Positions 1-64,000 of a stretch of DNA of 64,000 bases are shown in pieces. A model generated the notes under the pieces. The model was not told where the DNA came from, searched no databases, and was given only the letters and a program-made list of their open reading frames with translations. Numbering within the stretch: position 1 is the first letter of the stretch; every line of letters begins with the position of its first letter. The stretch is taken from the NCBI RefSeq assembly GCF_032118995.1, contig NC_092660.1:2433501-2497500 (forward strand), written 5' to 3'. Source of the DNA: Asterias amurensis. Its lineage: Eukaryota > Echinodermata > Asteroidea > Forcipulatida > Asteriidae. The translations under genes were made by a program, and so were the position numbers.

Positions 1-91
1 CAAACTTTCAGATAGGTTATTGCAGTGATGAATTCTGAGACACTATTATATAGCACCTTAAAAGGGTTTACAAGGTGCTACGGCAATAAAT
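1..91. repeat. Dispersed repeat, copy 1
   Basis: The first ~90 bases match 37116-37203 closely (shared stretches include GGTTATTGCAGTGATG and TTTACAAGGTGCTACGG). The second copy sits beside a tRNA-derived SINE. The element continues off the left edge. Bases 92-890 hold no gene I can support. Confidence 0.7.
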
Positions 92-892
92 TTTTGTTTA
101 TCACTTTTTTGTATGCAAGTCGCCAGAGACACAAGGCCTGAAGGCCACTTCAAGGTGTGGGCTACAATTTTTTTTTTCAGGAGCCGCTGCCACCTATTCC
201 TGGCACTGAAACAGGGTTACCCCCTTTACAGTCCATACGGATGTACATGTAGGCTTGGGTATCATCCATCAGAAGCCTGGCTGGTAGAGCAGGAAGCACT
301 ACCTCCCCAACTCTACGAAGCAATCATGTTTGTGCAATGTATATTCTGCAAAGGCGTTTGCTCTTCTTTTGATGTCACCAGGGCTCAATTTTATGTAGCC
401 TGTAAAGCCCTGTCCGAAATCGGAGCAAATGGATAACTTACCCATTTTAAGTCTAATGAGAACAGCCAAGGAAGTTTCCCTCCCAGGTAATTTACCCAAC
501 ATGAATGGGTTGTTTAACCTGGGTAAAAGCCGTCCCGGTGTAAAAAGCCACATCCGGTCCCCGGATATACCCGCTATACACGATCGTGTGATGACAGGTC
601 GGTCACACTCAACTGTTTACACGATTGGAAGCTTGGTTGCACTCATTGCATTCTCGCTGTCATGCCCCCCAGTCAAAGGTCACTGCGATAGCGCCTCTTG
701 TGTTTGTCTTAAGTTAGTTGTACGTGTTTTACCGATCGCATTGGTTAGTTTACCAAGGTCATTAATCCATGTTTGGAGGCTGGGAAGTTTCCATTTTTGG
801 AATGTTAACCACTGTCTCAGTAAAATATTAGTCCAATGTGAACACAGCTTAAGTGACAAAACTTGCTGAACAGCAAGAGAATGTTGAATTAC

Positions 893-3800
893 CTGTCCGC
901 TGATCTTCTGCTTTGTTCACAGGATGTTCCTGAGTTGAAGACCCATCCGTCTTCTCTACCTCCCTCGTTTCATCCTTGGACGTCTCCTTCAGAGCAACTT
1001 TCTGGAGGAAGATTTCTTGCTCTTCCCCGGGACGGTTCATGAAGTCATTCCATATCTGATGATTTGTAATTGGTTTTGTTTTTAGTTCAATATGGGAGCT
1101 GTCTGGCTCAGGGAGAGGGATAAAAAAAAAGTACACAAATAACACAGATGTCATAGATGTTAAAATTCCATCGGGGATAAAGAAAACTCATTTTGGTTTT
1201 TACCCATATAAACCGATGTCTGTTAGCACTAATTACTCAGTATTTACCCGAGTTCTGTGAAATTTTGACAGAGCCTCTAATGGTTGACTAAGCTAAAACT
1301 TTCTGAGGCAGATGATATGTGGCTTTAGACCCATTCCATCTAATGTCACACACTCCAAAAGGAGGCAGATCATTGGACAATAGCTGTTCTCTGTGCGTAA
1401 AATGTGCGCTGACCTCGTGTGCTGATAACGCTTTATGCAAGGGGGAGATATTGATTTCTTACACAATACAGAACGCGCCTCCGAAGAACTGTGAATAATT
1501 TCGGGTGTCAACTTTCTTTTGTGCATGTTCGTATACGATTTTGACACCCAAAATGACACCCAGGATAGGCACACATGTGAGTAAACTGCCCGTATTGCAA
1601 GGGGTCTATAGCTGACTGGTTGTATTGCAATTCACCCCTGAGCTCAGAATTTCAATACATTAGGGCTCTCAAGTGTTAAATACATTGCTTCTCTCATCAA
1701 GGTCCATAAACCATCTCGCTCAGGTCTTCGCTCTTCCAAGGATCTATCTTTAACAGTCCCGAAATCAAAAACATGTAGGGTGATCGAGCATTTGCCGCCA
1801 CCGCCGCCCCTCGCTTGTGGAACAAGCTTTCCCTCAGTGAAGACATGTGGGACAGTTAATAGTTTCAAAACCAAACTGAAAACACACCTCATCATGACAC
1901 GCTATTTGTAATAACTTTTCTTCTTGTTAGCGCATTGAGCACCCATTGGGTGGATATGTTTTTTGTGCATTATAAATGTCTTTATTATTATTAATATGTA
2001 CCTCAAGGCTGTCACGGTCAGCTAGAAGCTGCTCAAAAACAGACTGGCTTGACTCCACAAAATCAGTAATAGTCACTTCACCAAAATCATTCTCATCCAC
2101 CAGACTCAGGAGGAAGCATGCTACCGATTCAAAAGAAATGCAACAGTGAAATTAAAAATACAGGGAAATAATAGGCTGGTTGTTGAAAAAATAAGTATGA
2201 ACTAAGATAAGATAAGAACTTTATTATCCCACACTGTATGAGCGCAAAGAAACTATAACTTGCAAGTACAAAAGTTTGTGAACGCAAATGCTTGCCAGGG
2301 CAAATCCTGTAACTTGGCGAAGCCTGCTATAAATGCACATCACATTTAAAAGCGCTCATTGGTTAAAGTGATTTCAATTGTTAATATACTGTTGAACTAG
2401 ACTTTATACTATCTTAGAGGTAACACCATGACGAATAAATGGAAAACACGCAGCTAAGTACGTGCAGTGCACAGGTTCAGCCAATGAGCTACCTTCATTT
2501 GACCTCTAGTTGAAGTGCTCTACTCACATGCGCAAGGTCTAACTGTATAGAATACAATTACAGGTAAGGCCTGGGCGACTAGTGGAACTTACTACTCGAC
2601 TAGTCATTCCTCAAATAGTCGCGACTTTGACAGTCGCGACTGTGAATTATGTTGTCATGAATAGTCGTGAGCGACACTATTTGTTCACCAAGCAGGTAGT
2701 TGCGCCAATTTTGAAGTAGTTCAGGTGGCACGATTAACCCGAGTAGGCAAACAATTTGTAGTCGCAACACAACTACTTTGACACTAGTCGCCCAGGCTTA
2801 CTTCCGGTAACTCACTGTTTTCATAGCGACGGGTACGCTTCTGACCACCAGTCTTATGACCAGCTGACTTGGGCTGCAGAGTCGGGCAGCAGTGACGGTT
2901 CTGTTTGTGCTTTGGTTTCTTGTGTACATCGGGTTTAGGTTCCACAACATCATCGCCCGTCAAAATCAACCTGATCAAAAACAAGGTTTGTTCAATGTAA
3001 ATAGATCATCGATGGATTGCACAAAGTGCCATCTACCGCCATATTTGATGATAAACTTTGGAAAAGTGCATGCGTGATTTGCTGCGCACAACTCTCAGCC
3101 AATGATAGCCTTTCAGGAGTGCACGTTTCATTGAAGATGGCGGTCAATAACGTCATGTGCAATACATCTACACTGTATGGAGGTGTCTGACTTAGCGGCT
3201 ACAGCTAGAACCTTCTGCATCATCATGCATTAGAAGTATAGGCCATACACCCTTAGAAACAGTCGTAGCAAAAGCTGTTGTAGAAGGCAAGTCAAATGAG
3301 GACTAATTTATAATGAGGGAATGAATCGGGGGCCTCTTTGTTTCAGTTTCTCAAATCAGGTAAAAATATGAAGAAATTGCAGCTGGTTTTTGTTTGCATT
3401 GTAAAAATCTTCTTTACAATATTGTAAAGAAGATTTTTACCAAGGACATGTTATGTCAGACAGTGCAGTTGCAATGATGTCCTGCTATACTAGGCCTAGG
3501 GTTAAAAATTAAGCTTACTGTACGTCTCAGATCTGTACTGTACATCTATTATTTACCAAACTAAGGCCGTTTCCGAATTAGTGGCTACGGCTGCAGCTAC
3601 GACCGTTGCCTGGGGTGTTGCGAAGGGCGTCCTACACTTCAATGCATGACAACGCGACGATCCGGCCGTGGCCGTAGCCGCCAATGCGGATACGGCCTAA
3701 GTTGTTTTTGGCACCTAATTTATCCAGATACAATTATGTTTTTGGTGACCTTCCTTGATTGATGGGTCCGGTAGTGTTCAGATATATGTTTGGTGGGGTC

Positions 3801-4339
3801 AGAATCAGACTCATTCAGGTTCAGTAAAATAAACAAGTTAATAAATAAATTTAAAATTGTTCATTAATTAATAATATTAGTGTTTACTATTATAATAATT
3901 CCCTTTTTTAAGTTCAATCATGCTCAATTCATCACACACATCAGTCATCAGTCACCCACTTCCTTACGAAATAAAAAACCTAATAATATTTATAATAATA
4001 ATATAATACTAATAAATAGTATTGTTGTATTATAATTATAGGTAATACGTAGTCTTCTTGGCCCTGAATTCAACTTTTAATTTGTAGCTAAAACACTTAC
4101 TGCAGAATAACATTGAGCATCAATTTATTGTGTTTGTTTGGTGTTAGTCCGCCCTTGCAAAACCTTATGCAATTCATAACAAAACATTTCTAAAGCGCCC
4201 TCACCCATCCGACAAAATGTACAAAAATTCCGTCTTTATCCCTTGTTTTCTTTCTCAAATTAGTTTAAACAAACATATAATGAACCTACTTAGATTCCTC
4301 AGGCAGAGTGACGTCTTCGTCTTCTTTATTCACACCCAT
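893..4339 (-). CDS. Unrecognised gene, 5' four coding exons (partial)
   Basis: I do not recognise this gene. Four minus-strand exons join in frame: 4339-4290 (start ATG, MGVNKEDEDVTLPEES), 2970-2816, 2120-2002 and 1055-893. Donors are GTAGGT, GTGAGT, GTACAT and GTAATT; every acceptor ends in AG. Phases run 2, 1, 0, 1, so the protein continues left of 893, probably beyond the window. The predicted N-terminal ~163 residues hold a basic Lys/His/Arg-rich stretch encoded by exon 2, then an acidic, probably helical segment (FLLSLVDENDFGEV, then FVESSQSVFEQLLADRDSLE, then IWNDFMNRPGEEQE), then a charged, likely disordered tail. No signal peptide, membrane segment or catalytic motif is visible, so the product is probably intracellular. 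Exon 2 also has a GTAAGC donor further on, but that choice gives an early stop in exon 3, so the earlier GTGAGT was chosen. Frame consistency over three joins is the main evidence; a function cannot be given. Confidence 0.6.
1640..1990 (+). mobile_element. LINE 3' relic (CR1/L2-like)
   Basis: Reading across frames gives the decayed C-terminal end of a CR1/L2-type reverse transcriptase: a KPSRSGLRSS-like piece, then a RAFAATAAPRLWN piece, then FKTKLKTHL. It ends in a GCATTATAAATG-type 3' tail followed by ATT repeats, as these LINEs do. Frameshifts and stops make it non-functional. It is 5'-truncated, as usual for the group. Confidence 0.6.
3565..3702. repeat. MITE-like element, 'GGCTACGGC' family, copy 1
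   Basis: About 135 bases with imperfect inverted ends (GGCCGTTTCCG at the left, CGGATACGGCCTAAG at the right) and internal GGCTACGGCTGC / GCCGTAGCCGC arms. Related copies lie at 10500-10632 and 46364-46500. No coding capacity. Confidence 0.5.
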
Positions 4340-4424
4340 TATTGCTAATTTTCCCGATTTTCTTGCAAAAACTTCCTTCTGTAATCTAGCTGCACCTTTT
4401 TGCTGTCAAAGCCTTGACATCTGA

Positions 4425-4432
4425 TGACGTCA
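4425..4432. promoter_or_regulatory. CRE palindrome upstream of the minus-strand gene
   Basis: A perfect TGACGTCA lies 86 bases upstream of the start codon of the minus-strand gene. This is the consensus site for CREB/ATF factors. A promoter role is inferred from position only. Confidence 0.35.
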
Positions 4433-5627
4433 CACTTCCAGGCTCATAAAACGCTAGTCTTGCTTACAAGAGGCAACCAACGTTCAGATCTGTGCACACC
4501 GCACATTTGTAATAAGTAAACATAGAGGGCGCTAAAGCGTCGAGCTCAAAATAACAGGAGGGGTTCAGTGTATAAATTTTGACCAAAATTGTAAATTTGT
4601 CAAGATTGATGCTCGGACGTTTTGAAGTTTTGGGGTGTTTTGACTTATTAGGGGGATATCAACAATACAGTCTGAAAGAATAACTCGTGGCCCAGCCAGG
4701 GACTCGCATTATTAAATTGAGCCGAGGAGTCGATGAAAAATCTTCCCTTTTTTTACTGTAAAAAGCTGTGAGACTTCTATTCTAAGCATTTTGTTCGTGT
4801 TTTTTGTCACATTTAGCACGTTGCACTGTATGCTATGGGAGTTATTGGCATTTGGTTCACAATCTGCCCCCCATGTTAAATGCTGCAGAGATGCGCTCCG
4901 GACACTTTTTCAAAATGCAATCGTGTCCGGGGGCCGCTTTATGCAAAAACCGTTCGGCGGACATGTGCATGACTTAAATTCTATTCTATATCTATGGCAT
5001 GCGCTGAACCTACGTATATGCAGCATGAATATTCACTATTTTATGATTGCAGCGAATTTATACCCAAACAGCCGAACATTTCCCATGTCATTCATGACAT
5101 GCACTTAGCTTGTAAAAAAAAATGGCGAACGTGTTCCGTCGACCAAGGGCGTCTAATTTACTGCAAGGACGGTTTTGCACGTAGCCGGACACATCTGCAT
5201 ACGCAAATGTGTCTGGGCGGACACAATTGCATTATGCAGCAGCGTCCGGGCAGTCACGATTGCATGCATACGATTATTGGAGGGTGGGGGGGGGGGGGTA
5301 CAGCCCTAAGGGGCAGAAAAGGGCTGATAATACTGTCGTTTCTACAAATTTAAATTTCGGAAAACCATCTGTGGACTTTAACACTGGAAATATTTCCGCG
5401 ATGACTGATAAACAATACGGTGTTTCTCAGCAGTACGACCCGGATGTGTGGACACGGTAAATGTAATCCCACGTGAAGCTCTTGGAAGTTGGCACACCCT
5501 CTTCCCGGTTCAGGGACGGGGTTGGGGTGGGGGGGCGGTATTTGGCGGTAACTAATTCAATTTGGTTATGTTGTGAATGTTTATGGGTTTTTTCTTCTTA
5601 ATATCAACCTATCAAACGCCAGCAAGA

Positions 5628-5629
5628 AC

Positions 5630-5660
<31 letters not shown>

Positions 5661-5661
5661 C
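5628..5661. repeat. (AAC)n microsatellite
   Basis: Ten or so uninterrupted AAC/CAA units. Confidence 0.9.
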
Positions 5662-5979
5662 ATACTTTGACCCTGTTTCTGTTTACCCATGGGTACAGCC
5701 GCGTTCTCAGTAAGCGACCTTGATCCCTGATTAATGCACTCTCAAGGGCTACGTGCAGAATGATATGTAACCATTTACCAATGTGCTGGTTTTCAGGGGA
5801 ATATTATTGTAATAAAATAACACTTGTATAAGTCCGGGAGCCCAGCAGGGTTTACTGAAATATCTTGTGCAAAGAAGGTTTGAGGTGAGGAACATATGCA
5901 GGATCTCTATGGACCAACCCATCAGGCGACCAGTATAGAAGAGAAAGTGTAGATTCGTAGATAGAATGTACGAAAGGCG

Positions 5980-6185
5980 AGCACATAATAGTCACGAATC
6001 TACACTTGATACCCCCCCCCCCCCCAAACGTGGATAGCCAATGGAGAGACAAGTGACAGGATGTGATTTCTGCGTTTTTGAACACTCTGGTGAGAGTTTT
6101 GTAATCTTTGCGAGAAGCAAAGAGTGTTACTGTTAGGTAGTTTTAGAAGAGCATTACAAAAATCAATAAACGGGATAAACTAAGA
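5980..6185 (-). mobile_element. LINE reverse-transcriptase relic (CR1/L2-like)
   Basis: On the minus strand the translation contains IDFCNALLKLPN, then LQNSHQSVQKRRNHI, then in another frame ITSCHLSLHWL. These correspond to the well-known DYCNALLYGLP, LQRVQNAAARL and ITPVLRSLHWLP blocks of CR1/L2-type reverse transcriptases. Several frameshifts and a poly-C tract show it is dead. Confidence 0.55.
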
Positions 6186-7380
6186 GCATGAATGGACAAT
6201 CTGTTCAGCTGCTGTTCGAGATACTTTCGTACTAATTTGTTCAACTATTTTGCAAAGCATTACAGTGCTTGCAAAATACATTATAGAATACAAAGTGTGT
6301 CTGCTATCCTTCAACTTGGAAAGGCATGTGTAATTTTCAAGTTGAACTATGCCTATCACTATTCAACTAACTTCTTGCCCTGAGTGGACAATGTTTCCCA
6401 GTGTTCAAAAAAGTGTCTTTGAAAAACCGCAAAAAAAAAAGTTCATTGCACTTGCTGTTTGTTTTGCCTCGAGTTTAACTATAAGAATATCAACACTTTT
6501 AAAAGTAGGCCTATGTTCTTATTTTTCAATCGATCAAAACCCCAAAGGTCTCCCAATACGGTGGACCGCACGGCCGTAAAGTGTGAATTTCCTATCACAC
6601 AACGTTTCCGACAACACATGCAGTTTTACATCGTATACCTTCCTTTGCTTGGTTTTTGATACTTTAGTTTTGGCTAATCCTTGTTTTTATTGGTGCGTGG
6701 GAAAAAAACCCAAAACATCATTTACAATCGATGTGCGTGAAAAAACAGCACAGGTACAAAACTGATGTGTAAATTTACTGGATTAGGCGGAAAAACAGCT
6801 GGTAGAACTGATAGAAACGGGACAGACACACCCACAAATAAAAGAACTTGGTGAACGTAGAAGGACGGGGGATCAGGACAAACAAATAAAACCAATAGTC
6901 AATAATAAACAAGGGGAAATATTGATAAGGGATTATCTTAACAGAGAGTGGACAAAACAATTTCATACGAAATTGTTACGAGGACACAGAGGGCCCAAAG
7001 CACGGCCCAATTTCATAGCGCTTCAGGGACATGTTGCAGCTGGTCGCAGGCCTATACGAGTTTCCGAGAAATCGTCTGTAATTTAAGTCGTAGGACACTA
7101 CATCCGGGAGACCCTCGGTCACTTGCTGCAGGTCAAACAGCTGTTTTGGTAATCACTGTTAAAATAAATGTCAATAAAACTTTAGGTATGAACTATTACC
7201 TACATCAGCATTTTGAGAGACCGTTCAGTTTCGAGGTAATGTAATTGTGTAAATAAGTTTTAAAGCCCGAAGTTTTAGTCTTAGGGACGCGTTACTGTAA
7301 GTAACCCTTCTCAGAGTGTATTCCAGTTTAAGAATTATCTGCGTGGACATTATTCGCTGCGGATTTCGGCGATATACCTC

Positions 7381-7440
7381 AATAACGCAAGCACCTTTTA
7401 TGCATACAATAACGCAAGCACCTTTTATGCATACAATAAC
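7381..7440. repeat. 27-bp perfect tandem duplication
   Basis: AATAACGCAAGCACC... (27 bases) occurs twice back to back without a mismatch at 7381-7407 and 7408-7434, followed by a further AATAAC. Confidence 0.85.
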
Positions 7441-8998
7441 CATAGAGGAATGGTCCGACCCATTGCGCATACACCACCCCCTCAAACTGTACTGCGCATG
7501 CGATAACCCCTTGTTTATTTGTTGGTAGTTCAGCAACTCCAATGAAAAGGGAATTGGGCTTACGATAAGAAAGCTGGCGATGTAACTCCTTCTAATTTAT
7601 TCCTCCATGCAATAACAAACCTGTGAAAATTTGGGCTCAATTCGTCATCGAAGTTGCAAGAGATTAGTGAAAGAAAAACCACAATGCATTTCTAATAAAA
7701 CACTTCAGCTGCAGCTGAAGTCTTTTGTTATTTTAGTGAGAAATAACCTCTTTCAAAAACTACTTCAGAGGGAGCCGTTCTTACAAAGTTTATACAGCCC
7801 AACAGCTCCCCATTTGCTCGTTATAACCAAGTAAGTTTTTTGTGTTCACAATTAGTTTGAGAATGTCGAGTGTCCAGTGGATTTCACATCTTGAGTTAAA
7901 CTCGCCCTAACTGGCGTAGCCTTGCCCCTAGGACCATGGAGGTACAATAAAAAGAGCCATGAAGGATGGTAGAACTAATCAATTTCTTTGTGAAATCGAC
8001 CTCGAGCCGTGACGTCACCCAGATGGCGTGAGAATAAATGAGCGTGGACCTACTTATCAGGACAGCAAATTAACATTAACACTTGTTGAGTTACAAGGTC
8101 ACGTTTGACAATACAACCATATTTGAGAATCTTGGATTTTAAGTGGTGTTGTTAAATACTTCAGCAAGCCAATCGACCCCAGGTGTTTATGAGGCACTTA
8201 CGCTGCCGTTTCACTCATTGAATAAAAAAGACAAAATAAAAGAATAGTTAGACCATAGAGGAAGGACAGAGCAAGGACCTGGTTAGACCATAGAGCAAGG
8301 AAGAGATGGTTAGACATTTCATAAGTTGCAAATGTTTGCCTGGATTGTGATCTGGTTGGTCAATTATTATATTATACTCTGTTGAGCTGTATAAAACATT
8401 GTAAGAACGGCTCCCTCTGCGAAGTAGTTTTTGAGAAAAAGGTAACTTCGCACACAAATATCAGCTGCAGCCTGAAGTGTTTTATAGAAATGCATTGAGT
8501 TTTTTTCTTTCACTACTCTCTCGCAACTTCGATGACCAGGAGTTGAAACCAACGGTTCTTTTCAGAACCACCCCAACTCATTAGAGATAGTCATTACATA
8601 TGGTGTTACCGCAAACCTTTCTATTATATATATACTCGTAACTATTTGCTAAGTTCACACTGTGGTGTGCAAACTACTAGGCAGAACTGCTGATGAGTAT
8701 AGGAGGGTAATACAGATTTTCATTCTGAAAATTGATTAATAATAAAGGCCATCTGTTTTGTTTGTTTGTTCTTTGGATTTTGGATTACAAAAACATCTAT
8801 ACTTCTAGATGCTTCTAGGAAAGTACGTGTGGGTATTCTTTAAGACCATTGTCCCATTACTGTGCGCCATTTATTATTCTAGGTCCCCAATGTGCGATAA
8901 GAGACCCCAAGGTTTGTGTGGGTCAGTGTTGACAGAACGTGTGGCCTTGCACGAGGGGCTTCTGCTTGAGCAGCCTTGACCCGCGGCGTATCCTGGTT

Positions 8999-9059
8999 TG
9001 ACGTCACAACTCGTTTAGCCAATCAGATTGCAGAATGAATTTTGCTTGACGGTATTTAA
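8999..9059 (+). promoter_or_regulatory. Promoter of the WxxW-domain gene
   Basis: In order: a CRE palindrome TGACGTCA (8999-9006), a CCAAT box (9019-9023) and a TATTTAA TATA-like box (9053-9059). Transcription would start near 9085. A non-coding first exon then ends at 9143 with a good donor (CAG|GTAAAC). The spacing is that of a classical RNA polymerase II promoter; the start site itself is inferred. Confidence 0.5.
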
Positions 9060-9596
9060 GTCGTCGCCGAAGCTGAGGAAACCAACTTCCACATCAGAGA
9101 GAGAAACAGAGACCACCTGGTTACCGAAGAACATCTTCAACAGGTAAACTTTCTTCACGTTTAGACTTTTGTTTTGTATCTCACTGTTTCATTCTTTTTC
9201 AGGTTTGATTTTCGTTTAGAATTTGTCTTATAAAATTATGCAGCGCAAAGTTTGTTATTGAAATAAAACTTATAATACACTGTCACTGTGATCAAATGTT
9301 TTGTTTTGCCTATACCCTAGCTGGGTATATTACGAATAGCTACAGTTTAACTTCAGAAACCTTTGGTTAAATTTGACTACCAATATTTTGTTGTTATAGT
9401 TTACACGAATGCATTCTCCTTCTTCGAATTACTTTTCAGTTCAGTATTTTTCATTTGACTTGTTCATTTTGTAATTTTCTCACACTTTTTTTGAAGTTAA
9501 ACTAACTTTCCTCCATGGACTAAACTGATCAGGAATAATTAACATAATATTTCAGTTTGTTGGGTTGGCTGTTAGTTAGTGTTAAAATATTGTTGT

Positions 9597-9771
<175 letters not shown>

Positions 9772-9818
9772 CTGTTCACCAGTTTGCATGTCATTTTGGT
9801 TTCTTTGTAGAACTGAAG

Positions 9819-10299
9819 ATGAAGGCTGCATTATTTGTGATTTGCTGTATGCTAGCTGTGGAATCAATTCGAGGTCAGTTTAAATAAAACCCCACTTATT
9901 AGATCTTATCACTAATTCAATGTTTATTGTTTCCAGTATGTGTCCCACGTACACTTTATCTTCACCCGGCTCTAACATGACCTCAAATATCACTCATGAT
10001 CCGTGCACTGCATCTGAACGCACACTTCAGTTCAATTCAATTTATTTCACATTTCTTTCCACAAAACATTTCCACAATATTCCAGAACTATATTGTAATG
10101 CATGTATATATAAAAAATACAGAACAAAAAGAGTAAACTGGAAGCGCGTGGAGGCAAGGCCCAAAATAAGCCAGGTAGCTTGTAGCTTGTATAGCGGCTT
10201 GCCTTACATAACAAAAAACATACACTAAAGGTATGATGCTTAGGACAATCATGGGACAATACAAAGACGAAACAAACAAACAAACAAACAAACAAACAA

Positions 10300-10341
<42 letters not shown>

Positions 10342-13300
10342 GGACACCAGACAGACAGACATACAGACGAAAAAACTTCCATGAGAAGCAAAAACTTCCA
10401 TGAGAAGAGCTTGACAAATATTTGCTTAGCACTCAGTCAGCTGGCTTCTCCATGCTCGAAGCCATTCATGTTGGGGACGGGTCATCATTTTAGGCCTATC
10501 TAAGGCCGTAACTGTATCTATTACTGCTACGACTGTTGCTATGTGAGTTGCTTTATCAGGATGTCCTATACCTCAACGCACTATGACGCGAAATTCTAGC
10601 CGTAGCGTAGCTGTAGCCGTTTATTGTTTGGTAAACATGGGTTGGAGTTGAAGGGCGAGCCGACAAAAACACGTATGGAAGTTTAATATAAAGTGTAAAC
10701 ATGTCATAATGAAATGTTTAACACTAATTTTTTGTTACAACTAATACAGGTCACTATTGGTCCGCTTGGTATGATCGCGATAATCCTTCGGGTTCCGGAG
10801 ACTGGGAGACGCTGCGTGATCAAAAGGTAATTGTTTCTATAAATAGCCATAATGGTTATGACATCACATTTTCAAACTGCGCCCTCTCTGAGGCAAAAAG
10901 GACCAGGCAGCTCATTTGCATTTATGGCTTTCCATAGTTTTCCAACCTGGGTTAGCAAAAACTCGGGCAAAAGGTCTATACTTCTCATCAATTCGATACT
11001 GGGTGAAGGCACACCCTTACAGACACTGGACACTATTGGTAAATGTCAAAGAACAGTCTTCTCACTTGGTGTATCTCAACATATGCATACAATAACAAAC
11101 CAGTGAAAATTTGAGCTCAATTGGTCGTCGAAGTTGCGAGATAATAATGAAAGAAAAAACACCCTTGTCACATGAAGTTGTGTGCTTTCAGATGCTTGAT
11201 TTCGAGAACTCAAATTCTAAACTTGAGGTCTCGAAATCAAATTCGTGTAAAATTACTTCTTTCTCGGAAACTACATTTCTTTAGAGGGAGCCGTTTATCA
11301 CAATGTTTGTTACTATCAACCTCTCCCCATTACTCGTTACCAAGTAAGGTTTTATGATAATAATTATTTTGAGTAATTACCAATAGTGCCCACTGCCTTT
11401 AAAGTAACAGTGAACAGGTTCATAATCCATATCTGTGTTGTTCGTACAGTGATATCAGATCATGTTCAAGTTGAGTTTCTAAATTTCCTTGCTCGTTTTT
11501 CTTTCTAGAAACTAGGCTATGTCTGTGGTGGTTGTAAACCAATCGGCGCACAGTGCAGGGTGAAGGGAACTTCAAGCGTGTTTACGCGTTGGACTGGATC
11601 GGCACCTGACACCCTCTCCGTTAATTGCTTACCGACGGTGGGCCTGGTATGCAAAAACGCTGACCAACCAGCAGGCGGCTACTGTAGTGACTACGAGATC
11701 AGATATCAGTGTCCATCTACAGGTAAGTGTTTATTATTAAAGGAACACGTTGCCTTGGATCGGTCGAGTTGGTCTTTGAAAAGCGTTTGTAACCGTTTTT
11801 TATAAAATGCATATGGGTAGAAAGATGTGAGAAAGATATCATGTGCGACACAGTAAGTCCCAAGGTATCGATAATTTTTGTTTACGTACACGATTATTGT
11901 GTACGTACATGATAATTATCGTGTACATAATTATTGTCTACGTACATGATAATTACATGTGTACGTTATTGTGTACGTACATGATAATTATCTTATACGT
12001 ACACAATAAGAGCGGGATTTTGTTTATTCATGTGTCGGCAGTACGCAGCGGCACTACGCATCGGTACTAGGGGGTTTTATGTGTAGATTTTTAATTATGC
12101 AAGATTAGACCAGCCCGAATCTGTCAGACTGTGCAAGTGTGTGTAAAACGCATACCCAGATGAGCCAAATAAGTTGAACTAAGTGGAGGTAACAATTTCG
12201 ATTATTTTTGTGTCCCCTCTGTTTTTAGCCTCTACCTGGACGCCATTTAAAGACAGAGATAATCCTTCTGCATCCGGAGACTGGGAAAACGTAGCGGCGT
12301 TTAGAGTGAGCATTATGCACTAATTAGCTGCACAAAGTCAGACAGTTACTCGGCTAATGTCCACAACGACAAGTTTATTATAAATGCCTTCCATGAATTT
12401 GTTTGTTTGTTTGTTTGTTTGTGTGTTTGTGTGTCTGTTTGTATGATCTTCCCGTCAAGGGAACTCGGCAAACTCCCACAGGGGGATATAAACAACAAGC
12501 TGGCAACAGCCAATCTCTCTAATACAAACATTTGGTTTAAAGGCAATGGACACTATTGGTAATTACTCAAAATAATTATTATCATAAAACCTTACTTGAT
12601 TACGACTAATGGGGAGAGGTGGATAGTTCAAAACATTGTGAGAAACAGCTCCCTTTGAGGTGACGTAGTTTTCGAGAAAGAAGTAATTTTCCACAAATTT
12701 GATTTGGAAACCTCAGATTTAGAATTTGAGGTCTCAAAATCAAACATCTGAAAGCACACAACTTTGTTTGACAAGGGTGTTTTTTCCTGTCATTATTATC
12801 TCGCAACTTCGACGACCGATTGAGCTGAAATTTTCACAGGTTTGTTATTTTATGCATATGATGAGATACACCAACTGTGAAGATTATTCCCTGACAATTA
12901 CGAATAGCGTCCAGTGTCTTCAACGTCTATGATTATGAATTGCACAAAATAAAAAAATTATGATCAGTAACTAGATGACAGCGATATTCTAGTCCTTGTG
13001 AAAACAGCGGCTAGAGCCTGGTATAGGATTCGAACCCCATATCTTGTGATTGCAAGTCCTACAGTCTAACCTCTTGACCAGCGTTTTTAAAACTGTTTTT
13101 GCAGGATCGAGATGGCGACAATATCTGCAATGGTAATCGTCCAATGTGTACCCAGTGTCGTGACGTGTCAAACCAAAACAACTACTACACAACTGGGGAC
13201 GCTTTCAATGCTGGTTACGATTGCAACTGGGAGAACGGTCTAGTTTGTACCACAGAGGTCAACAACAAAGTATGCAAGGATTACGACGTCAGGTTCAAAT

Positions 13301-15226
13301 GCCCAACCATAGGTAAGTGCAAATTTACTATATCAAGTTTAAAAATAATCTGAAACCCCTCAAAAGTAAATACTTAAATGCACTGGTCCACTATTGGTAA
13401 TTGCTCAAAATAATTGTTAGCATAAAACCTTACTTGGTAACGAGCAACGGAGACCTGTTGATAGTATAAAACATTGTGAGAAACAGCTCCCTCTGAAGTC
13501 ACGAAGTTTTTGAGAAAGAAGTAATTTCTTACAAAACTATGTGAATTGAATTCGAGAGCTCAGCTAAGGGTCCGAATTCAAGCATCTGAAAGCACACAAC
13601 TTCTTTGACAAGGGTGTTTTTTCTTTATTCTCTCGCAACTTCGACGACCAATTGAGCTCAAATTTTCACAGCTTTGTTATATATGCATATGTTGAGATAC
13701 ACCAAGTGAGAAGAATGGTTTGTGGAAACTACCAAAGGTGTCCATTGCCTCTTCTAGCTTATTTTTGTACAAAGTATACAATAATAACCCGTTTCCTCAC
13801 GTGACGTGCATTTTAAAGGCATTTTATACCTTTGTTTTTGTAACCGTTCGATTGTTTTAATCCCATATAAATGTAGTTATAACATAACCAAAAAAACTTC
13901 GAAACTTCAGTTCAAAAGGTGCATGGTTGCGAATGTTCACGCAGGAGGAATAACCATACAGGAATACACGGTCAATTTAAAACAAAACTTTTTTTTGGGG
14001 GGGGGAATAAATATTTTTTAATAACCGCAGTCCTTCGAGGTGAAAGTTTTTTTGTTCTCAAAATGCATTATACTATCCAATGCTGCTGTACTTATTACCA
14101 CGCAAGTTTGTATTGCCATTAATTTTCAGAGTCATTATCAAACATATACATACCCTTTAACTCATTTTGTTTCACCATCTATCACACGTTACTAGGTGAC
14201 TGTCGCGGATGCGCACGATGGACTTCCTGGCTAAACCGAGACTATCCGTCTGGCAGTGGTGACTGGGAGCATGTTGGAACCACCGGACACAACCCTGTAA
14301 GTATCAAGGAGTAAGGTTTTTTGAAGGTAGATATCAACTTGCTTAAAGGAACACGTTGCCTTGGATCGGACGAGTTGGTTTATTAAAAAGCGCTTGTTTG
14401 CTTCGAAATTGCGTGGTTTTCCTTTTACTGTGCGAACTAACACGGTCGGCCATTTATGGGAGTACAAAATCTGACTCCCATAAATGGCCGACCGTGTTAG
14501 TCGACGAGGTAAAAGGAAAACCGTGCAATTTCGAGGCATGTTTGTGTGGATCATTGTATTCTACTTTTACAACATCTTTCTACCCATATGCATTTTATAA
14601 AAAACGATTTCAAACGCTTTTTAAAGACCAACTTGACCGATCCAAGGCAACATGTTCCTTTAAAGACACTTAAAGGCATTGGACACCTTTGGTAATTGTC
14701 GAAGAACAGTCTTCTCACTTGGTGTATCCCATATGCATAAAATAACAAACCTGTGAAAAGTTGAACCCAATTGGTCGTCGAAGTTGCGAGAGAATAATGG
14801 AAGAAAAGTTTTATTAATAAAAAAAATGATTCACTCCCAGCCGGGTCATTTATCTCTGTAGGTAGTGTCACTTTCTGGCAATTATTGTAGTTTAGTTCAA
14901 TTTCCACCTTCAGTTTTTGTTTGCTTTGATCAACTTGCAATATGACTAATGAAATTTCGCGACAGTTTGACTTTGCCCTTCTGGAGATAATCGGTCCTGT
15001 CATGGTCTCTTACTTTGTCGAATTCTTTGATTCTTCCCCACAGTGTTCCAGTAAAGAGCCAATTGACGTCCAATGCCGCGTCCGCGGAACCAATCAGAAT
15101 TGGAGTGATGCCGGACAAGAGATCAAAACCAAATGTACCCCATCCGAAGGATTCGTCTGCTTAAATGCTGACCAACCTAGAGGGTCATCATGCTTGAACT
15201 ACGAGCTTCGCTTCCTGTGTCCTTAG
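9819..15226 (+). CDS. Secreted protein with three WxxW (mucin/CILP-type) domains
   Basis: Coding exons: 9819-9873, 10750-10826, 11509-11722, 12229-12305, 13105-13312, 14196-14296, 15044-15226; all junctions keep frame, giving about 304 aa. A 5' non-coding exon ends at 9143. Residues 1-18 form a signal peptide (MKAALFVICCMLAVESIRG). Then come three copies of a two-exon module. The first exon of each encodes W-x-x-W, R-D-x-P-S-x-x-G-D-W-E (HYWSAWYDRDNPSGSGDWE; STWTPFKDRDNPSASGDWE; RWTSWLNRDYPSGSGDWE). The second encodes a Cys-rich half ending C-x-D/N-Y-E/D-[IVL]-R-[YF]-x-C-P. This pattern is the Mucin2_WxxW domain known from gel-forming mucins and cartilage intermediate layer protein. Those families carry it beside other domains, whereas this protein is almost only WxxW. 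It is presumably extracellular (mucus, matrix or coelomic fluid). Introns carry several TTAA elements and foldbacks. Confidence 0.85.
10270..10358. repeat. (AAAC)n-(AGAC)n compound microsatellite
   Basis: Tandem AAAC units change into tandem AGAC units; it lies in intron 2 of the WxxW gene. Long poly-Cys/Leu/Phe frames on the minus strand are artefacts of it. Confidence 0.9.
10500..10632. repeat. MITE-like element, 'GGCTACGGC' family, copy 2
   Basis: Related to 3565-3702 (shared GTCCTA...CAACGC and GCCGTAG...GTAGCCG blocks). It sits in intron 2 of the WxxW gene. Confidence 0.45.
11021..11403. mobile_element. TTAA-type MITE (family A), full copy in intron 3
   Basis: Inverted ends GACACTGGACACTATTGGTAA and GAGTAATTACCAATAGTGCCC; interior with TGTATCTCAACATATGCAT, TCGTCGAAGTTGCGAGA and AGAGGGAGCCGTTT blocks that recur in every family member. 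No coding capacity; it must depend on transposase made elsewhere. Confidence 0.8.
11741..11860. mobile_element. Foldback family B, left arm only
   Basis: Starts TTAA-AGGAACACGTTGCCTTGG just after the exon ending at 11722 and matches the left arm of the full copy at 14347-14659. The right arm is replaced by the AT-rich palindromic stretch that follows. Confidence 0.65.
11876..12010. repeat. Cryptic palindromic ACGTACATGATAAT array
   Basis: About six irregular repeats of the self-complementary words GTACGTACATGATAATTA and GTACGTAC in both orientations. Intronic. It would form local hairpins. Confidence 0.7.
12541..12919. mobile_element. TTAA-type MITE (family A), intron 5
   Basis: Preceded by TTAA (12537-12540), begins AGGCAATGGACACTATTGG and ends in a matching inverted end (AGCGTCCAGTGTCTTC). 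Opposite orientation to the copy at 11021. Confidence 0.75.
12990..13085 (-). mobile_element. tRNA-derived SINE fragment
   Basis: On the minus strand it reads as a tRNA-like head with a B-box-type GGGTTCGAATCC. It abuts the acceptor of exon 6 of the WxxW gene, so the SINE supplies part of the polypyrimidine region context. Confidence 0.5.
13381..13752. mobile_element. TTAA-type MITE (family A), intron 6
   Basis: Same interior blocks as the other copies; ends CACTGGTCCACTATTGG and CCAAAGGTGTCCATTGCC. Confidence 0.75.
14347..14659. mobile_element. Foldback element family B, complete copy with TTAA duplication
   Basis: A near-perfect palindrome: left end AGGAACACGTTGCCTTGG, right end CCAAGGCAACATGTTCCT, with inner arms around GGCCATTTATGGGAG / CTCCCATAAATGGCC. 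TTAA flanks both ends (14343-14346 and 14660-14663). TTAA target duplication is typical of piggyBac-type transposases. No coding capacity. Confidence 0.8.
14671..14817. mobile_element. TTAA-type MITE (family A), left half
   Basis: Begins TTAA-AGGCATTGGACACCTTTGG and follows the family interior up to the AATAATGGAAGAAAAG block, then stops. It starts only 8 bases after the TTAA that ends the foldback element. Confidence 0.65.
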
Positions 15227-15324
15227 TGTGCTTCTGAGCCGTTAGTTCGACCCCATGGTTTACACACTGACCAAAGAGAAGACACTTGCAAATGTGTGGG
15301 GTTAGGTCAGTTGGTAAAGGTACT

Positions 15325-15478
15325 GGGGTCGATTTCACAAAGAGTTAGGACTAGTCCTAACTTAGGACTAGTCCTAGGAGATATACAAATTGCATGGATA
15401 GTCCTAAGTTAGGACGAGTAACTAGTCCTAACTCGAGATAAGACTAGTCCTATATAACTCTTTGTGAAATCCACCCCT
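15325..15478. mobile_element. 'GACTAGTCCTAACT' foldback (family C), copy 1
   Basis: Inverted ends GTCGATTTCACAAAGAGTT and AACTCTTTGTGAAATCCACC around repeated TTAGGACTAGTCC blocks. Further copies at 37836-37996 and 59381-59916. Confidence 0.75.
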
Positions 15479-15824
15479 GGACACGTGTGGTAACAAAACT
15501 CAGAATACAGCATAACAAACTTTCTTGGTAACGAGTCACGGAAAGCTGTTGATAGTAAACATTGTGAGAAACAACACCCTCTGAAGTAATGTAGTTTTTG
15601 AGAAAGAGGTGATTTCTCACCCCAATATTTAAATCTGAGAAAGAATTCAGGCTGAAGTCTTTCTCAGGCATAAGAAAACAAGGGTGTATTTCTTTCTTTT
15701 CTTGCGACTCCGATGACCAATTGAGCCCAACTTTTCACAGATTTGTTATTTTATGCATATGTTGGGATACACCAAGTGAGAATACTGGCCTTTGACAATA
15801 TTACCAAAGGTGTCCAGTGCCTTT
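15479..15824. mobile_element. TTAA-type MITE (family A)
   Basis: Abuts the family C element. Right end CCAAAGGTGTCCAGTGCC-TTTAA; the left end is shortened. Confidence 0.65.
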
Positions 15825-17260
15825 AAAGGTGTGTTAAAGGGGTGGACATTTCTGCTACAGCTGGGCATGATAACGCTTGCACTTATTTAAGCTAAATTAT
15901 AATAATTAAAGGCTATTGATGTTTATGCTAATTTTGTTCAGTCATCCTCTCATTCAATTAGAGCTAGTGGCGTTAAAAAAGGAGGGCAGTTTTGTTTTGT
16001 ATTATTAAGTTTTGTCTATGGGAGTTCTCGGACTTTCGGGACCCAAATGCATTACACAGGATCTTTCAAGACAATAAATGTTGTTGTTTATATAAATTTA
16101 CTAATCAGAGATATTGCGTCAAAATACTGCGTAGGTTAGTTGAATTGTTGATAAGCCACAGGATAGTCTACTGAAAAATAAACAAACAAGGCTCCGTTTC
16201 CATGCTATAATTGGGTATTTTTTCTTTTTTTGACTAACTCTATGTTCACTATATGGATCGAAATAAAACGCATCCTACCATTATTACGTTTGTATGTGTG
16301 ATTGTGTTGTACCTTGTCATGTTGTATAGCCTGTGCAGGGTGAGTCAAAAAGAAGATGACGATTTGTGATTTTGTTCTCAAACAAATGAAACTCAAATTT
16401 CATTAACACAGAACAAACACTCTTTCCTGCCTATTAGAATACAAGACTGAAATTTTATCATTCCTACGAGGAGTAATGTCTATTTTAATCAATGTACTCA
16501 AAAAAGGGCGCTATCAGACGAAGTTTGTACACATTTTGCCATAATGGAGCGGGAAATAAAATCCTGCCACACCGGTATAGAGAAATCTATCCCCCGGAGA
16601 TTCTCTGAAGGAGGAGGCTTCAAAAGGGGTGATATCGTAAAAGTTTTACACAGTTCGACGCGGCTGGGCGCATTGTCCATGGTAGCGAGGCTGGGTCTAA
16701 TGCCCATGATAGCGAGACTGATCTTTGTCCTCGGTGCAAAACAATCAATCCTTGTCGCACATGGTCAAGCACGTCCGAGGACAGTTTGTTAATAAATCAA
16801 AACATAGTGTTTAAGTGAAATCATGGCTCACCAATCTTTCAGTTAAAATCAGCCATATTGAGCGTCATTAACAAAATCAATACCACCCTTCCTGAAAAGC
16901 AACCAACGGCGTCCTTGTAAGGGTCTATGGCGTTTTGTATCCTCTTTTAGGTCACGAGAATCTAAGCCCCCTAATAAGACACATGGTCCTTAATTATACA
17001 GAAGGTTTTAACAATCAATCTTAATTTGGACAAATAAGTCTTTTCTCGGACAAAGGCTCGATCAATAATCTAATGAAAATATTTTAATAAACGGAGCGTG
17101 CCTGGATACTAGACACGATGCAGGCACGCAGGCTAGGGCACCAGACCTTTACTATTCTATTTGGTCATCATCATCTGAGCCGGGGCCAATTTCTTTTTGA
17201 TGAATATTTGTATGACCCTACCTTGGATGACAAGGCGGGTTGGCTATTTGCTAAATCGAT
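15825..17260. other. Intergenic, nothing recognised
   Basis: AT-rich sequence without a supported gene. A short 82-codon frame at 16544-16792 has no recognisable motif and no splice or promoter context. The phrase GCAGGGTGAGTCAAAAAG near 16334 looks repeat-like but could not be assigned. Confidence 0.4.
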
Positions 17261-17270
17261 CCAGTTGGAA

Positions 17271-17277
17271 TATAAAA
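17271..17277 (+). promoter_or_regulatory. TATA box of the fibrinogen-related gene
   Basis: A consensus TATAAAA lies about 210 bases upstream of the ATG at 17482. A start site near 17300 would give an unspliced 5' UTR of about 180 bases. Position and consensus only. Confidence 0.5.
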
Positions 17278-17481
17278 ATTGCGACGTATCGCAGAGTTAT
17301 GACGTAGGTCAGAGCTCCGTCTGTGATAGGTCGAAACCTGTTGAAGGTGTGTACACACGTGAGTAAATTGCTGCAGTCGCCCGAAGGCGGCACTCATCTT
17401 GCGGCGCCAACGGATACTTTCCACACTGGTTTTGATGAGCGCCTCGAGAATAACACATACTAGATTCATCATCTCCCAAGC

Positions 17482-18471
17482 ATGGAGAAAATAACAAACG
17501 TTCTCGCCCATCTTGAAAGATTGAAATTTAAAATCTGTCTTACTTTACTTCTTGGACTGGTTTCACTGAACGGCTCCCAAGCCCATCTTGACCGTACATT
17601 TTTCGCAGCTAACCATCGGTCCCTCGAGAATGTCGATTTCTCAGTAAAGAATTTCAGCTCAGCTGTACTCTGTGTGAGTTACTGTCACTCTGAACATGAA
17701 TGCAAATCAGTAAACTACCGTCTGAAAGATCAACGATGTGAGCTGAATAATGCCACCAAAGACCAGTATCCTGATAACTTTGCCGACGAGTATGGCAAGG
17801 TATACTATGACGATGATGTGAACACCCCTCACTCCTCACTGTTCGGTTGTAACGAGCTCCTTGAGGCGGGTTTTGAGAGCGGTATCTACACTATCTTTCC
17901 CAGTGGGTTACCGGAGGGTCTCAGGGTCTACTGTGACATGACAACCACTGGAGGAGGATGGATCGTCATTCAAAGGCGCCTAGATGGGAGCGTTGACTTC
18001 TACCGGGACTGGGCGGACTACCGGGCAGGTTTTGGCAACTTGGCGGGTGAGTTTTGGCTGGGAAACGAAAATCTACGCGCCTTGACAGAGTCGGAAGGGA
18101 CATGGCAGTTCCGCGCCGAAATTGAAGACTGGAATGGCGGAAAACTTTGGTCAGGGTCTGGTGTTTTTCGAGTCCACGGAGATAACTTTGCGGTCCATAG
18201 CGATGTAGAAACCGGTAGCCGTATTTTTTCTGTGCAGGATGGTATGTTATTCAGCACAAGGGACAGGGACAATGACGTCAATTCCAATACACACTGCGCA
18301 CAGCATACCAAAGGAGGTTGGTGGTATAGCAGTTGCTACAAAGCTAACTTAAACGGTTTGTACTATAACGGAGCAAGGCAAGCTGAAGATGGAATAACAC
18401 TGTTTTATGGGGGCAAAAGTTTTTCACACACAATGAAAACGTGCAGCATGAAAATTCGCCGTGTTGTGTGA
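17482..18471 (+). CDS. Secreted PAN/apple plus fibrinogen-related lectin, intronless
   Basis: A single 329-residue open frame. Residues ~18-34 are a hydrophobic signal segment (CLTLLLGLVSLNGSQA) after a longish charged start. Residues ~40-112 form a PAN/apple-like module with Cys 64, 68, 74 and 86 and the phrase CELNNAT. Residues ~121-329 are a complete fibrinogen C-terminal domain: FGCNELL, VYCDMTTTGGGWIVIQRR, a GEFWLGNENL block, DRDNDVN calcium loop (261-267), and HCAQ...GGWWYSSCYKANLNGLYY. The two standard disulfide pairs (Cys 123-151 and 272-285) are present. Proteins of this class (ficolins, tachylectin 5) bind acetylated sugars on microbes; binding here is inferred from intact calcium and pocket regions. 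No intron interrupts the frame, unlike the flanking genes, which could mean retroposition or intron loss. The start has a usable context (AGCATGG) and a TATA box upstream. The alternative is a developmental matrix protein rather than a defence lectin. Confidence 0.92.
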   Translation: MEKITNVLAHLERLKFKICLTLLLGLVSLNGSQAHLDRTFFAANHRSLENVDFSVKNFSSAVLCVSYCHSEHECKSVNYRLKDQRCELNNATKDQYPDNFADEYGKVYYDDDVNTPHSSLFGCNELLEAGFESGIYTIFPSGLPEGLRVYCDMTTTGGGWIVIQRRLDGSVDFYRDWADYRAGFGNLAGEFWLGNENLRALTESEGTWQFRAEIEDWNGGKLWSGSGVFRVHGDNFAVHSDVETGSRIFSVQDGMLFSTRDRDNDVNSNTHCAQHTKGGWWYSSCYKANLNGLYYNGARQAEDGITLFYGGKSFSHTMKTCSMKIRRVV

Positions 18472-18694
18472 AATAATTGACCAATATTTTATTGCAAAAA
18501 TGTTAATGTTAATAACTTACAGCGCGTGGTTTCTCAAAATTGTTTAAAATTCTCAAAAATTTAAAATAAGAGATCAATAACTTGCGATCTTGAAATAACT
18601 GCAACAACAGTTAGTGTCAGCAATCAGCCAAAGTGGGAAAAGGAACGAAATTAGACAACTCTTCGTGCCAAGAAATGTGATCATGTGACACCGA

Positions 18695-19005
18695 ATCCTG
18701 AAGAGTCTTCACTGGCTACCAGTTGAGTCACGCTCTCAATTTAAGATCCTCCTACTTGTGTTCCGCTGCCTCAATGCCTCAGCCCCTTCATATCTCATTG
18801 ACTTATTGTCAATCAAAGAACCTGTCAGAAATTTGCGTTCCTGTTCCCAAACGACAATTGTTCACACTCAAAGAACTAAACATAGTTTGGGGGGGGGGGG
18901 GTGCCTTTTCAGTACATCAGACAATCAACTTTGCTTAAATATCACCTTTTTTCAAAATCCTACTCTACGGCGCTGTGAGCAACAACTGTTGAACTAGCGC
19001 ATTAT
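18695..19005 (+). mobile_element. LINE 3' relic (CR1/L2-like)
   Basis: Translation gives LHWLPVESRSQFKILLLVFRCL, with the RT C-terminal pattern of CR1/L2 LINEs, split here: LHWLPVESRSQFK then ILLLVFRCLNASAPSYL. A poly-G run interrupts it. It ends in CGCATTATAAATTGAT plus GATC/GATT simple repeat, a typical 3' tail. Inactive. Confidence 0.65.
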
Positions 19006-19756
19006 AAATTGATCGATTGATCGATCGAGTGAGTGGTTGATTGACTGATATTGATAATTTGAAAAGCTTATTTTTCACGCTGTGTGAATCCTTCACAGAG
19101 AAAACTGGTTTATTGAATTTCCTGTAATAGCCTTTTTGACGCATTCAAATGGACATATACATTAAATATGAAATACAAATGTCTGATAGCTTTAGAGCCA
19201 ATGTTTGAATACGCGAATAGTCTTCATGCCTTTTTTGCAAGTTTTATATCCGACAATTACATGAGCGTTAACAGAAGATTTCTAACAAATCTGGAGAACA
19301 AAATATATGACATATATAATAAAAAAATATGTTTATATTTTTTTATTTTAAAGGGCATGTTTCTTTTTGCCATTTCAACCTGATTTAGAGGGAACTGTTG
19401 ATTAGTTATTTGTAATGAGCCATCAACCCAATTTCAAAGAGCTGCTTAAACAGTAATGTTTTATCATTTCTCTAACCCTGTAGCATTTCTGCCAAACCTA
19501 TGAGGGAAGTTTCCCGACCAGGACAATCTTTATATAACATGTAAATTATTGGTAAAAAAATGTATATGTTACCAGTTATTGTTTTCACATCTTTTGAGCA
19601 CATATCAGTGTGTTTGTGTAATAGCTGACGCTATGTCCTCATAGCTAGTTAGTATTTGAAATGTATTGTATTTGAAACTAATGTCACGTCTAATTTAAAA
19701 GGATAGCTGTTTTATTATCAGTATATTGGATATACTTTTCATTTCATATTCTTCCC

Positions 19757-20231
19757 GAAAATGTTAAAAGCGAGACCGGATCGTATCTAGTCCAGTCAGG
19801 GTACAGCGATTTCCACCGTTAATCCAAAACTCCCATTACGAAAAAATCAACTATAATAGACAGCATGGTTTTCCTGCACGGTGATTGGCTGACGATGACA
19901 TCATCGACTAATATGACAGCATGCGGTTTTTCGTTGGTATGGTGCCCCGACCACAAAGGCAGCGTAAGTCAATAACAAAAGAGCCCGTCTATACCATGGG
20001 ATGAATGAGCTGATCCTCACTGAGCTCATAGAAAGGCGCTTTTACCATGCCAACGAAAAACAGCTTGCTGCCATATTCGTCGATGATGTCATCGTTAGCC
20101 AACCACCCGTGCAGGAAAACCACGCTGTCTAATGTTGATTTTTTTTCGTAATGGGAGTTTTGGATTAACGGTGGAAATCAATGTATCCTGACCAGACTAG
20201 GTACGATCCGGTCTCGTTTTTAACATTTCCA
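19757..20231. mobile_element. Long foldback element (~475 bp)
   Basis: The first ~170 bases and last ~170 bases are inverted copies: AATGTTAAAAGCGAGACCGG against CCGGTCTCGTTTTTAACATT, then CCGTTAATCCAAAACTCCCA against TGGGAGTTTTGGATTAACGG, then TTTTCCTGCACGG against its complement. A unique central spacer lies near 19950-20030. No open frame of note. Transposon class is undetermined. Confidence 0.85.
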
Positions 20232-20818
20232 GGTAGAATATGAAATAATCTATCAATACATACTAATTGGGGACTGTTGCCGACATTCATAACGGGGAAA
20301 TTTGCCGTGTTTTTGTGATTTGTTTTCTCTGTTTTTGAAGCCATTTTTTACGTACACATTTCTCTTTTTAAAATTTGAGTTGCACCGATTTTGTTTTAAT
20401 ACATAACGACAGATATGCTCTTCGTTTCAATTTACTGGTACATTATTTTGATTGAGACTTTTCAGAAAAGGCTAAAAATGACCAAATGAGGGGATAATAG
20501 AAATCAGACTTACATGAGACTTGAGGTGCAGCGAGCTTGGGCTGGACACGAACCAGAAGTAAATTCAGAAAGAAAAAGGGCTTCGCCTCGTAGATGAAAT
20601 TGTGACCACCGGTCCCTTTATCTGCACTGATGTGTTGTACCACTTTACGCATTCCAGAACTGGGTACCGTGGGTATTAATACAAAGTTATCAACAAAAGA
20701 ACCGTCTAAATGGGAAAATGAGCACAGTATATGCAAATTAACTATGATTATGTTAAACTTATACAAGTCCTCTGACGTCACAACAGTATCAGTCTCTTCG
20801 GTAGTTATAAGTCATTGC

Positions 20819-21081
20819 ATTGGGTGCGTTCGATTAACTTCCCTGGGTCGACCCCGGTCTGCCCCCGGTATGTTTATATAGATTTGACGTCATTCCAGTG
20901 GCTCACCCGGGTCAGCCCCAAGTGCCCTGCTTGTGGAGTGGGTCACTTGGGGCTGGCCCCAGGTGCATGACGTCACTACGAGAGGGTGCGTAATGGTTCG
21001 AAGCTCTTGTCAGGGGCTCCCCGAGTGAGCCTCGCGGGGTCAACCCAGGGTCAACCCAGGGAAGCTAAACGAACACACCCA
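20819..21081. mobile_element. GC-rich inverted-repeat MITE
   Basis: Ends GGGTGCGTTCGATTAACTTC and GAAGCTAAACGAACACACCC; repeated GGGTCGACCCC / GGGGTCAACCC motifs inside. Markedly more GC-rich than its surroundings. Confidence 0.7.
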
Positions 21082-21107
21082 CTTTATTGACCAAAATGAA
21101 ACATGAA

Positions 21108-21440
21108 ACATTTGTTTTAAGGGGGTTTGGATACTTTTAGTATGACACAAAACACAACGTCCACATATTTACAATAAACTTTGAAGATAATGATGGTAGA
21201 AAGCTTCCCTTAAAGTATTACTTGCTGAGTTGCTGTCGTTTTTGAGAAATGAGTAAAACAATATCACGAAAATAGTTTTTGTCTCAGGAAACGAACATTA
21301 TTTTAGCATGTACAACGTGTTTTTATCAATGGTTTTCACGCGACTCTCCTGAAAACACCGTTCTGTAATTTTCACAATAATATGTCAAAAAAATTTGACG
21401 ACGAATGAAGCTAAAACTTTGTAAACTCTAGTACATGAGT
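21108..21440. repeat. 'CACAAAACACAATGTCCAC' repeat family
   Basis: Shares ACACAAAACACAACGTCCAC, GGTAGAAAGCTTCCCTTAAA, TTGAGAAATGAGTAAAACA and ATGAAGCTAAAACTT blocks with 34900-35580, 44460-44640, 45018-45130 and 59925-59965. The family resembles a divergent relative of family A in its overall plan. Confidence 0.55.
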
Positions 21441-21511
21441 CGTAACATTTGACGTCAATATTTGCGGTCAATGTTGGATGTCATACACGGCCACCGAAGT
21501 AAGCCCGTTAA

Positions 21512-21961
21512 AGACACTGGAAACGATTGATATGGTCAAAGACCAGTATTCTCACCTGGCGTATCCGGTGAAAATTTAGGTTCAATTGGTCAGTGAAGTT
21601 GCAAGAGAAAATGAAAGAAAAACACCCTTTGCACAAATGTATGTGCTTCCAGATGCTTAAAGCCTTTTAATAATTTGAATAAGAAATCGCCTCTTTCTTG
21701 TTGAAGTTGCGAAGAATAATGCAAGAAATTGTCGCACAAGTTGTGTGCTTTCAGATGCTTGAGTTCGAACCCTCAGCTGAGCTCGCGAATTCGATTCAAA
21801 TATTTTGTGAGAAATTACTTCTATCTCAAAAACTACCTCGTTGCAGAGGGAGCCGCTTCTCACAATATTTTATACTACCAACAGCTCTCCGTTACTATTA
21901 ACCAAATAAGTTAATATGCTAACAATTAGTTTGAGTAATTACCAATAGTGTCCAGTGCCTT
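21512..21961. mobile_element. TTAA-type MITE (family A), with internal duplication
   Basis: Begins after TTAA with AGACACTGGAAACGATTG and ends CCAATAGTGTCCAGTGCC-TTTAA. It is longer than the family norm because the TGTGCTTTCAGATGCTT block occurs twice. Confidence 0.7.
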
Positions 21962-22354
21962 TAACACAAGAAAATCAGTGTTATGTCAGTGATAAACCCA
22001 ACATTCTTGAAAAATATATAGGTTACCAAGTTCACGTTTACGTTATCAAATAACGAGGATGGTTGCAAAGTGATGCTATCATGGTTCTGTGCAAACTTGT
22101 TCATAGCGCGATAAGGGCAGATTTGGTTCCCCGAATGCAAAGTCCAAAATCCACGCCATGCAAACTACCAACACATCGTAATAATAGATATGTACATAAA
22201 TATATGCTGATATAATGACACCACTACATGCTTTATATGAACCAGTAAGGTATAGTCAACCGTCTGTGATTGCTTTAGAGCATGATTTCAGGATACTTTT
22301 GTATTTTGGTTTAGCCTACTGTCGTCTTTGATTTATCTTTCCTCAATTAAACCA

Positions 22355-25300
22355 ATGTATTTATTTGTGGCCCACGTCTTAACATGCATGTTGGTATTCT
22401 GCAATGGATTTTCGGCTGTAGACACCTCGGGTAAGAAACAAGTTTCTACTCTTTTGAATTCATAACTGGTTTATATTTATTTTTTGGTGTGGATTAGTTG
22501 GACTAACTACTGCTTATGTCTCGTACGACTAATTAGCGTTGTTTTGACTATTTTTTGTTACAGTGTTAGGTATTGTTTTACGAATGCTTTTGTAGAACAC
22601 ACAATGATTATTCTATCAAATTCTGTCTAGACGCACCCTTCTTTTTAATGAAGGTTTTCCTAGTGGACTTTAGAAGAGTATTACCTCGATTTATTAAAGG
22701 TACTTGATTTCTTTGGTAATTGTCAAATACCAGTATTCTCTTCGCGGTACTGCCGTTAATAACGATCCTATAAGCTAAAGTAGTAGTCCCAGCCAATTTT
22801 CTATACCTTCCGCCCATGAAGTAAAAACGCAGGACTTTTCATTTCAGAACTGAGAAGCCTCCGGAACAGTCCGATAAATCTACTCCGCGGGAGTAAAATA
22901 TAATTAAAGCAAGACGGTTCTCCAAGAACAAACTCTACCTGGCAAGTAGATACACACATGGGGTTACCGCAAACCAAATATAATATATTGATTCCTTACC
23001 ATGCAAAGCCTAAAATCATTTTTAACAATAACTGATCATGTATTGTTTTTAACCTAAATTAACCACAATTTTACCCCCTCTCTTTGGTTATACAAATGTG
23101 ACTCAATTTATAGATGTTTGCCCTGAGGGATACGAAGTGGGCTACGATGGGGGATGTTATTTATTCGAGACAAATGCAGTAGCATGGAGCATCGCTAGGA
23201 ATAACTGCACCGATACACCGGACTCTGATCTGCTCGTTATTAACAACAGTGACGAACTGGAGTACATTAAGCACCGTATCACAAGTGGGATATGGTGGAT
23301 AGGTAAGTTTGGTACTAAGGCCCTTTGCGAAACCAGGGCTTCGGCTTTAGATTCGGCTTCAGGCTCCATTCTTTCGTCTGAAGCCCAGACTATAAGCACG
23401 TACGCCAAGCACGCGCAATTGTCAAAACAACCGCAGGGCCAAGCTAGCCTGAGCCGAATCTGGAGCCGAAGCCGTGGTTTTGAAAGGGGCCTATATGCCT
23501 GCTTGTCAAGTTGTCACAAAGTAGACTGGTCCTTGAAAGACAGGTATTGGGTTTACAGACCCAGTGATTTAATTGGATTCAATGATTTCATTGGACAAAC
23601 GTTCTGTGTTTTGATTGGTCCGAGGTGGTGTTTGGCAGCTGCATTTTCGTTTAATTAGTTAAGTCTGCATAATGCAGCCTGCATAATATATGTACCAAAT
23701 GTGATTATGGACAGGTAGTAGACGTAGCCTACAAGCTAAACGCCTTTAGGTTGTCAGTTTGTATCGGAACATTTGGTAATTGTCAAAGACCAGTCTTCTC
23801 ACTTGGTGTATCTCAACATATGCATTCAAAAACAAACTTGTGAACATTCGAACTCAATTGGTCGTCGAAGTTGCGAGAGAATAATGGAAGAAAACAAAAC
23901 ACTTGTCACACAAGTGGTGTGCTTTCGGATGCTTGAATTCGAGACCTCAACAAAATCAAATTCAGTGAGAAATAACTTCTCTCAAAAACGTTGTTACTTC
24001 AGAGGGAGCCGTTTCTTACAAAGTTGTATACAGCTCTCTATTGCTTGTTACCGAGTAAGTTTGTACGCTAAAAATTTACCAATATTAATTACCATAGTGT
24101 CCAGTGCCTTAAATAGACGTGTGCCGATCGGTGAACAAAACAGTGTTTTTTTTAAATATTCTTTACCAAAGCCTCTATGAAATCTAAAAACTTTCATGTG
24201 CTAGCTGCATGATGTGACAAGATTGCTCGTAAAGTAAACGATTTTATATTTAGTTATAGGTATAAAACAAAACTGCATTCAGACAGAAATACTCTTATCT
24301 ATGAATGCTTAGATAAAATGGCCACATCAGTGCAATAAAAACCGCAATAAAAAACACTGAAGGGTACTTCACCTGCCGATATGATGCCTTGCTGATAATA
24401 GAAGTAAACATGATATAATGAAGTATATGATTTAAATTTATAGATAGGCTGTGAACTGCATGCCAAAAATCAATCAATTATTTGTCGAAACTTATAGATC
24501 TGTGATATTTGCTCATCAAATATCGCGCATGTCCGCCACTTGGTGACACTCCTGCTGTCGTTTTCACCAAACTCTTCCTAACGTGACTATTAGGACGAGT
24601 TAAGTTCCGTAAAGAAATGCCTACTGTATCTTTGTCTTGAGGCTTTAAAACATTCCTCTTACGATTGTGTTTTGTTGCAATAGGATTTACAGACCTATCC
24701 GTCGAGGGAACGTGGGAGTGGATTAACTGCACCGGTCTCTTCAACCAATCTTTGTGGGCTCCAAACCAGCCCAACAACGGCATTGAAGATTGCGGTGCGT
24801 ACCAGGCGGTCCCGCAGAAACTGGCGGACTATCAGTGCAGCCGAGAATATAAATTCATATGTGAAATATCTACCAAAGGTAAAAAGGCAAACCTAATGGT
24901 TATTATAGAGTATAATAATAGTGACTTATTATAGCGCCCATATCCGTTACTTTAGTGACGCTCAAGCGCTTCAACATTTCGGTAGGCAAATAACAATTCT
25001 TTGATTTCGGCTTATGTGGTTTTACGTTTGACTTGTGGGATCAACTCCTTACTAAATAGCACCAAGTATTATGGTTTGCAATGTGCTGTGCTGTGGCGCA
25101 ATATGCAGCCAATAAAACCAGGGTCTCCAAGGCGAACCTTTCCTCTTTACGATAATTGCACTTGGTTATTTTACTTGCTTCACATACACAACACACATGA
25201 ACCAATGGCTTCGAAGATTTCTTTTGTCAAGGTTGCAAACCTTGCCATCTACCGCCACAAAAAGCCTCAACACTGACTTTGTACCCATCTTTGCAGGATT

Positions 25301-28300
25301 TTCAGATGATGATACCAACGCAAGAAATGTGGCCGCAACGAAAGTGAATGACACCATAGCTCACGTGACGTGGGACGTTTCGCAGTACAACTGTGACGTC
25401 ATCGGTTACAGAGTTTACTATGAACATTATGGCAACTCACAAACAAATGGTGAGATTTGTTTCAAAGCGTTCACAAATCCTTCGAAGGTGCATGTATAAC
25501 TATTAATATTTAATAAACAATGGACTTTAAGAGATAATGCACGAAAGACAATGTGAACCATGGCGTCGCCGTTTGCTTGTTTGTTCAGGTAATCTTCCCG
25601 TCACAACTCTGCAAACTCCCACTGTGGGATACGAATGCCAAACTGGCAACAACAGGCAATCTCTCTAACGTTTAACGTCTATCATTATGAATTGCACAAG
25701 TCGAGAAGTTAATACTTGTAATGTATGTTGGGCTATATTTGAAGTGTGATACATACGTCCTTAACAAAGCACTTGTGAAACTAACAGTTTACACGATTCT
25801 GTTGCGCAATGTGCAGCCGATCAGACCAGGAACACCGGGTGATCCCTTTCTCTTTCCTTTAAGTGCACTGTGTTCTTTAACGTGCGTTACACAACAGACG
25901 GGACCAACGGCTTTACGTCCCATCCGGAGAACGAAATGTGGAGGTATTGTGTCAGGTACTTCTAGCTTCTTATAGACAGATAAACCCTCGCACGTTGTCA
26001 GTCCCACTGAGAGTAGTGCACGGGGTTATTTAACGTGCGCTTTAACACACGGGACCAACGGCTTTACGTCCCACCGACAGATTAAACGTTGAGGTTCTGT
26101 TCTAGTTTCTACCTCATTGTCAATCCCACTGAGATTGTGTTTTCTTCTTTCCTCTATACTGATCAGGCTCCGTTCAGATAGACGGTGGAAACTCAACGGA
26201 GGTGTATCTACCTCTCACGCCGGACATGTGGTGGCAGATTTACGTAGCTGCAATGAAGACTGATCATCAGGAGTTAGACCTGGTAGGGCCAGCATCAGTA
26301 TGGTTAGGTAAGATCATTTTTGTTATTTTCCATGAAGTATAAACAGGTATTAACTTTTTGTATGACCAAATATTATCCAGTATCAATGTACAAGGTAGAC
26401 ATTCACTGTACAAACTATGCGAATGTTCAATATACAATATTGATGTACAAGGTAGACATTCACTGTACAAACATATTGTGTAAATGTCCAATATCCATAT
26501 CGATGTACAAGGTATAGTCATTCACTGTACAAACCTACAGGAATGTCCAATATCCAATATCTAAAAAGCAACATCGTTATTCGCTGTTCAAATACCCATT
26601 AAAGATGTACAGGGTAGATCCCATAAAAGATTCACTGTACTGCCATACATTTTGGTGGAGTTTTACTGAGCTTTGTAACAGTTGTTTGTACTATATCTCT
26701 AAAGGTTCGTGTCCGGGGTGGCATGTGCCTGGACTTAACGGGTCTTGCTATTGGTTCCAGTCCGAGGAACGAGACATGTGGTATAGCCATAGGAACTGGT
26801 GCAAGAGCTACGGCAGTGATTTGTTGATCATTGATAGCCCAGACGAGTTAGAGTACATCTTAAACCGGACAGAGTCAATCGCACCTAATGAGACTTGGTG
26901 GATTGGTAAGTGAACATTCAAAGGTAGTCCTAACTCATACACAGACACGGGGATGATGCAGCAAGCGCGATTTCAGGCTCAACAATATTCCATAAACCCA
27001 ATTCACCTCGTTAAACCAGTCTAATCGTTTCAAACCAAGTTACTTTACGTGCAAGGTATTATAGTAATTAGCTTTAGACCTAAACCAGGCTATTCTCCAT
27101 GCATCCGTTAAAGGTTACGACACAAGTAAATGGTAACCATGTAAACCCGGTTTTATAACCGGCTTGTCCTTTCACACCACTACTACAAACGGCTTATCGT
27201 TTTAACCCAGGTTACACCGATGTATCTGTCGAGGGTTCATGGAAGTGGGTAGATTGTGGTGACACCAACGACTGGCAAAGTACTCTCTGGGCACCAGGGG
27301 AACCAGCGGAACCCGATGATTGCGCAACGCTGCAAGGAAACACGGGTCATCTCAGAGGTCAAATCTGCGACCAGAGATTTCTGTTTATCTGCAAAGTGTC
27401 TCCTAAAGGTAATTCTTCACGAGATAAAACGGAACCATTTTAAAATAGAACTTAGAAGTTTTTTCTTGTAACGCAAACTTGACAAGTCTGTTTTCGTCCC
27501 ATTGTAAGATTTCACCAAGGAAGATACCAAGCCGAGTAACTTGACCGCCATTGCTGTGACGTCTTTCAGTGTTGAAGTAACGTGGGATGTCTCTATGTTT
27601 GCCTGTGACGTCATTGGTTACAGGGTGTACTACAACTCAACGTCTGACAAGGACAACCAAGGTAGGATTTTCCTTCCTGAAATATTTTAGTCGAGTTGAG
27701 GTCTGGGTTGCTTTTCCGTATTACAAAAGTCGATTGTGTGAGGCACGTGGAGAGACTTGATGTGATTTGAAGAAATGTATAACTTATATCTTTGAAATAA
27801 GTTATTTTCTTTCAAGATACTGAGTTGGTGTTTTCTTTCAATATATAAAACTATACTCCCTTCCTTGTCTTCTCTCCATTGGTTTCTTGTCTAGCAAGGT
27901 GATTGAGTTCGCTTTTCTGGTAGTCCTTGGCGTTACAACCAGAATAAATACAACAAAGAATTCTCAATATCCTCTTCGGTTGTATTTTTCTTTCAACAGA
28001 CTGGGTGTTTATTAACGGTGGAGATGTAAGCTCAGTGATACTGTCAGGGTTAGCTAAAGAGACTGACTACTCCATTGGGGTCGCTGCTCTTAGGACTGTG
28101 GAGGAACTCGAACAAATCGGCCCCGTGGCCGTCACTACTCCATGGGGTAACTAAACCAAACCATGAGATCAAAATGTCTTCATTTTTAAAAATCATTCAC
28201 TTCAAAAGATGCTTTTTGACATCTTAGTTAACTTTAATTAGATACAATGTAATGTGAGTCAAATGTCTTCATACTTGCTGGAGCAGGGTAGTCGAAACGT

Positions 28301-31300
28301 CGACAAGACCAGTGTACATTAGAACCATTTCTGATGACGGTTTCTGTAAGTACGTTACTTTGAAAATGTGGAATCCAACGAGACTTTAACTATTCCCTGT
28401 GTCCATTTTGCTCATTTCTGTCCTCGTCCCCAGGTTGCCCGTCAGGTTTCGAGGAGGGTTATGGCAATCGTTCTTGCTATTGGTTCCAGTCTGAAGAACG
28501 AGACATGTGGTATAGCCATAGGAACTGGTGCAAGAGCTACGGCAGTGATTTGTTGATCATTGATAGCCCCAACGAGTTAGAGTACATCTTGAACCGGACA
28601 GAGTCAATCGCACCTAATGAGACTTGGTGGATTGGTAAGTGAACATTCAAAGGTAGTCCTAACTCATACACAGACACGGGGATGATGCAGCAAGCGAGAT
28701 TTCAGGCTCAACAACATTCCAAAAACCCAATTCACCTCGTTAAACCAGTCTAATCGTTTCAAACCAAGTTACTTTAAGTGCAAGGTATTTTTATAGCAGT
28801 AGTCCTAAATCCGGCTATTCTCCATGCATCCGTTAAGGGTTACGCCACACGTAAATGGTGTCATGTCCCGAGTCTTTCCCCGACCTCGGCGGCCATGACC
28901 TTCGGTAGTTGTTGGACAAACAGAGAATTGAAGGCAAGGGAAACAAGTTTGTATTTACAAGAAAATATACAGATTTATTTACAATTTACATTAAGTGTGT
29001 CTTCACAAAATTAATAAAATAAACGTTGTCCTATCAATGACTTTCAATAATGGTTGCCGGTTAATATTACAATCTTCTCTTGCTCTCTCTGTGTGTCTCT
29101 TTCGGTTCCTAGTTTAACATCACTCCCATCACGTCTTCCCAGTATTCTTTAAGTTTAGATTAGTCTTTGGCACTGGGTCGTATCTCTGCCCGGCCTTCTG
29201 TTAGCCCTCAGTTTAGCACATCAACTTCAAGTGTGGTGTTTTAACCCTTGCGGGAAAAACCCTGCAATAAGCAAATAAACCCAAATCTACATTTACAAAA
29301 CTTAAAGTAAAATAACACATTATCAACTTATGATCAATGTTTTCTTTACGGAAGTTCGACAACGCACTTCCATCTTTAACGCATAAATTCAAATCAATGC
29401 TATGTACAAAACTTTCTTTTCACGACTTCCTCGAACAATTAAATCAAAGTAAATCACAGTTCTATTGAGAAGAAGTTCCACAATTAAATACAACAAAACT
29501 GAAATTCATTAACACAATCTCTATGAAATAAATAACATTATCAATAGCTACTTACAGGTCGATTTGTCGATCCTGGTTTCTACAGTGGCGGATTTCTTCA
29601 ACAAAATTTCGGTGTGTCTCACTCGCCAGAATAAACTGCTTTTGCAAAAACTCAGCAACTAAGGCTGGATGACTGTATACTTAGGGCTCTCAATAACCCA
29701 TAAGCAAAATACAGGAGTTCTCAATAACTCGATCGTCGAGGCTGACAGAGTCCTCTCCTCGGGAATCTCAAAATGCAAAGTGACACACCTAAATTTCTGT
29801 TCCCCCTAAATTAACACAAAATAACTTCCCGCTGTAAGATCTCGTGACTTGCACGCATTCCAAACCTTTACAATAAAAGAACTATTGGTCTGATGCCTTC
29901 TTGGCCAATCAGAACCTTTAAACTGCCCCAAAAGTTTACTAACCTTTACAGAACTTCAACACAATGAAAAGAAAATGCCAAGTCATGATTGCGGCGCTTT
30001 GGCCATAACTATTTAAAACCTTGTTTCTTCCTGTATTATACATAACGGCCAGCAAACTGAGGAACCTTAAGTAATTCTTTAAAAAACTTATATCACTCCG
30101 TGACAAATGGTAACCACGTAAACCAGGTTTTATAACCGGCTTGTCCTTTCAAACCAGTACTATAACCGGCTTATCGTTTTAACCCAGGTTACACCGATGT
30201 ATCTGTCGAGGGTTCATGGAAGTGGGTAGATTGCGGCGACACCAACGACTGGCAAAGTACTGACTGGGCACCAGGGGAACCAGCGGAATCCGATGATTGC
30301 GCAACGCTGCAAGGAAACACGGGTCATCTCAGAGGTCAAATCTGCGACCAGAGATTTTTGTTCATCTGCGAAGTGTCTCCCAAAGGTAATTCTTCACGAG
30401 ATAAAACGGAAACACCTAAAATAGAATTCAGAAGCTTTTTTTTGTAACGCAAACATAACAAGTCTGTTTTCGTCCCAATGTAAGATTTCACCAAGGAAGA
30501 TACCAAGCCGAGTAACTTGACCGCCATTGCTTTGACGTCATTCAGTGTTGAAGTAACGTGGGATGTCTCCATGTTTGCCTGTGATGTCATTGGTTACAGG
30601 GTGTACTACAACTCAACGTCTGACAAGGACAACCAAGGTAGGATTTTCCTTCCTGAAACATTTTTGTCGGGTTGAGGTATGGGTTGCTTTTGTCGCCCAG
30701 AAGTCGATAGTGTGAGACACATGAAGAGATTTGATATGATTTGAAGAAATGTTTGACTAAAATCATCGTAACAAGTTGTTTTCTTATGAGTTGGTTTTTT
30801 CTTTCAACATATAACTAAAACTTCCTTCCTTGTATTCTCTCCATTGGTTTCTTGGCTAGCACAGTGATTGAGTTCGCTTTTCTGGTAGTCCTTGGCGTTA
30901 CAACATTCTCAATATCCTCTTCGGTTGTATTTTTCTTTCAACAGACTGGGTGTTTATTAACGGTGGAGATGTAAGCTCAATGGTCCTGTCAGGGTTAGCT
31001 AAAGAGACTGACTACACCATCGGGGTCGCTGCTCTTACGACTGTAGAGGAACTCGAACAAACCGGGCCCGTGGCCGTCACTACTCCATGGGGTAACTAAA
31101 CCAAACCACGAGATCAAAATGTCTTTGTTTTTTAAAAATCATTCACTTCAAAAGATGCTTTTTGACACCTTAGTTAACTTTAATTAGATACAATGTAATG
31201 TCTTCATACTTGCTGGAGCAGGGTAGTCGAAACGTCGACAAGACCAGTGTATATTAGAACCATTTCTGATGACGGTTTCTGTAAGTACGTTACTTTGAAA

Positions 31301-34300
31301 ATGTGGAATCCAACGAGACTTTAACTATTCCCTGTGTCCATTTTGCTCATTTCTGTCCTCGTCCCAAGGTTGCCCGTCAGGTTTCGAGGAGGGTCCTACC
31401 AATCATTCTTGCTATTGGTTCCAGTCTGAAGAACGAGACATGTGGTATAGCCATAGGAACTGGTGCAAGAGCTACGGCAGTGATTTGTTGATCATTGATA
31501 GCCCAGACGAGTTAGAGTACATCTTGAACCGGACAGAGTCAATCGCACCTAATGAGACTTGGTGGATTGGTAAGTGAACATTCAAAGGTTGTCCTAACTC
31601 AGACAGTCCCGGAGATGATGCAGCAAGCGAGATTGCAGGCTCAACAACATTCCAAAACCCCAATTCATCTCGTTAAACCAGTCTAAGCGTTCCAAAGCAA
31701 GTTACTTGGCGCGCGAGGTATTATTATAGCAGTTAGCTATAGTTCTAAACCAGGCTAATCTCCATGCATCCGTTATAAGGGTTACGCCACAAGTAAATGG
31801 TAACCACGTAAACCAGGTTTTATAACCGGCTTGTCCTTTCAAACCAGTACTATAACCGACTTATCGTTTCAACCCAGGTTACACCGATGTATCTGTCGAG
31901 GGTTCATGGAAGTGGGTAGATTGCGGCGACACCAACGACTGGCAAAGTACTCTCTGGGCACCAGGGGAACCAGCGGAACCCGATGATTGCGCAACGATGC
32001 AAGGAAACACGGGTCATCTCAGAGGTCAAATCTGCGACCAGAGATTTCTGTTCATCTGCGAAGTGTCTCCTAAAGGTAATTCTTCACGAGATAAAACGGA
32101 ACCATTTTAAAGTAGAATTTAGAAGCTCTTTTCTTGTAACGCAAACTTAACAAGTCTGTTTTCGTCCCATTGTAAGATTTCACCAAGGAAGATACCAAGC
32201 CGAGTAACCTGACCGCCATTGCTGTGACGTCATTCAGTGTTGAAGTAACGTGGGATGTCTCCATGTTTGCCTGTGACGTCATTGGTTACAGGGTGTACTA
32301 CAGCTCAACGTCTGACAAGGATAACCTAGGTAGGATTTTCCTGAAATATTTTAGTCGAGTTGAGGTCTGGGTTGCTTTTCCGTATTTCAATCGTGAGACA
32401 CATGGAGAGATTTGATGTGATTTGAAGAAATGTATAACATACCTTTGTAACAAGTTATTTTCTTTCAAGAGACTGAGTTGGTGTTTTCTTTCAGTATATA
32501 AAACTATACTCCCTTCCTTGTCTTCTCTCCATTGGCTTCTTGTCTAGCAAGGTGATTGCGTTCGCTTTTCTGGTAGTCCTTGGCGTTACAACCAGAATAA
32601 ATACAGCAAAGAATTCTGAATATCCTCGTTGGTTGTATTTTTCTTTCAACAGACTGGGTGTTTATTAACGGTGGAGATGTAAGCTCAGTGATCCTATCAG
32701 GGTTAGCTAAAGAGACTGACTACTCCATCGGGGTCGCTGCTCTTACGACTGTAGAGGAACTCGAACAAATCGGGCCCGTGGATATCACTACTCCATGGGG
32801 TAAACTAACCAAACCACGAGTTCAAAATGTCTTCATTTTTAAAAATCATTCCTTTCAAAAGGTGCTTGTTGACATCTTAGTTAACTATATTTAGATACAA
32901 TGTAAGGTCTTCAGACTTGCTAGAGCAGGGTAGTCGAAACGTCGACAAGACCAGTGTACATAAGAACCAACTCTGATGACGATTTGTGTTACTAAGTTTC
33001 TTACCTTTAAAAATTGTTTAATCGAACGAAACGTTGAGACTGTAAAACTATAACTATTCCCTGTGTCCAAATTTGCCCTCGTTCCCAGGTTGCCCATCAG
33101 GTTTCGAGGAGGGCCCCGGTGATCACTCTTGCTACTTTTTTTATAATGGTACCGACACGTGGGCCTCAGCAAGGGGACGATGCCGTGGGATCGAGGATGG
33201 AGATATTGTCATCGTCGACGACGAGGATGAGTTGAAGTACCTGGTTAGGAGGATGGAAGAGGTCAATCCAGGTCAAATGTGGTGGATAGGTAGGTCGAGT
33301 GTGTATTTTTGCAGTGTCTGATAGCTACGGCGATAATAAAAACAGGTTTCCTCCATTGCCGGTTGTTACGGTGTGTCGGTAGAGGGCGTCTGGAGTTGGG
33401 TGGATTGCCAATCAACAGCTGATTGGCAGAAACCCCTCTGGCCAGATGACGAGCACATGACCAAACTGTGGTTATATGTGCAATATCCGATAGCTTTGTC
33501 GATAACAAGAGTTGTTTCCATTGCAGGTTATTACGATGTGTCGGTAGAGGGCGTCTGGAGATGGGTGGATTGCCAACCGACAGTAGATTGGCAGAAACCC
33601 CTCTGGCCAGGTGAAGAGCCCATGGTGGGTACCGGGGACTGTGGGTACCTCGTCGGTGTACAAGGGGACGGCGAGGCTGAGATCAGACCAGCGGTTTGTG
33701 ACGATAGGAAGTTTTTCATCTGTGAAGTCGTCGACAATAGTAAGACAAATCCTGCACAAACAATTGAATTGAACCGTAGACTGGTCCCCTGTCTATACAG
33801 TGTTGGTTTTATATATACGTCAGATTTAACTGCGTATCTCCATAACCATGAAACCCATGTGAAAGAATACGAGTTCAAAGGTGATTATGGACTTTGGCTC
33901 GAGGCAGATCTCTAACGCAATTTACGAGCCTCGAAGTGTGACGTCAGATGTTCAGACTGGTTGAACTGCACGTTTTAATTTTGTTTGTGTTAATGTGGCA
34001 CGGTTCAGCTGTATATTGTGTCACCTTGTGAATCTCGTAGTTCTCAGGTGGTCTATATTTCTATTGTGTTAACGGACTCATAATTTAAAATAAACTTACA
34101 GTCAGAGTAAAAAAAATGCACATATTTTTTAAAGAAAAACAACAAGAGGGTAAAATTAACTTAAACTTTGTTTGTAGCTATCTTTAAAACCACTAATGCA
34201 TTCTGGGCATATAGGGTCCGTAGACAAGGAGATAATTACAAGCATAACGTATTTGTTTATTATTACGCAAAATTAGTTAAGTTTATGGAAAACCTTTACG

Positions 34301-37300
34301 CCAATCCTATTTCAACGCATCACTGTAACAAATCCAGAGTGGAAAATATTAATAAACAATCCTCACACATTTCTTGCATCATGGGATTTATACAATTAAT
34401 TTCGGTTTTACCCTTACACCGATGTGTGTAAGCACTGTGTACTCAGTACTTACCTGAGCTCAGTGAAAACAAAAACCAAAGGCTTTTATTACTGCGGTGT
34501 GACTCGAACCCACTATCTTTGTAATTCTAGAGCAGTGCACTGCTCTATTTGAACACTGCATTGTCTTACCAACTAGACAATGTTATACAATAGTTGTTAA
34601 GATTATTCGCCATCGTTCGAAATAAAGCACTGAAACTAACAAACGACATTATATAATTATTTCTGTTCAGGAGTTTTCCCAACTGATGCGAACGCTCGAA
34701 ATGTCGCAGCCATTGAACCGACACCGGATAGCTTTCTGGTCACGTGGGACACCTCTCCTGACAACTGTGACGTCATTGGTTACACCGTGTATTACCAAAA
34801 AGAGTCGCCATCAGCAATGGAGGGTAAACAACATATCAAGGCTCAGATAGCTATGTTTGAACTATAAGTAGTCAGAGACAACCAATAGACCAATAAGCAT
34901 GACTTTTTAGGTACTTTTTGTTGGACACAAAACACAATGTCCACCTCAGATTTACATTAAACTTATACACGGTTTGAAAATTATGACGGTAGAAAAATTC
35001 CATTAAAATATTAACTGAAGAGGTGCTGTAGCTTTTGAGAAATTAGTAAAACAAAAATGCTACGAAAATACATTGTATCAATTCAACTATGAAGATGAAT
35101 TATAAACATGCTAGCCTTGCTCAAGGCAGTCACATTATTCGTTCCGAAAAGACGCCGCTGTGAACCCACCCGTATACCCTGTTTGTGGTGCGTGCGATCA
35201 CACCGCATGACCCACCCGTATACACACTGTCAGATCGTACGAATACTGTTCACACAAGTCATCGCACTCGTACCACTAACCGCATGCGGATAGTGTACGG
35301 GGCACCGTGTCGTGCCCATGTTACGCAGAGTGAATACGGGTGGGTTTTATACAACAGCGGTCTTTTTCGGAGTGAATAATTTGACTGCCTTGAGCAAGGC
35401 TATAAACATGCTAGAACTGAAGTTATATTCGTGACAATGTTTTACTAATATCTCACAACTACAGCACCTCAGCAAGTAATATTTGAAGGGAAGCTTTCTA
35501 CTATCATTAGCTTCAAACTGTGTAAGTTTAATGTAAATCTATGGAAATTGTGTTTTGTGTTACCTAGACCCTTTAACCCATTTGAAGATAACATTTTCAA
35601 CAATGTCTGTACTACCCTCTTACGACGCCTATACAACGTTGAAGAACTACTTCAACAATTTTCTAATTCTCATAAAAACAGGATGAAGACGTAGTTTTTT
35701 CGTTTTCACTTACAAAAAAAGAAGGAATTTCGCATTCGACAAACGGTGGTTTGGAGTATTTTGCCATTGTATGTATTGAAATCGTCTTCTAAGCAGGCTT
35801 AATTTAATTTTACAAGAACAAAATTTCTCAAGGTTTTAATTTAGTTTCTTTCACGGATTAATTTTAATGTGCATAATACTCGTTCACTACAACTACGCGT
35901 TTGACACACTGACATTTCTTTTACATTTTGTTTCTAGAATTTCTCACGGTAAATGGCGGCAATATCAGTAGAGTTGAAGTGGCGGTTCCGATGGTACACG
36001 TTCACTACAACTACGCGTTTGACACACTAACATTTCTTTTACATTTTGTTTCTAGAATTTCTCATGGTAAATGGCGGCAATATCAGTAGAGTTGAGGTAA
36101 CAGTTCCGATGGTACAGGAGAACACCGTTTACTCAGTCACCGTAGCTGCACTGAACACCGTGACGGTCTTAGAGCGCGTTGGCCCGGCCAGTGTCACCCT
36201 GAATCCCGGTAAGGCACCCCCCATTGATCATGTTATAGGCACTGGACACCTTTGGTAATTGTCAACGACCAGTATTCTCACTTTATGTATCCCAACATAT
36301 TATGCATACAATATCAAGCCTCTGAAATTTGTGACTTAATTGGTTATCGAAGTTGCAAGAGAATAACGAAAGAAAAACACCCTTGTTGCACAAATTTAGA
36401 TGCATGTAAAAAGGCCCTTTCGTATCCCCTCTGCTCAGTAAGTGTTCAATAAAACCATAAAAAATATTTCGGAAAAAGGGGTTATTTGTATTAAGTCACG
36501 TTGTTGTCATATATTGTTCTCATAATTTTTTATGCAGTATTGTTTCTCATAGTACAAGTGTGCAAAACACAAATTTGAATTGAATTCGAGACTTCAGCTG
36601 AGGTCTCGAATTCAGGCATCTGTAAAGCACACAGGGTGCCTTTTCTTCCATTATTCTCTCGCAACTTCGACGACCAGTTAAGCTCAAATTTTCACAGGTT
36701 TGTTTTTTTATGCATATGTTGAGATACACCAGGTGAGAAGACTGGTCTTTGGCAATTACCAAATGTGTTCATGCCTTTAAAGAGCAATGAACATGCTGGC
36801 ACGCGTGTTTATTTCGAAAGAGATAATCTCAAAGTTCTCCACATCTTCCAAACTTCGACAGTCCTAGTACTTCATCAGTTTTTATGACGATAGCTTGCAA
36901 TCTTGTCTTTTTTTTATTACACAGGAGAGCCCGTCAGTACTCCAGCTTATAGCTCTAGCGATGCTGTACTTTTTATCGTCTTCGATCAGACAGTTGGATG
37001 GGTGAGCGACTGTTGTGCTTGTCTCGGTTTGTTTTAACAATAATACAAAATAATATCGAAGTCTTATACAGTGCACGTATCTACCAAACGAGGTACTCAA
37101 GGCGATGAGTATATACAAACTTTCAGAAAGATAGGTTATTGCAGTGATGGATTCTGAGACCCAATTATTTAGCACCTTTACGAGGGTTTACAAGGTGCTA
37201 CGGAGCATTCAACAACCACAGCCAGGAACACCGGGGCGAACCTCTTCTCTTTTCGATATAAAGTGCACTGGGTTATTTTACATGCGTTGCACAACACGCA

Positions 37301-40300
37301 TGACCAACAAATATACGTCCCATCCGAAGGACGAAGCAATGGCTAAGTGTCTTGCTTAAGGACACAAGTGTCACGACTTGGGGATTCGAACCCAAACTCT
37401 GCTGATCAGAAACACCAGAGTTTGAATTCAGTGCTCTTTACTGCTCGGCTACGACACTTCAAATACACATGTTTTGTATGGCACCGTGTATAAGATCATC
37501 CTGTCATAACTTATAAGACCGATCACGATAAGGGTTACAGGGCTTGAGATCCGCCAGGGTTGTTGTTTCTAAAATAAATATTGTTTTATTTTGCAGTTTA
37601 CATCAATGATGCAAGTCCAGTTAGCAACAGGCATTGCGAATGTACTCAATCGATATACACCAAATCAACAAAGAGATACGTTTGCAGAGTTTGGGTAAAT
37701 ATCAACAGCGCCCTCACTGGGACCAAAGGAAGTCCGATCACTTTCTGGTAATGGTCAATGGCGTTTCGTACAAGCGTTTACATTTATATCCTCAGTGGCT
37801 AATGGGACAGATTTCATGACGACGTCACGATTTATCAGCTCCAAGGGGGGATTTCTTAAGAGTTAAGACTAATCTTATCTCGAGTTAGGACGAGTTAATA
37901 CGCGTCAAAACTTAAGACTAGCCATACATTTTTACTATTTCGAGGACAAGTCCTAAGTTAGGACTAGTCCTAACTCTTTGTGAAATCGACCCCAAGTCTC
38001 ACTTTGATTACAGTGCTTTTTGTGATAAAGTAAACCACACTAACAAGCTTTTGTTGTTTAAACTTCCCGTGACTTTCAGAACCTCTGACGTCATCTTTAT
38101 CTCTATCTTCAATACCGGGAGTGATCTTCACATTGTGACGTGGGTACGAGATGTCACATCCTCTGAACCAGGGGTACCCCTCGACCCCAACAAGGTCCTC
38201 AGCGCACTCTCGGCGGAGCAGACCTACTTTGAAGACTTCATGGGACCGACGTTTCAATACGCAGTGAGCCTCGCGCCAAGTCTTACGCCTACTACAACAG
38301 CGGCACCTACCGGCGGCGGCATAGACGAATGGCTGATCGCGGTGATTGCTGTGGGGGCGCTTCTTGTACTGATAGTGCTAGGTTCGATTGTATTCAAATG
38401 GTGAGCTCCAACAAATCGTGGTTTCAAGACCTTCGCAAGCAGTGCTCCGTATTGACCGCTACTTTGGGCAAGTCTATTCTCGCTACTGGCAGCGCGTCGT
38501 ATCGCCCGCTAGCTTTGGGCAAGTCTATTCTCGCTACCATTGGCAGCGCGTCGTATCGCCCGCTAGCTTTGGGCAAGTCTATTCTCGCTACAATGGGCAG
38601 CGCGTCGTATCGCCCGCTAGCTTTGGGCAAGTCACTTCTCTTTCGATATCCAACAGAAAGTCTTCAAGCGAAATTAAATTAAGAGGAAAAACGCGCCCTC
38701 TGTCGAGATATCACGAGTATGAGATAGTGGCATCTTGGACCAAGACTACAACTAATCAGGCGTGTTGAGCAATTAGGAATAGTATGGTGCCATACAAATA
38801 TAAAAACAATTTTATCATCAAAACTTTCTCAAAATTAGTCTATGCTTTCTCTAAGTGACAAATAACACAAAATATGTTATTCAAGTGGTAATAAAGAGTA
38901 ATTTAGTGGTAATAAAGACATCTACTCGACCAATACAAAGGTCGTGGGTTGGGATCCCACCCAAGTGATATGCCTGTGGATTTTTATCACTACTCGGGAA
39001 AGTACTGTGTATACAATGTTTCTTACACATCGGTGTAGGGTAAAAACAAATAATATTCATAGATCACGTTTGGTTTGCGGTAACACCTGTGTGTATCTGC
39101 TTGCCAGGTAGAGTTTGTTCTTAGAGAATTGTTTACTACTACCGCGGAGTAGATTGTTCGGGTGTTCGGGAGACTTCTCAGTTCTGAAAAGAACTGTCCT
39201 GCTTATATTAACTATTACCCGAGCGGATGGTATAGAAATAGGCTGGGACTACTTCTTTAGCTTATTGGATCGTAATTAACTGTACTCACGCGGAGTCAGT
39301 TCTTGAATTTGTCTCAATGAAGCTAGTTCATTATATTCGCATACTGCATACAGGTCTACAAACAAACTCATATAGGCCCAATTTAATTAAGCAGAAAAAA
39401 ACTGCTTGTGAAGTTTCTATGCTATAATAAGCAAACAACGGGTGGGGCACCAGTCACAAACAATATAAACTTAATAGACCTTTGGCAGGTATGCAGTTTC
39501 TGCTGAGCGTTATTAGTTCCTTAACACAAATACATCTAATTACTATTCTTTCATTCCATTTCAGTGGTTCAAAGCACAAAAAGACAGACAGACGGATAGA
39601 TCTACACAGTAAGTGAACAATTAATGTTATGTAATAAACCTGGCGATTTCCTAGGGCGCCCTCTGTTAAAAGATAATTTAAACGAAGCGATGTTGATTTG
39701 TCTTTTCTTTTTAGATGAATATGCTGGTGGCAGCGTCTATGAGAGATTTACACCAACATCTTTCTCTTCCGATGGAACGTGGTAAGCGACAGTTATTGTT
39801 ATTTTGTACTTGCTTATTAAAATCAGTAAACATTTACATTTTACGGACAATCACTGCATCTCCAAAGTGCCAATAACACAACAGTGTATAGACGATGTGA
39901 CCTCTGACGTCACACGAATACCATAACATGATTCGCGCGCATACCGCCGGGCAAAACCTTTGTGTTTTGGCAGCCAGCTAGAAAGTGTACGCAATCTTAC
40001 TTTGACTACGCAACTACGTATGTAGTGTTTTGTCAACAGAGGGCGGTTTGGGTGTAAACATAGGTCACATCGTCTATACAGGGTCTTGGTAATGATTCGG
40101 CAAACTAATGGCAATAAAAACGTTCGTGGTAAGAAGTACATTGGATAGTATAATTCATCTTCGGAAGCATTACACTTCGAAGTACTATCATCAATGGGAA
40201 ATATTCAAATATATACCGGGAGTAGTATAGACTGGTTTCAAGCCATTTCTAAGTAAGTTATGGTTTACCTTCATAACGGTGAAATAATGCGGATAAATGC

Positions 40301-40537
40301 ATTTGACTACGTACGGTAGTCAATTACCGTACGTAGGTGCCATTATTCGTCTTGAGCAAAGGCTAGATCTGCAATCAATAACACAGAGGTAGTGGGTATA
40401 CCGGAGTAATATAGACTGGTTTCAAGCCGTTGACATGAAAATTGAGTTAATATGTGCTTCTTTTCTTTGCTTACAGGAATCCTGCATTCCAGCCCATGCA
40501 AGAAGTTGAAAGGGACAACTCAATAACGTCCTTATAA
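22355..40537 (+). CDS. Type I membrane receptor: five C-type-lectin/FN3 cassettes, stalk, TM, signalling tail
   Basis: Twenty-seven coding exons join without a stop into 4239 nt (about 1412 aa). Exons: 22355-22430 (signal peptide, MYLFVAHVLTCMLVFCNG); five CTLD-FN3 cassettes listed separately; 36925-37001, 37597-37694 and 38080-38400 (membrane-proximal region, Thr-rich stalk, transmembrane helix WLIAVIAVGALLVLIVLGSI); 39565-39608, 39715-39781 and 40477-40537 (57-residue cytoplasmic tail). All cassette introns are phase 1, so whole domains can be gained or lost in frame. The tail holds YERF (YxxPhi), NPAF (NPxF) and ends ITSL, a class I PDZ ligand. The membrane-proximal ~120 residues look like a folded alpha/beta domain of unknown family. 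No CTLD has the paired EPN/QPD and WND sugar-site motifs, so ligands may be proteins or non-classical. Presumably a surface recognition or adhesion receptor, perhaps on immune cells. First exon is the first ATG with a signal sequence; any upstream non-coding exon was not found. Confidence 0.88.
22730..22982 (-). repeat. 'TTTGCGGTAACACC' dispersed repeat
   Basis: On the minus strand it begins GGTTTGCGGTAACCCC and includes CCGCGGAGTAGAT and GGCTGGGACTACTACTTTAG. Related copies: 39065-39275 (plus), 52080-52235 (minus) and short pieces at 8540-8615, 45515-45560, 47395-47470 and 55975-55995. Confidence 0.55.
23114..26307 (+). CDS. Receptor exons 2-5: CTLD1 and FN3-1
   Basis: Exons 23114-23302 and 24684-24878 encode CTLD1 (CPEGYEVGYDGGCYLFE ... 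GIWWIG / FTDLSVEGTWEWINC ... YKFICE). Where mannose-type lectins have EPN it has QPN, with no WND later. Exons 25297-25449 and 26167-26307 encode a fibronectin III domain (AHVTWDVSQYNCDVIGYRVYY). This cassette is the most diverged from the middle three and its introns do not match theirs. Confidence 0.88.
23318..23494. mobile_element. Inverted-repeat MITE (family E), copy 1
   Basis: Ends CGAAACCAGGGCTTCGGCT and AGCCGAAGCCGTGGTTTTG are inverted copies. A second copy with the same ends lies at 52560-52742. Intronic in the receptor gene. Confidence 0.75.
23521..23640. repeat. 'CAGTGATTTAATTGGAT' dispersed repeat
   Basis: Shares CCAGTGATTTAATTGGATTC, ATTTCATTGGA and TTTTGATTGGTCCGAGG with 41035-41170 and, more loosely, with 61165-61275. 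Confidence 0.6.
23765..24109. mobile_element. TTAA-type MITE (family A), left end shortened
   Basis: Family interior blocks in order, right end CATAGTGTCCAGTGCC-TTAA. In the intron that separates the two CTLD1 exons. Confidence 0.7.
25790..26130 (-). mobile_element. SINE tail fragments
   Basis: Two partial, decayed copies of the 3' half of the SINE seen at 37190-37462 (shared GGGACCAACGGCTTTACGTCCCA). A third fragment lies at 25090-25215. Confidence 0.45.
26370..26640. repeat. ~70-bp tandem repeat, about three and a half copies
   Basis: Repeating core GATGTACAAGGTAGACATTC followed by ACTGTACAAAC and AATGTCCAATATCCA. Units are imperfect. It lies in the intron before cassette 2. Confidence 0.8.
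26705..28146 (+). CDS. Receptor exons 6-9: CTLD2 and FN3-2
   Basis: Exons 26705-26905, 27211-27408, 27509-27661 and 28000-28146 (201, 198, 153 and 147 nt). The CTLD reads CYWFQSEERDMWYSHRNWC ... WWIG / YTDVSVEGSWKWVDC ... APGEPAEPDDCA ... FLFICK. The first ~12 residues differ from the next two cassettes, then identity becomes very high, which places a duplication or conversion boundary inside the first exon. The FN3 core is VEVTWDVSMFACDVIGYRVYY. Confidence 0.9.
28434..31091 (+). CDS. Receptor exons 10-13: CTLD3 and FN3-3
   Basis: Exons 28434-28634, 30188-30385, 30485-30637 and 30945-31091, with the same lengths as cassette 2 (201, 198, 153, 147). Differences are few; for example STDWAPGEPAESDD replaces STLWAPGEPAEPDD. 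The intron between the two CTLD exons holds the solo LTR at 28859-30105, absent from the sister introns. Confidence 0.9.
28859..30105. mobile_element. Solo LTR (1247 bp) of an LTR retrotransposon
   Basis: Begins TGTCATG, ends CGTGACA, and is flanked by the 5-bp duplication AATGG (28854-28858 and 30106-30110). The empty site is preserved in the sister introns of cassettes 2 and 4 (GTAAATGGTAACCA). TG...CA ends with a 5-bp duplication fit a Ty3/gypsy-type LTR left after loss of the internal part. No internal gene remains. It is younger than the cassette duplication or escaped conversion. Orientation not determined. Confidence 0.75.
31369..32799 (+). CDS. Receptor exons 14-17: CTLD4 and FN3-4
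   Basis: Exons 31369-31569, 31878-32075, 32177-32329 and 32653-32799, again 201, 198, 153 and 147 nt. The first acceptor reads CCCAAG rather than CCCCAG. The sequence is close to cassettes 2 and 3 through exons and introns. Confidence 0.9.
33089..36208 (+). CDS. Receptor exons 18-21: CTLD5 and FN3-5
   Basis: Exons 33089-33289, 33527-33739, 34671-34823 and 36056-36208. CTLD5 starts like cassettes 3 and 4 (CPSGFEEGPGDHSCYFF) and then diverges; its second half is longer (213 nt; WRWVDCQPTVDWQKPLWPGEEP ... KFFICE). The FN3 reads FLVTWDTSPDNCDVIGYTVYY. Both second-half exons have a broken tandem copy directly upstream (33362-33444 and 35938-35998). Confidence 0.85.
33362..33444 (+). pseudogene. 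Relic of the CTLD5 second-half exon
   Basis: A tandem duplication with a 165-base offset copied the intron end and the first ~80 bases of exon 33527-33739. In the relic the acceptor AG reads CG, and the copy stops after LWPDDE, so it cannot serve as a normal exon. Confidence 0.8.
34411..34580 (-). mobile_element. tRNA-derived SINE
   Basis: On the minus strand: GTCTAGTTGGTAAGAC (A-box region), then GTGGGTTCGAGTCACAC (B box), then a body ending in ACACATCGGTGTAAGGG. Same family as 38893-39047 and 48811-48985. Confidence 0.65.
35115..35400. mobile_element. MITE with unusually long target duplication
   Basis: Terminal inverted repeats AGCCTTGCTCAAGGCAGTCA and TGACTGCCTTGAGCAAGGCT (taking one or two bases from each flank), with inner arms ACCCACCCGTATAC / GAATACGGGTGGGT. 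The direct repeat TATAAACATGCTAG occurs at 35101-35114 and 35401-35414. It is inserted in the middle of a foldback member of the repeat family seen at 21108-21440. Confidence 0.8.
35881..36116 (+). repeat. 118-bp tandem duplication spanning an exon acceptor
   Basis: Units 35881-35998 and 35999-36116 differ at only a few bases. Each contains the intron end (TTTGTTTCTAG) and the first 61 bases of the FN3-5 second exon. Only the downstream copy continues into a complete exon; 118 is not a multiple of three, so use of the upstream acceptor would shift the frame. Confidence 0.9.
36237..36780. mobile_element. TTAA-type MITE (family A), left and right halves around foreign sequence
   Basis: Left half 36237-36410 and right half 36560-36780 (ends ATGCC-TTTAA). 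The middle ~150 bases do not match the family. Confidence 0.6.
37116..37203. repeat. Dispersed repeat, copy 2
   Basis: Matches the first 91 bases of the window. Confidence 0.7.
37190..37462 (-). mobile_element. tRNA-derived SINE
   Basis: Minus strand: GTCGTAGCCGAGCAGTAAAG (A-box region), then GGGTTCGAATCCCC (B box), then GTGTCCTTAAGCAAGACACT, a body motif shared by many animal SINEs, then GGATGGGACGTATATTTG. In an intron of the receptor gene. Confidence 0.7.
37836..37996. mobile_element. Foldback family C, copy 2
   Basis: Ends GGATTTCTTAAGAGTTAAGAC and CCTAACTCTTTGTGAAATCG; same internal GACTAGTCC blocks as 15325-15478. Confidence 0.7.
38463..38640 (+). repeat. Minisatellite, units of 51, 54 and 54 bp
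   Basis: Three full units starting TTTGGGCAAGTCTATTC plus a partial fourth, nearly identical (GCAGCGCGTCGTATCGCCCG in each). It starts 62 bases after the donor of the transmembrane exon. Unit lengths are multiples of three, which leaves long open frames that are not in phase with the receptor. Confidence 0.9.
38893..39047 (+). mobile_element. tRNA-derived SINE
   Basis: Contains AAGGTCGTGGGTTGGGATCCC (B-box region), GATATGCCTGTGGATTTTTATC, GGGAAAGTACTGTGTATACA and CACATCGGTGTAGGG, the body of the family also seen at 34411 and 48811. Confidence 0.6.
39065..39275 (+). repeat. 'TTTGCGGTAACACC' dispersed repeat
   Basis: Plus-strand relative of 22730-22982 (GGTTTGCGGTAACACC, ACCGCGGAGTAGATTG, GGCTGGGACTACTTC). 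Confidence 0.55.
39884..40080. mobile_element. MITE with GTATAGACGATGTGACCT ends, copy 1
   Basis: Terminal inverted repeats GTATAGACGATGTGACCT and AGGTCACATCGTCTATAC are perfect over 18 bases. In the last intron of the receptor gene. A decayed relative lies at 41752-42087. Confidence 0.85.
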
Positions 40538-40758
40538 AATGATTGTAAAGTGAGCAGCTTTAAAGTGGAAGTAAATTATTTTGGTGGTAGTTTAGTTTAT
40601 TAGGCCGAGAAAAAAACAAATGCTTCAGCAGACTTACTGTCGAACAAAAGCCATGTTATTATTGCACATAGTATATTTTAATATTGTTAAAGTGGGCTGA
40701 CTGCTTTTTAGCAGTGTTGTTATTGCAAAGAGTTTATTTCAATATAGCTGTCAAAATT

Positions 40759-40790
40759 AATAAACATTTTGTAAACTTCTAAAAAATAAA
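40759..40790 (+). promoter_or_regulatory. Polyadenylation signals of the receptor gene
   Basis: Two AATAAA hexamers (40759-40764 and 40785-40790) about 220-250 bases after the stop codon. Confidence 0.5.
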
Positions 40791-41751
40791 TGCGAAAACT
40801 TATTACACGAAAAGACGAAAAAAAGAAAACACGACGGAGATACTATGTTTCCGCCGTGAAGGTCTACGTATTAGACTAAATTCACTGTATTTATTAAGAT
40901 TAAATTATTTCACTTTCTTTAGTTCTCAATGGACCTTTGTATTCAAATGACGTCATTTGGGTTGGGCACCCTCGGAAGTCAGTTGCTCATTGGCTGATTT
41001 CTTTGGAAACGCGATACTAGTAAGACTGGTCCCCTGTCTCCATCCGCCATGATACAGATATACTGGTCTTACAGAACCAGTGATTTAATTGGATGCATTG
41101 ATTTCATTGGATAAACGTGTAGTGACATAAGCTTTCTATATCTGTACCTGTTTTGATTGGTCCGAGGTTACGATTTATAGCAGCGGCACTCTTGGTCGTC
41201 TGCATTCAGCAGCGCGCATGTTTTACAAACAATGTACATAGAATTTTACTGCGTGAATCCATGTAGACTTGATTCAACTCGTATGAGAGGTCCCTAAGCA
41301 TATACCCCAACTTACTGTAAAACAACACGTAGCATAGACGGTACAGTGTGCGCTCGTCGTCAAAATGTGGTCCCGAGAATGCGGCACGCGTTTGAAATGC
41401 AGAGCATCACAAAACATTAGTTTCCTGGGGTTAGCACGGGATTGGGACTTGAGTCAAGTCTAGTCTTTATGTGAAATGAATGTAGGTGAGAGGTGATTAT
41501 GGAGATAGGGGGATTGGTGTATGCTCAACGGCAGATCTCTGGCGTAATTCACGCTAGGTATTGGTCATTGCCTGAACATCTGACGTCACATGAACCACTC
41601 ATTTGGGTTGTGTTATGTCCACAGAGTGTATCAATACCCTGACCTGTGTGGACTGTTTTATGTTCTCAAACATCAGTCACCACATCGCGTAACAAACACA
41701 CACAAAACATTAGCAACAAACATTAACAGTATCTTCTTACTGACGAGTCAA

Positions 41752-42087
41752 TAGACGATGTGACCTGTGACATCACATGTTTACAAAAGAGCCACCAAGC
41801 CTGGACTTCCTGCAGGCACGACTTGTCACAGCCCAATGGAAGGAAACATAAAATCTTGAATTTAATGGAGATTGCACTTTCCAATTCTTATCAACTTTTG
41901 ATATGATGAAAGGGGGCACATCTCAAAATTTGTCCAGCTTTTACTTTCATAACTCTTGGATTTATGTGGAAACTATGAGACAAAACGTCAACCTTCCAAT
42001 ATGACCAGTGCAGTATATTGCCTGCCAGACTAGCTAAAGAATGTACAAGGTCACACTGGTGTAAACAAAGTTCACATGGTCTATACT
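41752..42087. mobile_element. MITE relative with degraded ends
   Basis: Left end CAATAGACGATGTGACCTGT, right end GTTCACATGGTCTATAC; compare the perfect ends at 39884-40080. Longer and more diverged. Confidence 0.55.
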
Positions 42088-42169
42088 GGCGACGTGTGGC
42101 TTCAAAGCCAGCTAGTCTAAGAGAGAAGGCGTATGAAGTCAGATTGAGGGACAACTCGACCTCTTTCCC

Positions 42170-42450
42170 CAGGAAGTAATAAGAGTGTGAGGTGACCTAA
42201 TCGAAACATTCAAGATTCTCCCTAAAGGGGCTTGTGGACATAGATACTAGAAGTCTTTTCACATTCTCACAAAAGTTGTACCATAGGACAAGAAAAGGCT
42301 AACCAAAGGGCTCAACCTCAGAAAACAGTAATTCTTCAAACACAGCAAGTAAGTGGTCAATGCTAGGACAACCAATCAATTCGAAAACAGCTTTGACAAA
42401 TACTTGAATGAAAATGGATATGTGGTGATAATTAAAAGGCAAAAGCCTAC
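42170..42450 (+). mobile_element. Non-LTR retrotransposon 3' coding relic
   Basis: Translated pieces include LKGLVDIDTRSLFTFSQ, then LTKGLNLRKQ-like, then NARTTNQFENSFDKYLNENG. This matches the C-terminal region after the reverse transcriptase in LINEs whose products end with a VVNxWNxLP...TVxxFKNxLDKY pattern. Frameshifted and short. Confidence 0.6.
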
Positions 42451-42522
42451 AATACTAAAACTCCCATCAAAGTACAGTGACACTTTTGAGAACACAACAT
42501 GGCCATTCTTCACCTATATTAA

Positions 42523-42904
42523 AGGAACACGTTGCCTTGGATCGGTCGAGTTGGTCTATAAAAAGCGTTAAGAATCAATTGTTTAGAAATACAAATGGTT
42601 AGATAGATAATTTAAAAGTAGAATATAATGATCCACACAAGTATCACTCGAAATTGCATGGTTTTCCTTTTACGTCACGAAGAAAAACGGCCGGCCATTT
42701 TGTGGAGTCAAAATTTTGACTCCATAAAATGGCTGACCGTGTTACTTCGCGACGTAAAAGGAAACCCGTGCAATTTCGAGTGATACTTGTGTGGATCATT
42801 ATATTCTACTTATAAAACATCTTACTAACCATATGCATTTCAAAACAAATGGTTTCAAACACTTTTCAAAGACCAACTCGTCCGATCAAAGGCAACGTGT
42901 TCCT
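42523..42904. mobile_element. Foldback element family B, complete copy
   Basis: AGGAACACGTTGCCTTGG at the left and GGCAACGTGTTCCT at the right; TTAA at 42519-42522 and 42905-42908. Inner palindrome GGCCATTTTGTGGAGTCAAA / TTTGACTCCATAAAATGGC. Confidence 0.8.
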
Positions 42905-44646
42905 TTAACTCCGACTTGTCCCTTTCTAAAATAAAGTTCAAATCGTTTCGAAGGTTAAACAAATCGTCAATCTCCTCAAAATACTTTGTTACAGAAATAC
43001 TCTCCCCACTCTACAAAATTTAGTTATTGTACACAGTGCTCAAACAAGTTATAAACACACGCGTGGGTTAAAGGAAACAACACTATACCGGTCTGCTCAG
43101 GCGTCAACAATAGCCGTTAAAAACTGATGGGGAAATCCCCATTCTTTCCCTTGCTATAGTGTTGACTTCATATCCTTGGAAAACTCATACAATGTTTGGT
43201 TTGGATTGGTTTGGTTTTACAGTTAATTGTGTGTGGAATGTCCCCTTGGATCACTCAACTCAGCTGAGAATTGCCATTCGATTTTCAATAAACTTTTAAT
43301 GAAATGAATTCGTGTATGGTGGCCTTAAAGTGACATAGTTAATAAGTTCTATGTGTATATTAATCCACAGTACCAATAAACGGTGCGATTGACTTGCCCC
43401 TGAGAGGGTTTGGTTGCCCAGATTTGAAAAATTCATTGTAATAAATGTAACTGCCCATGTATAACCCTCGGAGCTGCCGAGGGTTGGGCGTAAGGAACAA
43501 CTTTATACTAAATAATTACAAAATGTGTTGATGAATTCTGCTAGTGATTTATTTTTGGAAAGGAACATTACAGATTGGTTTTGCTAGCAAAAACGCTGCT
43601 GGCAGTGTAAGCACTTTATTTATCCACCATATACGTTAACTGACAAACCTGTAGAAGTTTGAGATCGATCGGCCGTCTGGGTTTAGTGAAAAACCGATTA
43701 CAAATTTTGCATTTCACCGATGCCAGAACAAAAAAGAATAAAACGCTCACTGTGAGCGATAAACTCCAAGCGCGAAATTAGGTTATTCATTTCTCATCAA
43801 ATATGAAATTTCAGACAGAAATATTTCAAGGGATGTTTTCTACTATCATCTAGACCGTGTAAGTTTTATGTAAATCTGTGATCTTCACGATTTTTCGTTT
43901 CTTGCAAATTCTTTAACGCTCTTTAAACATCGCTATTTCATGTACTGTGATGATTTATGGGTTGGTAAACTCAGAGGTGGTAGACATCGTGTGGGGTGGT
44001 AGATTAGTATAATTATGGATCCATTATAATGTGCACAAACAAATCGGATTTTTATTTTTATTTTATTTTTTTATTTTAAATAAGTAATGAACCAACGTTT
44101 AAATTTTCAGAATGCTTCAATCTTTATTGTGAGAATCCATGGAATATCTAATCGTCTTTTCAGACCACCATTAGAACAAGATTTTTGCCCCAAAACACAT
44201 TTACCCGTAATACAATCTGCCTTCCTGATCGCGCCAAGTGTGGGCACAGCGCGTATTTTGTCCCCACGGCTGCTTAAAGGTTTTTAGCCGTCACAGCCAT
44301 TTGGATGGTCAAATGAAGATATTTATTTGCACACTCAATAAGTTAATACATTTTAAAACTTCGGGAGAAAAGAAAAAGAATGAGGGATGATAAATCAAAT
44401 AGGTCCAAAAAGAAATTCGTATTCTGTATTATAAAATCCAAACCGAAAAATGTCTTTAAAAGGTTTAGGTTCTTTTTGTACGACACAAAACGCATTACAC
44501 ACAAATTTACTTTACACTTACCCGGTTTAGAAGATAGTGATGATAGAAAGCTTCCCTTAGAATATTACTTGCTGTGGAGGTGCTGTTAGAGAAATGAGTA
44601 AAACAGTGACATAACTTATTTCCGTCGAAGGAGAAACATTACTTAA

Positions 44647-45018
44647 AGCACTTGACACTATTCGTAATTACTCAAAATAATTATTGCATAAAACCTTACT
44701 TGGTATTGGGTAATGGGGAGCTGTTGATAGTATAAAATGGGTGAGAAACGGCTCCCTCTGAAGAAACGTAGTTTTTGAGAAAGAAGTAATTTTCCACGAT
44801 TTTGACTTCGAGACCTCAGAATTAGATTTTGAGGTCAAGCATCTGAAAGCACACAACTTCGTGTGACAAGGGTGTTTACTTTCATTGTTATCTCGCAACT
44901 TCGACAACCAATTGAGCTCATATTTTCACTGGTATGTTATTAATTTATGCATATGTTGAGATACACCAAGTGAGAAGGCTGGTCTTTGACAATTACCAAT
45001 AGTATCCAATGTATTTTA
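44647..45018. mobile_element. TTAA-type MITE (family A)
   Basis: TTAA then AGCACTTGACACTATTCG; right end CCAATAGTATCCAATG. All interior blocks present. Confidence 0.75.
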
Positions 45019-46363
45019 GCGTGTACAACGTGTTAACGTGACTCTCCTGAAAATATTGCTCTGTGATTTTCACATTTTTTTCTGCAAAACTTGATGACTA
45101 ATGAAGCTGAAACTTCTACAGGTAAATTGTATTACATACATCTTCATTCACAGTGAGTATAGGAATTCAATCCCCCATGTCATGGCAAAAAAATCTATCC
45201 AAAAAGGTAATTAACCCTTTAATATGTAAGGCCAACGTCGACGTACGTGTGAATTGTTAATACTTCCCTTAACTTCTACAACATCCTTTTCCTGTTTGTT
45301 AAAACCAACGCCAACGTAAATTTATCCACTCCTACTCCCATAGAATGAATGATTTAGTAGTTTAGATCCTTTTCAACCATATGAATGTTACCAAATAACA
45401 CCAAAACATATAAGGTGAACAGATTGTGTTGTTCTGTGAATTTGTCTTTGGTGTAAGCCATTCCTTTCTGTGTATATATGATAATGGTATTTGAGGCATT
45501 GCAATGTGAGGTATCAATATGGTAGTTTGCGGTAACCTATTTTGTCAGGTAGATTTTGTTCTTTATAGCACTTTCGTTTATAACATCAGGCCTACTTTGT
45601 ATTTGCCAGTGGCTATGTGAAGGGTTGGGGTTGTTTGCCCAGTTTCCCTACTAATGATTTTCCTTTTCGCTTTGTTTGAAAAAACATTTTTTTTTAAGGG
45701 AAATAATTTATTTCATTTCTAGTTTTACTTGAATACAGCCACTTCCCTATGGCCTTCTATATTGCTCCTGAAGCCATTGTTTTATCACCAAGTTGTTCCC
45801 ATCAACATTGAGCGTGTGCGCGATTTTGTTTTCCAAATAATTATTGACGGACCGATTTTGTACACAAAGGATGCTGGCAGTGTTTTGTCCTGCCCTTTCT
45901 GACCCAAATACTATCCTACGTTGCCTGACACCCCTCTTGGACGTGTGGTATGGTCCAGCTTAGGTCATCATGGCATATAAGCTGACCAATGTATACGATG
46001 TGTTTGAGATAACTGAAATATCAATATCCATCATGAGCCGGCGAAAGATTACATTGCCCGTTAAACTTGTTTTCTCGTTTGCGAAACACGCGAGATGTGC
46101 TTGTCTGTTACTATGTGCCCCCCACCTGACCACCCTGGATCCGCCCATATTCTGTACGACAGTGTCACACGTCAGTTATAAATAGCATTCCATTTCAATG
46201 ACTTTAAATGAGCTGCAATAAACATTCATGATGCCTCTTGCACAGCCAATAGGCATCACAAACTATGTAAAAAGTATGATGATGATATTAAGTGAATGCC
46301 AAATTAGAGACCTCATCATGGTTTTCAAAATATCCACAAAGAGCTGACGCTGTAAAGTATTTC

Positions 46364-46500
46364 AGGTCGTGTCTGAGCGGCTTCGGCTACGTCTCGCCGG
46401 ATCTCCACACCATCGTGCATTGAAGCATAGGACGTCCTTAGCAACAACTGGAATATTAGCCGTAGCCATATACATCCATTCGGATACGGCTTTCAGTGTC
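46364..46500. repeat. MITE-like element, 'GGCTACGGC' family, copy 3
   Basis: CGGCTTCGGCTACGTCTCGC at the left, TTCGGATACGGCTTTCAG at the right; related to 3565-3702. Confidence 0.45.
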
Positions 46501-47030
46501 TATGGAACAGTTCAAGGTAAAATTGTGGCACATTGGAAAACCACATTGCACAGTACGCTTTAAAGCCATTGGACCCTTTCGGTACAGGAAAAAAAAAAAA
46601 GTTCACAGATTTACAAATAATTTACAGGGTTTACAGAAGGTAATGGTGAAAGACTTCTCTTGAAATATTAGTCCATGAAATGCTTTACTTTTTGAGAAAA
46701 CGGTATAACAATATAAATTCTCGTTAACGAGAATTACGGATTTGTTATAAACACATGTCATGACACGGCGAAACGCGCGAAAACAGGAGTGGGTTTTCCC
46801 GTTATTTTCTCCCGACTCCGATGTCCGATTGAGCCTAAATTTCCACAGGTTTGTTATTTTATATATAAGTTGTGATACACGAAGTATGGGACTTGGACAA
46901 TACTGTTTACCGAAAGTGTATAATGGCTTTAAAACACCTACATCATATTTATTTTAAAAGAATAATATGTCATGACAGCCTACGCAATTGAACCGTTCAA
47001 AAACAAGTCGCTGACCGGCCGATTAAGTTC

Positions 47031-47094
47031 ATATATAGGTAGCCTGCTCCTGCAGTTATTCAGCACTAAACATTGCAAGTGAGACTGTCTCCAG
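47031..47094 (+). promoter_or_regulatory. Candidate promoter and non-coding first exon of the ROCO gene
   Basis: A TATATA element at 47032-47037 is followed ~30 bases later by a possible start region and a donor at 47094 (CTCCAG|GTGAGC). Joined to the acceptor at 49097 (TATTGTCAG|GTTATCAATC), this gives a 5' UTR leading into the ATG at 49108. Inferred from signals and spacing only. Confidence 0.4.
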
Positions 47095-48361
47095 GTGAGC
47101 AATAATAGTTGAAGTATTAAGCTAGACAGACTGAAGGCTTCACAAAAGGGAGAGGTGTCTATTTGTTACCAAAGCAAGCATAACAGATCATAGCATTTCA
47201 AGGCATTTCTTTCCCGTTTGTGTAGTGGTGTACACTGTGAAGGTAAGTGTTTGTATGTTTGAAACTTTGCATGGTGTGAGGGATAGGAATAAACTATAAA
47301 CAATAGACTTGCAGGTACAACCTTGTACTAATTCCCTTTAAGGGAGTGTTAAGTTGGATTTGAAACTTTGCATGGTGGAAATAAGATATGAAAAGGTTTG
47401 CGGTAACACCATGTATTGACTATCTCTAAATGAGTTGGAGTGGTTCTGAAAAGAACCGTTGGTTTCAACTCGACGTTTCGATCAGTATGCTCTGATTGTC
47501 TTCTGGAGAAAGCAGAAGTGAGGGAGTGTTGGCTCTGAGGAGAGCCGGTGTGGTCTTGACGTTTCGAACAGTATACTCTGCTCGTCTTCAAAGACTGTTA
47601 TTAACTGGACGTTGGGTTGAACTTGTATTGAAAGCGCCAGCCCAATTAAAGATAGGTGGTGATGGTGGGGGATGGGAAATTAAATGCCCTTAACACTATT
47701 GTTAGAATACTTCAAAATAACTGTTACAGCATGAAAACCTTACTTGGTAAGGCGTACGAGCATGGTAACTCCTCTGAAGTAACGTAGTTTTTTGAGAAAA
47801 AGGTTTTTTTCTTCTTGTGACTTGATTTTGTTCTGTGAATGTCAAGGTTTCTATGGAGGGTTTAAGGGGTGGGGGGGGGAAGGTACTACTGTTCAAGAGG
47901 AAATGAGTGTGTTAAATATGGGAACATTTGGAAAGCGACACACTCTGCAACCTATGGGTATGGTATAGATGGATCGCAACATGACGTCATTGACCATCAT
48001 CTTTTGATGTCAACAATGGAAAAGTTCGCGAGTGTACGCGCTACGCCCGACTCTCAGCCAATAAGTAGCCTTTCAACCATGACTTCAAACATTTGAAGTG
48101 ACACCATGATCACATCATCACAGTGTTGAACAAAAAACTGGGATACATATATTAACCTGCTAAAAAGTAAACCCGTACACAAAGTGTTTGTTATTACAAA
48201 CACTATAAATACATAACACTAGAAATAATTATACCTGTCAGTATTGTCACAAAGCTCAGGACAGCAATGAGTATACAATAGTAGTCACAAATCAGTGTAT
48301 ACATGGGTAAAAACAAAAAAATAAATACTCTTTTTTCCCGATGCAAATTTCACTGTATTAA

Positions 48362-48749
48362 AGGCAGTGGTAACTATTAGTAATTGTCAAAGACTAGCCT
48401 TCACAGTTGGTGTATCTCAACATATCCATAAAATAACAAACCTGTGAAAATTTGAGCTCAATCGGTCATCGAACTTGCGAGATAATAATGAAAGAAAAAA
48501 CACCCCTGTCACACGAAGTTGTGTGCGTTTAGATGGTTGATTTCGAGACCTCAAGTTCTAAACCTGAGGTCTCGAAATCAAATTCGTGGAAAGTTATTTC
48601 TTTCTCGAAAACTATGGCCCTTCAAAGGGAGCCGTTTCTCACAATGTTTTATACCATCAACCTCTCCCCATTTATACTCGTCACCAAGAAAGGTTTTACA
48701 TGTATGCTAACAAATATTTTGAGTAATTACCAATAGTGTCCACTGCCTT
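48362..48749. mobile_element. TTAA-type MITE (family A)
   Basis: TTAA-AGGCAGTGGTAACTATTAG at the left, CCAATAGTGTCCACTGCC-TTTAA at the right. Confidence 0.75.
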
Positions 48750-48810
48750 TAAATCGTTGCGGTACCCGGTGCTAAAATATAGGATTCGCCCTACCTCCAG
48801 CTACCAGGCA

Positions 48811-48985
48811 ATCTCGGTGGTCTAGTTGGTATTAAGACACTGCTCTATCTAGAATTGCAAGGGTCGTGGGTTCGAATTCCACTCGAATAATGTGCCGGTG
48901 ATTTTGTTGTTCACAGAGCTCGCGGAAAGTACTGAGTGTACAGTCCAAACTCCCGGTTAATATTATATGGGTTAAAACCAAAATT
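48811..48985 (+). mobile_element. tRNA-derived SINE
   Basis: CTCGGTGGTCTAGTTGG (A-box region), CGTGGGTTCGAATTCCAC (B box), then the family body (AATGTGCCGGTGATTTTG, CGGAAAGTACTGAGTG). Confidence 0.7.
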
Positions 48986-49107
48986 AATATTCTTTAAACC
49001 CCGATGCATATTTCCATCTCCTATAAATCTAGTTGCTATAGTGCATTTCTTAATTAAATAAACTTTGCACGTCTGCTGATTATGTTTCTATTGTCAGGTT
49101 ATCAATC

Positions 49108-52100
49108 ATGGAGACCTCTCGAAACGTCGACAAATTCAGCAAGATGGAGCGGTTCTTATCGGGGCTGTCGGACTTCGGCAAAAGGAGTCTCAACTTGAGC
49201 GTACTTGTGAACGACGAGCCTCTAAGAAAGGCCTACTCAACCGCAATGGCTGATGGAGAGCTTCCAACCAACCGGGCAAGAGTCTTGATTCTAGGCGAGC
49301 CACGTGCTGGAAAGACCAGCTTGCTTAACCGTCTACTCGGGAGAGAGTTTGACCGCAACGAGCGGCCGACACACGGCATTGAGACGCGTATGTGTCACGT
49401 CACCAATGTGGACAAGCAATGGAACGAGGCAGGTAGTGCTAAGGTAGATGATATCAAAGAATGTGCCGCAGCTATTGCTGCGCTTGAGGAAGCTTCATCG
49501 GAGGAACCACACCAAAAAGAAGACGCCACCAAGAGTTTCTTCAAGGCATCTCCATCGTCAGTTGATAACTTCTTCTCATCAGCATCCGTCGAGACTGGAT
49601 TACTCAACATTTGCAAACAGTTTTCAATTTTTTTCGATATCTCTGTGGTGATGCTGGTTTCTCTCTTTGTTGGCCTGAGTCAATTTGGTTACGCGGCATT
49701 TACGTTGGGCTGCATAGGTTTACTGACTCTGGTGCTTGACTACAACGTCGCATTCAGGTGTGCCATTTGTGTCTCAGTTTCGTTCGCCCTCTTCGAAGCC
49801 ATGGCGAGAGGAAATGAACATCAGAAAGAGCTTTCTTGCACAGTGAACGACGATTTCGTTGCACTGGACTGGTTTATCTTACAGAATATCGTATTCAATG
49901 TGTTTAACACGGCCATATTTGGCACGGCGTGCGGTCTTGGATTTCGGACAGGTGTAGCTGTCGCCTTCTCAGCGAGTGTGCCGCCGTGGGAGGATAGCTC
50001 CGGAAACACGGCATGGCAAAGTGTCTCCTTTTGGAACGCTGCGTCCATCTGCCTGGTGCTGCTTGCTGGTAGCTTATCGGGAGGGGTAACCTACAAGTAT
50101 TGCACTGTGAACGACCGGTTGCACAGAAGACGAACCATTGCCTCGTGCTTTTTTATGACTCTTTTGTTCACAGTCTACGTTAACGTTGAGTGTGGTAGCA
50201 GACTGCTTCTATATATCTTCATGAATGCGTATGTGATGATAGTAGGGATGGCTTGGGGGTTTATGTTCGGACGCAGAGCTGTGATGAAGCATGGTTTTGA
50301 GGCTCGATATATAACTAAGAAAACCATTGGCCTAATTTTCGGCTTTTACCTTGTCCGCATGTGTGGATGGAGCCTTAGACTACCGGGTACCTCTTTAAAA
50401 TCGCTAGCCTTTTATACTTTCTCAGTAATCGTATTTCCATTGTTTGACCTCTACACAGCCTTCAGGATATGGAACACAAAATCTACTTTCCCTGTGAAGA
50501 CGATTCGGAACCAAATGAAGGCTTTGATCCAGGGACAACCTCTTCTTGAGACCAAACTGAGTCTGTGGGACTTCGCAGGTGATACTTTGTACCACTGTAC
50601 CCACCATGTGTTTATGCCAGACAGAGCCATGTACTTGATTGTCTTCAACCTAGAGGCAGCTGTATCTGACGAAGAGGAACAACTTCAGAAACTTCTCTTC
50701 TGGCTTCACTCTGTCTGTGCGCACGCCCGGCACCCAGACGCTGTAGTCATGATTGTCGGTACCCACAAAACTAGCGTTCCAGAGGCAGAAAGAAAATGCT
50801 TCACTGATAATCTTCACAATCGAATCGCATCCAAATTCTGCGACCGGCTTGTTCTCAACCCGGCTGACGATAAACCTTTATTTCTGGTAGAGAATTCGGA
50901 TGCCTTTGATCGAGACTTTCGACAGCTGAGAGCAGAGATATTTCGGCGTGTCGAGACTGCAGAGTACGCCCAGGAGAAATATCCCATCAAGTATTTGCAT
51001 TTTTACCGTGAGATCCAAAACCGTCGGAAGCTTGCCCAGGCGCCGGACTGTGACAAGAACGTAGCCAGCCTACAAGAGATCCAAGACCTGGCAAATCTCA
51101 CATGCAACATAGAGGGTGAGGAGCAGCTGCAAAAAATGCTGAGATACTTCAATGAGGCAGGAGAGATCATCTACAGAGAGGAAGACGTAATACTAAGGCA
51201 GCATGTTGTACTTGATCCTCAGTTTCTGGTAGACGTCATGAAGAAGCTAGTTGACATCCCAAGAGCCTATCATCGCTCACATCGCTACGCCATTGAATGG
51301 AGAAACTACGAGAATACCGGAATTATTTCAGAGGAGTTGCTGCATCACATCTACTTCGATATGCCTCATCTTATTCCATTGCTAATCAATCTTCTTCAAG
51401 CATTTGATCTCATTGGCTCATTGGAACCCAATCGAGGCCCAAGCTATTCACATCCTTCATTTTTGGTGCCTGCCATGTTGCCTCCTTTTGAGTGTGAAGG
51501 GTCGAAGTTTTGGGAATCACAGGACAAGGAGGAGGTCTTCTACTTTGACTTTGGCTTCTTCGATCCCACAACTATCTACTACCGTCTATTGGCAAGATGC
51601 TTATCACACGCCAACAGAGAAAACGACGAGCCTCACTTTAAACCGCTCATCTTTGCAGATCGTTCTCGGTTCTACATTGGAACTAGTTTAATCTTCAAGC
51701 TCCAGTTGGAGAAGAGATCCTCCCAACAACAGCTTCTTTCGGTCGCCATTTTAACTTTTGACTCTGAGAACTCCAGCCAAGAATTATTAGGGTTTTTGGT
51801 AGAGGCTGTAACGAACATCACTGCTCGGGATTATTCACATCTTAACTTTACATTTGGACCCCGGTGTCCTTTCTGTGAAACACCTCGTCCATCGAATGAA
51901 CTGACGGACGTCACGGAACACGACGAGGCAATCCATGTCTTGAAAATGGCGGGAAACGATAAGTCATTTCCGACAAGGTCATCGACCGTAATGTTCTGTG
52001 GAGTAAGACGACACAGTATGAAGCTGAGCAAATCAAGGGTAAGTGCAAACTTAAAAAAAAAAACTAAGAAGAACTCACTCCGCGGTAGTGAAGTTTAATA

Positions 52101-55100
52101 ACGATCCAATACAAGCTAAAGTAGTAGTCCCGGTTGATGTTCTACCTTACCGCCATAGTTAAAAAGCAGGCGGTTCTTTCCAGATCCAAGAAGTCTCCCA
52201 GATCACGAAAATCTACTCCGCGGTAGTAAAATGCCTGTCCCCGAAATACCACTAAACACAAAAGGAATACAAAAGTACTAGACCGTGGGATGATGCTCCA
52301 AATTCTGCTTTTCAGTGCTCTACCCTACACAACTACTTACATTTGGTCTCAAAATTTGAAGAAAATTTAACTTACCACCCAAAAAAAGTCGTCAAGCACA
52401 AAACTTGCACAGTATGGATTTATTCGCGAAATGAAGCACAATAATACAGCGAGAATAAATGGCTGAACGTGCAACAAAAAAATAGATGACTTATAAGCTC
52501 GGCCAATCATAGCGCATATGACATGCATGCGGATGTGTGGACCAATGAAAGAGCTTGTTTCGAAGTCCTGTGGTTTTGTGGCCCTTTTCGAAACGACGGC
52601 GCCTGCGTTGGATTCAGCTTCAGGTTCCCTTATCTCGTCTGAAGCCCTGACCGAGCGCGTACGCAAAGTACGCACAATTGCCAAAACAACCGCGGGGCCA
52701 AGCTAGCATGCGGAGCCGAAGCCGTGGTTTCGAGAAGGATTTCAGAAAGATGTCTTCTACGCTTCTCAGGAAACTTCGTCCTGTGTGAAGGGAAGAAAGT
52801 TGCGAAGATCGGCTCGTTTTATGTTACATGAAAACAACATAAATTTAATCCGAGCTAGTTCGGCTGGCAGGAGTTCGTTGGTCCAGCAGTGGTTAGGAAA
52901 AACATCATGATCATCATGACATGTGAAAATGTGTATGCTTGGACGCCATGGATGATGACATGACAGCGACCTACAAAAGACAAGACCTTCCGATCCAATT
53001 TTACCAGGAAGCACAGCGGCAGCTGCTGGTTGGAGTACCGTGGATGTACTAGTGGAAGTTGAAGGTATTTAGGCAACATTTCTTTCCAGAACAAGTTGTG
53101 CTTCAATTCGAAGCAAAGCAGTTAATCATTTTTTTTTTTTTTTTTTTTTTTGTCAAGTCATGAAGTTAAACAAAATGAAATGCCCCGATCTCTCAAATAT
53201 ATGAAACGAAATCAGAGTCACGATCACATGATGAGGATACACATTTTGGTGATGAATCATGATGATGACACACATCGGTTTTAGTTATTTACTTAATACT
53301 TGAATTAATAACAATAAACATACATCATATTCATACATGCACTGTTACAATTAGTAATTACAATTACATGTACAGACTACAGTATGAAAAATCAAAAAAC
53401 ATTAAATATTCAATGCACTAGGCCGATTAAAAATGAACACGATTCAGGAAAAATTAAATTGGCCCTTACTTACTAAACTAAAACACTGAAGTGGAGGAAG
53501 GGCAAGGGTACATACACGTTCCCCAAGACCCCCATACTAATCACGTGATGAAGTATGCTTGAATAATAATAAATAACATCCCAATCTTTATTCTTAAAAT
53601 TCTAGAGGCAAACAACCAGATTTCTTTGAGATGTGGTATTAAAATTAAAATTTTGTATTTAAACTAAGGGGAACAAGCCTAATTTTGTTTTCAAATAAGA
53701 TGAGTAAACTAGGGCCTCATTTATTTGTATTTCTTTTCTTTTCAGTATGACATGTCCGCTCTGGGTTAGTGGTATATCAACACTTTTCGCTGACAATGAA
53801 GCGTGCAGGTAGTAGGAGAAACAAAGAAAGGCAGAAACTAATCTGAGAAAGCTAAAGAAGAACAAAAATTGAAGGTAAAAAAAAATAACTTGTTCATTAC
53901 TCTCGTCCACCAGAAGAAATACTGTGCGTAACCTTCTAACCTTTTTTTCTTTTGTTTTCAGGAAAACGAGAGAAAAAACTCAAATGAATATATGGTTAAC
54001 TGTTGGTATTTGTGAACAGGACCAGTATCCCTATTAAATAAAAAAATCTATATATAAAATCTGTGTAAATTTTTGCAAGAATTTGCTACAAGATAATGAA
54101 AAGTTCAAAGTATTGGGGTAAAAATGTCCTCTTTATATCAAAAGCTTTCCAGTACTCTTTATCATACGTTTTGTATGGATTGACCTTTAGTAGTTGGGCA
54201 CAAGTTGACTAGGGTATGAGGGCATGCCACTTGGATATGAGAAATTCATGCTGCCTAAATAAACTTTGTATTGGATGTGTACTACAATTAAGGAACAATG
54301 AGTTGATCTACCTTCACCAAAACTGTACATGTTTGCTTTTCCTACAAACTGTTTTTATTTTGTGTACTGTCTGTTCAGTCATCGAGTATGCTTTTATAAT
54401 TCGCTTGCAGAACGCGAGAATAGTGATGCCATTAGCAACGAGACAACTGAAGGTGAACCACGATCAAAAGGTTGCTACGCTCTGACACTGGTGATTCTGA
54501 AACGCCTCAGCTGAACGTGCTCCCCGAACAGTGTATCATGCAGATTGAAGAAGAAAGTATGTAAAGGAAAGTATCACACAGCAGATGTTCCTGTCAACAA
54601 ATCAGTTTCCCCTGCACAGACCTATGCTTTTGTGCCAGTTGTGGAGTGGCTTCAAAGGACTCGGATGGGGATGTTTATTCTGATGATAACTAATTTAAAC
54701 AAAATGTTGTCTGAATCATCATTTTCAATAGAAAAGTAGAAAAAACAAGAAGAAAATTCTGCACAAGTACAATGTGTAAAAAGTAAGCTTTTGGCTTACC
54801 AAAATATAAACCTTAAAATAAATGTGGAACAATTTATTTGAGAATTGAATTAACCCATCAGTTACTGTGGTACCAGAAAGACAGTTTGGGAACTAGATTT
54901 ATATTATTTTCATTCAATTTTGTAAAATCTTTATATCTTTGAAATTGTTAACGGCCCTGTCACACCATGGTGTATCGCCTTAACGTATGCCGGCGTATAG
55001 GCCTACAGAAACTAGTTCGAGCATTTTAAAAGTTCAAGAGTGCCCAACTTCCCAGAATCGCATCCATAGCGTACTGAACGTATACAAAGCGTATGACTAA

Positions 55101-56953
55101 TGAATTGATAGCGTATTATCACTAACTTAAAATGAAGTTATGTATGTTACATGTGGATACGTGAGAATACGTCAAGACTTTTTGGGGATACGCCAGGCAT
55201 AGGTTATACGGCACATAAACAGATTTATTATTGTTTTAAATTGAATTGTGTTGGGGAATTTAAAAGGGCCTTTTCAAGAAAGTAACATAATTCATCATGA
55301 TAACAATGAGTATTGTACTAGAAATGTGTCATTATGATATGAAGAGAAGAAATTAAAAAAATCTTAATATCAACAATTTCCTTTTTTTGTCAAGTTCATT
55401 CATTCAATCGATTACAATTTAATTAAGGCCTGTCTAAGCTCTGAAAACTTAGTAAATGACCAAAATGAGGCCCAGAAAGTTTGTTAGTGACATTAATTTG
55501 AAACAATTGAAATAACTCAATTGGGGAAATGATTGATGTCCAGGGATGTTAAATAATTAATTAATCTGGGAGAAAAGAGCTGAAAACCTGTAAATGAAAG
55601 CAAAATAAATAAGCCAGTATATTTTCCCCATTCGTTTGTGCACTTGGTGATTTGCCCATAGAGTTTGTGCATAGTTCTCCAGTTTTGACCAATAGAGGGC
55701 GCTATTTTTCTTTAATTATTTTCTAATTAAAATAACTCATTACTGTGCAAGTTTTGCCCTTGACGACTTTCACATGTTATTCAGGACTACCATAAGAACA
55801 TCTGGGGAAAAATTCAGGTAGTTGCAGAGGGTAGACCACAAAACTCGAAAACTAGAGCCCTTTTTGATGATCATCCCACGGTCTATACCATCAGTGTTCC
55901 AAAAACACATTGTGTTTCACAGTAAGACTCCAAAAGCACCAAATGCCCTCGCTGACAAGGAGACACACACACACACATGGTGTTACCGCAAACATCAACA
56001 TGCAATACCTCAAATCCTATTTAAATTTAAAACATTGAGACCTATACCACTGATAGAACCTATTTCTTTTTCAAACTGACTGGGGTATTAGTTTTATGAT
56101 TCACCACTTTAGGAGAACCTTCCAAGTACCTCCCATCCACCACAGAGGGTAGTCTTTGGCCCGGAGACGCTCATCACCAAGATACCACCAGACCTGTTTG
56201 ACAAGGTGTGCTGTTTCCTGAACACTAGGGGGCAGAGGAGCTGGAAGACACTGGCAGGTGAGAACACAGTCGTGGCTTGTGTAAAGTTTCTCGTGGAAAC
56301 TTTCAAATGCAAATCGTTGATTTTAAGAACAATTGATTCCCACCCCGATCATCACATCCCGTGGCCGAGCCGTCTAGTTCACGTGACTCCAACTCTTGTA
56401 CTGTCGGTGTGGACTCAATTCCCGGACACCTGTGATGAAGGAAGTCCGTTTTGCTCTACAAACTAGGCAATTGATAGAGGATAAGAACCCGTTCCTACAT
56501 CCTTACGGACTGTGAATGAGGTATCACCCTGTTCCAGGTCCAGGGGTAGGTGGCAATGCGCCTCTGGTGACAGCTGATTTGGGTTGACGTCTAAAACAGG
56601 TTATAAGTGTAGCCCTTGTTTTGAAGTCGTCCGGCCTAGTAAGATTGGGCGATATTTCATAGAAAATAAATCACAACAAATCACTGTCCTCGATTTTAAC
56701 AGTGGCTCTGCATGAACACACAGAGAGTCTCCTTGATTGTATCCATCTTTCTGTTTCCTCAGGTGAATTGGGTAAAGATGTGGATTTCGTAGCTGCTTTA
56801 GACAGTGAAGGGGTGACCAACCCCAGTGAGCATCTCCTCAAGGGATGGTCGATGGAAGGAGGCGTCACAGTGGCTGATCTACTTGAGGTTCTAGAAAGAC
56901 CTGGTCTGGAGAGGAAGGACATCATCCAAGAAGTCAAAGCTCAAATGTCTTGA
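49108..56953 (+). CDS. ROCO GTPase with multi-pass membrane insertion and C-terminal Death domain
   Basis: Exons 49108-52038, 56113-56257 and 56763-56953 join in phases 0 and 1 to give about 1088 aa. Residues ~55-100 start a Roc GTPase domain: P-loop GEPRAGKTS (63-71) and a switch-I-like PTHGIE. Residues ~172-452 then hold eight to ten hydrophobic segments with few charges. The Roc domain resumes with LSLWDFAGD (G3, 484-492), YHCTHHVFMPDRAMYL and MIVGTHKT (the G4 position, 548-555, lacking the usual Asp). A COR domain follows (~625-925: YLHFYREI, ILRQHVVLDPQFLVDVMKKL, the IYYRLLAR block). After a basic linker, exons 2-3 encode a Death domain (~995-1088: RSWKTLAG, ELGKDVDF, LLKGWSMEGGVTVADLLEVL). 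Known ROCO proteins (LRRK, MFHAS1, DAPK1) have a continuous Roc domain. There are no leucine-rich repeats or kinase. It would sit in a membrane and signal through Death-domain partners; that is inference. The ATG lies 10 bases after an acceptor and precedes the P-loop by ~62 residues. Read-through of the first donor would add only a short Lys-rich tail and lose the Death domain. Confidence 0.85.
52080..52235 (-). repeat. 'TTTGCGGTAACACC' family fragment
   Basis: Shares ACTCCGCGGTAGT, AAGCTAAAGTAGTAGTCCC and GAAAATCTACTCCGCGG with 22730-22982. It directly follows the donor of the large ROCO exon. Confidence 0.5.
52560..52742. mobile_element. Inverted-repeat MITE (family E), copy 2
   Basis: Inverted arms CGAAACGACGGCGCC.../...AGCCGAAGCCGTGGTTTCG around the GCCAAAACAACCGCGGGGCC centre shared with 23318-23494. 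Confidence 0.7.
53130..53151. repeat. Poly-T tract
   Basis: Uninterrupted T run of about 22 bases within the first intron of the ROCO coding region. The rest of 52750-56100 holds no supported gene apart from the possible optional exon at 54411. Confidence 0.9.
54411..54452 (+). CDS. Possible optional 42-nt exon of the ROCO gene
   Basis: Preceded by TATAATTCGCTTGCAG and followed by GTGAAC. It is 14 codons long (NARIVMPLATRQLK), open and phase 0 at both ends, so it could be included between 52038 and 56113 without changing the frame. There is no homology support. Confidence 0.2.
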
Positions 56954-57103
56954 TGACTTCGTAGCTGCATTAGACAGTGAAGGGGTGACCAACCCCAGTG
57001 AGAATCTCCTCGAGGAATGGTCGATGAAAGAAGGTGTCGCGGAGTGGCTGATCTACTTGAGGTTCTACATCATCCAAAAAGTCAAAGCTCAAATGTCTTG
57101 ATG
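56954..57103 (+). pseudogene. Tandem, degraded copy of the Death-domain exon
   Basis: From the stop codon onward the sequence repeats 56785-56953 (TTCGTAGCTGC...TTAGACAGTGAAGGGGTGACC, then a matching end GTCAAAGCTCAAATGTCTTGA). It has a single-base frame change near GTCGCGGAGTGG and lacks ~28 bases before the end. No acceptor precedes it, so it should lie in the 3' UTR. Confidence 0.85.
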
Positions 57104-57534
57104 ATTTGTTTCTTCCTTTCTTGAGAAAAGACTACGTTTATTTAACGCCGTTATGCTCAAGGATTATTTCAAAAATCGAAAGAAAGCCCGAGTTCAATAT
57201 ATCGTTAGAACGCCATTATGAACACCTCCCCCTTTTGAGGATTAATTTAATAAGCATCGCAGCGTAGTCTCCTATACTCAAGACAGGAATTGCAGCGCAC
57301 AAAACCCCGCGCTGTGTAAAAAGCAAAATGCTTCCCGGATCAAGAGACTAAAAAACGACCTTTCGGAAAAGTACGGATTTGGTGTGTTTGACATCTCCGC
57401 CGTTCAGAACATTGTACCTTTCAACAACATTTGTTTCAATTTCATATAATACTGTGTGTCGGTATCATACAAAATGACGATTTACATTACAACAATCCCC
57501 GGTGAGCGTTTGCTTGAATATGAGACTTTCTAGG

Positions 57535-57656
57535 ACGATAGGTGGCAGCAGACTTACCGGGTAAAGTCATTGTTCTCATAATTAAGCGCATGTTCAGAAC
57601 TACGTAAACAATGGAAGTTTACCAGGTAAGTCTGCTGCCACCTAGCGTTGGAAATT
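57535..57656. mobile_element. Palindromic MITE
   Basis: Arms AGGTGGCAGCAGACTTACC and GGTAAGTCTGCTGCCACCT are perfect inverted copies separated by ~75 bases. Confidence 0.8.
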
Positions 57657-58166
57657 CTCCCATTGGGAATACCATACAGGACAAGACAGACAAAAACATT
57701 TACAGATATACGGACAGACAGACAAAAGGGGTAAAAAACACTGTCAGAAATAATTGCAAGAATTTACACTCTTAAAACATGCGATGCTCCATCCCTGTTA
57801 GATTTAACACGGGTGCCAGGGGTTACCGCAGCGTGCAGTACAATGTGAAAACGTGAACACTTGATTTAGATTGTTGAAGTCATACTTTTTCTAAGCTTAT
57901 TAATAATCTTACGAGTGGCTGTAGTTTGACCAAAAGAAGATTAAACAAATTACGTTTAAACTTTTGCCGTTTAATTAAGAAGTTATTATACTGTGAAAGA
58001 GCAGTATTTATTTTTATTTATTTATTTATTTATTTTTTTTTTTGGGGGGGGGGGTACACAATCATAATGTTGAAATTGTTTTAATTGGATATTTCGAGTC
58101 CATGGGTCACACTTCCAAGGGGGGGGGGGGGCGGGGATGCATGTCAAACGAGTCTGCATGAAGATA

Positions 58167-59375
58167 GAACTTAACCCTCTAGTCCCTGCACCGCCCGAGT
58201 TTGCTGAAAACTAATACTTCAAGATTCTTGCAGTTAATTACTGGAATCGTAGTTCAAATTTTAAAAGATAGCCACAGCTTATTTTTTATGCACAATTTGA
58301 ACCTTGATATTTGTATAAAAGTACAAGTTCGCATGAGAACAATACATGTCTCTCGTTAAACGGCTACGGTAATTTTTATGGCGAATATTTGTTTGTAAGG
58401 ATAAAATGGACACAATAGCTTTTCAAGGCTTTTATCTGACTCAATGATTATACTGACTAATTGCGAAGGCGTGAGTTTTCGACAATATTATCATGAATGA
58501 TGAATAAATACAGTTTCCTTTTGTGTTTACTAATGAGCGTCTTGTTGGGGTAAGAGCTAAATTATTTCACCATCATTAGCTTCATCAGCTTAATAACGAC
58601 TATCGAGGATTCTTTTGATGTTCCCTTTTTTTCTACAAACACAAGCTAGCAAGGTTTCCTCCTACCACTACAGTATATCGATAGGCGGCTGGGCGGTCCA
58701 GTGGCTAAATGGTTAAAGGGTTTCACTTGTTTTGATGGCAAACTAACTTAATTAACCCTTTGTCCCTGCACCGCCCGAGTTTGCTGAAAAGACATTGGCT
58801 TTTCAAGATTCTTGCAGTGACTAGAATAATAGTTCAAATTTCAAAATAGCCAAGGCTTATCATTATACGTGCAATTGTTGTCCTTTTCAATATAAGCGTT
58901 CAGAAGTCATGAGTCCCCAGGGAACATTAAGTGCCTCTCGTTAACGGCTGACGGGAATTAGTTTATGATTATTAATTTTATAATGTTAAAATGAATACAT
59001 CAATAGCTTTTCAAAGCTTTTTATCTGGAGCAATGCTCTTACTGTTAATTGCAACGGATTCAAGGAATTGGTTGTCGGCAGTATCATCATGATGAAAGAC
59101 AATTTCAATTTTTGGTTTGTTACAAAATGAGCATTTTGTGTTCAAGAGCTAAAATATCTCATCATTAGTGTCTACATGTTACAAGTCAACTGTGAAGGGG
59201 GAATTAATAATGATCTGCAAACGATTGCTAGACTCTGCCTTTACTTTTACTCTAGTTTTATTTTGATGTTACTCTGTTTTCTCCAAACACAAGCTACATG
59301 TATACAGTGAGGTTTTCTTATCCCGCATAGTAAAGAGCATCGCTTTAGGCGGCTGGGCATTCTAGTGATTAAAGG
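58167..59375. repeat. Two ~590-bp direct repeat units
   Basis: Units 58167-58740 and 58753-59375 share, in order, CCCTGCACCGCCCGAGTTTG, CAAGATTCTTGCAGT, CTCTCGTTAA-CGGCT, AATAGCTTTTCAA and GGCGGCTGGGC. They are diverged by many small changes. No open frame. Confidence 0.75.
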
Positions 59376-59380
59376 GTCTG

Positions 59381-59916
59381 GGCGGGTTTCACAAAGAGTT
59401 AAAGGCAGTGGACACTTTTTGGTACTTACTCAAAATAATTAACTAGCATAAAACCTAACTTGGTGACGAGTAATGGGGAGATATTGATGGTATAAAACAT
59501 TGTGAGAAACGGCTCCCTCTGAAGTGACATAGTTTTCGAGAAAGAAGTAATGTTCCACGAATTTGATTTCGAGACCTCTTGATTTAGAATTTCAGGTCTC
59601 GAAATCAAGCATCTAAATGCACACAACTTCGTGTGACAAGGTTGTTTTTTCTTTCATTGTTATCTCGCAACTGAGACGACCGATTGAACTCAAATTTTCA
59701 CAGGTTTGTTATTTTATGCATTTGTCGAGATACAGCAAGTGTGAAGACTAGTCTTTAACAATTACCAATAGTGTCCACTGTCTTTAAGACTAGTCTTATC
59801 TCGAGGTAGGACGAGTTATTCGTCTTAACTTAGGACTAGCCATACGTTTCGTATAACTCTTAGGACTAATCCTGAGTTAGGACTTGTCCTAACTCCTTGT
59901 GAAATCGACCCTGGGC
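59381..59916. mobile_element. Family C element split by a family A element
   Basis: Family C begins TTTCACAAAGAGTTAA and resumes at TTAAGACTAGTCTTATC, ending AACTCCTTGTGAAATCGACC. Between the halves is a complete family A element (59403-59783). Confidence 0.85.
59403..59783. mobile_element. TTAA-type MITE (family A), clean insertion
   Basis: AGGCAGTGGACAC at the left and GTGTCCACTGTCT at the right, flanked by TTAA at 59399-59402 and 59784-59787. The uninterrupted host sequence, GAGTTAAGACTA, is visible in the family C copy at 37836-37996, so the target duplication is directly readable. Confidence 0.88.
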
Positions 59917-59969
59917 ACTTTTGTAGGAAACAAAACACAATGTCCAAAAGATTTACATTAAACCGGATT

Positions 59970-60296
59970 GGCACTGGACACTATTGGTAAATGTCAAAGA
60001 CTATTCACTTGGTGTATCTCAACATTATACACAACATAACAAATCTGTGAAAATTTAGACTGGTCATCGACGTTGTAAGAAAATAATGAATGAAAAAACC
60101 TTTGGTGCACAAATTTGTGTGCTTTCAAATGCCTAAAAAAAGGTTTTAGGCCCGAAGTCATTTATTACTCGAGTGCGAAATTACCCCTTTCTCAAACAAA
60201 TGGTTACTTCAGAGGGAGCCGTTTTTTACACTGTTTTATACGATCAACAGCTCTCCATTGGTCGTAATACCAAGTACGTTTTTATGCCCAGTGCCT
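59970..60296. mobile_element. TTAA-type MITE (family A)
   Basis: GCACTGGACACTATTGG at the left and the family interior; the right end is shortened (CCCAGTGCC-TTTAA). Confidence 0.65.
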
Positions 60297-60522
60297 TTAA
60301 AGGAACTCATTAAAAACCTTTCGTCATACAAATATGTCACGCCATTGCTTTGGTGATGGTGGGCCATGAAGTGCAACATTGTCATTTCTGGGAATTTATT
60401 GAGAAGAAAAGTCTACTTAAAATGCTAATATAATTCAGACGCCATTTATTGTATCCCTTCTTTGATTGATTTGCTTTTGACGGAGACACACAGACAACGA
60501 CATTGCTCATGTTGCACTTTAA

Positions 60523-61112
60523 AGGGACACGCTGCCTCGGATTAGACAAGTTGGTCTATGAATAGTGTTTGTAACCGATTGCTATAAAAGGCATATGGTT
60601 AGAAATAGGTTTTAAAAGTAGAATATAATGATCCATACACATTGATTCGAAATTGGATTGTTTTCCTTATACGTCGTGAAATACATAACACTGCACGCCA
60701 ATTAACTTCGTGGAGTCAATGGACCCTTCCCATGAAATATGCTAATTACATTTACGCAGGTAACAGACCCCATTGGTTGGCAAACGCCAAAGAGTTGTGC
60801 ACTGAGCAGACGCGCAATCGCGTCTGCGTCACGCAGCCATTAGCCATGTACAAAACATTTTGCCAACCAAAATGTTAGTGCGCACGCGCTGTGTGCAATT
60901 TACATATTTCATGGGAAGGGTCTGATGTTTGACTCCACAAAATGACAGTTTCAAGTCGCAAAGATATGGGAAAACCCCCGACATTTCGAGGCTTATTTGT
61001 GTGGATCACCAATTCTACAGTTTAAAACATTATTTCGAACCGTCTGCGTTTTATAACAAACGGTTAAAAACGCTTTTCATAGACCAGCTCGCCTGATCCA
61101 AGACAACGTCAT
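60523..61112. mobile_element. Foldback family B with a second element nested inside
   Basis: TTAA-AGGGACACGCTGCCTCGG at the left and CTGATCCAAGACAACGTC at the right. Its centre holds another inverted-repeat element at about 60722-60926 whose ends are GACCCTTCCCATGAAATATG and CATATTTCATGGGAAGGGTC. Confidence 0.75.
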
Positions 61113-61882
61113 ATTTAACGCAGTGGACACTATTGGTATACTATTAACTCAATGACAGGTGCTTGATTGTTTAGAACCAGTGATTTCATCGGATACAATT
61201 ATGTCATCGAGATGCATTTCTGTGACGTTGCTTTACATATCTGTATTTTGATTGGTCTGGGGTGATGTGAGCGCACCTTGTGACAAACTGATGTTTGGAC
61301 CAATCAAAACACAGCATATTGGGTTTTGTTGAAAACAAAATAACTGATTATAAGGATATTCTATTTAGTTGAGAGCTTGCAGAAAATGTTGAACTTGGTT
61401 AAAATATCTGTTGATACGATTGAGTGTTTAACTAGCATTCGGCCGACCATGCCAACCAAGGCGGTTTGTTTATCAGAAATACGTATCCTTTTTGGCGTAT
61501 CCTAACAGAGCAGCGCCCGACTGAGAATGGGTTGACACGGTACTAGTAGCGCAACATTCACATCGGCGTGCAGCTACCGAGCGCAACATGCAGAGGCTCC
61601 CGTGCTACACGGCAGTCTTATTTGAGGTCGGCACGGCAAAAGTGCGACGTTTAGCGCAGGCTTGGTGCAAGAAAATTGTAATAACATGTAATAAATAATG
61701 TTATTGAACACAAAAAGATCTGAGCAAGCATTTTTTTGTACTTTTATTTGTTTCCTTCATAAACTTTCATCACAGATGGACGCTGTCGTGCTATTAAAAC
61801 TTGCTCATTTTTTAAAGAAAAGAAAGTTAAAATTACGTTTGAAAATCATGGTTTGCTTGCATGTTGGTATTCCTTTCCCTCT

Positions 61883-62258
61883 AAAGGCACTGGACACCTT
61901 TAGGTGATTATTAAAGACCTGGCAATATTCTCACTTAATGTATCCCAAGCATAAAATAACAAATTGGTCATCGAATTTGCATGAGCATAATATATAAAAT
62001 AAAAAAACACCCTTGTTGCATTACTTTGTGTGCTTTCTCAGATGCATAATAAAAGGCTTCAGCTGACGTCTTTTAATATTAATGATTTGAGTAAGAAATT
62101 ACATATTCCTAAAAAATCTACGTTACTTCAGATGGAGCCGTTTCTCACAATGTGCTGTAGGCATACTATAATCAGCTCTCCATTACTCGTTATCAAGTAC
62201 GTTTTCATGCCAATAACAATTATTTAAGGAATTTACCAATAGAGTCCAGTGCCTTTAA
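61883..62258. mobile_element. TTAA-type MITE (family A)
   Basis: AAGGCACTGGACACCTTTAG at the left and CCAATAGAGTCCAGTGCC-TTTAA at the right. Confidence 0.7.
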
Positions 62259-63585
62259 AGTACGTTGTTTTTGTACACACTCCTTCAGTTACATCGGCAG
62301 TCAATAGTTTTCTTTCTGGCTCAAGCCAGGGGTTGTCACTTCTTCATTTTTTAATTGCTACCCTTTGTCTGCCGATTGGTCGACTGACAGTCGCAAAACA
62401 AACCAAGATGAATAACAATGTTTTTTTTTTAATGTAAATGACTGTAAAAGAGAGTCGCCAACTGCATGGTAATCAATTTTCAGGAAAACCCTACAAAAAT
62501 TTGTATCACTAAATTAGAAAAGAGTAAGGATGATCTCAATATGTCAACTATTACCTTTTAATGGCTAAATAGACATCGCAGATACCGGTTAATAACCATT
62601 TTACTCTCAAAATCTATTATAATGACCCTGGACGCCAGTGACGAATTTCCTTTTTTTGGTTTTGAACACAGTTTTCCAGCTTTGGCATTTCCACACCAAA
62701 TAGCCGCCACTGACGTCACGATTCCTTTGTTTCTTTGTTTGACCCCACGTTTTTCAGAAATTTGGCTTGGGGCGTTCTGGAGAAAACCCATCTTTACCAT
62801 GTTTTAACATGAGGTAAGAGACTCGTTATATTTTTATGTTTCCTGGATGGACTGCAGCTGTTAGAAAACTGTAATATCTATATATTTGAGATCATCCTTT
62901 AATGGCTTTTTAAAGAGTAAAATAAGTAGACTTTGTTTTCCAATCAATATATCTAAGATTCTATGCATTGTTTTACAGGCAAGGTAAACATTTGGATTCT
63001 GGAACCGTTCACATTGTTTTAATCTCATATAAATGTATCTATATTGTATAGAATAAAAGCAACATGTGAAAATTTCATTTCAAAAGGTGTCGCGTTTTAT
63101 CGCCGAAGAAACGGTTACGACCACCAAGAATAAAGAACAATCCGTAATTGGATAACCCCATCTGAGCTGACAGTGAACATTTCTCAGTTTTTTTTAATTT
63201 GTATGGATTAAAACTTATATAATTTTTTCCCAAAACCGCATTTTTTTTTTGTTCTTGAAGTGAATGATTCTGAAAATATTTCAGCTGAAAACTGCTGTAT
63301 TATTTTTCCCGAAATAGTTTGTACTTGCAACCGAGTTTTAAAGTGACTACCAAACGTAAACCTTCCCTTTAAAAATTGCGAGAGACAACAAAGTTGCAAT
63401 TTAAAACACAATTTTATGTCGTTGGTACGGTGCGTGTTGGCTTTAAATCGCCTAATATGTTAGTGTCAATCACATTATCGTCGACATTACTATTTATAAT
63501 TAGTAGTTATTTACAATTCGATGTCGAATATTGGATTTGCTCAATTTATGAACCGTAATCTCGCCGACACATGAACTGTCCAGGT

Positions 63586-63591
63586 TTTATT
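63586..63591 (-). promoter_or_regulatory. Polyadenylation signal of the CTLD-PAN gene
   Basis: AATAAA on the minus strand, 22 bases after the stop codon of the gene at 63614-64000. Confidence 0.55.
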
Positions 63592-63613
63592 GTCCGCAAT
63601 ATGATACAGATGA

Positions 63614-64000
63614 TTATATTTCGTAGTAGATACAGCCTTCCCTTCCTTGGTAGTTTTTCCCCCCGTCCACATCAAACCGAGTTGCGTTATTAAGTTCACA
63701 TAAGTCTCCACCAGCCACGTTAAACGAACGGCATCCAGGTGTTTCGTTACACGCCATGCAGCAATGCAAAGGGCGCTCTACTATCATGACGTCAAGGGTG
63801 TGGTTCACGAGGCAACGCCCGTGAAATACAGAGTAGCAGCTACTGGCCGAGTTGGGGCAAAGGGGAGGGGCCGGACGCTCACATATGACATACCTGAGTT
63901 CGTTGCAATTCACATCGTTAAACTTGTAAATGCTGCTGACCACTGCGCAATCTTCACCTTCATGACGATGTCCATCAAGCCAGTCAGTGCGGTACGGCGA
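63614..64000 (-). CDS. C-type lectin plus PAN/apple protein, 3' terminal exon (partial)
   Basis: An open minus-strand frame enters from the right edge and ends at TAA 63616-63614. It encodes the last ~40 residues of a C-type lectin domain (DWLDGHRHEGEDCAVVSS, then FNDVNCNELRYVICE) followed by a Cys-rich PAN/apple module (CYSVFHGRC, CCMACNETPGCRSFN, CELNNATRFDV) and a short end. The module repeats the CELNNAT phrase and Cys spacing of the PAN module in the fibrinogen-related protein at 17482. The lectin half has D-G-H where some families have an EPN-type site, and N-D-V-N-C where calcium-binding members have W-N-D-x-x-C, so its sugar site may be modified. Probably secreted; the start and signal peptide lie outside the window. 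Confidence 0.8.
   Translation of the reverse strand, partial: SPYRTDWLDGHRHEGEDCAVVSSIYKFNDVNCNELRYVICERPAPPLCPNSASSCYSVFHGRCLVNHTLDVMIVERPLHCCMACNETPGCRSFNVAGGDLCELNNATRFDVDGGKNYQGREGCIYYEI

Follow-up and report, generated by a model that had tools for sequence, protein, structure and literature searches.

A probable family of membrane-embedded ROCO proteins with a split Roc domain in the starfish Asterias amurensis

Organization of the ROCO gene

We analysed a stretch of 64,000 nucleotides (the window) from the genome of Asterias amurensis. A ROCO gene is located at 49108-56953 on the forward strand (the window gene, encoding the window protein), with the following features.

49096..49097, +, acceptor-like AG, 10 nt before the exon 1 ATG
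49108..52038, +, exon 1 (977 codons), encoding both Roc halves, the membrane block between them, and COR
49264..49419, +, Roc N-half (residues 53-104): beta1, P-loop, switch I PTHGI, beta2
49294-49320, +, P-loop GEPRAGKTS, within the Roc N-half
49420..49620, +, variable linker (residues 105-171)
49621..50460, +, membrane block (residues 172-451); in the model, ten helices with the N- and C-ends in the cytosol
50461..50547, +, second linker (residues 452-480), basic at its start
50548..50967, +, Roc C-half (residues 481-620): beta3, G3, G4 and a G5-like LVENS, similar to Pfam Roc and LRRK2 Roc
50566-50583, +, G3 WDFAGD, within the Roc C-half
50761-50772, +, G4 THKT, within the Roc C-half
51028..51480, +, COR-A (residues 641-791; Pfam PF16095, E 1.2e-11, 45.1 bits against a cut-off of 35.3)
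52039..56112, +, intron 1 (4074 nt; the counterpart in the 59% paralogue is 125 nt)
52279..55885, no strand assigned, young high-copy transposable element with inverted repeats, filling most of intron 1
56113..56257, +, exon 2 (145 nt), encoding the first part of the Death domain; the paralogue exon is 71% identical, of equal length and with the same splice sites
56763..56953, +, exon 3, remaining Death domain and stop codon; the paralogue exon is 75% identical
56955..57107, +, tandem duplicate of exon 3, now decayed (repeats D1-D3; gapped match)

The open reading frame at 49108-52098 comprises 996 aa with read-through into the intron, and 977 codons lead to the donor at 52038, in agreement with the single 977-codon exon of the initial annotation. 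Both joins proposed there, 52038-56113 and 56257-56763, delimit GT-AG introns, and their positions and phases are identical in a paralogue 59% identical to the window protein, in which exon 2 is also 145 nt. At the sequence level the gene model holds. Exon 1 is probably not the first exon of the gene, because of the acceptor-like AG 10 nt before its ATG, which suggests an extra upstream exon, probably 5' UTR. In the paralogues an AG precedes the matching ATGs by 2 nt and 6 nt, and in one of them the ATG follows CAAG.

Paralogues in the same genome

Two paralogues, 59% and 30% identical, were identified in the A. amurensis genome. In both, the Roc halves, the membrane block and COR are retained with an open frame, and the nearer also keeps both Death exons with their intron phases. 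We did not find the Death domain of the third family member in C13:5835001-5852900 using a two-sequence profile, a search that could miss a Death domain interrupted by an intron; the best candidate, a short piece with E 0.12, was rejected. A genome-wide Death search lists none near this paralogue, which says little there because the family's own split Death exons were also missed. Comparison of the window copy with a paralogue gave dN/dS of 0.08-0.21 in Roc and COR, a ratio that mixes both copies. Viral contigs contained no match to the exon 1 protein, and when prokaryotic genomes were scanned with the alignment of the family, 199 pattern matches came up, of which tblastn showed none to be a relative. 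Taking the explanation as a whole, we consider it probable that the window gene belongs to a starfish family of three genes that encode membrane-embedded ROCO proteins.

The Roc domain is interrupted between the switches

The Pfam Roc family (PF08477) matches the window protein in two stretches (70.8 bits against a cut-off of 27), and 376 residues cut the domain in two. Aligned to a prokaryotic Roc profile built from 79 sequences, residues 53-104 correspond to positions 4-55 and residues 481-514 to positions 55-88, with no stretch of the model missing between them. The Roc halves of the nearer paralogue fall on the same positions (4-55 and 55-88) and those of the third member on positions 4-53 and 48-87, while alignment with MbRoco (4wnr) places the same seam between residues 33-88 and 89-124. 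Since the profile halves adjoin there, the insert lies at the beta2-beta3 hairpin, between the switches. This bears out the initial annotation, which had assigned a P-loop and switch II some 410 residues apart to one GTPase fold. The first linker is variable, with 21 of 57 residues identical to the nearer paralogue across residues 111-168.

In the window protein G1 and G3 lie 416 aa apart, compared with 35-67 aa (median 39) in prokaryotic Roc open reading frames (82 measurable of 84 matched, at 79 loci), a sample biased to intact Roc since these loci were kept from 186 related stretches by similarity to an uninterrupted query. Such spacing leaves no room for a comparable insert. As the Roc fold of the window protein is not contiguous, we regard the protein as a ROCO variant. 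G1 (GxxxxGKT), the switch I Thr and DxxG are all present. The guanine-specificity motif THxD at G4, found in the paralogues as THKD and THRD, is replaced by THKT in the window copy; with the G4 aspartate missing, this copy may not be a normal GTPase, and its binding of GTP is doubtful. Nucleotide binding by the family is a prediction.

The inserted block has the features of a polytopic membrane domain

Nine 19-residue Kyte-Doolittle peaks of at least 1.3 are located within 290 aa of the window protein, a number reached by none of 1000 protein shuffles. The paralogues have seven and eight peaks, and their own counts were reached by 1/1000 and 0/1000 shuffles. In a ten-helix model placed by hand on the window protein, K+R residues are distributed 16 inside to 2 outside, and the corresponding figures are 16/2 and 16/3 in the paralogues; the modelled-outside loops are more acidic than the modelled-inside loops in all three members. 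With a home-made topology path the number of helices varied with the penalty, being 5-9 in the window protein and 5-8 in the paralogues. The path placed the C-end inside in nine of nine best paths (one tied with C-out) and the N-end outside in six of nine, always with odd helix counts, an arrangement in which the Roc halves would be separated. The topology is a prediction, with ten helices as the best, provisional model of the segment number, for which the initial annotation gave eight to ten hydrophobic segments.

The block has a single open frame (0, 21 and 12 stops in the three frames), as it does in all three members, and its differences by codon position (126/99/180) show a third-position excess. 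At 39% identity, compared with 87% and 81% for the Roc halves, it is the fastest-evolving large part of the protein. Even at 20-24% identity to the third paralogue, invariant residues are found inside it. Many of them are Gly or charged and lie within or beside modelled helices (G272, G276, G278, R280, G282, G380, G384, G388, R389, K404, K405, G420 and W421), a trait of transport proteins. A Pfam search of 49570-50500 with E up to 1 returned no families, and thus no match of the block to a known transporter or channel. We rejected a supposed likeness between the GRR loop and transporter motifs, as it had no match of any sort. None of three profile comparisons between parts of the block gave significant evidence of internal duplication, and searching the genome with the block recovered just the three members, with no separate copy at the sensitivity of the search.

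COR and Death domains

COR directly follows Roc in the window protein, and COR-A was also recovered in the genome-wide family search. The joined exons 2 and 3 match Pfam Death (PF00531) with E 4.9e-6, and a Death domain after Roc-COR is conserved in one paralogue, confirming the proposed C-terminal Death domain. The closest solved chains to the joined Death sequence are IRAK3 (E 1.8e-5), p75NTR and MyD88. The Pfam search of exon 1 gave neither a kinase nor an ankyrin match.

Comparison with known systems

Death-ended ROCO proteins are already known. In the excerpts available, DAPK1 is described with Roc-COR followed by a C-terminal Death domain, like the window protein, and with an N-terminal kinase and ankyrin repeats, unlike exon 1; these excerpts mention no membrane domain. 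Prokaryotic MbRoco (4wnr) and LRRK2 resemble the window protein in Roc and COR, but prokaryotic Roco proteins and LRRK2 are described in the accounts consulted as having LRRs, and LRRK2 also a kinase. Other ROCO genes in the same genome, at C8:11.06-11.08 Mb, C9:14.35-14.38 Mb and C13:13.42 Mb, have exons for a Roc-like G3 and COR-A; unlike the window gene they have many exons, and were compared by those recognised. The C8 and C9 genes also have an exon for the P-loop, and on the same strand a Death domain follows downstream of each, whereas the Death match at C13:13.42 Mb is weak (E 0.5). Both C8 and C9 genes carry an insert in the same Roc loop as the window protein, and two conserved stretches of these inserts are acidic or of low complexity and not hydrophobic (maximum KD19 about -0.6). 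Long G2-G3 spacing alone is therefore not unique, and since the C8 and C9 inserts are apparently soluble, the membrane block is the novelty. Of the earlier statement that known ROCO proteins are short-spaced and soluble, the short spacing holds for the prokaryotic proteins measured but not for these genes. No soluble counterpart of the block itself was found among its homologues, both paralogues keeping it hydrophobic and open.

The KAP P-loop NTPases, which include Kidins220/ARMS and PifA, belong to another NTPase class than the Ras-like GTPases, and to our knowledge lack COR. Transmembrane segments are inserted in their NTPase domain, according to an excerpt (PMC2577010) and the title of Aravind et al. 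2004. They share with the window protein a predicted transmembrane insert in a P-loop domain, a likeness of design and not of kinship, and no KAP NTPase profile was among the 10 Pfam families listed for the window protein with E up to 10. In Arf GTPases the N-terminal element faces the membrane. The beta2-beta3 interswitch of Arf/Arl/Sar moves, linking this element to the nucleotide, as summarised in part of PMC3012027. These GTPases have no insert, and the analogy is one of mechanism only. A paper on brown-algal ROCO proteins (PMC11378527) applied transmembrane prediction, with no result given in its main text. In the open-licence literature we found no published family that joins a split Roc domain and a membrane block to COR and Death, so the claim of an undescribed domain order stands to that extent, Roc-COR-Death itself being known from DAPK1.

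A membrane-built switch as the preferred reading

We think it likely that the window protein is a membrane-built ROCO switch, its interswitch mechanically tied to a polytopic module, that recruits IRAK/MyD88-type partners. The chain would start in the cytosol, where beta1, the P-loop, switch I and beta2 of Roc would be made first. It would exit the G domain at the beta2-beta3 turn, make an even number of membrane crossings, most likely ten, and return to the cytosol, where beta3, switch II, G4 and G5 would complete Roc, followed by COR and then the Death domain (in the two members in which this was found). The Roc halves would co-fold beneath the membrane, and the membrane module would form a large loop where the interswitch hairpin has its tip. 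A change in this module, whether by ligand, lipid, ion or membrane state, may then move the hairpin and set the nucleotide state, analogous to the Arf interswitch toggle that joins a membrane-facing element to the switches. Dimerisation driven by COR could offer the Death domains to adaptors of the IRAK/MyD88 type and so lead to immune or cell-death signalling.

Coupling may instead run in reverse, with Roc-COR controlling a membrane module that acts as a channel, scramblase or transporter and alters the cell upon GTP binding or hydrolysis, and the Death domain only assembling or recruiting it. This is the least improbable of the alternatives, though unlikely: it is suggested by the invariant Gly and charged residues in or beside modelled helices and by the number of helices, far beyond an anchor's need, while neither a Pfam transporter or channel family nor internal duplication was detected in the searches described above. 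The same helix excess, together with residues kept across 20-24% identity, argues against a mere anchor in a permissive loop, holding an ordinary ROCO-Death adaptor at the membrane with no coupling. We give such an anchor a somewhat smaller chance, for which the low-complexity inserts of relatives in the same loop and the rapid divergence of the block speak.

Similarly improbable is that the window copy is a degenerating pseudo-GTPase scaffold, the working enzyme being the paralogue at C13:5.86 Mb. This would account for THKT against THKD and THRD, and is consistent with the decayed extra Death exon after the gene and the young transposon in intron 1; yet the full-length frame is open, the splice sites are intact, and Roc and COR show low dN/dS, albeit in a ratio mixing both copies. 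A gene-model artefact, with a retained intron or two fused genes accounting for the central region, is very improbable given the frame that stays open across the block in all three members, the third-position excess, the conserved Roc seam and the failure to recover a separate block copy at the sensitivity used; the initial annotation had also discounted a join. The single-gene combination that it described, of a split Roc with a membrane block, COR and Death, recurs in the paralogues (one for Death), with conserved splice sites.

The membrane-built switch suggests a membrane sensor of unusual design. With somewhat less than even confidence, we propose that it is the first G domain of the Ras superfamily to carry a polytopic membrane domain within the interswitch hairpin, and that it serves animals as an immune or death receptor whose module and GTP switch form one mechanical unit. 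If so, bilayer events would directly open or close a switch that clusters Death domains, the rare principle of membrane helices inside an NTPase fold, known from KAP NTPases, would also apply to Ras-like GTPases, and echinoderm immunity would gain a new candidate class of receptor. Roc-type switch proteins are the kind mutated in Parkinson's disease. LRRK2 and DAPK1 are described mainly as cytosolic switches, with their membrane link debated, in the portions of the literature available; a natural ROCO protein built into the membrane through its interswitch would offer a test object for membrane control of the Roc switch.

The transposable element in intron 1

The ends of the element are approximate, the right end having been placed from the inverted repeats. 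Its left 497 nt gave 46 matches. At least 30 copies besides the window's own match at 94-99% identity over at least 390 nt, a lower bound since 40 of 1598 candidates were scored.

Gene structure

The window maps to C13:2433501-2497500, and relatives of its ROCO gene were sought in the whole genome (491.5 Mb, 23 contigs; 22 chromosomes and 491.53 Mb in the excerpt of PMC10625585). The gene model has three exons:

49108-52038, + strand, exon 1, 977 codons
56113-56257, + strand, exon 2, 145 nt
56763-56953, + strand, exon 3, after a 505-nt GT-AG intron

The initial annotation had proposed an uninterrupted 977-codon exon, and the frame is indeed open over 49108-52038, continuing to 52098 solely by read-through into the intron. 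Intron 1 (4074 nt) is likewise GT-AG. Pfam detected Roc in two stretches of the exon 1 protein (70.8 bits, cut-off 27), COR-A (45.1 bits, cut-off 35.3) and, in joined exons 2 and 3, Death (27 bits, cut-off 22.6). This last match, together with retention of both exons in a nearer paralogue, supports the claimed C-terminal Death domain. An acceptor-like AG lies 10 nt upstream of the ATG, and an AG lies 2 nt and 6 nt upstream of the corresponding ATGs in two paralogues. Since these three distances are mutually out of phase, we read the AG as the putative end of a 5' UTR intron; there may also be further upstream coding exons.

Most of intron 1 (about 52279-55885) is occupied by a transposable element that is young, present in many copies and bounded by long inverted terminal repeats. 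Its left 497 nt had at least 46 matches; not counting the window's own, at least 30 of these share 94-99% identity across 390 nt or more. Immediately behind the stop codon, Death exon 3 is repeated in tandem as a decayed copy (56955-57107).

The Roc domain is interrupted at a single seam

A Roc profile built from 79 prokaryotic sequences (the single-match ones among 84 matched ORFs) was run on the three family proteins, with E-values computed for a database of that size. Residues 53-104 of the window protein matched profile positions 4-55 and residues 481-514 matched positions 55-88. The halves of the nearer paralogue likewise matched 4-55 and 55-88, and the third, more distant paralogue matched 4-53, then 48-87. 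Independent alignment of MbRoco 4wnr to the window protein gave 33-88, then 89-124. In the window protein both halves thus adjoin on the profile, confirming that one Roc domain sequence is cut by a long insert. On these alignments the seam lies between beta2 (past the switch I Thr-Gly-Ile) and beta3 (ahead of WDFAGD), with strands named as in Roc domains generally. This is the tip of the interswitch hairpin, a site that can accommodate an insert while leaving the core of the G domain intact.

The G1-G3 spacing is 416 residues in the window protein versus 35-67 (median 39) in the 82 of 84 prokaryotic ORFs, from 79 loci, that could be measured. Split Roc is under-represented in this set, because an intact query was used to retrieve 186 related stretches and the best-scoring loci were kept. 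The claim that known ROCO proteins have short G2-G3 spacing agrees with the prokaryotic G1-G3 range, but not with two starfish ROCO genes, on C8 and C9, that carry an insert at the same Roc loop.

The insert is a probable multi-pass membrane domain

Hydropathy analysis of the window protein gave nine 19-residue peaks of at least 1.3 within 290 residues, reached by 0/1000 shuffles; the paralogues have 7 and 8 peaks, reached in 1/1000 and 0/1000. In a ten-helix model, with helices hand-placed on the window protein and both termini kept inside to satisfy the Roc fold, lysine plus arginine inside/outside numbered 16/2 in the window protein and 16/2 and 16/3 in the paralogues (acidic residues 3/6, 1/8, 2/4). 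An eight-helix version gave 18/2, 18/2, 17/3 for basic and 9/2, 7/4, 6/2 for acidic residues. The picture from a home-made topology path was less definite: it placed the C-end inside in 9/9 best paths (one a tie) and the N-end outside in 6/9, with odd helix counts. The hydropathy peaks and charge pattern in three members make a multi-pass membrane domain well supported, as originally claimed; of the eight to ten segments then proposed, the count of ten, with cytosolic ends, is a model. At E up to 1, the block had no Pfam match.

Conservation among three paralogues

Two relatives lie about 9 kb apart on a common strand of the window gene's chromosome:

C13:5864119-5866962, nearer paralogue, 59% identical, no internal stop
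C13:5852943-5855495, third paralogue, 30% identical, no internal stop

Searching the genome with the block alone (E up to 1) gave no further member. The window protein and the nearer paralogue share 55/63 residues of the Roc N-half, 114/140 of the C-half, 146/213 of COR and 111/285 of the block. One frame of the block has 0 stops in all three members (other frames 21/12, 12/13, 20/9), and differences by codon position were 126/99/180 over 285 codons. dN/dS was 0.08 for Roc N, 0.145 for Roc C and 0.21 for COR; no ratio is given for the block because its synonymous change is saturated (pS 0.80, pN 0.38).

Downstream, the nearer paralogue retains exon 2 (71% identical, also 145 nt) and exon 3 (75%), in the same order and with the same intron phases, its introns being 125 nt and 137 nt. 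Given this conservation, assignment of the Death exons to a different gene is very unlikely. Its intron 1 contrasts in length with the 4074-nt, transposable-element-filled intron of the window gene.

At fourfold sites of exon 1 (49108-52038), 37/50 differ from the nearer paralogue (locus L002) in the block and 67/160 in Roc plus COR (Fisher p 8e-5). This mosaic divergence looks as if gene conversion had homogenised the switch while the block diverged. In the third paralogue, a further exon (L004:6431-6664, minus) matches window protein residues 889-956, indicating that additional introns interrupt its post-COR-A region; a search for its 3' end and for a Death exon found neither.

G1 and G3 are intact in the window protein, and G4 (50761-50772) reads THKT, versus THKD and THRD in the paralogues. 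The G4 Asp confers guanine specificity, and the window copy, which lacks it, may have poor or altered nucleotide binding. Initial experiments would therefore be better done on the nearer paralogue.

Starfish ROCO relatives and possible function

A COR-A search of the genome found nine places (E up to 0.01), three of them this family. In two other ROCO genes (C8:11.06 Mb and C9:14.36 Mb), a P-loop exon is followed by a switch-I-like stretch, conserved acidic/low-complexity stretches and then a G3 exon; their single-exon Roc matches fall below the Pfam cut-off. Their insert is apparently soluble: KD19 peaks at about -0.6 in its two conserved stretches. This genomic stretch also contains open pieces with a hydrophobic peak, and one (1.76), in the conserved part just before the switch-I-like stretch, is probably intron; on these exon pieces, a single membrane span in the two genes is possible. 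Death domains follow the COR exons on the same strand, after about 10 kb at C8:11080935 and about 6 kb at C9:14377055 (E about 1e-11), and a third ROCO gene (C13:13.42 Mb) has a weak Death match (E 0.5). Our reading is that the starting point was a ROCO-Death protein with a loop insert, and that the membrane block would have arisen or been acquired in that loop.

The two close multi-exon genes (loci L025/L020 on C8, L031/L032/L021 on C9) carry an SPQTAV-like low-complexity repeat insert in this Roc loop and share a conserved N-terminal exon that no Pfam family matches.

From the interswitch hairpin, an attached membrane module would be in a good position to influence the switch. The two Roc halves would refold into one G domain below the membrane, with the block as sensor or effector, COR dimerising and the Death domain recruiting adaptors. 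Reverse coupling from the same position, in which the Roc switch gates a channel, has almost the same plausibility; the block may possibly be a mere anchor.

As in the window gene, a Death domain occurs in a ROCO group, DAPK1, in the excerpts of PMC6337361 and PMC6320773. Roc/COR is combined with Death and TIR in an anemone protein (PMC5094078, excerpt) and found in Aplysia TLR-like and MyD88-like proteins (PMC9334734, excerpt). The excerpts of these four papers and of PMC8195603, PMC7159879, PMC2575513 and PMC11378527 describe no membrane insert in Roc. Within open-licence PMC papers, no published family with the order split Roc, membrane block, COR, Death was found, in line with the initial annotation; other echinoderms may quite possibly have such a family, either unpublished or annotated under no name.

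The Death domain and the genomic neighbourhood

The closest solved chains to the joined Death sequence were IRAK3 (E 1.8e-5), p75NTR (4.3e-5) and MyD88 (0.0014). With IRAK3 and MyD88 among them, the sequence points towards the MyD88/IRAK side; a DAPK1 Death chain was absent from the 11 matches, and the solved chains searched may include none. The nearer paralogue's sequence also meets Pfam Death, and genome matches to the joined sequence were confined to this paralogue and the window gene with its decayed exon 3 copy, where both Death exons matched. Across the whole genome, Death-domain matches with E up to 1 number 126, and many cluster on C18, C12 and C19, a large predicted expansion in Asterias amurensis.

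The window itself is, by its predicted exons, a neighbourhood of lectin-like genes (Fibrinogen-C with PAN; C-type lectin or PAN), two of the lectin matches falling below Pfam's cut-off:

17464-18471, lectin-like exon
23053-23658, lectin-like exon
26518-26913, lectin-like exon
63614-63997, minus strand, lectin-like exon
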